A DNA stretch of 38,328 nt, taken from assembly GCA_017694885.1 (NCBI GenBank), contig JADIMH010000069.1, forward strand, positions 1 to 38,328. Reading direction: 5' to 3'. Below, one piece after another: positions 1 to 38,328 of this stretch. Made by a program: the position numbers and the translations under genes. This stretch comes from Candidatus Cryptobacteroides faecipullorum. GTDB lineage: Bacteria; Bacteroidota; Bacteroidia; Bacteroidales; UBA932. Position 1 is the first letter of the stretch, and each line of letters starts with the position of its first letter. The notes under the pieces are model-generated. The model searched no databases. It was given only the letters and a program-made list of their open reading frames with translations, and was not told where the DNA came from.

Positions 1-1152
1 GAGAAGACGATTCTGAAGGACAATTTTGACGATTCATGGTGTGCAGGTGATCCGGAAATGTGGATAAAGATTGCAAATACCATGAAGTTGAGAGTGGCTT
101 TGCGTCTTTCCAAGAGGGAAGCTGAAATGAAGGAAGGGGTGACTGTTGCCGGTAAGGAGTATCCTGGAGTAGACCTGAAAGCCCTCGCTCAGGAGGCAGC
201 AGGAAATACTTTGGCCAACAATGGCAAGGATATCATGATCAACAAGAGTCTGGAGAACGAGATGTGGCTTATGTTCAACTGGGGAGACTGCGGATTCAAC
301 GCCAACCTTGTCACTCTCATGTCAGGAATGAAAGACCCTCGCCAGCCTCTTTATATGACGAAGAATAACGGGGATATCACTAATGACGCTGGAGTGGTTA
401 CAATGCCGAAAGAAACGGATTACGTAGGTATCCGTTTTGCCAGCGGGCTCCCTGGAAAACCTAATGCCTGGGGGAACTTCTCATATTGGCTTGATCCATC
501 CAATTCGAAAGGTATCTATGCAGCTCCGCTTCCTATATTCAAACAGGCAGAATCTTATTTCCTCCTTGCCGAAGCAAAACTCCGTTGGGATATCGGTTCT
601 GAATCTGTGCAGAGCCTGTACGAAAAAGGAATCAGATGCTCTATGGATAATGAGCTTGCCTACAAAGGCAAATATGCAGATCCTGTAATCACTGCATATC
701 CTGCAGGAGCAGTTGATGCTTATATCAACAATTATACTGATACCCAATTGGATTTTGTTGACCCTGTAGATCCAGAACTCAATACTAAGGCTGTCAATAA
801 ACTCTGCGTAAAATGGGATGACAGTGCTTCAAACGAGGACAAGCTCGCAAGGATCATCACCCAGAAGTACTTCGCCCTCTTCCCGCTTTCTACCGAGGCA
901 TGGGCCGAATACAGAAGGACAGGCTATCCTGTACAGTTCCCTCCAGTTGTCAACGAAAGCAATGGTGCCGTATCAAGTGACGAAGGCGTCCGCCGTCAGA
1001 TTTACAGCAGCAACGCTATCGATACCAACGCACAAGGCTACCAGGAAGGAGTAGAACTGCTGAATCAGGAGAATTCCAGCAAGACAGGCCATAGCGGCGA
1101 TACCGGCGGTACACGCGTATGGTGGGACAACGCAGCCAAAGGTAATTTCTAA
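1..1152 (+). CDS. SusD/RagB-like outer-membrane lipoprotein, 3' part only
   Basis: The reading frame is open from base 1 to a TAA at 1150-1152, so this is the C-terminal 383 residues of a longer protein whose start lies outside the window. SusD-like proteins sit on the cell surface, bind glycans and act as a lid on a SusC TonB-dependent transporter. Support: a helix-rich stretch matching the SusD pattern (KIANTMKLRVALR near the 5' edge), 'IFKQAESYFLLAEAKLR' about halfway, 'EAWAEYRRTGYP' near the C-terminus, and the terminal 'TRVWWD' typical of the SusD-like_2 subgroup. Its SusC partner should lie just upstream of the window. It ends 34 bp before a strong terminator, so it is the last gene of that locus. 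The substrate cannot be inferred. Confidence 0.88.
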   Translation, partial: EKTILKDNFDDSWCAGDPEMWIKIANTMKLRVALRLSKREAEMKEGVTVAGKEYPGVDLKALAQEAAGNTLANNGKDIMINKSLENEMWLMFNWGDCGFNANLVTLMSGMKDPRQPLYMTKNNGDITNDAGVVTMPKETDYVGIRFASGLPGKPNAWGNFSYWLDPSNSKGIYAAPLPIFKQAESYFLLAEAKLRWDIGSESVQSLYEKGIRCSMDNELAYKGKYADPVITAYPAGAVDAYINNYTDTQLDFVDPVDPELNTKAVNKLCVKWDDSASNEDKLARIITQKYFALFPLSTEAWAEYRRTGYPVQFPPVVNESNGAVSSDEGVRRQIYSSNAIDTNAQGYQEGVELLNQENSSKTGHSGDTGGTRVWWDNAAKGNF

Positions 1153-1186
1153 AAGGATCTTTTGAGCAAGAATTGCTATCATAAAA

Positions 1187-1222
1187 AAGGCCGGGGATTC
1201 CCGAAACGGAGTCCCCGGCCTT
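1187..1222. terminator. Bidirectional intrinsic terminator between convergent units
   Basis: A perfect 11-bp inverted repeat (AAGGCCGGGGA at 1187-1197, TCCCCGGCCTT at 1212-1222) encloses a 14-nt loop. It is followed by TAATTTTG on the + strand and, read leftward, by a TTTTTT run (complement of 1183-1188). It can end both the rightward susD transcript and the leftward pspC operon. Confidence 0.85.
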
Positions 1223-1281
1223 AATTTTGTCCTGACCGGTTTATTCAATACTTGATTCGGCCGGGAGCGGCGGTCTATGGA

Positions 1282-2346
1282 TTACATCAAAGTCCCGATA
1301 ATCAGCAGCCGCCTGATGACCCAAGCCGCGAAGACGAGCATTGAGATGATCCAGAGGATGAAGATGATGGTGCCGGGGCGCCAGCGCGGGGAGCGGAGGT
1401 TGAATGTCAGCAGCGTGCCGTTGTATATCAGCCATACGGCAAACAGACCGACCACGGCTATGCACATCCACCAGAATTCGTCCCGCAGCACGAACTGTGA
1501 CAGGAAGATCTGCTCGTCATCGTAGTAGCCGAGACTGCCCAGATCGGCCTCTTTTTCGATGAGGTCACGGACCAGATCGTAGACAGAGCAGCCGATAAGG
1601 CTTCCGATTCCGGCGATTATCAGGATGATGCCTGTTATGATACTTACGACTCTGCCTGCCGAATGAAGGGCCGGGGAAGTCTTTATTTCTTCGACCGTTT
1701 CATTGAACGGCAGTCTGTCGAATTTTTCCTTGAACTGCCTCAGGTCTATCGGTTCGCCTCTCATACGGCATTTTTCTTCCACTGTCTTTGCTGCCGGGAT
1801 GATGAGCCACAGAAGCATGTAGAAAGCAAGAGCGGCCATTATGACAGGAACCATCTGCATATACCAGTCAGCGATGATGATGCCGGCGAGCAGGGTCAGC
1901 CCTGTGAAGATCAGACGTACCAGGACGGCGTCTACATTAAAATATGCCGCAATTCCGCTGCAGACTCCACCGAGAGTCCTGTGGTCCAAGTCCCTGTAGA
2001 GCCGTTTCGGACCGTAAGGATATACCGTACCGCCTCCGCCGTTCTGTTTCCCGGACCTGCCGGACATTTCCGATTCCGCCTTCTCCTCGTCAGCCAGCTC
2101 CGCCGGGCTTCCTATGCGTATGATGACATCGTCTACCATGCCGTAGCTTACAACGCTGTCCTTTCCGCCTTTTTCAATGAACAGTTCGGCTATGCGCTGT
2201 TCTATATCGCTGAGAATTTCGGCGGAGTAGGAGTTTCCTCTGTAAGTGCTGCGGATATCTTCGATATAACCGTTGAGCCTTTCGTATGCATCCCGTTCAA
2301 GTATGAAGGAATAGCCTCCTATACTTACTTTTTCTGTCTGTTTCAT
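1282..2346 (-). CDS. PspC-domain membrane protein (long form)
   Basis: This 354-aa protein has three parts. Residues ~1-85 are a cytoplasmic region homologous to the N-terminus of the shorter PspC protein two genes upstream (both begin with an 'IGGYSFIL/IGGRSFIL' motif). Residues ~115-175 are a PspC domain ('RLYRDLDHRTLGGVCSGIAAYFNVDAVLVRLIF'), followed by hydrophobic segments including 'AFYMLLWLIIPAAKTVEEKCRMRG'. Residues ~230-354 form a second membrane region with three more hydrophobic helices. PspC proteins sense or buffer inner-membrane stress in the phage-shock response; in Bacteroidota they often occur with PadR regulators. It is the last gene of a three-gene leftward operon, starting 5 bp after the PadR gene stops. 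Its exact role here is inferred from the domain only. Confidence 0.85.
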   Translation of the reverse strand: MKQTEKVSIGGYSFILERDAYERLNGYIEDIRSTYRGNSYSAEILSDIEQRIAELFIEKGGKDSVVSYGMVDDVIIRIGSPAELADEEKAESEMSGRSGKQNGGGGTVYPYGPKRLYRDLDHRTLGGVCSGIAAYFNVDAVLVRLIFTGLTLLAGIIIADWYMQMVPVIMAALAFYMLLWLIIPAAKTVEEKCRMRGEPIDLRQFKEKFDRLPFNETVEEIKTSPALHSAGRVVSIITGIILIIAGIGSLIGCSVYDLVRDLIEKEADLGSLGYYDDEQIFLSQFVLRDEFWWMCIAVVGLFAVWLIYNGTLLTFNLRSPRWRPGTIIFILWIISMLVFAAWVIRRLLIIGTLM

Positions 2347-2351
2347 GGCGG

Positions 2352-2726
2352 TTAAAGGTTGCTGTCAGTACCCTGCCCGATGAGCATGGCATTGTTACGT
2401 ATCGTTTCGATGGACCTTACAAGCTCTGTCCATGTGGCGTCAAGCTCGTTCAGCTGTTCTCTGCCCTTGTCGGTAATCATATAGTATTTGCGGGGCGGGC
2501 CTTGCGGGGACTCCTCCCACCTGTAGCCGAGAAGTCCGAGATTCTTCAACCGTATGAGCAGAGGGTAGAGTGTCCCTTCCACCACTATGATATCCACATC
2601 CTTGAGTTTCTGTATTATGGACGAGGCGTACTCGTCTCCGGAGCGTAGGACCAGCAGTATGCTGTATTCCAGTACGCCCCGCCGCATCTGTGTACGGCTG
2701 TTTTCCACTATAGTATTTGTATCCAT
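2352..2726 (-). CDS. PadR-family transcriptional regulator
   Basis: This 124-aa protein is a compact winged helix-turn-helix of the usual PadR length. The recognisable pattern runs from 'RRGVLEYSILLVLRSGDEYASSIIQKL' through 'VVEGTLYPLLIRLKNLGLL' to 'PRKYYMITDKGREQL', where wing residues precede a C-terminal dimerisation helix. PadR proteins are usually repressors of a neighbouring gene, often their own operon. It is placed between two PspC-domain genes (13 bp after one, 5 bp before the other), so it is probably co-transcribed with them and likely controls them. That last point is inference. Confidence 0.92.
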   Translation of the reverse strand: MDTNTIVENSRTQMRRGVLEYSILLVLRSGDEYASSIIQKLKDVDIIVVEGTLYPLLIRLKNLGLLGYRWEESPQGPPRKYYMITDKGREQLNELDATWTELVRSIETIRNNAMLIGQGTDSNL

Positions 2727-2739
2727 GACTGTCCTCCGG

Positions 2740-3309
2740 TTATTTTCTTCTTGACTCTGAAAATCTGCGGATATTCTCTGCAGTAGCAGGAATGCCTCTC
2801 ATTTCGCACTTCTCCGCCGCTGTCCTTGCGGAAGGGGCTATTATCCACATGACAATGTATATCCAGAATCCGGCCGTACCGCAAATCAGCGCTACCACGA
2901 ACAGTACACGGACCAGGACCACATCGACGTTGAAATACAGCGAAAGTCCGGAGCAGACACCTCCCAGCATATTGTTGTCCGTGTCCCTGTAAAGCCGTCT
3001 CGGGGACCTGGTCTCGGGCCGGGATTCAGGTGCGGAGTAGCTGCCGGATACAGTATCCGACTGCCAGTCAGGCATTCCGAGCTGGGATATTACGCCTTTT
3101 ACGATCTCTATATCCACTACTTCCCGACCGTTTAGCCTGTCCCTGAAAAGATCTGCAATCCTCATTTCGAGTTCGTCCATTACTTCAGACCGGCCGTTTT
3201 GTCCTACACCGGCCTTGAAACTGTCAAGATACGAAGAGAGAGCATTGTAAGCATCTTCATCCAAAATGAAACTGCGGCCTCCGATAGCCACGTTGACTGT
3301 CTTTTTCAT
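2740..3309 (-). CDS. PspC-domain membrane protein (short form)
   Basis: This 189-aa protein is the first gene of the leftward PspC/PadR/PspC operon. Residues ~1-80 resemble the N-terminus of the longer PspC protein. Residues ~104-165 form the PspC domain ('RRLYRDTDNNMLGGVCSGLSLYFNVDVVLVRVLF') with two hydrophobic segments, ending in the shared 'APSARTAAEKCEMRGIP' motif. The matching ends of the two PspC proteins suggest duplication within the operon, with the longer copy having gained extra membrane helices. The start is the ATG at 3307-3309, and a TATATTTG promoter element lies about 80 bp upstream. A membrane-integrity role is assigned from the family. Confidence 0.87.
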   Translation of the reverse strand: MKKTVNVAIGGRSFILDEDAYNALSSYLDSFKAGVGQNGRSEVMDELEMRIADLFRDRLNGREVVDIEIVKGVISQLGMPDWQSDTVSGSYSAPESRPETRSPRRLYRDTDNNMLGGVCSGLSLYFNVDVVLVRVLFVVALICGTAGFWIYIVMWIIAPSARTAAEKCEMRGIPATAENIRRFSESRRK

Positions 3310-3390
3310 TGTATTGTAAGTTAATGGTTTATATATTTACTGGTATTTTATCGATTTGTATATTAGACTATTTATAGTTCTAACATGTTG

Positions 3391-3398
3391 CAAATATA
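3391..3398 (-). promoter_or_regulatory. -7 promoter element for the PspC/PadR operon
   Basis: Read leftward, the sequence is TATATTTG, a full match to the Bacteroidota TAnnTTTG element. It lies about 80 bp before the short pspC start. No convincing -33 TTTG is present at the usual 19-21 bp, so confidence is moderate. Confidence 0.5.
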
Positions 3399-3483
3399 TG
3401 TTAAAATTTAATACCTTGTATCACAAAGTACCAAATTTTTGAATATTGTCTGCCGTTCCGGAGTCATATATGGGAAACATGAC

Positions 3484-3491
3484 TATCTTTG
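3484..3491 (+). promoter_or_regulatory. -7 promoter element for the aminopeptidase gene
   Basis: TATCTTTG matches the Bacteroidota TAnnTTTG consensus and lies 28 bp before the ATG at 3520, leaving a short 5' untranslated region. No clear -33 box is visible. Confidence 0.55.
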
Positions 3492-3519
3492 TTAATGTAT
3501 TGTCTTAATTTATATTGTC

Positions 3520-5349
3520 ATGACTAATATACATTCGGAACGGGTCGGTGCCATCCGCCGGCTGATGGAAGAGAACGGTTGGGACGCCGTTGTCATTTCG
3601 GGATCCGATCCTCACGGAAGCGAGTATCCTGCACCGAGGTGGAAACAGGTAGAATGGGTGTCGGGCTTTACCGGGGAAGCAGGTGATATGGTCATTACCC
3701 GGGACCATGCCGGCCTGTGGACCGATTCGCGGTATTTCATACAGGCTGCAGAACAGCTGGCCGGCAGCGGGATAGAACTGCACAGGACACGTATTCCCGG
3801 GGCGGTGGGACTTCCGGACTGGGTGGCGGCACATGCCGATGTAGTGGCGGTGGACGGCAGGAGCCAGAGCATAGGATATGTGAACGGAATCAGGGAGGCT
3901 CTTTTCAGGGCGCATTTCGATATGGACAGGAAACCGGACTACAGTATTGTCGATGTGCCGGACATGCTTGATCGTGTCTGGGAGGACAGACCATGGTTCC
4001 CGGTGACTCCTGTCGTGACTCTTGACGGGAGGGAAGTAGGAGAGTCGAGGCACAGCAAGATAGTGCGGCTCAGGAAATTCCTTATGGCTGAAAGCAAGGA
4101 TGCCATACTTCTTTCATCCCTTGATGAGATTGCCTGGACTCTGAATGTCCGGGGCAGCGATATAGAGTACAATCCTCTGGTCATTTCCTATCTCCTTGTA
4201 ACCCAGGATGATGTCATCTGGTATGTAAAAAAGGACAGTGAAGACATTCCTGATGCGGACACTGTGGACAGCTTTGCTGAATTGCAGGCAGACGGTGTGG
4301 AAATAAAGTCTTATGACGACTTGTCTGTCGATGCCGCGGGATGGGATGAACTTTTCAGTGTATTCGTGGATGGCAAGACGCTGAATTACAACACATACAT
4401 GATGCTGGTGGACATGCTTGACGAGTCTGGGGTATATGTCGGTGATTCTCCGGTTCCTCTTTACAAGGCAGTAAAGAATCCCGTGGAAATAGCAAGCCTG
4501 AGGGATGCATATCTGGAGGACGGAGCTGCAGTGGAGCAGTTCCTCTACTGGCTTGAAAACAGCGTGGCCGGAGGACGGCCTGTAACGGAATGGGAAGCGT
4601 CTCAGAAACTCACGGATTTCAGGGCGCGGATACCGGGTTACAGGGGAAACAGTTTCGAGAACATTTCAGCCTACGGGGCAAATGCCGCCCTGCCTCACTA
4701 TAGCACTCCTCCTGAAGGCTCGGCCGTAATAGAGCCGCGCGGCCTTTATCTTACCGATTCAGGAGGGCAATATGTTTTCGGTACTACCGATATCACCCGT
4801 ACCGTTCCGATGGGCGAGTGCACGGCTCTGGAAAAAGAAGATTACACACTGGTGCTCAAAGGAATGATTTCTTTGGCTATGGCAGTATTTCCTGAAGGTA
4901 CCGCAGGATGCCAGATAGACGTTCTTGCAAGGAACGCCCTGTGGCGCAGCAAACGCAATTTCGGTCACGGTACCGGACACGGCGTGGGCTTCTATCTTTG
5001 CGTCCATGAAGGACCGCAGGACATCCGTCAGAATTTCAACACCCAGCCGCTCCTTCCCGGGATGGTCACTTCGGACGAACCGGGCATTTATCGTGAGGGA
5101 CTGCACGGAGTGCGGCACGAGAACATCCTCCTGTGCCGTAAGGCGGGGAACAATGAGTTCGGACAGTGGCTCGAATTCGAAACGCTTACCTGCTGTCATA
5201 TCGATACTTCCGCGGTAGTTCCAGGTTTGTTGACCCTGGAGGAGCTATCCTGGCTGAATACATACAATGCGCATGTTTATGAATGTCTTTCAGCCAGACT
5301 GCCGCAAGAAGTGGCCGCCTGGCTGAAAGAAAAGACGGCATCGATATGA
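3520..5349 (+). CDS. pepP: Xaa-Pro aminopeptidase (aminopeptidase P, M24B)
   Basis: This 609-aa protein removes N-terminal residues preceding proline. It has the long three-domain layout: two creatinase-like N-terminal domains (residues ~1-310) and a C-terminal pita-bread catalytic domain (~325-545) plus a short C-terminal extension. The five expected metal ligands are visible: D413 and D424 in the 'DSGGQY...GTTDITRT' motif, H487 in 'GHGTGHGVG', E520 in 'SDEPGIY' and E534 in 'VRHENIL'. No signal peptide is seen, so it is probably cytoplasmic. It stands alone with its own promoter and converges on trpB with only 13 bp between the two stop codons. Confidence 0.93.
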   Translation: MTNIHSERVGAIRRLMEENGWDAVVISGSDPHGSEYPAPRWKQVEWVSGFTGEAGDMVITRDHAGLWTDSRYFIQAAEQLAGSGIELHRTRIPGAVGLPDWVAAHADVVAVDGRSQSIGYVNGIREALFRAHFDMDRKPDYSIVDVPDMLDRVWEDRPWFPVTPVVTLDGREVGESRHSKIVRLRKFLMAESKDAILLSSLDEIAWTLNVRGSDIEYNPLVISYLLVTQDDVIWYVKKDSEDIPDADTVDSFAELQADGVEIKSYDDLSVDAAGWDELFSVFVDGKTLNYNTYMMLVDMLDESGVYVGDSPVPLYKAVKNPVEIASLRDAYLEDGAAVEQFLYWLENSVAGGRPVTEWEASQKLTDFRARIPGYRGNSFENISAYGANAALPHYSTPPEGSAVIEPRGLYLTDSGGQYVFGTTDITRTVPMGECTALEKEDYTLVLKGMISLAMAVFPEGTAGCQIDVLARNALWRSKRNFGHGTGHGVGFYLCVHEGPQDIRQNFNTQPLLPGMVTSDEPGIYREGLHGVRHENILLCRKAGNNEFGQWLEFETLTCCHIDTSAVVPGLLTLEELSWLNTYNAHVYECLSARLPQEVAAWLKEKTASI

Positions 5350-5362
5350 TTTCCCGCGGATA

Positions 5363-6661
5363 TCAGATATTCCCGGCAAGGAACTGATCGTATGCCGACA
5401 TGTCTACGAGTCCGTGTCCTGAAAGGTTGAAAAGAAGCACCTTGCTTTCACCCGACTCTTTGCATTTGAGCGCTTCTTTGACAGTGGCGGCTATAGCGTG
5501 GCAGGATTCCGGAGCGGGGATTATCCCTTCACAGCGGGCGAACATGCAACCTGCCGCAAAAGAGTCATGCTGGCTTATGTCTGCAGCTTCCATATAACCG
5601 TCTTTCAACAGTTGCGAAGCAATGACGCCCGCCCCGTGATACCTGAGACCTCCGGCATGTATATTGGCTGGCGTAAATTCGTGGCCGAGAGAGAACATCG
5701 GCATAAGAGGCGTATATCCTGCCGTATCACCGAAATCATAGCGGAATTCGCCTTTGGTCAGTTTCGGACAGGACTCAGGTTCTGCGGCCACGAACCTTGT
5801 TTTCCTCTCTCCTGAAAAGACATGCCTCATGAACGGGAAAGAGATTCCTCCGAAGTTCGATCCTCCTCCGAAGCAGGCTATCACCACATCAGGGTATTCT
5901 CCTGCCAACTCCATCTGCTTTTCTGCTTCGAGCCCGATTACTGTCTGATGGAGAGTTACATGATTCATGACAGAACCGAGGGTGTATTTGCATCCCGGGG
6001 TCATTCTTGCCAGTTCCACGGCCTCGGAAATTGCTGTGCCCAACGACCCTTGGTGATGGGGCGATTTCGTAAGGATATCTTTCCCGGCTCTTGTGGACAT
6101 GGAAGGAGAAGGGGTCACCTGTGCCCCGAACACCTGCATCATGCTCCGCCGGTATGGTTTCTGTTCGTAGCTGATCCTGACCTGGTACACGGCTGCTTCC
6201 AGTCCGAAAAGTCTTGCGGCGTATGAAAGGGCGGTTCCCCACTGGCCGGCACCCGTTTCGGTCGTTACGTTCGTTACTCCTTCCATTTTACAATAATATG
6301 CTTGTGCCAGGGCTGAATTCAGCTTGTGAGACCCTACCGGACTTACGCTTTCGTTCTTGAAGTAAATATGGGCAGGAGTATCCAGTTCCTTTTCCATCCC
6401 GTAAGCCCTTACAAGCGGAGTGGCCCGGTAATATGCGTATTGTTCAACGACTTCTTCCGGGATGTCGAACCACCTGTGTTCCGTATCGAGTTCCTGTCTG
6501 CACGCTTCTTCCGCGAAGATGGGATAAAGGTCTTCTGCTTTTACCGGCTGTCCGGTAGACGGATTCAGCATTGGAAGCGGTTTTACCGGCATGTCTGCCT
6601 GGATGTTGTACCATTGTCGGGGGATACGGTCTTCAGTGAGCAGGAATCTTTTCTGTTTCAT
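5363..6661 (-). CDS. trpB: TrpB2-type tryptophan synthase beta chain
   Basis: This 432-aa PLP enzyme joins indole and serine to make tryptophan. The PLP lysine is K113 in 'PVGSHKLN', and the phosphate-binding 'CFGGGSNFGG' loop and 'ETGAGQWG' motif are present. The N-terminal 'TEDRIPRQWYNIQADMP' and overall length identify the TrpB2 class, which can work without a TrpA partner. I chose the ATG at 6659-6661 because the family motif starts there; an in-frame ATG 35 codons upstream would read through the sdhC terminator hairpin. No other trp gene is nearby, so this may serve indole salvage or serine-linked chemistry rather than the main pathway. That role is inference. Confidence 0.92.
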   Translation of the reverse strand: MKQKRFLLTEDRIPRQWYNIQADMPVKPLPMLNPSTGQPVKAEDLYPIFAEEACRQELDTEHRWFDIPEEVVEQYAYYRATPLVRAYGMEKELDTPAHIYFKNESVSPVGSHKLNSALAQAYYCKMEGVTNVTTETGAGQWGTALSYAARLFGLEAAVYQVRISYEQKPYRRSMMQVFGAQVTPSPSMSTRAGKDILTKSPHHQGSLGTAISEAVELARMTPGCKYTLGSVMNHVTLHQTVIGLEAEKQMELAGEYPDVVIACFGGGSNFGGISFPFMRHVFSGERKTRFVAAEPESCPKLTKGEFRYDFGDTAGYTPLMPMFSLGHEFTPANIHAGGLRYHGAGVIASQLLKDGYMEAADISQHDSFAAGCMFARCEGIIPAPESCHAIAATVKEALKCKESGESKVLLFNLSGHGLVDMSAYDQFLAGNI

Positions 6662-6697
6662 GATTATTGGTTTTTGTCGGTTTGCGTATATACGAAA

Positions 6698-6724
6698 ACA
6701 GGCTGCCGGATTACGGCAGCCTGT
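6698..6724 (-). terminator. Intrinsic terminator after sdhC
   Basis: An 11-bp perfect inverted repeat (ACAGGCTGCCG at 6698-6708, CGGCAGCCTGT at 6714-6724) has a 5-nt loop. Read leftward it is followed by TTTTCG, a short T tract. It lies between the sdhC stop and the trpB start, so it either ends sdhC transcription or limits read-through into trpB. No leader ORF rich in Trp codons was found, so attenuation is not supported. Confidence 0.65.
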
Positions 6725-6749
6725 CTGTTTCCTGGATGATCCCTCGGAT

Positions 6750-7436
6750 TTAACAGCAAGCTTCAATGCATGAATTTACTGCTACGATAGCGAAGCCGAG
6801 GAATATGATGGTTGCAAAAATATATGCAAGTACTTTCAGTCTGCCGAGCCATATCTTGTTGTCCCAACCGATGGTCTGGAATGCGCTCCAGAAACCGTGT
6901 GTAAGATGGAACCAGAGAGCTCCGAACCAGATGATGTAGATGACTACGTTAAACCAGTTCCCGAATGTGGCGGTAAGCAGGAGATAAGGATCTTCAGCGT
7001 GATTGCCAGTCCATTCCTGCAGCTGCATGTCTGCCCAGAAATGGGTGAGGTGGAATACAAGGATACCCAGAACTATGATACCCAGAACTATCATGTTCTT
7101 GGATGCCCATGAATCGGTTCTGGCCTTGCTGGCAACAGCGTAACGGTTATATCCACCGCGTGCTTTCAGGTTGCTGAAAGTAAGGATAAGTGCATAGATG
7201 ATGTGGATAATGAATCCGAAAGCAAGTACAGGAACCATTACGGTCACTATTGGCAGGGACATGAATTCGCATCCGACTGCAAAAAGCCCGTCCGGAGATC
7301 CGAAAGTGCCGTTGATGGAGTCAATCACCGAAAAGAGATTGATAGTCATGTGCAGAAGGAGGAAGATAATGAGGAATAGTCCGCTGATGCTCATAATGAG
7401 CTTCTTGCCGATTGAAGATGTGAAAATGTTCGCCAT
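6750..7436 (-). CDS. sdhC: Succinate dehydrogenase/fumarate reductase cytochrome b subunit (b558 family)
   Basis: This 228-aa integral membrane protein has five hydrophobic segments and the histidines expected to hold two b hemes ('LLLHMTIN', 'FIIHIIYAL', 'LVFHLTHFW', 'ALWFHLTHGFWSAFQ'). It matches the Bacteroidota/epsilon b558 SdhC family in length. In this family the subunit anchors the flavoprotein SdhA and iron-sulfur SdhB and passes electrons between them and menaquinone. Those two genes normally follow sdhC directly. Here they do not: a terminator hairpin and trpB follow instead. SdhA/SdhB are therefore encoded elsewhere, or the gene has been separated from them. A TATATTTG element lies upstream. 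Confidence 0.93.
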   Translation of the reverse strand: MANIFTSSIGKKLIMSISGLFLIIFLLLHMTINLFSVIDSINGTFGSPDGLFAVGCEFMSLPIVTVMVPVLAFGFIIHIIYALILTFSNLKARGGYNRYAVASKARTDSWASKNMIVLGIIVLGILVFHLTHFWADMQLQEWTGNHAEDPYLLLTATFGNWFNVVIYIIWFGALWFHLTHGFWSAFQTIGWDNKIWLGRLKVLAYIFATIIFLGFAIVAVNSCIEACC

Positions 7437-7478
7437 ATCTTTTATCTGTAATTTATAATCATTACGCTAAACACCGTG

Positions 7479-7486
7479 CAAATATA
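7479..7486 (-). promoter_or_regulatory. -7 promoter element for sdhC
   Basis: Read leftward the sequence is TATATTTG, a full TAnnTTTG match, 43 bp before the sdhC start. It lies back to back with the pyrH promoter in a 141-bp divergent intergenic region. Confidence 0.6.
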
Positions 7487-7495
7487 TACTCTTTC

Positions 7496-7526
7496 TTGCA
7501 AGTTTCATAATAATTCGATACTTTTG
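7496..7526 (+). promoter_or_regulatory. pyrH promoter (-33 TTG and -7 TACTTTTG)
   Basis: A TTG at 7496-7498 and TACTTTTG at 7519-7526 are 20 bp apart. Both fit the Bacteroidota sigma-ABfr consensus (TTTG, N19-21, TAnnTTTG). The ATG is about 50 bp downstream. Confidence 0.65.
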
Positions 7527-7577
7527 TTTCGATAAAATCATCAGGAATTTATAAGTTTCAGTCTGAATTATCTGACA

Positions 7578-8288
7578 ATGGGACAGTACAGAAGGGTTTT
7601 GCTCAAGCTCAGCGGAGAAAGTCTGGGCGGGCCGTCAGGCAGGGGAATCAGCGAAGATGTCCTTTCTGCCTATGCACAGGAAATAGCCGGGGCCGTAAAA
7701 GGCGGGCTTCAGGTGTCGATAGTTATCGGTGGAGGAAATATTTTCAGGGGGCTTTCCGGTGTGGGGAAAGGGTTTGACCGTGTAGTAGGCGACCGTATGG
7801 GCATGCTTGCGACAGTTATAAATTCCCTCGGCCTGTCTTCTGCGATAAAGTCCGCTGGAGTGGATGCCGAAGTGTTTACTGCCACGCCGATGATGCCGGT
7901 AGCCAAGTATTATACGAGAGACGAGGCGGTGGCTGTGATGGAAAGGGGCGGAGTCGCTCTGCTGGCCGGAGGAACCGGAAACCCGTTCTTCACTACGGAT
8001 TCCGGAGCGGCGCTCCGCGCTCTCGAGATCGGGGCCGACGCCCTGCTGAAAGGGACTCGCGTAGACGGTGTCTATACCGCAGACCCGGAGAAAGACCCGT
8101 CGGCAGTCAAGTACGACGAGCTTACCTTCGACAAGGCTATGGAGGATCATCTGAAAGTCATGGACCAGACCGCATTTGCACTGTGCAGGGAAGGCAACAT
8201 GCCGATCATAGTTTTTGACATGAACTGTCCCGGCAATCTCCTTCGCCTGCTCAACGGAGAGAAAATCGGCACGCTGGTGCATCTGTAG
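7578..8288 (+). CDS. pyrH: UMP kinase
   Basis: This 236-aa cytoplasmic kinase converts UMP to UDP in pyrimidine nucleotide synthesis. Length and motifs are those of bacterial PyrH: 'LLKLSGE' and 'VIGGGNIFRG' at the N-terminus, 'GDRMGMLATVINSL' in the UMP site, 'GGTGNPFFTTDSGAALRA' and 'KGTRVDGVYTADPEKD' further on. It is followed 90 bp later by frr, an association common across bacteria. Its own promoter is visible upstream. Confidence 0.97.
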   Translation: MGQYRRVLLKLSGESLGGPSGRGISEDVLSAYAQEIAGAVKGGLQVSIVIGGGNIFRGLSGVGKGFDRVVGDRMGMLATVINSLGLSSAIKSAGVDAEVFTATPMMPVAKYYTRDEAVAVMERGGVALLAGGTGNPFFTTDSGAALRALEIGADALLKGTRVDGVYTADPEKDPSAVKYDELTFDKAMEDHLKVMDQTAFALCREGNMPIIVFDMNCPGNLLRLLNGEKIGTLVHL

Positions 8289-8378
8289 GATTTTCCGGCA
8301 AGTGCGATCGTATTTATTGTTATCCGGAGCAAAGCAAAGGATCTGGGGAAATTAAAGCAAACATTAAATTTATACACT

Positions 8379-8942
8379 ATGTTAGATAAAGCCAAAGAAA
8401 TCCTCGACGGTGCAAAAACCAAGATGGGTGATGCCGTCAGGTTCCTTGAAGAAGACCTGAAGACATATCGTGCAGGAAAAGCCAACCCTTTGGTCTTCAA
8501 TAATATAATGGTTGATTATTATGGGTCTGAAACGCCGGTGCCACAGGTGGCGTCAGTTACTGTTCCTGATGCAAAGACCATTCTCATCCAGCCATGGGAA
8601 AAGAAGATGATCCCGGTTATCGAGAAAGCCATAATGGACGCCAATATCGGTCTGACTCCGCAGAACAACGGCGAGCATATCCGTTGTGCCGTTCCGCCGC
8701 TTACAGAGGAACGGAGGAAGGAACTCATAAAGAAGGTCAAGACGGCCGGAGAAAACTCCAAGATAGTTATCAGGAACGCCCGCAGGGATGCCATCGATGC
8801 ACTAAAGAAAGCCCAGAAGGACGGCCTTCCTGAAGATGTCCAGAAGGATTACGAGCAGAACGTGCAGAAAGAGACTGACGCATATGTGAAAAAGGTCGAT
8901 GATCTCTGCGCTGCAAAGGAAAAGGATATCCTTACCGTCTGA
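8379..8942 (+). CDS. frr: Ribosome recycling factor
   Basis: This 187-aa protein acts with EF-G to split post-termination ribosomes. It has the full family length, the three-helix-bundle pattern and 'RAGKANP' in the first helix. The 'LTEERRKELIKKVKTAGENSKIVIRNARRDA' region matches the conserved core signature. No promoter of its own is seen in the 90 bp after pyrH, so co-transcription with pyrH is likely. A large hairpin follows the stop. Confidence 0.97.
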   Translation: MLDKAKEILDGAKTKMGDAVRFLEEDLKTYRAGKANPLVFNNIMVDYYGSETPVPQVASVTVPDAKTILIQPWEKKMIPVIEKAIMDANIGLTPQNNGEHIRCAVPPLTEERRKELIKKVKTAGENSKIVIRNARRDAIDALKKAQKDGLPEDVQKDYEQNVQKETDAYVKKVDDLCAAKEKDILTV

Positions 8943-8994
8943 CAGATTTCCTAACACGGCGTTCGGACAGTCGGAGATGGACGCGGATTGATTT

Positions 8995-9031
8995 CAGGAG
9001 CCGGTCGCAACACTTCTGCGGCCGGCTCCTG
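8995..9031 (+). terminator. Hairpin terminator after frr
   Basis: A 15-bp stem (CAGGAGCCGGTCGCA at 8995-9009 with TGCGGCCGGCTCCTG at 9017-9031, one G-U pair) has a 7-nt loop. It is followed by TTCTGT, a weak T tract. It probably ends the pyrH-frr transcript. Confidence 0.65.
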
Positions 9032-9100
9032 TTCTGTATGTATTGTGCTGCCGGTGCATTAAATTTTCAGAAATAATGCGGATGCAAAAAAATTTTTTCG

Positions 9101-9108
9101 TAGCTTTG
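9101..9108 (+). promoter_or_regulatory. -7 promoter element for the aromatic amino acid operon
   Basis: TAGCTTTG is a full TAnnTTTG match. The leader-peptide ATG codons begin 8 and 11 bp further on. Transcription should therefore start only a few bases before the leader ORF, which would be translated with almost no 5' leader. No good -33 box is visible. Confidence 0.55.
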
Positions 9109-9116
9109 TTACCATT

Positions 9117-9176
9117 ATGATGGATTTTCGATTTAACGCTTTCGGTTTTTATTATTTCTATTACCCAGTAAGGTGA
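9117..9176 (+). CDS. Phe/Tyr-rich leader peptide of the aromatic amino acid operon
   Basis: A 19-codon ORF starts at tandem ATGs (9117, 9120) and ends with TGA at 9174-9176. The peptide is MMDFRFNAFGFYYFYYPVR, with five Phe and four Tyr codons in 19. It resembles the E. coli PheL leader in composition, though not in sequence. It sits just downstream of a -7 element and just upstream of alternative hairpins ending in an intrinsic terminator, before prephenate dehydratase. In the known mechanism, shortage of charged tRNA-Phe or tRNA-Tyr stalls the ribosome here and lets an antiterminator form. Both amino acids are products of the downstream operon. No homology search was possible; the assignment rests on composition and position. 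Confidence 0.82.
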   Translation: MMDFRFNAFGFYYFYYPVR

Positions 9177-9249
9177 TGGACCGGAAGTCGTGTATAGCAT
9201 ATAAATGAGGTTTTATGGGCTGTCCGGTAAAAACCGGACAGCTTTTTTT
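9141..9249 (+). promoter_or_regulatory. Four-segment transcription attenuator upstream of pheA
   Basis: Segment 1 (9141-9146, TTCGGT) lies inside the leader Phe codons and can pair with segment 2 (9180-9185). Segment 2 (9180-9189, ACCGGAAGTC), just after the leader stop, can instead pair with segment 3 (9218-9228, GGCTGTCCGGT) over 10 bp with G9222 bulged. Segment 3 can instead pair with segment 4 (9233-9242) as the terminator. The 1:2, 2:3 and 3:4 pairings are mutually exclusive in the trp/phe manner. A ribosome stalled on Phe/Tyr codons covers segment 1 and leaves 2 free; one at the stop codon would cover 2. Confidence 0.75.
9219..9249 (+). terminator. Attenuator terminator before pheA
   Basis: A perfect 10-bp stem (GCTGTCCGGT at 9219-9228, ACCGGACAGC at 9233-9242) has a four-A loop. 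It is followed directly by seven T residues (9243-9249), the strongest intrinsic terminator in the window. It lies inside the operon leader, 64 bp before the pheA start. Confidence 0.9.
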
Positions 9250-9313
9250 CTGCGCGGCAGAACAGGTAATCCGAACCTTTGCATTCGGGATTAAAATATA
9301 AACAGACAATAAA

Positions 9314-10189
9314 ATGAACAAACCTAAGAAAATAGCGATTCAAGGTTTTGCCGGATGTTTTCATGAACAGGCGGCGAGACTGTTCTATCTTAATGAGGGC
9401 AAAGATAGAAGTGCCGGAGCAGGGGAGGGTGCTGCCGAAGCACTGGAGATAATAGAGTGCAGCACATTCGACGGTCTGTATGATGCCATGGACCGGAAGA
9501 AAGCCGACGCTGCGATCATGGCTATCGAGAATACGGTTTCCGGAGGACTGTTGCCGAATTTCGAACTTCTCCGCAAGCACGATGAAAAAATAAAAGGGGA
9601 GATTTTCCTGAGGATATGCCAGAACCTTATGGTTCTTCCAGGCCAGAAGATAGAGGATATCCATGAGGTAAGGACGCATTATATGGCCATCAACCAGACC
9701 CGGCAGTTTTTCGCCGGATATCCGCACATACGGCTCGTGGAGTCAGAAGATACGGCCAAGAGTGCGGCAGACATAGCTGCCGGGAAGATTTACGGGGTAG
9801 GGGCTGTCGCCTCATCTTTGGCCGCGGAGCTTTACGGACTGGAAATCATAGCCCCGGGCATAGAGACCTATAAGCAGAATTTCACCAGGTTCCTTATAAT
9901 GGATGACGGGATAACGGTCCCGGAAAACGAAATCGACAAGGTCTCGCTTTGCTTTACCCTTCCTCACAAGGCCGGTTCATTGGCGCAGGTGCTTACCATC
10001 CTTTCTTTTTATGACATGAATCTGACCAGGATCCAGTCTCTCCCGATTCCAGGACGCGAATGGCAGTATTTCTTCTATGTAGATATTAAATTCGATTCAT
10101 ATAAGCGTTATACCCAGGCACTTTCCGCAGTCCGTCCGCTGATGGAGGACTTGAAGATCCTCGGCGAATACCGCAGTTTCCATCCTTAA
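9314..10189 (+). CDS. pheA: Prephenate dehydratase
   Basis: This 291-aa enzyme turns prephenate into phenylpyruvate in phenylalanine synthesis. Residues ~5-200 are the dehydratase domain, with 'AIENTVSGGLLPNFELL' in the substrate site and the catalytic TRF motif at T191-F193. Residues ~205-290 are an ACT regulatory domain. The usual Phe-binding 'ESRP' is replaced by 'IQSLP' within 'LTRIQSLPIPGREWQYFFYVD', which may alter feedback by phenylalanine. There is no fused chorismate mutase; that activity is carried by the fourth gene. It is first in the operon, under the Phe/Tyr leader attenuator. Confidence 0.95.
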   Translation: MNKPKKIAIQGFAGCFHEQAARLFYLNEGKDRSAGAGEGAAEALEIIECSTFDGLYDAMDRKKADAAIMAIENTVSGGLLPNFELLRKHDEKIKGEIFLRICQNLMVLPGQKIEDIHEVRTHYMAINQTRQFFAGYPHIRLVESEDTAKSAADIAAGKIYGVGAVASSLAAELYGLEIIAPGIETYKQNFTRFLIMDDGITVPENEIDKVSLCFTLPHKAGSLAQVLTILSFYDMNLTRIQSLPIPGREWQYFFYVDIKFDSYKRYTQALSAVRPLMEDLKILGEYRSFHP

Positions 10190-10205
10190 ACCAAAACTTT
10201 GAATC

Positions 10206-11492
10206 ATGATAATACGACCTGCAGTCAGAACAGAAAACATAAACGAATATTATTTTTCTGCCAAACTTAAAGAAATTGACCGCCTGAACGCTGCCAGAGG
10301 GGCGGCGGGGCAGGACAGGATCATCAACCTCGGCATCGGAGCCCCTGACGGCATGCCGCCATCTCCTGCCATAGATGCTTTGGTTTCCTCTGCCGCAGAG
10401 CCGGGGAACCATGCATACCAGAGTTATATCGGAATCCCCGAGCTTCGCCGGGCTTTTTCCTGTTGGTACAGGCGGTATTATGGCGTAGAGCTCGATCCGG
10501 CTTCGGAAATACAGCCTTTGGTCGGGTCCAAGGAAGGGATCCTGCTTCTGTCTCTGGCTTTTCTGAATGAAGGGGACCAGGTCCTGGTCCCTGATCCGGG
10601 CTATCCGACATATTCGTCCGCAACGGCTCTGGTCCAGGCTGAACCGCTGAAATATGACCTGGTGGAGGACAAAGGCTGGCAGCCTGATTTCGAAGCGCTC
10701 GAAAACATGGATCTTTCCGGAGTGAAGATGATGTGGACCAATTATCCGAATATGCCTACAGGAGCACCTGCAACGGAAGACCTTTACAGGAAACTGGTGG
10801 ATTTCGGACTCCGGCACGGGATAATGATATGCAATGACAACCCGTATAGCTTTATCCTGACGCCCCGTCCTCTGTCTATACTCGGGGTTCCAGGGGCGAA
10901 ATCGTGCTGCGTTGAACTGAATTCCCTCAGCAAGGCGCACAACATGTCCGGATGGAGAATAGGAATGGTCGCGGCTGACAAGGAAGTGATATCCCAGGTC
11001 CTGAAAGTCAAGAGCCAGATGGATTCAGGGATGTTCAGGCCTTTGCAGCTGGCTGCTGTCAGGGCGCTGGAGCAAGGCCCGGAATGGTTTGAAGCCCTCA
11101 ATGCGGAATACCGGAGGCGGAAGGTCCTTGCCGGAAGGATATTCGACATCATCGGGGCGGAGTATGATCCGGACAGTATGGGTATGTTCCTCTGGGGAAA
11201 GGTAGGCAAGGACAGTCCTTTGGCTGCGGAAAGCCGGCCGTCGGCGCCCGGACCGGGATTCGGCGGACATGACATCGGGCCGGACTCTCGAAAGAAGGCA
11301 GAGGACAGCCGTTCGCTCGGAGAAAAGGTATCCGACCGGATTCTGTATGATGCAGGAGTGTTTATAACGCCGGGATTCATTTTCGGAAAAAACGGCAGGG
11401 ACTATATCCGTATTTCATTGTGCGCCAGACCTGAAATTCTCGAAAGCGCTGCGGATAAAATAAAAGCTGCAAAAGAGAAGTTCCAGGGATAA
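10206..11492 (+). CDS. Class I/II PLP aminotransferase of the aromatic pathway
   Basis: This 428-aa fold-type I aminotransferase has its PLP lysine at K243 in 'SLSKAHNMSGWRIGM'. Other family motifs are 'NLGIGAPDG', 'VPDPGYPTYSSA' and 'NYPNMPTGAPA'. Placed 16 bp after prephenate dehydratase and 17 bp before prephenate dehydrogenase, it probably aminates phenylpyruvate and 4-hydroxyphenylpyruvate to Phe and Tyr. That substrate choice is inferred from context, since the family also includes LL-diaminopimelate and aspartate enzymes. An unusual polar, Gly/Pro/Ser-rich insert of ~35 residues lies at about 11214-11322, between 'WGKVGKDSP' and 'SLGEKVSDRIL'. The frame stays open through it. Confidence 0.9.
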   Translation: MIIRPAVRTENINEYYFSAKLKEIDRLNAARGAAGQDRIINLGIGAPDGMPPSPAIDALVSSAAEPGNHAYQSYIGIPELRRAFSCWYRRYYGVELDPASEIQPLVGSKEGILLLSLAFLNEGDQVLVPDPGYPTYSSATALVQAEPLKYDLVEDKGWQPDFEALENMDLSGVKMMWTNYPNMPTGAPATEDLYRKLVDFGLRHGIMICNDNPYSFILTPRPLSILGVPGAKSCCVELNSLSKAHNMSGWRIGMVAADKEVISQVLKVKSQMDSGMFRPLQLAAVRALEQGPEWFEALNAEYRRRKVLAGRIFDIIGAEYDPDSMGMFLWGKVGKDSPLAAESRPSAPGPGFGGHDIGPDSRKKAEDSRSLGEKVSDRILYDAGVFITPGFIFGKNGRDYIRISLCARPEILESAADKIKAAKEKFQG

Positions 11493-11509
11493 CCATCGAG
11501 AATAACATT

Positions 11510-12388
11510 ATGAAACAGTATAAGATAACAGTCATAGGCCTGGGCCTCATAGGAGGCTCGATGGCCGTTGATCTTAAGCGTCGGGGGTTCGCTTCCCGTG
11601 TCATGGGGGTCGAAGCGGATCCGGTAAATGCCGCGGCGGCTCTGAAGATAGGGCTGGTCGATCAGGCAGTTTCCTATGATAGATGTCTGGAAGATACGGA
11701 TCTGGTCATCCTTGCGGTGCCGGTAGGGGAAGCTGTGAGGATGCTTCCGGAAATACTTGACCGGATCGGCTCCGAAAAGCAGGATTCCGGTATGAAACGG
11801 CACATGACAGTCATAGATGTATGTTCCACCAAATCCGCTTTGGTCAGATCTGTGGAAAACCATCCGTGCAGAGACAGATATGTTTCCACGCATCCTATGG
11901 CAGGTACCGAGTATTCAGGGCCATGGGCGGCGATGTCCGGCATGTTTGACGGGAAGGCCTGCGTGATCTGTGACGGGGAAAAGTCCGGAAAGGATGCGCT
12001 CGAAACAGTGGAAAACCTATATGATGTATTGAACATGAGGACAATACGGATGAATGCCATAAACCATGACATGCACGCGGCGTATGTTTCCCATATATCG
12101 CACGTAACTTCATTCGCCCTGGCTTTGACCGTACTGAAGAAGGAGCGGAGCGACAGACACATTTTCGACCTTGCTTCGGGTGGCTTTTCTTCTACTGTCA
12201 GACTTGCCAAGAGCAATGCTGACATGTGGGTGCCTATCCTTACCCAGAACAGGGACAACATTCTGGATGTCATCGATACCTACATGGATGAGATGAAAGC
12301 TTTCAGAGATGCTATCGCTTCAGGGGACGGGGACGGAATCCGTGGACTTATCGGAGAAGCAAACAGGATAAAAAGGATTATCAAATAA
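11510..12388 (+). CDS. tyrA: Prephenate dehydrogenase
   Basis: This 292-aa enzyme oxidises and decarboxylates prephenate to 4-hydroxyphenylpyruvate for tyrosine synthesis. The Rossmann motif 'GLGLIGGSMA' is at residues 10-19, 'VIDVCSTKS' follows the dinucleotide domain, and the signature 'HPMAGTE' is at 128-134. The C-terminal helical domain includes 'ASGGFSSTVRLAKSN'. It lacks fused mutase and ACT domains. It is third in the aromatic operon, 17 bp after the aminotransferase and 13 bp before the DAHP synthase gene, and is covered by the same attenuator. Confidence 0.95.
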   Translation: MKQYKITVIGLGLIGGSMAVDLKRRGFASRVMGVEADPVNAAAALKIGLVDQAVSYDRCLEDTDLVILAVPVGEAVRMLPEILDRIGSEKQDSGMKRHMTVIDVCSTKSALVRSVENHPCRDRYVSTHPMAGTEYSGPWAAMSGMFDGKACVICDGEKSGKDALETVENLYDVLNMRTIRMNAINHDMHAAYVSHISHVTSFALALTVLKKERSDRHIFDLASGGFSSTVRLAKSNADMWVPILTQNRDNILDVIDTYMDEMKAFRDAIASGDGDGIRGLIGEANRIKRIIK

Positions 12389-12401
12389 AAATTGACATGA
12401 T

Positions 12402-13508
12402 ATGGAAAGAAAATTAGAGATTGTACCGGTGGGCAAATGGGGAATTTTCCCGGAAGGGCAACCTTTGGTGATAGCCGGTCCTTGCAGTGCTGAATCAGAG
12501 ATTCAGGTAATGGAAACTGCCAGGAGAATTAAAACATTGGGAGTTAATGTATTCCGCGCCGGAATATGGAAGCCGCGTACGCATCCGGGAACTTTTGAAG
12601 GTGTCGGTACTCCCGGACTTAAATGGATGCAGAGGGTAAAGAACGAGCTCGGAATGAAGATAAGTACCGAGGTTGCGAGCGAACGTCATGTGTTCGACTG
12701 TCTGAAATACGGGGTGGATATGGTATGGCTCGGAGCCAGGACTACGGCCAATCCGTTTTTGGTTCAGGAGATAGCCGATGCATTGAAGGACGTGGATATT
12801 CCGGTGCTGGTGAAAAACCCTGTCAGCCCTGACCTTGATCTGTGGATAGGAGCTCTTGAACGTCTTAATAGCGCGGGTATCAAAAAGATAGGGGTAATCC
12901 ACCGGGGATTTTCCACTTCTGACAGGATTCCGTACAGGAATTCTCCTCAATGGCAGATTGCCATAGAACTGAGAAGCCGGTATCCGCAGCTTCCGTTTTT
13001 CTGCGACCCGAGTCACATGGCAGGCTGTACGGAGTACATCGAAGAAATATCGCAGAGGTCCCTTGATCTGGGACTTGACGGGCTGATGATAGAAACGCAT
13101 TGCGATCCGTCATGCGCCTTGAGCGATGCCAGGCAGCAGCTTACTCCAGAGCAGTTGGGCGATCTGCTGGGCAGGCTGGTTGTCCGCAATCAGGATTCGG
13201 ACAATGTCGAGTACAAGGAAAACATAGATCAGCTGAGGGCTCAGATCGATGTCATAGATGACAATATTCTCTATATCCTGGGTTCGAGGATGAAAATCAG
13301 CCGTAAGATAGGCGAATATAAAAAGAAGAACAATATCGCTATTCTCCAGACTTCCCGCTGGGATTCAATTCTTGAGAAGGTGACGGCAAAAGGCGCCGAG
13401 TACGGACTGTCCGAGAAATTCGTCACGACTCTTTTCAATGCTGTCCATGAGGCTTCCGTACAGGAACAGAACGCTATCCTCGGAGCTTCCGGTCAAGAAG
13501 GGAAGTGA
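12402..13508 (+). CDS. Bifunctional DAHP synthase / chorismate mutase
   Basis: This 368-aa fusion covers the first step of the shikimate pathway and the chorismate-to-prephenate branch step. Residues ~20-265 are a type I-beta (KDO8P-synthase-like) DAHP synthase with 'GPCSAES' at 26-32, 'FRAGIWKPRTHPGTFEG', 'LVKNPVSPDL' and the metal-binding 'CDPSHMAG'. Residues ~275-360 are an AroQ-type mutase helix bundle ('LRAQIDVIDDNILYILGSRMKISRKIGEYKK'). It feeds prephenate to the two enzymes encoded upstream and closes the operon. Its last 35 bp overlap the 3' end of lpxK on the other strand. Confidence 0.95.
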   Translation: MERKLEIVPVGKWGIFPEGQPLVIAGPCSAESEIQVMETARRIKTLGVNVFRAGIWKPRTHPGTFEGVGTPGLKWMQRVKNELGMKISTEVASERHVFDCLKYGVDMVWLGARTTANPFLVQEIADALKDVDIPVLVKNPVSPDLDLWIGALERLNSAGIKKIGVIHRGFSTSDRIPYRNSPQWQIAIELRSRYPQLPFFCDPSHMAGCTEYIEEISQRSLDLGLDGLMIETHCDPSCALSDARQQLTPEQLGDLLGRLVVRNQDSDNVEYKENIDQLRAQIDVIDDNILYILGSRMKISRKIGEYKKKNNIAILQTSRWDSILEKVTAKGAEYGLSEKFVTTLFNAVHEASVQEQNAILGASGQEGK

Positions 13509-14610
13509 ATACGGTTTTTTCTTCATCTGAAAGAAAATCTACCGTAATGGGTACCCGGAACATCTTCTGTCGGAGAGTTTCGGGTATTTTCTTGCAGTCC
13601 AGAAAGCGCTGGCTGTCTTTTTCGGTAGTGATCAGAGCGGCTGTCGGATGGGCACGGGACAGTCTGCCGATCTTTTTTATATCGGCATCGGTAAAAGAGT
13701 GATGATCCGGGAAGGATAGCTTTCCGATGATTTTATACGTATCGCTCAGATACATTGCCAGAGGCCTGTCATTGGCGATTCCGGTTACGAGTATCGCCTG
13801 TTTGGCATATGAATATCTGTGTTCCCCTTCCGGAAATATGGTTTCGATGCCGCAGTATTTTATTTTGGTGAAAAAGATACCGATATGTTTTCCCTTACGG
13901 GTCTCCGCCTTGCATGTCTGAGGGTTGAAGCCTTTAAGATGAAGTTTTTCCGATACGTATTCCGCTTTGTCTGAGTCGTCAAGATATGCCGGGGATTTGG
14001 TGATGATGATGATATCCGCTTTCAGGGCCCTTTCCGGCAGGTCCCTCAGTCTGCCCAGGGGCATGAGACGGTCATTGAATACGGGACGGCTGTAGTCCAT
14101 AAGCACTATCGATACGGTAGGTATGAGAGGACGGTACTGGAGAGCGTCGTCGAGAATTATGAGGTCTTGGGCCGCAAGATCTTTGTCGAGACATTTCCTG
14201 GCTTTTTTGGAAGATTTCAGCTTTTCCGGGTCGGCAAGGAAGCTGCAGCCTTGCATGCGGTTTTTGTCTACCGCTACGACTGTCCGGTGAAATTTGCGTT
14301 TTATCTGTAACGGTTCGTCTCCGAAAGCGCTGGCAGGCCCTTCTGCGGTAACCTGCTGGAATCCTTTCGTCTTTCTTTTGTATCCGCGTGAAAGGACGGC
14401 GATATTCTTTCCGGCCCATTGCGGGTCGGAGGCCAGAAGGCGCAGCAGCATCTCCGTATGCGGGGTCTTGCCTGTTCCGCCTACGGTGACATTTCCTATC
14501 GAAATGGTCGGGACAGGGGCTTTCCTGCTTTTCCTGATACCCTTGTCATACAGGAAATGCCTGAATTTCAGCGCCATGTAGTACGGTGCAAGTAATATGT
14601 TGTCTATCAT
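13474..14610 (-). CDS. lpxK: Tetraacyldisaccharide 4'-kinase (lipid A synthesis)
   Basis: This 378-aa membrane-associated kinase phosphorylates the 4' position of the lipid A precursor. A short hydrophobic N-terminal segment ('MIDNILLAPYYMALKFRHFLYD') precedes the P-loop 'GNVTVGGTGKTP' at residues 39-50. Further LpxK motifs are 'VLSRGYKRKTKGF', 'DDALQYRPL' (the family DDGFQ region, here DDALQ) and 'FPDHHSFTDADI'. The length is typical. The stop lies inside the 3' end of the DAHP synthase gene. The start codon directly abuts the RhuM stop codon, so the two are probably translated from one transcript. Confidence 0.95.
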   Translation of the reverse strand: MIDNILLAPYYMALKFRHFLYDKGIRKSRKAPVPTISIGNVTVGGTGKTPHTEMLLRLLASDPQWAGKNIAVLSRGYKRKTKGFQQVTAEGPASAFGDEPLQIKRKFHRTVVAVDKNRMQGCSFLADPEKLKSSKKARKCLDKDLAAQDLIILDDALQYRPLIPTVSIVLMDYSRPVFNDRLMPLGRLRDLPERALKADIIIITKSPAYLDDSDKAEYVSEKLHLKGFNPQTCKAETRKGKHIGIFFTKIKYCGIETIFPEGEHRYSYAKQAILVTGIANDRPLAMYLSDTYKIIGKLSFPDHHSFTDADIKKIGRLSRAHPTAALITTEKDSQRFLDCKKIPETLRQKMFRVPITVDFLSDEEKTVFTSLLDRKLRG

Positions 14611-15594
14611 CTAATCTTTGTTTTTCAATTTTTTTATCTCTTTATCAAAATCACTTTCATATGACAACATTTCGCGTTTACGGTAGATTTCAAATTCTTT
14701 TTCAGCTTTTTCAATGGCCTGTTTATGCGAAATGTTTCCTTTGCCGGTCAAAACTTTCCGTTTACTGGCAATAATCTGACTGTCAAGAGCCTTGATCCAG
14801 TCTTTCATTGTCATGGGATTCATTTCCAGTGCCTGGAGTTCTGCAAAATCCAGAAATCCTGAAACCAGAAGATTCAAGCGCTGCAGTTCAATCTCAGATA
14901 AATAATTCTTGGCGATTTTTACATCGTCCTTAGTTACATAATTGCCTTTAAAATTGGTCATTCCTACAAAAGGTTTTCCGTTATCTACACGATGGTAGAT
15001 TATTTCTGCGGCGGTATTTTCATGGACGGCATAATGTAACTTGTTTTGTACAGTGGCAAAGAAAGTTTTGGTTATCTCACTGCGCGGGTCATAATCCGTT
15101 GACGTGGCATAAATATCCGTAACCTGCTGATAGAAATTACGCTCACTACTACGGATATCCCTGATTCGCTGCAACAACTCACGGAAATAACGGTTGCCTC
15201 CTTGCTTTAACCGTTCGTCATCCAGTGCAAACCCTTTCTGGATATACTCATGCAGCCGTTGTGTCGCCCATCTGCGGAAACGGGTTGCGACCTGAGACTG
15301 GATACGATACCCCAAAGCTATAATCATATCAAGATTATAATGGTCTATGTTACGTTTTACCTGACGATTGCCTTCCTGTCGAACTGACAAGAATTTCTTG
15401 TTAGTTGCTTCTATGTTGAGTTCGCCATCTTTGTAGATATTGTCCACATGTCGGCTGATATTCTGCTGGGTAGTACAATATATTTCCGCCAGTTGATTCT
15501 GTGTCAGCCACAAATCCTCATCTGCAAACCGCACCGATACGCTGGTTATCTCGTCATCGTCCTGATAGATTATTATTTTGTTTTCGTTATTCAT
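14611..15594 (-). CDS. RhuM-family protein
   Basis: This 327-aa protein belongs to the virulence_RhuM family, named after a gene in Salmonella pathogenicity island 3 and common on islands and phage-like regions. The N-terminal ~100 residues look like a DNA-binding module ('LWLTQNQLAEIYCTTQQNISRHVDNIYKDGEL'). The rest is the conserved RhuM body ('LGYRIQSQVATRFRRWATQRL', 'FVGMTNFKGNYVTKDDVKIAKNYLSE'). The biochemical function is unknown. I chose the ATG at 15592-15594; an upstream ATG would extend 51 codons through the direct repeats. It separates dusB from lpxK and is probably a recent insertion. Its own promoter copy lies 29 bp upstream. Confidence 0.9.
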   Translation of the reverse strand: MNNENKIIIYQDDDEITSVSVRFADEDLWLTQNQLAEIYCTTQQNISRHVDNIYKDGELNIEATNKKFLSVRQEGNRQVKRNIDHYNLDMIIALGYRIQSQVATRFRRWATQRLHEYIQKGFALDDERLKQGGNRYFRELLQRIRDIRSSERNFYQQVTDIYATSTDYDPRSEITKTFFATVQNKLHYAVHENTAAEIIYHRVDNGKPFVGMTNFKGNYVTKDDVKIAKNYLSEIELQRLNLLVSGFLDFAELQALEMNPMTMKDWIKALDSQIIASKRKVLTGKGNISHKQAIEKAEKEFEIYRKREMLSYESDFDKEIKKLKNKD

Positions 15595-15622
15595 GATTCT
15601 ATCATCTCTTCGGATTTTGGTC

Positions 15623-15730
15623 ACAAATATACGCAGAAGCCGAGCGCAATGCAAGCTTGTTTGCATTGCCGAGGCGCAACAGTATAAATGGCGCGCAAGC
15701 GACAAATATACGCAGAAGCCGAGCGCAATG
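15623..15730. repeat. 29-bp direct repeat pair flanking a palindrome
   Basis: Bases 15623-15651 and 15702-15730 are identical over 29 bp with a 79-bp period. Each copy contains, on the minus strand, a TATATTTG -7 promoter element (complement of 15624-15631 and 15703-15710). Between them, GCAATGCAA (15646-15654) pairs with TTGCATTGC (15661-15669) across a 6-nt loop. The layout resembles a small dispersed palindromic repeat, or a duplication left by an insertion, upstream of the RhuM gene. Confidence 0.85.
15624..15631 (-). promoter_or_regulatory. -7 promoter element for the RhuM-lpxK transcript
   Basis: Read leftward it is TATATTTG, matching TAnnTTTG, 29 bp before the chosen RhuM start. An identical element lies in the second repeat copy at 15703-15710, giving a possible tandem promoter. 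Confidence 0.55.
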
Positions 15731-15804
15731 GAAATAAATTCCTTCAATTTTCATTACCGGCATTCCCGATTTGCCGGAGGTGGACATTCGGGTATCTGAC
15801 CGGA

Positions 15805-16839
15805 CTACTGTCCGTAAATGGATGTTGCGGCAGGAGCCTCGGTATCGCCCCAGCGGTCTGCTATGTAGTCGAGGGTGGTGTAGAGTTCCTGAGGATCGTT
15901 GAGGGTGACGAGCTTCAATCTGGTTTCCTTGAAATCCGGCAGACCCTTGAAATAGCACGAGAGATGACGGCGCATCTCCAGAATGCCTACGCGGTCTCCT
16001 TTGAATTCCAGAGACTTGGCCAGGTGCCGCTTGGCCAGCTCCACTCTGTCGCATACGCTCATCTGCGGGAGAAGCTCTCCGGTCTGCAGGTAATGCCTGA
16101 TTTCCTTGAATATCCACGGGTGCCCGTAAGTCGCACGCCCAATCATGATTCCGTCCACTCCATAACGGTCAAATGCTTCTGCCGCCTTCTGCGGGGAATT
16201 TATGTCACCGTTGCCGATTATCGGGATGTGCATTCGCGGATTCTCTTTTACTTTCCCTATGAGTGTCCAGTCGGCTTCCCCGGTATACATCTGGCAGCGG
16301 GTGCGCCCGTGTATTGTGAGGGCCTGGATCCCGGTGTCCTGGAGACGTTCGGCCAGCTCGACGATTATTTTCGAGTTCTCGTCCCATCCCAGGCGGGTCT
16401 TGACTGTAACGGGAAGTTTCACGGCATTGACCACCATCCGTGTGATTTCCACCATCTTGTCCGGTTCGCGCATCATTCCGGAGCCTGCTCCGCGGCGGGC
16501 TATCTTGCTGACCGGACAGCCGAAATTTATGTCGATGAGGTCGGCTCCGTGTCCGCCGGCGATCTCTGCGGCATTTTCAGCCATTCTGGCGGCATCGACC
16601 ATCGCTTCAGGGATATTGCCATAGATCTGAATGCCTATGGGAGCTTCATAGTCATATGTGACCAGTTTTGCCAGAGACTTCTTCGCATCGCGGATCAGTC
16701 CGTCGGAAGAAATGAATTCAGTATACATCATGTCGGCCCCGAACTCCTTGCACACGAAACGGAAAGATGCATCGGTCACATCCTCCATCGGAGCCAGAAA
16801 CAGCGGCTTTTCCCCCAAGTCTATGTTCCCTATTTTCAT
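15805..16839 (-). CDS. dusB: tRNA-dihydrouridine synthase (DusB-like)
   Basis: This 344-aa flavoenzyme reduces uridines in tRNA to dihydrouridine. The TIM-barrel FMN motifs are 'APMEDVTDASFR' near the N-terminus and 'GADLIDINFGCPVSKI' with catalytic C108. 'VTVKTRLGWDE', 'LTIHGRTRCQMYTGEADW' and 'IIGNGDINSPQKA...GVDGIMIGRA' follow. I chose the ATG at 16837-16839 because the family starts at this point. The frame stays open a further 285 codons upstream, but that part lies antisense to pfkA and is not coding. The C-terminal helical tRNA-binding region is present. A TATTTTTG promoter element lies upstream. Confidence 0.94.
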   Translation of the reverse strand: MKIGNIDLGEKPLFLAPMEDVTDASFRFVCKEFGADMMYTEFISSDGLIRDAKKSLAKLVTYDYEAPIGIQIYGNIPEAMVDAARMAENAAEIAGGHGADLIDINFGCPVSKIARRGAGSGMMREPDKMVEITRMVVNAVKLPVTVKTRLGWDENSKIIVELAERLQDTGIQALTIHGRTRCQMYTGEADWTLIGKVKENPRMHIPIIGNGDINSPQKAAEAFDRYGVDGIMIGRATYGHPWIFKEIRHYLQTGELLPQMSVCDRVELAKRHLAKSLEFKGDRVGILEMRRHLSCYFKGLPDFKETRLKLVTLNDPQELYTTLDYIADRWGDTEAPAATSIYGQ

Positions 16840-16860
16840 CAGGCAGATAAAATTTTGCGA

Positions 16861-16868
16861 CAAAAATA
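16861..16868 (-). promoter_or_regulatory. -7 promoter element for dusB
   Basis: Read leftward it is TATTTTTG, a TAnnTTTG match, 21 bp before the dusB start. It is back to back with the pfkA promoter in a 90-bp divergent gap. Confidence 0.5.
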
Positions 16869-16898
16869 CGGCTAATTTCATGATTTCGAAATAATCTT

Positions 16899-16906
16899 TA
16901 TCTTTG
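16899..16906 (+). promoter_or_regulatory. -7 promoter element for pfkA
   Basis: TATCTTTG matches TAnnTTTG and lies 23 bp before the pfkA ATG. A TTTC at 16876-16879 is 19 bp upstream and could serve as a weak -33 box. Confidence 0.6.
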
Positions 16907-16929
16907 TGCAGTTTTAACGGAGAAAAGGT

Positions 16930-17907
16930 ATGGCAAGGAATATTTCGACCATAGGTGTACTGACATCCGGGGGCGATGCGCCTGGAATGAATGCTGCTAT
17001 CAGGGCTGTGACAAGGGCCTCTATTTTCAACGGCTGGAAAGTCATGGGCATTTATAGAGGTTATGAAGGACTGATAAATGATGAGATACAAGAGATGACA
17101 TCCCAGAGTGTCAGCAGTACTATCCAGAGGGGAGGTACCATTCTCAAGACTGCAAGATCGCAGGATTTCATGACGCCTGAAGGCCGGCAGAAAGCTTATG
17201 ACAATATGGTCAAGCACAGTATCGATGCCCTGATCGTCATAGGAGGAAACGGCTCTCTTGCCGGTGCGCAGGTATTCGCCCAGGAATTCGATGTCCCGTG
17301 CATAGGATTGCCTGGAACGATAGACAATGACCTTTACGGAACGGATTCCACCATAGGATATGATACGGCGCTCAATACCATAATGGAATGCGTGGACAAG
17401 ATCCGCGACACCGCAACTTCCCACAACCGCATATTCTTTATCGAAGTGATGGGCCGCGATGCGGGTTTCCTTGCACAGAACAGCGCCATTGCCGCCGGGG
17501 CCGAGGCCGCCATCATACCGGAGGACAATACTGACATAGACCAGCTTGAGCAGTTCATCAGCAGAGGGTTCCGCAAGAGCAAGAACAGCAGTATCGTAAT
17601 CGTTGCAGAAAAAGACGGGGGCGCAATGCATTATGCCGAACGCGTCCGCAAAGAGTATCCGCAGTATGATGTCCGTGTCTCTATTCTCGGACATTTGCAG
17701 AGAGGAGGATCTCCGAGTGCATTCGACCGTATCCTTGCAAGCCGGCTGGGAACAGCCAGCATAGAGGCCCTGAAGGAAGGCCAGCGGAATGTAATGGTAG
17801 GAATTTCGAACGATGAAATCGTATATGTGCCTTTCAGCAGAGCCATCAAGAAGAACAAGCCTATCGACAAGGAACTTATCAATGTCCTGAATGTGCTGTC
17901 TATTTGA
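16930..17907 (+). CDS. pfkA: 6-phosphofructokinase (ATP type)
   Basis: This 325-aa glycolytic enzyme phosphorylates fructose 6-phosphate. It has the standard bacterial length and the motifs '[14 protein letters not shown]', 'GGNGS' (105-109), the catalytic 'PGTIDND' (128-134), '[11 protein letters not shown]' and '[15 protein letters not shown]'. The Gly after 'GGN' and the Gly in 'PGTIDND' indicate an ATP enzyme rather than a pyrophosphate one. The more usual Asp of 'GGDGS' is Asn here. It precedes the PUL regulator by 51 bp with no clear terminator between, so some read-through is possible. Confidence 0.95.
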
Positions 17908-17958
17908 CGGTGCCGTAAAGGATATTCTGTCTGTAAGCCTGATTAATTCTGTTTCTGC

Positions 17959-20900
17959 ATGAGAAATATCCTGTTTTCATTAGTCTTGATAATTGCTGCT
18001 TTCCCGGCAATCTGCCATGCAGAGATAGAAAGTGACTATTTTTCTTCTCAGGTAGATTATCAGTCGGGACTGTCCCATAGTGCAGTACTGTCTATTTTCC
18101 AGGATAGCGATGGCCTCATGTGGTTCGGAACCTACGACGGCGTAAACTGTTATGACGGCAGTGACATGACAGTCTACAAATCCGATTTTTCGGAAAAGAC
18201 CACGCTGAGCAATAATGTCATACATCATATCATCCAGGCTCCCGGAAACTGCCTGTGGGTAAATACCCATTTAGGACTTGATCTCTTTTCGAGGGATTCG
18301 TCGAAGGTAGTTTCAGTATATAACTTTTATGGAGACTATTCGATCGTTTCGGATACTTCGGGAGACACATGGGTGACTTCCAGGGATACATTGTGGTATT
18401 ACAATACCTCATGCCGTGATTTCTTCCCTCTGGATGTCCCTTTCCACGGCGGGAACGATGTCGGAGCGCGCTCGTTTGTCAATGAATCCGGAGAACTGTG
18501 GCATTTCCCCGAAAACTCGGGAAAAGTGAATGTCTATACTGTATCTTCCTTCCATTCCGATCCTGCATCCGTAGAAGGGGACATGTTCCAGTACGACTTC
18601 CATTCCCTTCCGGTTTCCAGAATCTTCTACCAGAGCGGCATCATATGTTTTATCGACAGCCAGAAGAACCTGTATGTCTACGATGTTCAGAAAAGATCGA
18701 AGATTTTCATCAGGGATCTCGGTCCCCTGCTGGAAGAATACGGGGAGGTGAGCGGAATAGTACCGTTTTATGACGATATTGTCATCGGCTTCAAGACAAG
18801 CGGTCTTGTCCGTCTGAAGAATTCCGACAGCTCATCTGTAGAGGAAGTAGACAGGAATCTGAGAATATACGGATTGTATAAGGACAGCAGGCAGGGCATA
18901 TTGTGGGTTGCAACAGACGGAGACGGTGCCGTATATTATGCGCGGAAGGACGATATAGCGAAAAATCTGATGCTCCAGGACCTGTCCGCCAATCTCAGCC
19001 GGCAGGTACGTTCGATAATGACGGACGCGGACGGGAATCTCTGGTTCGGCACAAAAGGCGACGGGCTGGTAAAGGTACCGTCTGCCGGTCCGGTTTTCGG
19101 GGGGGGCAGAGACGAAACTTTATATTCAGGTGCGTCGGTATATTTCCCTTATAGGAAATATCCGGTTTCGGAGTATGCCAGAAGCAGCGAGGAGTTCCAG
19201 GTGTATGCCATGTGCGAAAGCAGGTATCATGACGGATTCTGGATCGGATCGGGAGTAGACGGGCTTTGCTGGTACTCGAAAAAGGATGACCGGCTGTATA
19301 ATGTCAGGAGTATCCAGAGTCCTACCGTCTCTGAAATCCATGCCTTGTATGAAGAAAGCGACAGCGTTCTGTATGCCGCATCGGCCATAGACGGATTCCA
19401 CAGGTTCAAAATCCGCCGGGACGGATCTTCATTCATTATATTCAAGGACAGGAAATACACTTTCTACGACAAAGGATATGATATAAACATGTTTTATCCT
19501 ATGATCAGCGACGGAGATTCCCTTCTGTGGCTGGGCAGCAGGGGGAACGGTCTTGTCAAATTCAACAAGAAGGAAAACGAATACTATGTCTTTTCCCTGA
19601 AAGACATGACGGGAAAATCGGTTAATGACATTCTTAGCCTTTGTCTGTCGGAAAATTCAAGAAAGCTGTATGTAGGGACTACCTCGGGATTGGTGACCGT
19701 CAGTCTGGACAGTACCGGTACCGTTTCCGGGGCCTGTTATACGGGAAGGGAGCACGGGCTGCTGAATGATATGATCCACGGGATACTTGAAGACAAGGAC
19801 GGTTTTCTGTGGCTTTCGACCAACCGCGGCCTGATAAAATACAATCCGTGGAACAGCTCTTCCCATACATACTATTATAGCGGAGGCGTGGAAGTCGGGG
19901 AATTCAGCGATGATGCATATTTCCAGTCCGACAGGACAGGGGACATGTATTTCGGAGGCATAGACGGTCTGCTGCGCATAGACAGGAAGGACAGCCGCAA
20001 CCCGGCTCCTCTTCCGGATATTGTGCTCCGCAGTATAGAAACGGTGTCCGGCAAGCTGGGCATAGCTGAAATGTCGGTCGAGAAGAACGGGGTCCGGACC
20101 GTTGCCCTGAAAGGCCCCAAGGCCACATTCTCCGTTTCTTATGCCGTTCCGGACTACCTGACAGGAAATGATATCGAGTATTCATATAAACTTGACGGAT
20201 ACCGCTCAGACTGGTCTGTTTTCAGCAATAGCAACAAGGCGACCTTCATAAATGTTCCGGCAGGAGACTATATCTTCAGGGTCAGATACAAGAAAGACGT
20301 ATTCGATACAGAATACAAGAATCTGTCGATCCCTGTATCGATATTGTATCCATGGTATTTTTCTCCCGGCATGAGGATACTGTATGTCTTACTTTTCGTC
20401 CTCAGCATAGTGGCCATAGGAATATATGTGTATAAATACGGTCCGGAAGTCCCCGGGCCAGCCGCCCGTCCGGCCGCAAATCCCGCCTCGCCAGGAATGA
20501 CAGGGTTTCTGTCCATGATTTACAGGAACATAATGCTGCTGCGTTCAGAGAATGTTTCACTCAAGGACAGGACAAAGGCTGTAGACGGTATCCGTTCGGC
20601 GGTTCTCGGATATGAATATCAGGGAATATTGACTGCAGGCAGTGTTTCAGGAGACTGTCTTTCCGGACCATATGCGGCAGTGGAAAACACAGAGATTTCA
20701 GCCCTTCTGAAAAATATACTGGCCGAGACCGGCAAAGCCAACCAGGACATTGTTCCTGGCATATTCGGGAATATCGTCTTTCCGGTTTACAGGAATGCGT
20801 TTTCCATATTGTTCTACTACTGTTTCTCATATTTCAGGCAGAGGCGCGCCGATGCAAAGGTAATGGTAGCGTATGCGGATAACTCCAGTGATATGAAAGT

Positions 20901-21909
20901 GACTCTGGCGGCTGCCGATTCGTCTGCGGCCGACCTGTTCGGGATCCTGACCGGAACAGCTGAAGTTTCTTGCGCTTCCTGGGATGATGACGCTTTTGTC
21001 GGAAGCCTTGTTCTGGAAACGGCCCGGCAGGTGGTCAGACAGCTCGGCATAGAATCCGGAATCATTGAAAGTACAGGGGCAGGATCATGCTTTGAAATGA
21101 TTTTTCATCCGGCGGAAAAGGCGGCGGGCCATGGCACGGAAACACACGATTCCGTTCTTGTCATGTCCGGCTCCATGCATATCGCATGGATTATAGAGGA
21201 CATGCTCGGGAAGAGTTTCTCCGTAAGGACGGTCAGAAGTATGGAAGAAGCCCTTGAAGCACTCCGGAGCGTACATTTTTCGGTTATCCTTACCGACATG
21301 GATATGTTCAATGGCAGGGAGACCGATTTTCTTCAGCAGATACATGCCCACAAGCCGGCTCTTTCCGGTATGAAATTCATTCCGATGTTTTCATGGCGGA
21401 CTCCGGTGTCCGTCTGCAGGGAACTTCTCAAGATATCCGATTCATATGTTATGCTGCCGTATGATGTGGTATTGCTGAAAGATGTCGTAAACAGGACCAT
21501 ATACGGAAAAAGGTCCATGGTCCCTTTGCATCTTGACGAGCTCGGATCGATGGATGTCGAGCTTAACTGCGAGACCAATGAGGATACCATATTCGCCCAA
21601 AAAGTGCTGAATGTCATAGATTCCGAGCTTGAGCGCGGGGATCTCGGCTGTCCGTTGATCGCAGACCGTATGGCCATGAGCAAGAGCCAGCTTTTCAGAC
21701 GCTTCAAAAAAGTATTCAATATCGCACCCGAAACATTCATCAAAAACTACAGAATAGAAAAGGCGTCCCGGCTTCTGAAACAGGGCGGCCTTTCCATTCA
21801 GGAGGCAATGGCCGATGTGGGAATCTCCAGCAGATCCTACTTTAACCGTGAATTTGCCGCCAAATTCGGAGTCCCTCCGAAGGAGTATATGGAAAACAGC
21901 TTGCACTGA
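17959..21909 (+). CDS. HTCS-like membrane regulator with degenerate kinase and receiver modules
   Basis: This 1316-aa protein has the shell of a Bacteroidota hybrid two-component system. It has a signal peptide (1-20), a periplasmic reg_prop beta-propeller pair (~25-695, repeated 'GLMWFGT/GNLWFGT/GFLWLST' blades), a Y_Y_Y domain (~707-795) and one membrane helix (~806-828). An AraC-type HTH follows at ~1213-1316. The central parts are unusual. The ~235 residues after the membrane helix have no H-box resembling 'SHELRTP' and no clear ATP-binding N, D-x-G-x-G motifs. The receiver-like region (~1063-1180) keeps D1113 and S1145, but the acidic pair near its start is absent ('VLVMSGS') and the conserved lysine is L1166. 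It probably senses a periplasmic glycan and activates the adjacent susC operon, perhaps without phosphotransfer. Confidence 0.85.
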   Translation: MRNILFSLVLIIAAFPAICHAEIESDYFSSQVDYQSGLSHSAVLSIFQDSDGLMWFGTYDGVNCYDGSDMTVYKSDFSEKTTLSNNVIHHIIQAPGNCLWVNTHLGLDLFSRDSSKVVSVYNFYGDYSIVSDTSGDTWVTSRDTLWYYNTSCRDFFPLDVPFHGGNDVGARSFVNESGELWHFPENSGKVNVYTVSSFHSDPASVEGDMFQYDFHSLPVSRIFYQSGIICFIDSQKNLYVYDVQKRSKIFIRDLGPLLEEYGEVSGIVPFYDDIVIGFKTSGLVRLKNSDSSSVEEVDRNLRIYGLYKDSRQGILWVATDGDGAVYYARKDDIAKNLMLQDLSANLSRQVRSIMTDADGNLWFGTKGDGLVKVPSAGPVFGGGRDETLYSGASVYFPYRKYPVSEYARSSEEFQVYAMCESRYHDGFWIGSGVDGLCWYSKKDDRLYNVRSIQSPTVSEIHALYEESDSVLYAASAIDGFHRFKIRRDGSSFIIFKDRKYTFYDKGYDINMFYPMISDGDSLLWLGSRGNGLVKFNKKENEYYVFSLKDMTGKSVNDILSLCLSENSRKLYVGTTSGLVTVSLDSTGTVSGACYTGREHGLLNDMIHGILEDKDGFLWLSTNRGLIKYNPWNSSSHTYYYSGGVEVGEFSDDAYFQSDRTGDMYFGGIDGLLRIDRKDSRNPAPLPDIVLRSIETVSGKLGIAEMSVEKNGVRTVALKGPKATFSVSYAVPDYLTGNDIEYSYKLDGYRSDWSVFSNSNKATFINVPAGDYIFRVRYKKDVFDTEYKNLSIPVSILYPWYFSPGMRILYVLLFVLSIVAIGIYVYKYGPEVPGPAARPAANPASPGMTGFLSMIYRNIMLLRSENVSLKDRTKAVDGIRSAVLGYEYQGILTAGSVSGDCLSGPYAAVENTEISALLKNILAETGKANQDIVPGIFGNIVFPVYRNAFSILFYYCFSYFRQRRADAKVMVAYADNSSDMKVTLAAADSSAADLFGILTGTAEVSCASWDDDAFVGSLVLETARQVVRQLGIESGIIESTGAGSCFEMIFHPAEKAAGHGTETHDSVLVMSGSMHIAWIIEDMLGKSFSVRTVRSMEEALEALRSVHFSVILTDMDMFNGRETDFLQQIHAHKPALSGMKFIPMFSWRTPVSVCRELLKISDSYVMLPYDVVLLKDVVNRTIYGKRSMVPLHLDELGSMDVELNCETNEDTIFAQKVLNVIDSELERGDLGCPLIADRMAMSKSQLFRRFKKVFNIAPETFIKNYRIEKASRLLKQGGLSIQEAMADVGISSRSYFNREFAAKFGVPPKEYMENSLH

Positions 21910-22029
21910 TTTAACACATAGTGTGCATAATTTTCTTTATTTCAGCTATTTATCTGCTTGCACCAATTTGACGCGCCTTGCCTTGATTTGACATGGGTAA
22001 AAAGGTCTGTGAGAGGAAAGAAATTTGAC
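21901..22029 (+). promoter_or_regulatory. Three direct repeats TTGC-N4-ATTTRAC before susC
   Basis: TTGCACTGATTTAAC (21901-21915), TTGCACCAATTTGAC (21958-21972) and TTGCCTTGATTTGAC (21978-21992) share 11 fixed positions. The last two are exactly 20 bp apart, two DNA turns. A fourth half-site ATTTGAC is at 22023-22029, just before TACAATTTG, which may be a -7-like element with one extra base. The first copy overlaps the regulator stop codon. They are good candidates for binding sites of the AraC-type domain encoded upstream; that link is inference. Confidence 0.6.
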
Positions 22030-22113
22030 TACAATTTGCGAGATTCGCTTGAAATGTATTAGGATTTTTTTTCCAAATCAACATTCATATTTAACCCAAA
22101 CAAATTAAGTGCC

Positions 22114-25100
22114 ATGAAATTTTTTTCACTAAAACTAACCTTTAGCTCTTTATGGCTATTGGTTTTTCTGCTGGCGCCGGTGATGACCCTCTCGGCTCAG
22201 GAAAGGACGGTGACAGGCCGTATTTCCGATGAGAAGGGAGAGTTGCTGATTGGTATAGCAGTGCAAGAAAAAGGTACTTCCAACGGTGTCGTGACAAACG
22301 ACCTCGGAGAGTACACCTTGAATCTTACTACAGAGAACCCGGTGCTTGTCGTATCGAGTCTCGGCTATGTTACGCAGGAGATTCCTGTAAACAACAGGAG
22401 ACTGATCGACGTGAACCTTGCCGAAGATGTCTCTGAACTTGATGAGATCGTGGTTGTCGGTTACGGTACCCAGAGGAAGATTTCGGTGGTGGGTTCACAG
22501 TCTACAATGAAGACTGATGAGATAAAGATGCCTACCGCAAACCTTTCTTCCGCCATCCAGGGCCGTCTTGCCGGAGTCGTTGCCGTGCAGAGATCGGGTG
22601 AGCCGGGACACGACGGTTCGGATATCTGGATCCGTGGTATCTCTACATTCACAGGCCAGAGTTCAAGCCCTCTTGTGCTTGTGGATGGTGTTGAACGTGA
22701 TTTCAACAATATCGATCCTGAAGACATCGAGTCGTTCACTGTCCTGAAGGACGCATCGGCAACTGCAGTATATGGTGTGCGCGGTGCAAACGGTGTCATC
22801 ATTATCAAGACCAAGCCAGGAAAGGTGGGCAAGCCTCAGTTCAGCGTGGACTACTATGAAAGTCTCGTGACCATGACCAGACGTCCTGAACTTGCAGATG
22901 CATATACGTATATGGATGCTGCGAATGAGGCTTATATGGATACCAACGGAAGCCTGCTCTATACTCCGCAGTACATAGAGGCAACAAAAAAGGCAAACGG
23001 CCTGCTTCCTAACGACAATCCGAAGATGTACAACAAGTACCTCTATCCTGCCGTCAACTGGATGGATGAGATCTTCAACAAGTTCGGACGCAACCGCCGT
23101 GTGAACATGAGCGTACGCGGAGGTGTGCCTAACGCTACATACTATGTGTCTTTGACATATTACAACGAGCGCGGTCTTACCCGTACGGCCGAGATGGAAA
23201 ACTACGACGCAAACATGCGTTACGACAGGTATAACTATACGGCCAACCTGAATCTCCGTCCGACCGAGACAACCACTATCGATCTCGGATTCAGCGGATA
23301 TCTTTCTTCAGGAAACTATCCTCAGGAGTCTACCTCTTCACTGTTCTCGTCTTCAATGGCCATTAACCCTGTATATCTGCCTCTGATGATGCCGGACGGT
23401 TCGATTCCTGGAATCAGTACGAACGGCGACCTTCGTAACCCGTATGCCGATCTGACCCGCAGGGGATATACCAACGAAATAAGCAACCAGCTCAATTCCA
23501 ATATCCGAGTGACCCAGGATCTCGGATTCTGGAACTGGAGTGAAGGTCTCAGTGCCAACGCCCTTCTCGCATTCGACGTTACCAATACGCGTAACATGTA
23601 CTACACAAAACGTGAAAGTACATATTACTTCGATACTGCAGCCAAGGATTCGGCTACAGGTCTTTGGACTGAAGACGTATTCAATGAAGACGGAAGCTGG
23701 AGAATCAACCGTACATACCAGGGTAGCGATGAACTGGGCTTCAGCAAGACCCAGTACAGTGAAAGAAGCACTTACTTCGAGGCTTCGCTCAACTATAACA
23801 GGACTTTCGGAAAACACAACGTTACCGCCATGTTCCTGTATAACCAGAAAGTCTACACAGACAGGGATCCTGGCGACATCGTAGCGTCCCTTCCTTACAA
23901 ACAGCAGGGTATCGCAGCCAGAGCCACATATTCTTATGATGACCGTTATCTGGTCGAACTGAATGCAGGTTACAACGGATCCGAGAACTTCGCTCCTGAG
24001 AAAAGGTTCGGATTCTTCCCTGCAGCAGGTCTCGGATGGGTGATTTCGCAGGAGAAATTCTGGGGCAACGGCAAGTTCAGCGATATTTTCTCATTCCTGA
24101 AAGTCCGCTATACTGCAGGTCTCGTGGGTGCAGACTCAGTGACAGGACGCCGTTTCATGTATCTTGACCAGATGGCTTCCCAGACAGGCTACAGGTTCGG
24201 TACTGCCGGCCAGTCTTACGGCGGTTGGGGATTCTCCAAATACGGAACTGACGTAACATGGTCTACATCATTCAAGCAGAACCTCGGTATCGACCTCAAG
24301 TTCCTGAAAGACAACCTTTCGGTAACAGTCGAGTTCTTCAAGGAACACCGTACGGGCATCTTCCTCCAGAGAGCGACTATTCCTGACTATGCAGGATTCA
24401 TCGAGATGCCGTATGCTAACCTCGGTGTCGTAGACAACAAGGGTATCGATGCCAACTTCGAATACAACCAGAGGCTCGGACGCAAATCGTTCCTCACCCT
24501 CCGCGGTAACCTTACCTGGAATGAAGACACCATCATTGAAAACGATGATCCTCCACAGCCGTATTCATGGCTTGAAAAGAGAGGAACCAATGTAAACGGC
24601 CGTTGGGGCTGGATTGCAGAAGGACTCTTTACAAGCGAAGACGAAATCAAGAACCATGCAAAGCAGTTCGGTGAGTCTTATCCTGGCGAAATGTCTAAAG
24701 TCGGAGATATCAAATACAAGGACCTTAATGGCGACGGAGTCATCGATGACTACGACAAATGTCTTATCGGACAGGGTGACGTCCCTAAGCTTTATTACGG
24801 TTTCGGCGCTGACCTCCAGGTAGGATGCGTATCTGTAGGAATCCTCTTCTCCGGAAATGCATTCGCAGACAGGTGTCTTAGCGGAAATGCCATAAATCCG
24901 TTCTCAGACCAGTCAGGAACATCCAACCTGTATGCGAATATTACAGACCGCTGGTCGGCTGATGATCCTACGAACCAGGATGTATTCTATCCGAGACTTC
25001 ATTACGGATCCACAGCCAACACCAACAACACCAAGACAAGCACATGGTGGCAGAAGGATGTCAGCTTCCTGAGGCTCAAACAGTTCTCCATATCATATAA

Positions 25101-25278
25101 CTTCCCTGCAAGACTTCTTGAAAAGACATTCCTGAAAGAGGCAAGCGTATATATGATGGGAACCAACCTGCTTACATTCTCTAAATTCAAACTCTGGGAT
25201 CCGGAGCTGAACACCAACAATGGAACATCATACCCGAATACTATGACGGTTGCATTGGGACTCAGTGTTAAATTCTGA
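22114..25278 (+). CDS. SusC/RagA-family TonB-dependent transporter
   Basis: This 1054-aa outer-membrane protein imports oligosaccharides using TonB energy. It has a signal peptide ending near 'TLSAQ' (residue ~29), a carboxypeptidase-D-regulatory-like domain (~32-115, 'TVTGRISDEKGELLIGIAVQEKGTSNGVVTNDLGEY'), and the SusC signature 'DEIVVVGYGTQRKI'. A plug domain follows with 'IWIRGISTF' and 'PLVLVDGVERDFNNIDPEDIESFTVLKDASATAVYG'. The beta-barrel ends in the aromatic residue F1054. It is immediately followed by a SusD partner. A calcium-binding-like 'DLNGDGVIDDYD' segment lies in the barrel half. The substrate is likely a mannose-containing glycan, judging from the three GH92 genes downstream. 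Confidence 0.96.
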   Translation: MKFFSLKLTFSSLWLLVFLLAPVMTLSAQERTVTGRISDEKGELLIGIAVQEKGTSNGVVTNDLGEYTLNLTTENPVLVVSSLGYVTQEIPVNNRRLIDVNLAEDVSELDEIVVVGYGTQRKISVVGSQSTMKTDEIKMPTANLSSAIQGRLAGVVAVQRSGEPGHDGSDIWIRGISTFTGQSSSPLVLVDGVERDFNNIDPEDIESFTVLKDASATAVYGVRGANGVIIIKTKPGKVGKPQFSVDYYESLVTMTRRPELADAYTYMDAANEAYMDTNGSLLYTPQYIEATKKANGLLPNDNPKMYNKYLYPAVNWMDEIFNKFGRNRRVNMSVRGGVPNATYYVSLTYYNERGLTRTAEMENYDANMRYDRYNYTANLNLRPTETTTIDLGFSGYLSSGNYPQESTSSLFSSSMAINPVYLPLMMPDGSIPGISTNGDLRNPYADLTRRGYTNEISNQLNSNIRVTQDLGFWNWSEGLSANALLAFDVTNTRNMYYTKRESTYYFDTAAKDSATGLWTEDVFNEDGSWRINRTYQGSDELGFSKTQYSERSTYFEASLNYNRTFGKHNVTAMFLYNQKVYTDRDPGDIVASLPYKQQGIAARATYSYDDRYLVELNAGYNGSENFAPEKRFGFFPAAGLGWVISQEKFWGNGKFSDIFSFLKVRYTAGLVGADSVTGRRFMYLDQMASQTGYRFGTAGQSYGGWGFSKYGTDVTWSTSFKQNLGIDLKFLKDNLSVTVEFFKEHRTGIFLQRATIPDYAGFIEMPYANLGVVDNKGIDANFEYNQRLGRKSFLTLRGNLTWNEDTIIENDDPPQPYSWLEKRGTNVNGRWGWIAEGLFTSEDEIKNHAKQFGESYPGEMSKVGDIKYKDLNGDGVIDDYDKCLIGQGDVPKLYYGFGADLQVGCVSVGILFSGNAFADRCLSGNAINPFSDQSGTSNLYANITDRWSADDPTNQDVFYPRLHYGSTANTNNTKTSTWWQKDVSFLRLKQFSISYNFPARLLEKTFLKEASVYMMGTNLLTFSKFKLWDPELNTNNGTSYPNTMTVALGLSVKF

Positions 25279-25319
25279 TACAGGACAATTACAGAACCAT
25301 TTTAACGAAAGAAACAATA

Positions 25320-27302
25320 ATGAAAAGAGTATTTACAATAGGTGTCTCTGCCGCATTGGTGATACTTGGACTTTCTTCCTGCAACGATTTCTTCGGTACT
25401 ATCCCGGGAGAGAACTATGACCTGGAGAGTACATTTACGAACAGGAGCAAGACCGAACAGTATCTGAACAATGTCTACAGCTACGTTCCGGAAGAGACAA
25501 ATGAAAGAAATCCGTTCTCTCAGGGAAGTATGGCCGGTCCTTGGACAGCCGGTTCCCTCGAGGCAGACATTACATGGAGCGGGAACCCTGCTACCGACTG
25601 GGCTCTCGGAACGGTATATCCGTCTTCCCAGATGGCCAGCTTCTATTGGAAGGAGTACTATAAGGGTATTTCAAAGGCAAGTACATTCATCGCAAACGTC
25701 GACAGGTGTCTCGATGCCAGCGAAAGCGACAGAAGACTGTGGAAGGCCCAGGCAAGGGCTCTCAGGGCTCTGTATTACTTCTATCTGTTCCGTTCATACG
25801 GTCCGCTTGTCCTGCTCGGAGAAGATGCTGTGGCAGTAGACACTCCTATAGACGAGCTTATGATGGAAAGAAGCCCTGTAGATGCATGCGTCAAATTCAT
25901 AGTTGACGAGTTCGACGCGGCTGCCGAGATTCTTCCTGCAAAATATGAAAGTTCCAATGTCGGAAGGATCGATAGGGGTACTTGCAAGGCTTTCAAGGCA
26001 AAGGTTCTTCTGTATGCGGCATCTCCTCTGTTCAACTGCAATGAGATGTATGCCGATGTCAGGAACAATGACGGTACCCAGCTCTTCCCTCAGGACAAGA
26101 GCCAGGAGCAGCAGAAATGGCAGGACGCAAAGACTGCCTATGAAGAATTCTTCCAGGAATTCGTTCCGAGCTATTATGACCTCCACATTGTAGAATCTTC
26201 GACGGGCGGCATCGACCATTACGAGTCTTATCGTCAGACAGCAGCTCTTGCGGATGATAACATTAAGGAACACATCTTCGTAAGGCTTGCATGGAGCGAT
26301 ATGTTCTCATATCAGGTGACTCCGTACCATAATAATTGCCAGGACGGAAGCATGAGGGGCGGTCTCGGATTCGGTACTACCCAGGAAATCGTGGATATGT
26401 ATTATACAGACAAGGGTCTGCGTATTGTCGACGATCCCGATTATGCCCAGTATGAGTACACCGGTATCCCTTCATCCGAATATTACGGATGGCCGGAAGA
26501 CTACAAGGATCCGTTCGAGCCGGAAAGGACTTATTTCAAGCAGAATACCAACAAGACTCTGAAACAGTGGGCACACCGCGAACCTCGTTTCTACTGCTGC
26601 GTTACATTCAACGGTTCTACATGGCTTAAGACGGATACTTCTGACGGAGAAGTCACTACCGAGCTCAACAATACCGGCAACTCAGGTTTTGCTGCCGCTA
26701 ACTGGGATGCTCCATACACCGGCTACGGTGACAGGAGGATGGCTCCTAAAGGCGGACGTAATACTTCAGGACACAGGGTCGTACTGCTTCGTCTCGGCGA
26801 CATGTATCTCGGCTATGCCGAATGCTGCAGCGCATTGGGCGACTACGATACTGCTATCGAGTATGTAAACAAGATCCGCAACCGTGCAGGCGTGCCTGAG
26901 TACGGAGAAGGCGTTGACGGTAACGGCTTTGAACGTATTGCCCTTAGCGATATCGGCCTTTCCGAGAATACTGCTGACGTAAACAAGATCGTTCACCGTG
27001 AAAGGCTTATCGAACTTTCATTCGAGTGGAACCGTTTCTTCGATGTCCGCAGATGGAAAGTCGCAGGAATGAGCGTAGGCGATGACTGGTACTATCCTTC
27101 TTACCATCAGGGCGGAGAAGGCGGAGATATCCATGGTATGACTTATACCGCCGATCCTCCTGAGTTCTTCGAGAAGAGAGTGGTAGAAACCAGAGCTTTC
27201 GATAACAGACATTATTTCTTCCCTATTCCTGACGCAGAGATCAGGCGTAACCCTAAGATGGTCCAGAACTACGGCTGGTCTACAGGAGAAACTGAAGAGT
27301 AA
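25320..27302 (+). CDS. SusD/RagB-family glycan-binding lipoprotein
   Basis: This 660-aa surface lipoprotein pairs with the SusC encoded 41 bp upstream. The lipobox cysteine is C21 ('GLSSCNDFF'). The N-terminal SusD-like region includes 'YLNNVYSYVPEET', 'ARALRALYYFYLFRSYGPLVLL' and 'IDRGTCKAFKAKVLLYAASPLFN'. The RagB C-terminal part has 'LRLGDMYLGYAECCSALGDYDTAIEYVNKIRNRAGVP' and 'IVHRERLIELSFEWNRFFDVRRW', and ends with 'YFFPIPDAEIRRNPKMVQN'. The length is above the SusD average, mainly from insertions in the middle. It probably captures the PUL substrate at the cell surface. Confidence 0.96.
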   Translation: MKRVFTIGVSAALVILGLSSCNDFFGTIPGENYDLESTFTNRSKTEQYLNNVYSYVPEETNERNPFSQGSMAGPWTAGSLEADITWSGNPATDWALGTVYPSSQMASFYWKEYYKGISKASTFIANVDRCLDASESDRRLWKAQARALRALYYFYLFRSYGPLVLLGEDAVAVDTPIDELMMERSPVDACVKFIVDEFDAAAEILPAKYESSNVGRIDRGTCKAFKAKVLLYAASPLFNCNEMYADVRNNDGTQLFPQDKSQEQQKWQDAKTAYEEFFQEFVPSYYDLHIVESSTGGIDHYESYRQTAALADDNIKEHIFVRLAWSDMFSYQVTPYHNNCQDGSMRGGLGFGTTQEIVDMYYTDKGLRIVDDPDYAQYEYTGIPSSEYYGWPEDYKDPFEPERTYFKQNTNKTLKQWAHREPRFYCCVTFNGSTWLKTDTSDGEVTTELNNTGNSGFAAANWDAPYTGYGDRRMAPKGGRNTSGHRVVLLRLGDMYLGYAECCSALGDYDTAIEYVNKIRNRAGVPEYGEGVDGNGFERIALSDIGLSENTADVNKIVHRERLIELSFEWNRFFDVRRWKVAGMSVGDDWYYPSYHQGGEGGDIHGMTYTADPPEFFEKRVVETRAFDNRHYFFPIPDAEIRRNPKMVQNYGWSTGETEE

Positions 27303-27318
27303 TATACAATAGTTTTCT

Positions 27319-29610
27319 ATGAAAAGGACAGGCAAGATATTGTTTTCGGCTGCTATGCTGCTGTGCGGGGCTATAGCCTCCGCGCAGCAGGCGCAGCCTG
27401 TCGATTATGTCAACCCGCTGATGGGAACTGACTCAAAGGTTTCATTCTCCAATGGAAACACCACACCGGTGATTTCCCTCCCCTGGGGCATGAACAGCTG
27501 GATTCCGCAGACAGGCAAGATGGGTGACGGCTGGTCGTACACTTATGATGCGGACAAGATCCGCGGTTTCAAGCAGACTCATCGTCCGAGCCCGTGGATC
27601 AATGATTACGGACAGTTCTCTCTGATGCCGGTTACAGGCAGGCTGAAGATAGATGAAGAGCGCAGGGCATCTTGGTTTACGCACAAGGCAGAGGACGCCA
27701 GACCATACTATTATAGCGTATATTTGTCGGAATATGACATGACCACCGAGATAACACCTACTGAAAGGTGTGCCTATTTCCGCTTTTCTTTTCCGAAAAC
27801 AGATGAGGCTTATGTGATAGTGGATGCCTATGACCGCGGTTCATATATAAAGGTTCTCCCCGACCAGAACCGTATCATAGGGTATACCACCAAGAACAGT
27901 GGTGGAGTTCCGAAAAACTTCAAGAACTGGTTTATCATCGAATTCGACCGTCCGTTTGAATTCCGGAAGACATGGGCTGACTATCATGAGGTGGAAGAGC
28001 ATCTTGAGCTCGAATCAGATCATGTAGGTGCCGTCGTAGGCTTTAAGACAAGCCGCCGCGGAGAGCAGATCCATGCAAAAGTGGCTTCTTCATTCATCAG
28101 TCTTGAACAGGCAGAGCAGAACCTGAAGGAGATCGGAGACAAGACTTTTGATCAGATCAAGGAGGAAGGCAAAGCTGTCTGGAATGATGTCCTGGGACGC
28201 ATCTATGTTGAAGACGACGATGTTGACCGGCTGAAAACCTTCTATTCCTGCCTTTACCGCTCTGTCCTTTTTCCTAGAAACTTCTCTGAGATCAATGCAG
28301 ACGGCCAGGTCGTACACTACAGCCCGTACAATGGAGAAGTCCTCCCTGGCTACATGTTTACCGATACCGGTTTCTGGGATACTTTCCGCAGTCTGTTCCC
28401 GTTGGTAAACCTCGTTTACCCTTCTATGGGAGAAAAGATGCAGGAAGGTCTTCTGAATGCCTATCTTGAAAGCGGGTTCTTCCCTGAATGGGCGAGTCCG
28501 GGGCATCGCGGCTGCATGATCGGCAACAATTCCGCATCGGTCGTTGCGGATGCCTATTTGAAAGGCATTACGAAAGCCGATGCCCAGAAGATGTATGAAG
28601 GTCTTCTTAAGGGAGCAAACAGCGTGCATCCTTACATCGCCTCTACGGGAAGGTACGGTTATCAGTACTACAACAAGCTCGGATATGTCCCTTACAATGT
28701 AGGAATCAACGAGAATGTGGCGCGTACCCTCGAGTATGCATACGATGACTGGTGCATATACAGGATGGGACAGAAACTCGGAAGACCGGAAGAGGAGATC
28801 GAAATCTACAAACTCCGTTCACAGAACTACAGGAACGTTTTCGATCCTGAGACGAAGCTCATGCGCGGAAAGAATGAAGACGGTACTTTCCAGTCTCCGT
28901 TCAATCCTTTCAAATGGGGCGATGCGTTTACAGAAGGGAACAGCTGGCATTACACATGGTCCGTGTTCCATGATGTCCAGGGTCTTATCGACCTGATGGG
29001 AGGAAAAGAGGAATTCGTGCACCAGCTTGACACGATCTTCGCCCTGCCTCCGGTATTCGATGACAGCTATTACGGCGGAGTAATCCACGAAATCCGTGAA
29101 ATGGAGGTTATGAACATGGGTAACTACGCCCATGGCAACCAGCCTATCCAGCATATGATCTACCTGTATGACTATGCGGGCGAGCCTTGGAAGGCACAGT
29201 ACTGGCTCAGGGAGGTGATGACCCGCTTCTACAAGCCTACTCCTGACGGATATTGCGGTGATGAGGATAACGGCCAGACATCGGCATGGTATGTGTTTAC
29301 CGCCCTGGGCTTCTATCCTGTCTGCCCTGGAAGCGACGAGTATGCGCTCGGCGCTCCGTATTTCCGCAAGGCTGTAATAACTCTTGAAAACGGCAAGAAG
29401 ATAGATATCTCGGCTCCGGACAACAGCGATGATAACCGGTATATCAAGTCGATGCAGTTCAACGGCAAGAAGTACACGAAGAATTATCTGAATTATTTCG
29501 ACCTTATGAAAGGTGCCAGACTGTATTTCGACATGGATGACCGGCCTTCGAAAGACAGAGGTACGTCAGAGGAAGACCTGCCGTATTCTTTCTCAAGGGA
29601 AGACAAGTAA
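27319..29610 (+). CDS. GH92 alpha-mannosidase (first of three)
   Basis: This 763-aa secreted protein has a signal peptide ending near 'IASAQ' and the GH92 N-terminal beta-sandwich ('VDYVNPLMGTDSK...'). A catalytic (alpha/alpha)6 domain follows. GH92 enzymes are calcium-dependent exo-alpha-mannosidases. E539 in 'TEGNSWHYTW' is at the general-acid position and D648/D650 in 'GDEDNGQTSAW' at the base position. The equivalent of 'HGNEPxHH' in the other two copies is 'HGNQPIQH' here (605-612), and 'QTHRPSPWINDYG' replaces their 'SHTHLSGTG'. It therefore belongs to a different GH92 branch and may cut another linkage. It begins 16 bp after susD. Confidence 0.94.
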   Translation: MKRTGKILFSAAMLLCGAIASAQQAQPVDYVNPLMGTDSKVSFSNGNTTPVISLPWGMNSWIPQTGKMGDGWSYTYDADKIRGFKQTHRPSPWINDYGQFSLMPVTGRLKIDEERRASWFTHKAEDARPYYYSVYLSEYDMTTEITPTERCAYFRFSFPKTDEAYVIVDAYDRGSYIKVLPDQNRIIGYTTKNSGGVPKNFKNWFIIEFDRPFEFRKTWADYHEVEEHLELESDHVGAVVGFKTSRRGEQIHAKVASSFISLEQAEQNLKEIGDKTFDQIKEEGKAVWNDVLGRIYVEDDDVDRLKTFYSCLYRSVLFPRNFSEINADGQVVHYSPYNGEVLPGYMFTDTGFWDTFRSLFPLVNLVYPSMGEKMQEGLLNAYLESGFFPEWASPGHRGCMIGNNSASVVADAYLKGITKADAQKMYEGLLKGANSVHPYIASTGRYGYQYYNKLGYVPYNVGINENVARTLEYAYDDWCIYRMGQKLGRPEEEIEIYKLRSQNYRNVFDPETKLMRGKNEDGTFQSPFNPFKWGDAFTEGNSWHYTWSVFHDVQGLIDLMGGKEEFVHQLDTIFALPPVFDDSYYGGVIHEIREMEVMNMGNYAHGNQPIQHMIYLYDYAGEPWKAQYWLREVMTRFYKPTPDGYCGDEDNGQTSAWYVFTALGFYPVCPGSDEYALGAPYFRKAVITLENGKKIDISAPDNSDDNRYIKSMQFNGKKYTKNYLNYFDLMKGARLYFDMDDRPSKDRGTSEEDLPYSFSREDK

Positions 29611-29625
29611 TTCTGACAGGATGTT

Positions 29626-31974
29626 ATGGGTATAGCACGGAAAATTTTCAGTATGCTTTCAATAGCAGCTTTACCGCTGGCGGCTGCAGCTGGCCCGGTG
29701 GATTATGTGAACCCGATTATCGGGACCAACGGAATGGGCCATACATTCCCCGGGGCCTGCGTCCCGTTCGGTGCGGTACAGCTCAGTCCTGATACCGATA
29801 CTATTCCGCACAGCGTAGACGGAGTATATCAGAAAAAGGCTTACGAGTATTGTGCCGGATACCAGTACGGAGACAAGACCATAGTCGGCTTCAGCCATAC
29901 GCATCTGAGCGGTACGGGACATTCCGATCTCGGAGATATCCTTGTCATGCCTGCGACAGGCGGCATCAAGCTCAATCCCGGGACTTCGGACAACCCCGAC
30001 AGCGGCTACCGGTCAAGGTTCAGCCACTCTACCGAGAAGGCGGTTCCCGGCTATTATGAGGTCATGCTGGATGATTACGGCATAAAGGCGCAGCTTACGG
30101 CTACCGCCCGCACGGGAGTTCACAAGTACACATTCCCTGAGAAATCAGAAGAAGGCCATATAGTTCTGGATATGTCTCATGGAATCTACAACTATAAGGG
30201 AAAGACCCTCTGGTCAGTCCTTCGTGTCGAAAATGATACTCTCGTGACCGGATACAGGATCACCAACGGATGGGCAAGGACGAATTATACCTATTTCGCC
30301 ATGAGTTTTTCCCGCCCGGTACGTAATTACGGTTATAAGGACCGTTCCGGTGTACCTTATAACGGTTTCTGGAGAAGATTCAATCTGGAAGAGAATTTCC
30401 CTGAAATGGCCGGACGGGATGTGGCGGCATATTTCTGCTTCGACCTTTCGGATGAAAAGGATCTGGTAGTCAAGGTCGCCCTTTCTGCGGTAAGTACCGA
30501 AGGCGCATTGAAAAATCTTCAGGCCGAGGCGGCAGGACGCAGTTTTGAGGAAATAGCCTCCGATGCTTCAGACTTGTGGAATGACGAACTGCGGCATTTC
30601 GAAGTGGAAGGGACCGAAGACCAGAAGGCCATGTTTTATACCTCCCTGTACCATACAATGATCAACCCGTCGGTCTACATGGATGTCGACGGTCAGTACA
30701 GAGGTCTTGACCATAACATCCATAAAGCGGAAGGCTTTACCAACTATACGGTTTTCTCTCTTTGGGATACCTACCGGGCAGAGCATCCGTTCCTGAACCT
30801 GTTCAAGCCTGAAAGGAATGCAGACATGGTCAGGTCGATGATCGCCCATCAGCAGCAGAGCGTCCACGGTATGCTGCCGGTATGGAGCCTTATGGGCAAT
30901 GAAAACTGGTGCATGAGCGGCTACCATGCGGTACCCGTGCTTTCTGACGCTATCGTCAAAGGAACTTATGCCGATACGGACGGCGGCGCGCTGAAAGCGA
31001 TGGTAAGCACTTCGAAAGTTCCTTATTATGAGGGTGTCAAAGAGTACATGGAACTTGGATATGTCCCTCTGGACAAGAGCGGTACGGCAGCGTCTACCAC
31101 GCTTGAGTATGCCTACGATGACTGGACCGTTTACAGCGCCGCACTGAAGGAAGGCAGGAAGGACATAGCAGATGAATATTTCAAAAGGGCTTTGAACTAC
31201 AGGAACATATATGACCCTGAAATCGGATTTGCAAGACCGAAGTATTCCGACGGATCCTTCAAGAAGGATTTCGATGTACTCCAGACATACGGAGAAGGTT
31301 TCATTGAAGGAAATTCCTGGAATTTCTCTTTCCATGTTCCGTTCGATGTGTACGGAATGATGGACTTGATGGGAGGCGAGAAGGCATTCATCGAGAAGCT
31401 CGACCAGCTTTTCTCTATGCATCTTCCTGAAAAATACTATGAACACAATGAGGATATCACTGAATCCTGTCTGGTCGGCGGCTATGTGCACGGAAACGAA
31501 CCGAGCCATCATGTGCCGTATCTGTATGCCTGGACATCGCAGCCATGGAAAACCCAGTCGAAAGTAAGGGAAATCCTCAACAAGATGTATCGGAACGATA
31601 TCAACGGACTCGGCGGCAACGATGACTGCGGACAGATGTCTGCATGGTACCTGTTCTCCGTATTGGGCTTTTATCCGGTATGTCCCGGAACGGACCAGTA
31701 TGTGCTCGGAGCTCCGTACCTCCCATATGTGAAAGTAACCCTTCCTAACGGAAATGTACTGGAAATCAAGGCTCCCGAAGTAAGCGATACCAACTGTTAC
31801 GTGCGCTCGTTCACAATGGACGGCAAAGAATACGACAAACTCTATGTTACTCATGAGGATATCCTGAAAGGAGGGGTCTGGGAGTTCAGGATGGGACAGA
31901 AACCGGACAGAAAGCGCGGTCTTTCAAAAGCTGACAAACCGTACTCCCTCACCGAAGGAATAGATGAACAATAA
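29626..31974 (+). CDS. GH92 alpha-mannosidase (second of three)
   Basis: This 782-aa secreted protein has a signal peptide ('FSMLSIAALPLAAAA') and the GH92 start 'VDYVNPIIGTNGMGHTFPGACVPFGAVQLSPDTD'. E561 in 'IEGNSWNFSF' fits the general acid, and D666/D667 in 'GGNDDCGQMSAWYLF' the base motif. 'HGNEPSHH' (622-629) is present. I recall this Glu-bearing segment lining the acceptor site in alpha-1,2-specific members, so alpha-1,2-mannosidase activity is a reasonable guess but not proven. It starts 15 bp after the first GH92 gene and is followed by the metalloprotease gene 20 bp later. Confidence 0.95.
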   Translation: MGIARKIFSMLSIAALPLAAAAGPVDYVNPIIGTNGMGHTFPGACVPFGAVQLSPDTDTIPHSVDGVYQKKAYEYCAGYQYGDKTIVGFSHTHLSGTGHSDLGDILVMPATGGIKLNPGTSDNPDSGYRSRFSHSTEKAVPGYYEVMLDDYGIKAQLTATARTGVHKYTFPEKSEEGHIVLDMSHGIYNYKGKTLWSVLRVENDTLVTGYRITNGWARTNYTYFAMSFSRPVRNYGYKDRSGVPYNGFWRRFNLEENFPEMAGRDVAAYFCFDLSDEKDLVVKVALSAVSTEGALKNLQAEAAGRSFEEIASDASDLWNDELRHFEVEGTEDQKAMFYTSLYHTMINPSVYMDVDGQYRGLDHNIHKAEGFTNYTVFSLWDTYRAEHPFLNLFKPERNADMVRSMIAHQQQSVHGMLPVWSLMGNENWCMSGYHAVPVLSDAIVKGTYADTDGGALKAMVSTSKVPYYEGVKEYMELGYVPLDKSGTAASTTLEYAYDDWTVYSAALKEGRKDIADEYFKRALNYRNIYDPEIGFARPKYSDGSFKKDFDVLQTYGEGFIEGNSWNFSFHVPFDVYGMMDLMGGEKAFIEKLDQLFSMHLPEKYYEHNEDITESCLVGGYVHGNEPSHHVPYLYAWTSQPWKTQSKVREILNKMYRNDINGLGGNDDCGQMSAWYLFSVLGFYPVCPGTDQYVLGAPYLPYVKVTLPNGNVLEIKAPEVSDTNCYVRSFTMDGKEYDKLYVTHEDILKGGVWEFRMGQKPDRKRGLSKADKPYSLTEGIDEQ

Positions 31975-31994
31975 AACGAAACAATATTAAAGAC

Positions 31995-32786
31995 ATGAAA
32001 ACAAGATATTTCATCGCAGCCTTGCTTGCGGCCGGACTGACAGTATCCTGCGCTTCTTCGCAAGGCAAAAAAACGACAGACAAGACAGCCGACTGGTCCG
32101 GCTATAATGTCGGGACAATCATATTCGAGGACAAGGCTCCTCAGACCAAAGGTTCGGAAATATACGGCCGCATCATTCCTGATCCGGAGTCATATATCGC
32201 CGAGCAGGCAAGGACCGTCCTTTCCATATTGTATGATTCCCCGAATGACAGTATCACACCTGTGCATCAGATCCATTATACCCTTGAGGATATCGATGGA
32301 ATTTCCGCAAAAGGCGGCCGACCGGGGTATGTGGATATATTCTACAGCACACGTCATATCGAACGTTCCTTTGCACAGAATGATACTACGAAACTTCTTT
32401 TTGAAACCCGCGGCGTGCTTCTCCATGAGCTTACGCATGCCTATCAGCTGGAACCGCAGGGAATAGGTTCTTACGGAACGAACCGTACTTTCTGGGCGTT
32501 TATAGAAGGAATGGCTGATGCAGTGCGTGTTGCGGGCGGCGGATTCGGACCTGATGCACGTCCTAAAGGCGGCAACTATATGGACGGGTACAGAACGACC
32601 GGGTATTTTCTTGTGTGGGTAAAAGATAATAAGGACCCTGAATTCCTGAAAAAGTTCAACCGCAGTGCGCTTGAAGTGGTTCCATGGTCTTTTGACGGTG
32701 CATTCAAGCATATTCTCGGACCGGAGTGCAGTGTAGATGACCTGTGGCATGAATATCAGGTGGCAGTAGGCGATATCAAGAATTGA
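31995..32786 (+). CDS. Basic secretory protein-family zinc metalloprotease lipoprotein
   Basis: This 263-aa protein has a lipoprotein signal with C19 ('GLTVSCASS'). Residues ~50-260 match the plant/bacterial basic secretory protein family, thought to be zinc peptidases. The HExxH motif is H144-E145-L-T-H148 in 'LLHELTHAYQ'. A downstream acidic ligand candidate is E171/D175 in 'FIEGMADAVR', and 'YRTTGYFLVWV' is also typical. It lies between GH92 genes two and three, with 1-13 bp before the third. It probably trims the protein backbone of mannosylated glycoproteins or exposes glycans; that role is inferred from placement. Peptidase activity is not shown by sequence alone. Confidence 0.88.
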   Translation: MKTRYFIAALLAAGLTVSCASSQGKKTTDKTADWSGYNVGTIIFEDKAPQTKGSEIYGRIIPDPESYIAEQARTVLSILYDSPNDSITPVHQIHYTLEDIDGISAKGGRPGYVDIFYSTRHIERSFAQNDTTKLLFETRGVLLHELTHAYQLEPQGIGSYGTNRTFWAFIEGMADAVRVAGGGFGPDARPKGGNYMDGYRTTGYFLVWVKDNKDPEFLKKFNRSALEVVPWSFDGAFKHILGPECSVDDLWHEYQVAVGDIKN

Positions 32787-32799
32787 GTTGGAATTTACA

Positions 32800-35133
32800 G
32801 TGAAAAGTGTATTCATAAATGCAGTTGTCCTGTTGTCGTGCCTGGCTTTCCAGCCAGGTACGGCACAGACTGCGGAGCGGTTGGTGGATTATGTTAACCC
32901 GTTTGTCGGTACGGACGGCTACGGAAATGTATACCCCGGCTCTCAGATTCCTTTCGGAGGGATACAGATAAGCCCGGATACGGATGCCGACTTCTATGAT
33001 GCGGCCTCCGGATATAAATACAGCCATCCGACTGTCATGGGATTCAGCCTTACGCATCTGAGCGGGACCGGCATACCGGATTTAGGGGACTTCCTTTTCA
33101 TTCCGGGGACAGGCAGAATGTACTTTGAGCCCGGAACGCACGAGTCTCATGACAAAGGCTACAGATCGGCCTATTCCCATGATCAGGAGTGGGCTTCACC
33201 CGACTATTACGGAGTGGTGCTGTCCGATTATAGCGTTAAGGCTGAAATGACTTCCGGTTTGAGAAGCGGTATTTTCAGGTTTACCTATCCGGAGTCTGAC
33301 AGTTCATTCGTAATGATAGACATGAACCATACCCTGTGGCAGAAATGTCCGTGGTCAAACCTCAGGATGATAAATGATTCCACTATTACCGGCTATAAGC
33401 TGGTGAAGGGCTGGGGACCGGAAAGGCATGTCTATTTTGCGGCGGTATTCTCAAAGAAACTCGATAATTTCAGGATTATGCAGGACGGGAAACCAGTAAT
33501 ATACAATACATCCCGTTTCCGCAGCAGTCTGGAGGCATGGGGAGAAAAACTTATGGCCTGTATCATGTTCGATACTGCAGAAGGAGAGGAAGTGACCGTC
33601 AAGGTCGCAGTATCCGGGGTAAGTACCGACGGGGCTTTGGCCAATATCAGAGAACTGGACGGACAGACTTTCGATTCCTTGAAACGGAAAGGAGAGGACC
33701 TGTGGGAAAAGGAACTGTCGAAATACGGGGTCACTGCAGACCGCAAGACGAAGGAGACATTCTACACGTCTGCATACCATGCGGCTTTGCATCCGTTCAT
33801 TTTCCAGGATGCGGACGGCAGTTTCCGCGGACTCGACAAGAATATCGAAAAAGCGGACGGCTTTACCAATTATACTGTTTTTTCCCTGTGGGATACCTAC
33901 CGGGCTTTCCACCCGTGGCTGAATCTTGTGAATCAGGAACTGAATGCGAACGTGGCCAATTCCATGCTTGCCCATTATGACAAGAGCGTGGAGCATATGC
34001 TCCCGATATGGTCTTTCTACGGAAACGAAACCTGGTGCATGATCGGATATCACGCCGTATCAGTCCTGGCCGACATGATAGTCAAAGGAGTAAAAGGCTT
34101 CGATTACGAAAGGGCCTATGAAGCCATGAGGACGACAGCCATGAATCCGCATTTCGACTGTCTGCCGGAATATATGGAAATGGGTTATGTCCCGTTCGAC
34201 AAAGAGGCCGAGTCCGTATCCAAGACTCTCGAATACGCTTATGACGATTTCTGTATAGCCCAGGCGGCCAAGGCCCTCGGCAAAGAAGACGATTACAGGT
34301 ATTTCCTGAACAGGTCGCTTTCTTACCAGACCCTGATCGATCCTCAGACAAAATTCATGAGGGGAAGGGATTCGGAAGGAAACTGGCGTACGCCGTTCAC
34401 TCCTGTAGCCTACCAGGGACCTGGCTCGGTACACGGCTGGGGCGATATCACCGAAGGCTTCACGGTACAGTATACGTGGACTGTACCTCATGATATTCAG
34501 GGATATATGAATATAGCAGGAGAAGACTTCCTCAGAGAAAGGCTCGACAGCCTGTTCATGGTGGAACTTCCTGAAGATATCCCTGGAGCGCATGACATAT
34601 GGGGCAGAATCGGAGCTTACTGGCATGGAAATGAGCCTTGTCACCATGTGCCGTATATCTACAATTATATGAAACAGCCGTGGAAATGCCAGAAATGGGT
34701 GCGCACCATAGCCGACAGATTCTACGGAAATACGCCGGATGCCCTGAGCGGCAACGATGACTGCGGACAGATGTCTGCATGGTACATGTTCAACTGCATA
34801 GGTTTCTATCCGGTAGCTCCATCCAGCAACATCTACAATATCGGCTCTCCATGTGTCGAGGCCATATCGGTCAGGATGAGCAACGGAAAGACCATAGAAA
34901 TGGAAACGGAGAACTGGTCTCCTGAAAACGTATATGTCAAGGCCCTGTATGTAAACGGAAAGAAATGCGACAGGTCATACCTGACATATGACGAGATAAA
35001 GGACGGGGTAAGCCTGAAGTTCGTCATGAGCGGCAGGCCTGACTACAGGAGAGGAACGAAAGAGAGGGATGTGCCTCCTTCCCTGTCTGCAAAAGACAAT
35101 ACGTTGATTTACCAGAATAACAATCATAATTAA
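32800..35133 (+). CDS. GH92 alpha-mannosidase (third of three)
   Basis: No ATG opens this frame near its 5' end. I chose GTG at 32800 because it yields a clean signal peptide ('MKSVFINAVVLLSCLAFQPGTAQ' in two parts, residues 1-22); TTG at 32788, 1 bp after the previous stop, would add four residues. From GTG the protein is 777 aa. GH92 motifs are 'VDYVNPFVGTDGYGNVYPGSQIPFGGIQ', E552 in 'ITEGFTVQYTW' (where the others have 'EGNSW'), 'HGNEPCHH' with E612, and D653/D654 in 'GNDDCGQMSAWYMF'. The altered residues after the acid suggest a different specificity. It is closer to the second GH92 than to the first. Confidence 0.93.
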   Translation: MKSVFINAVVLLSCLAFQPGTAQTAERLVDYVNPFVGTDGYGNVYPGSQIPFGGIQISPDTDADFYDAASGYKYSHPTVMGFSLTHLSGTGIPDLGDFLFIPGTGRMYFEPGTHESHDKGYRSAYSHDQEWASPDYYGVVLSDYSVKAEMTSGLRSGIFRFTYPESDSSFVMIDMNHTLWQKCPWSNLRMINDSTITGYKLVKGWGPERHVYFAAVFSKKLDNFRIMQDGKPVIYNTSRFRSSLEAWGEKLMACIMFDTAEGEEVTVKVAVSGVSTDGALANIRELDGQTFDSLKRKGEDLWEKELSKYGVTADRKTKETFYTSAYHAALHPFIFQDADGSFRGLDKNIEKADGFTNYTVFSLWDTYRAFHPWLNLVNQELNANVANSMLAHYDKSVEHMLPIWSFYGNETWCMIGYHAVSVLADMIVKGVKGFDYERAYEAMRTTAMNPHFDCLPEYMEMGYVPFDKEAESVSKTLEYAYDDFCIAQAAKALGKEDDYRYFLNRSLSYQTLIDPQTKFMRGRDSEGNWRTPFTPVAYQGPGSVHGWGDITEGFTVQYTWTVPHDIQGYMNIAGEDFLRERLDSLFMVELPEDIPGAHDIWGRIGAYWHGNEPCHHVPYIYNYMKQPWKCQKWVRTIADRFYGNTPDALSGNDDCGQMSAWYMFNCIGFYPVAPSSNIYNIGSPCVEAISVRMSNGKTIEMETENWSPENVYVKALYVNGKKCDRSYLTYDEIKDGVSLKFVMSGRPDYRRGTKERDVPPSLSAKDNTLIYQNNNHN

Positions 35134-35147
35134 TAATCAGAACAGAA

Positions 35148-36749
35148 ATGAAAAGAACATCAAACGGAATTTTCAGGAAGTTTATTCCATATGCAGGGGC
35201 AGCTGCATTCCTGTTGCCTGTATTCTGCGTTTCCGGCTGTTCGGAGAAAAACGGTCCGGAAGACACTCCTGTATCCAAGTATGCAAGTGTCTATTCAGAC
35301 AATGCCAACATGCCATGCGACGGTATAATAATGGCGGAGTTCGGCGATTCTCCTGCCGGATCGGACATATCGAAAATAATAGACGGTGACCCGTCGACAT
35401 CATTCGTTACGTATCGCAGTGACTTCGATGTGACATTTACAGGCAATTCGGGTTCCGGCGTAAATGAATATTCCCTGATCGCTTCCGGATCTGAGGCTCC
35501 GAAGGACTGGACCCTCTTCGGATCCAACAATGATAAGGACTGGACGGAACTCGATTCCCAGTCAGGACAGACTTTCAGCGACGGGGAGACCAAGACATAT
35601 GCCCTCGCGGGTGAATCATACAAATCCTACAGGCTCAGCGTTACCGCAAACAACGGAAGTTCTTCCACCGCCATAGCCGAGTGGATGCTTTCTGCCGAAG
35701 AGGTGACCGAGATCCGTGTTCCTCTGTATGAACTGCCTGCCATGTCCACTTTGATCCAGTATTCGGATCGGAACAGCTGGTCATATAGCGATGAAACCCC
35801 TATGGGCAAACATTATGCAGGCCTTCATGTCACTACGGATGCCGACAGGGCATGGCTTGCCGACCCTTCGACCGATATAGAGATTCCTGTAGCTGCAGGA
35901 GGCGTCGACGAGGGTTCCGCTTCATGGTCTACACCTACATTCCAGCTGTATCCTGCAGGGGATCCGAGGCCGGCAGATGTAAACCAGCACGGAATCGGAG
36001 ACTGCTGTCTGTGTGCTGCACTTGCATCAATGGCCTACATCTACCCGGATTTCATCAAGCAGGAAGTCATCAAGGCCAAAGGGAACGGGGTCTACGATAT
36101 TGCCATGTACGATCCGCAGGGAAACCCTGTTACTGTTTCAGTGACGACATCATGTCTCATGAACAACGGCAGTATTGTAGCAGTCAGCGGCAAGGATAAT
36201 GTGGCCACATGGGCCACCCTTCTTGAAAAGGCCGTCATGAAGTGGAATGTCATCTATCAGAAAAGTCCTTCGCTCGGCGGCATCGGAACTGAAATCGTAC
36301 CGCCGCTCTTTACGGGAAACGGCGGCAGTATAGCATACGGTGCCGGCCAGCTCAATGCGCAGCAGCTCGACGAGGTTGTCGACATCATGCTTGAAAACGG
36401 GGCGATCGTTGTAGGAGGCTTTACAACAAGCAATATTACCATTACTCCTGGCCCGTTCTATACAGTCAACGGTCATGCATATACCCTCATGTGGTCTCCG
36501 GATCCCGATGCTTTGTTCATCATGCGCAATCCTTGGGGATCGGCGGCAGGAAGCCCTGACGGCAAGGAAGACGGGGCCATGGACATTCTCGATGACGGAA
36601 TCATTCCTCCGCTTATCGACCTGCGTATAGTCGAGCCGGGAGCTGCAGCTCCTTATATGGAGAATCCGCTTCTTCCGTATACTCCGCCGCAGTTCAGCGC
36701 AGGAAGTTTCTGGCTGACTCCTCAGCTGATGAAATATTACAATCTATAA
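35148..36749 (+). CDS. Calpain-family (C2) cysteine protease lipoprotein with discoidin-type domain
   Basis: This 533-aa protein has a lipoprotein signal with C31 ('CVSGC'). Residues ~45-175 fit an F5/8-type C (discoidin/CBM32-like) fold ('KIIDGDPSTSF', 'PKDWTLFGSNNDKDWTELDSQSG', 'YKSYRLSVTANNG'). Residues ~260-500 match a calpain protease core: C286 in 'HGIGDCCLCAALASMAYIYP', H443 in 'VNGHAYTLMW' and N461 in 'MRNPWGS', the expected Cys-His-Asn order. The usual Trp after the catalytic Cys is C287. It follows the third GH92 by 14 bp and so is part of the PUL. It probably binds a glycan or glycoprotein and cleaves the polypeptide outside the cell. A known relative type is Porphyromonas Tpr; activity here is inferred. 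Confidence 0.85.
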   Translation: MKRTSNGIFRKFIPYAGAAAFLLPVFCVSGCSEKNGPEDTPVSKYASVYSDNANMPCDGIIMAEFGDSPAGSDISKIIDGDPSTSFVTYRSDFDVTFTGNSGSGVNEYSLIASGSEAPKDWTLFGSNNDKDWTELDSQSGQTFSDGETKTYALAGESYKSYRLSVTANNGSSSTAIAEWMLSAEEVTEIRVPLYELPAMSTLIQYSDRNSWSYSDETPMGKHYAGLHVTTDADRAWLADPSTDIEIPVAAGGVDEGSASWSTPTFQLYPAGDPRPADVNQHGIGDCCLCAALASMAYIYPDFIKQEVIKAKGNGVYDIAMYDPQGNPVTVSVTTSCLMNNGSIVAVSGKDNVATWATLLEKAVMKWNVIYQKSPSLGGIGTEIVPPLFTGNGGSIAYGAGQLNAQQLDEVVDIMLENGAIVVGGFTTSNITITPGPFYTVNGHAYTLMWSPDPDALFIMRNPWGSAAGSPDGKEDGAMDILDDGIIPPLIDLRIVEPGAAAPYMENPLLPYTPPQFSAGSFWLTPQLMKYYNL

Positions 36750-36793
36750 AGGCTTGATAATTAATTTATAACCACTTTAAATTTAATAACTGT

Positions 36794-38328
36794 ATGAAAA
36801 CTGTTAAAACTCTATTGATGACTTTCTGCCTGGCTCTTGCGGGCTGCGGTATGACTGACCCATGGGAACAGTACGAGCACCAGGGGGACTTTACTGACCG
36901 TCTTCTTCCTTCTGATACAGAAAAGGCTCTCTGTGCAGCAGATGGCTGGAAAATGACATATCAGAATACTGATTTCTATTTCCAGTTCTCCGAGGACGGG
37001 AATGTTGTCTGCAATTCAAGCCTGTTCGAGAATGAATCGACAGTAACATACCATCTCGACTGGGATGACCCTATGGAGGTGAAGGTAGTAATAGCCGGAG
37101 GCGGACACCTCTCCTATCTTTCAAACAACGAGTTCGGAGAGACGCTCATAGTTACGTCCGTTTCAGACAATGAGCTCAAATGCAGGCCTGAAAGCAGCGA
37201 GACCGAGTACACGATGACAGCGGTAACCGAGTCTGAACTTTTGTCGGCAATGGATAATAAATGGGCGGTAAAGAATACTCTTACCGCTTCTGCCGGATGG
37301 AAGTTCACTTATGAAGGATCTGATTTCTATTTCCAGTTCTCTGAGGACGGAAATGTCACTTGCAACTCCAACATGCCTAAAGCAGCGACTTCGACTACCT
37401 ACAGCTTTTCAGGGTCTATTGAGGATATGATTCTGACGATTGTAGGCGGCGGACACCTTTCTTATCTGTCGGAAGATGTTTATGAGGATTCTTTTAAAGT
37501 GAAATCACATAATGCTTCACAGATCGAACTTACAGGTGTTTCTACAGGAGCTGAAATAGTGATGACAGCCGTAACGGATCAGGATATCGCCGATCTTGAA
37601 ATAGAGAAAGGTGCCATATTCAAGATTATCGAAATAGAAATGTACAACGGTGTGATCAGGTCTTCTGACGACAAGTTCCTTGCTCATTATGCTCTTGATA
37701 CTCAAACAGGAAATTCCATCAGGTTCGATATTCTTGCCAACAGAGTCCTTACTCATGAAACGGTAGGTATTACTATCGATCAGAATGCCAATGTCACTTT
37801 CGAGACTCCGGTAACTGTCGCAGGAGAATCCATAACAGGAATTTCATTCGACATAGATGCCAAGACCGGTACTCTGAACGGCGTATCAGGACTCAAACTG
37901 ACTTCAAATGCCGGTATGGCAAACTGGGTCGGCAGCAACGGCGACAATGGCTTTAAGACATATGTCATTATTCCAAGAGACGGCAGAGGTGATCTTCCTG
38001 ATGAGCTGATGGAAGAGCTCAATGCAGCTTCACAGCAGGGATGGTATAAGTGGGAGATATCCGATAGGGATAGAAGGCCATGGATATGTTCTCCATCTGA
38101 TGGGAATGACAATAAATATTATACAGGATTCTATGGCAGCACCGAGAATTCGGCATCGGATATCGTGACAGACGAGATCGACCGAATAAAATTCAGCAAT
38201 ATGACAGGTGGAATGCCGCTTGGTGGAGATACGAAGAATATCGCTATCGTGCAGGGCCTGTTCCCTAAATTCCTCGATGCAGTATTCCATGAAGACGGTC
38301 TGTATGTCATCCTTGAAGGAGAGAAGAA
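36794..38328 (+). CDS. Surface lipoprotein with internal duplication, 3' end beyond window
   Basis: The frame opens at ATG 36794 and stays open to the last base, so at least 511 residues are encoded and the stop is outside the window. A lipoprotein signal is clear (C18 in 'LALAGCGM'). Residues ~50-145 and ~167-261 are two copies of one module sharing 'DFYFQFSEDGNV', 'CNS' and 'GGGHLSYL', and ending in 'MTAVT'. The rest (residues ~270-511) has no feature I can name. The layout resembles Bacteroidales surface lipoproteins of the DUF4302/SusE type that bind glycan beside SusD, but the match is weak. It begins 44 bp after the calpain-like gene and is probably the next gene of the PUL. Confidence 0.8.
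   Translation, partial: MKTVKTLLMTFCLALAGCGMTDPWEQYEHQGDFTDRLLPSDTEKALCAADGWKMTYQNTDFYFQFSEDGNVVCNSSLFENESTVTYHLDWDDPMEVKVVIAGGGHLSYLSNNEFGETLIVTSVSDNELKCRPESSETEYTMTAVTESELLSAMDNKWAVKNTLTASAGWKFTYEGSDFYFQFSEDGNVTCNSNMPKAATSTTYSFSGSIEDMILTIVGGGHLSYLSEDVYEDSFKVKSHNASQIELTGVSTGAEIVMTAVTDQDIADLEIEKGAIFKIIEIEMYNGVIRSSDDKFLAHYALDTQTGNSIRFDILANRVLTHETVGITIDQNANVTFETPVTVAGESITGISFDIDAKTGTLNGVSGLKLTSNAGMANWVGSNGDNGFKTYVIIPRDGRGDLPDELMEELNAASQQGWYKWEISDRDRRPWICSPSDGNDNKYYTGFYGSTENSASDIVTDEIDRIKFSNMTGGMPLGGDTKNIAIVQGLFPKFLDAVFHEDGLYVILEGEK

Follow-up and report, generated by a model that had tools for sequence, protein, structure and literature searches.

The pheA operon and its leader region

The window, that is, the whole stretch of DNA that was analysed, covers 38,328 nucleotides of Candidatus Cryptobacteroides faecipullorum, within a 91%-complete assembly of 2.43 Mb and 72 contigs. 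On the forward strand, the pyrH-frr pair is followed by a leader region and by pheA, an aminotransferase gene, tyrA and a 3-deoxy-7-phosphoheptulonate (DAHP) synthase gene, separated by gaps of 16, 17 and 13 nt. The features of the locus were as follows.

8995..9031, + strand: intrinsic terminator of pyrH-frr, a 15-pair hairpin (-31.5 kcal/mol, z -6.6)
9101..9108, + strand: predicted Bacteroidota -7 promoter box TAnnTTTG, TAGCTTTG, called from sequence; transcription start predicted near 9113
9117..9176, + strand: leader peptide ORF MMDFRFNAFGFYYFYYPVR, ATG 9117, TGA 9174-9176, 19 codons
9139..9146, + strand: strand 1, CTTTCGGT, pairing with 9180-9187 in the minimum free energy fold (74.9% of cells paired)
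9158..9165, + strand: 5' arm of the hairpin over the leader end, CTATTACC, stacked on 1:2 and pairing with 9172-9179 (93.5% of cells paired)
9172..9179, + strand: 3' arm of the same hairpin, GGTGATGG, containing the stop codon and pairing with 9158-9165
9180..9189, + strand: strand 2, ACCGGAAGTC, antiterminator 5' arm, starting 3 nt past the stop codon
9218..9228, + strand: strand 3, GGCTGTCCGGT, antiterminator 3' arm and terminator 5' arm
9233..9242, + strand: strand 4, ACCGGACAGC, terminator 3' arm, pairing with 9219-9228
9243..9249, + strand: T7 run closing the intrinsic terminator, where the attenuated RNA is predicted to end
9314..10189, + strand: pheA, prephenate dehydratase (best NCBIfam match PRK11898, below cut-off; Pfam PDT, E 9.9e-46, above cut-off)
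10206..11492, + strand: PLP aminotransferase of the DapC/aspartate aminotransferase type, below NCBIfam cut-offs
11510..12388, + strand: tyrA, prephenate dehydrogenase (PRK08507, above cut-off)
12402..13508, + strand: DAHP synthase-chorismate mutase fusion, below NCBIfam cut-offs

An earlier note on this DNA had placed an aromatic operon that includes the first shikimate-pathway enzyme behind the leader, and this was borne out by the assignment of prephenate dehydratase, an aminotransferase, prephenate dehydrogenase and the DAHP synthase-chorismate mutase fusion. Among these four enzymes, the dehydrogenase alone scored above an NCBIfam cut-off, and the aminotransferase is likely aromatic, as its gene context suggests. 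The terminator at 8995..9031 sets pyrH-frr apart from the predicted promoter of the attenuator. Searches of the 91%-complete assembly found neither HisG nor IlvD nor the N-terminal domain of TrpE; the genome therefore offered no sister attenuators for comparison, and the bacterium may depend on external His, Trp and branched-chain amino acids. A TrpB-like enzyme (PRK12391; window 5363-6766, reverse strand) was kept, and a 378-aa ORF without an NCBIfam match lay at 14611-15747, also on the reverse strand.

The 19-codon ORF with five Phe and four Tyr codons matched its earlier description base for base; nine of its 19 codons are aromatic, so that a short ORF enriched in end-product codons, as expected of an attenuator, was present at 9117-9176. 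A second in-frame ATG at 9120 would give 18 codons. When the window was cut into overlapping 400-nt pieces on both strands, a short ORF with at least six Phe or Tyr in nine residues occurred in 2 of 380 pieces, both containing this leader ORF.

Three pairings had been proposed behind the ORF. The 2:3 pairing (9180-9189 with 9218-9228; 10 pairs, one bulged base, -14.3 kcal/mol) and the 3:4 pairing (9219-9228 with 9233-9242, then T7 at 9243-9249) were found as described, and strand 2 does begin 3 nt after the leader stop codon. The 1:2 pairing, given as 9141-9146 (TTCGGT) with 9180-9185 (ACCGGA), was present but had been drawn too short, as it really joins 9139-9146 to 9180-9187 and is accompanied by the helix 9158-9165 with 9172-9179. 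The leader thus held an intrinsic terminator, a hairpin of 12 pairs plus T7, and a mutually exclusive antiterminator, the combination by which attenuators are recognised. None of 200 shuffles was as stable as the terminator (z = -6.3) or as the whole leader (z = -5.0).

A -7 box has been placed at -12 to -5 in the excerpted text of PMC9723704, and if that position applies here, the first transcribed base would be 9113, which lies 4 nt ahead of the ATG. Among 61 genus-level leaders, the distance from the box to the leader ATG was exactly 16 nt in 36 and no more than 19 nt in 41, while a spacing of at most 19 nt was seen in one of the 72 leaders from the order and two of the 24 from the class. 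No clear -33 element was seen by eye. Where the spacing was 16 nt, the bases between the box and the ATG (window 9112-9119) were conserved as C-C-G-T-T, each position agreeing in 28-34 of 35 leaders; the window itself reads C-C-A-T-T. Untranslated 5' regions shorter than 10 nt make up about 3.7% in B. thetaiotaomicron, according to an excerpt of PMC7366714. The excerpted report on F. johnsoniae described mostly leadered transcripts, with an A at -3 favouring initiation (PMC6847099), and the C-G-T-T-ATG common in the genus does not provide that favoured A.

Conservation and co-evolution of the leader

Leaders were sought in relatives as an ORF of 9-45 codons with at least six Phe or Tyr in some nine residues, within the 400 nt upstream of pheA. 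Loci with less than 300 nt upstream were left out of the counts, as was L214, which gave no match. An aromatic ORF preceded pheA at 61 of the 88 loci belonging to the genus Cryptobacteroides or close to it (the window included), in 72 of 80 loci from other families of the order and in 24 of 25 loci from other orders of the class, the class set being 25 examined out of 44 genomes with a match. None was found in the 400 nt upstream of pheA at 29 loci outside the class but in the same phylum. The controls gave 1 of 222 on the opposite strand and 65 of 3840 (1.7%) in Markov-shuffled sequences. The genus-level loci comprise those of genomes of the stated genus and those found by PheA similarity (70-87% identity), one of which, L108, is labelled Rikenellaceae.

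Conservation of the Phe/Tyr codons in related leaders, put forward in the earlier note as a check, was found upstream of pheA and in frame: across 157 leaders, Phe and Tyr made up 81% of the densest nine codons in frame 0 versus 24% and 28% in the other frames. Both residues were present in 155 of the 157. In the genus-level alignment, Phe and Tyr swapped freely at several positions (29 Phe and 27 Tyr at one, 26 and 25 at another). At two codons whose third base joins 1:2, that base was nearly fixed: the codon before Gly was TTC or TAC in 44 of 48 leaders, and the one opening the second helix in 54 of 58. The Arg-Phe codons CGA-TTT (CGATTT, window 9129-9134) were unchanged in all but one of the 58 aligned genus-level leaders.

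Behind the leader, a terminator of at most -6 kcal/mol was present in 61 of 61 genus-level, 71 of 72 order and 21 of 24 class loci, compared with 6 of 53 in a Markov null. For the pairing comparison, weaker terminators and those more than 110 nt behind the stop codon were left out. Strand 2 paired better with its own strand 3 than with foreign ones in the order (-13.7 vs -9.1 kcal/mol, n=66, p=2.6e-12) and in the class (-13.5 vs -8.7 kcal/mol, n=21, p=2e-4). At genus level, own and foreign strands paired equally well (n=61, p=0.55) because the strands there are nearly invariant. When compared with its own shuffles, the 2:3 pairing ranked above 95% of them in 31 of 61 genus-level, 61 of 66 order and 17 of 21 class leaders. 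Strand-2 positions were taken from duplexes of at most -8 kcal/mol (60 of 61 genus-level, 64 of 66 order and 17 of 21 class leaders), and in the order and class strand 2 started mostly inside the last ORF codons, not behind the stop.

Pair counts were made on 58 of 59 genus-level leaders, the overlong stretch L113 being left out of the alignment. The 3:4 pairing had 94.1% of cells paired, with two-sided changes in 5 pairs and 47 cells. For 2:3, 92.3% of cells were paired and 14 were two-sided; the first pair accounted for 12 of these, 11 being A-U to U-A. The 1:2 pairing had 84.9% of cells paired with 44 two-sided cells. The compensatory changes that had been looked for in 2:3 and 3:4 were therefore found. 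For all three pairings, every one of 500 shuffles fell short of the observed percentage paired, of the count of two-sided cells and of the covariation score. The number of two-sided pairs and of pair types was not always exceptional against the 500 shuffles, and for 2:3 two of the five measures were unexceptional (269 of 500 and 137 of 500). We suggest that CGAU of the leader and AUCG behind strand 2 (window 9186-9199) may form a 5' extension of 1:2 in many relatives; about 74-75% of its cells were paired and its covariation score exceeded all 500 shuffles, while its pair types were unexceptional (496 of 500 shuffles as high).

The window itself holds one attenuator only. Among 105 loci (104 from the order and class and one from the genus), 16, from 11 families of the order, had two aromatic ORFs ahead of pheA, each with its own terminator: L115, L116, L120, L121, L124, L131, L132, L133, L179, L185, L191, L207, L210, L213, L220 and L221. 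The script had called 17; L193 was discounted, as its first ORF is poor in Phe and Tyr and does not pair. In 12 of the 16, representing 9 families, the 2:3 pairings of both modules were better than 95% of 100 shuffles, uncorrected for multiple comparisons.

A covariance model built from the 58-leader alignment gave one match in the window's own genome (E 8.7e-26) and 49 matches at E < 1e-10 in 200 genus genomes, one each, many of them being the model's own sequences. The 44 of these whose surroundings were examined all lay upstream of pheA (30 by tblastn, 14 by position). In the order, 32 of 198 genomes matched at E <= 0.001, and only the window's own genome and G129 fell below 2e-6. The surroundings of four order-level matches, L296-L299, were read, and these proved to be terminators without an aromatic leader. 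With the order matches weak and these four leaderless, the usefulness of the model is confined to the genus.

Of the 88 genus-level loci, 27 failed the leader test and 24 of these had no leader that could be found; the other three do have one, further upstream in L011 and L038 and just under the threshold in L107. Four loci (L078, L089, L103 and L112) had a terminator without a leader ORF between frr and pheA, keeping there only the CTGTCCGG hairpin and a T-run, and are likely decayed attenuators. The pattern that the earlier note had named as speaking against itself, a terminator kept while the aromatic codons are lost, occurred in a minority, with 27 of 88 loci failing the leader test and these four keeping a terminator. 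In about 16 of the remaining misses, another gene runs up to pheA, as judged by eye, and the class miss L159 likewise had no leader, with pheA directly behind a gene. No leader was found before distant pheA homologues (26-30% identity) in the 20 read of 23 genus genomes having only such a homologue, with starts taken mechanically and less than 200 nt readable in two.

Other operons of the genus carried related leaders. In L295, a distinct operon with a bifunctional chorismate mutase-prephenate dehydratase (by eye) had the aromatic leader MNCARYFYFYFYAAVLKMDGHDFVRG and a terminator, in contrast to the 20 other loci with a distant pheA. L290 and L291 are sister operons starting with the aminotransferase gene, not pheA, followed by tyrA, with DAHP synthase seen in L291; their leaders, MKESTLNHYSGIFVYYLSR or MKESTLKYYSGIFVYYLSR, had 1 Phe and 3-4 Tyr codons and were weaker matches to the covariance model. 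In G090, one of the two sister genomes, pheA lies at another locus (L328) that lacks a leader. We considered and rejected the idea that leaders drift towards Tyr once pheA leaves the operon, as L095, with pheA, also has 1 Phe, and the pheA-less operons of G059 and G061 have no leader; those of G067 and G098 begin at a contig end. Since L290 and L291 are nearly identical, the Tyr shift amounts to one event and is weak.

Proposed switch and rival explanations

The region 9101-9249 is very probably a leader-peptide transcription attenuator, as its sequence indicates, through which the ribosome would signal to the pheA-aminotransferase-tyrA-DAHP synthase operon how much charged Phe- and Tyr-tRNA is available. 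The predicted transcription start lies near 9113, some 4 nt ahead of the ATG. When neither amino acid is scarce, the ribosome would reach the stop codon at 9174-9176 and cover strand 2, leaving strand 3 to pair with strand 4, and RNA polymerase would stop near 9249. With Phe or Tyr short, the ribosome would stall in the Phe/Tyr run and open 1:2, and strand 2 would stay free; 2:3 could then form ahead of strand 4 synthesis, and the operon would be read. On a leader without a ribosome, the 1:2 hairpin would hide strand 2, and termination would likely be the default. This model assumes that transcription and translation are coupled in the phylum.

The switch was modelled by folding the nascent RNA as far as the terminator loop while holding the bases under the ribosome unpaired; this footprint comprised the A-site codon, 15 nt on its 5' side and 12 nt on its 3' side. 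In the window, the probability of 2:3 was 0.00 with the ribosome at the stop codon and 0.17 without a ribosome, before strand 4 is made. With stalled ribosomes, it was 0.69-0.96 at codons 4-13, 0.85 at codon 15 and at most 0.02 at codons 14 and 16-19. Six of the nine aromatic codons gave 0.85-0.96 and a seventh 0.69; stalls at the other two (9156-9158 and 9162-9164) left 2:3 unformed with the 12-nt footprint behind the codon. With 15 nt behind the codon, codon 14 freed 2:3 as well, and with 9 nt, codons 4 and 15 did not. The earlier claim that a ribosome at the stop hides strand 2 and one stalled at Phe/Tyr codons leaves it free was thus supported in silico for the stop and for six to seven of the nine aromatic codons, but not for two. 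Stalls at Arg, Asn, Ala and Gly codons also freed 2:3, and specificity therefore rests on codon content alone. The finished RNA at equilibrium always favoured the terminator, and the switch accordingly depends on timing.

Across 59 genus-level leaders, the median probability of 2:3 was 0.00 for a ribosome at the stop codon, 0.77 when averaged over aromatic codons and 0.04 on the ribosome-free RNA. Clear switching was obtained in 50 of 59 genus-level, 54 of 66 order and 14 of 21 class leaders, and not obtained in the model for 9, 12 and 7, respectively. The ribosome-free probability was 0.65 in the order and 0.97 in the class. This differing ribosome-free state, together with the position of strand 2 in the order and class, makes the enterobacterial-type layout look genus-specific. 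The layout with a protecting 1:2 hairpin looks to be a feature of this genus, the older form, as we infer the history, having been a two-state device.

Other readings of the region were weighed against the attenuator. The nascent leader could be an arrest peptide, its Arg-Phe and aromatic run stalling in the exit tunnel on free Phe or Tyr rather than for lack of charged tRNA; TnaC stalls in response to Trp. The CGA-TTT codons are more constant in the genus-level leaders (57 of 58) than three pairings need, and Arg-Phe occurred in 59 of 61 genus-level leaders, where shuffled peptides predict 28, and in 13 of the 24 leaders from the class, where they predict 8. However, Arg-Phe was no commoner than chance in the order (14 of 72 versus 19), the invariant bases may stem from the 5' extension of 1:2, and the free exchange of Phe and Tyr elsewhere in the leader suits tRNA sensing, not a defined peptide. 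We consider an arrest peptide very unlikely. Slightly less probable still is a role in trans, besides or instead of the one in cis, for the attenuated RNA (about 137 nt) as a small RNA or for the peptide. Precedent for this exists in peTrpL of Sinorhizobium, as far as the excerpted source describes it, but nothing in the sequence calls for trans action, and the cis pairings explain the conservation.

A plain terminator against pyrH-frr read-through, with the aromatic ORF a T-rich tract open by chance, would suit the four genus-level loci (L078, L089, L103 and L112) that have a terminator without a leader ORF. It appears highly improbable, as frr already has its own, stronger terminator at 8995-9031, the Phe/Tyr content is frame-specific, strand 2 co-evolves with strand 3 and the ORF lies upstream of pheA across the class. 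A metabolite-binding riboswitch or a T-box would likewise account for a long structured 5' region before an amino acid operon. The window matched no Rfam family at gathering thresholds, and the T-box models matched neither the window nor 9000-9400; six Rfam matches within 9000-9400 had E-values of 0.79 or worse, far below gathering scores, and none was a T-box or aromatic-sensing family. As the conserved part consists of the ORF and the pairings that occupy it, we regard a riboswitch or T-box as the least probable of these readings.

Relation to known leaders and implications

The attenuator proposed here resembles the enterobacterial Phe leader (pheL/pheA; Rfam Phe_leader) and trpL in having an ORF of product codons, alternative 1:2, 2:3 and 3:4 pairings, a U-run and a biosynthetic operon behind it. 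The geometry of the pheL/pheA and trpL leaders is the basis of this comparison, and the position of strand 2 just behind the stop codon is a further likeness; in relatives from the order and class, strand 2 instead lies mostly inside the last codons. Unlike the enterobacterial leaders, the one proposed here would respond to Phe as well as to Tyr and govern pheA, tyrA and DAHP synthase together, and its predicted start, about 4 nt before the ATG, leaves no room for a Shine-Dalgarno site. The Rfam Phe_leader model did not match the window at its gathering score or 9000-9400 at E up to 10.

Bacteroid-trp (RF01692) is an attenuator with Trp codons; its model, too, left the window unmatched at the gathering score and 9000-9400 unmatched at E up to 10. 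The excerpted text of Weinberg 2010 presents it as a likely cis-regulatory RNA motif of Bacteroidetes, with a name that points to trp genes (PMC2864571). In Flavobacterium psychrophilum, the excerpt of PMC9723704 describes a structured pheA 5' element, found in other Flavobacteriaceae genera too, without Rfam matches and left unexplained there, and separately mentions strong clues for leader-peptide attenuation before amino acid operons. That element is alike in being a structured region 5' of pheA in Bacteroidia and unlike in belonging to another order; the comparison is by description, the excerpt giving neither peptide nor pairings. Short ORFs reminiscent of leader peptides have been remarked in B. 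thetaiotaomicron, in the excerpted part of PMC7366714. Before adding Firmicutes, a 2010 survey, as excerpted, knew no leader-peptide system shown outside Proteobacteria and Actinobacteria (PMC2965389). The earlier note's statement that such attenuators are best known from proteobacteria needs qualifying, as the phylum already has Bacteroid-trp and the Flavobacterium report. No Rfam family fits the window. Among the matches listed from the open-licence PMC literature, none reported a Phe/Tyr attenuator in Bacteroidales by title or abstract. A 2010 comparative survey by Lopatovskaya and colleagues may contain related predictions. Two leader ORFs also form tandem attenuators in Salmonella mgtCBR, where mgtM and mgtP sense different signals, ATP and proline, according to the excerpt of PMC3641672. 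The 16 related loci described here would be serial attenuators as well, with both ORFs rich in Phe and Tyr in these relatives.

Less ordinary in the present case are the predicted 5' untranslated region of about 4 nt, the apparent class-wide presence and the putative serial attenuators in 16 related loci. Taken jointly, an uncatalogued family of Phe/Tyr attenuators may have governed pheA since early in Bacteroidia, with ribosomes that ignore Shine-Dalgarno sites. In Cryptobacteroides the system would be started nearly leaderless, the ribosome loading about 4 nt from the 5' end, and would have gained the 1:2 shield and with it default termination, while in nine to eleven other families the device would have been doubled in series. 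We give this joint reading about even chances.

If the class-wide spread is true, transcription and translation would be coupled closely enough for attenuation throughout the class, and the system would offer a direct test of whether RNA polymerase and a non-Shine-Dalgarno ribosome travel together. The tandem versions would be a natural test of attenuator doubling. A Phe/Tyr attenuator that co-evolves across the class would, if true, make such leaders a main control of aromatic amino acid synthesis in Bacteroidia.
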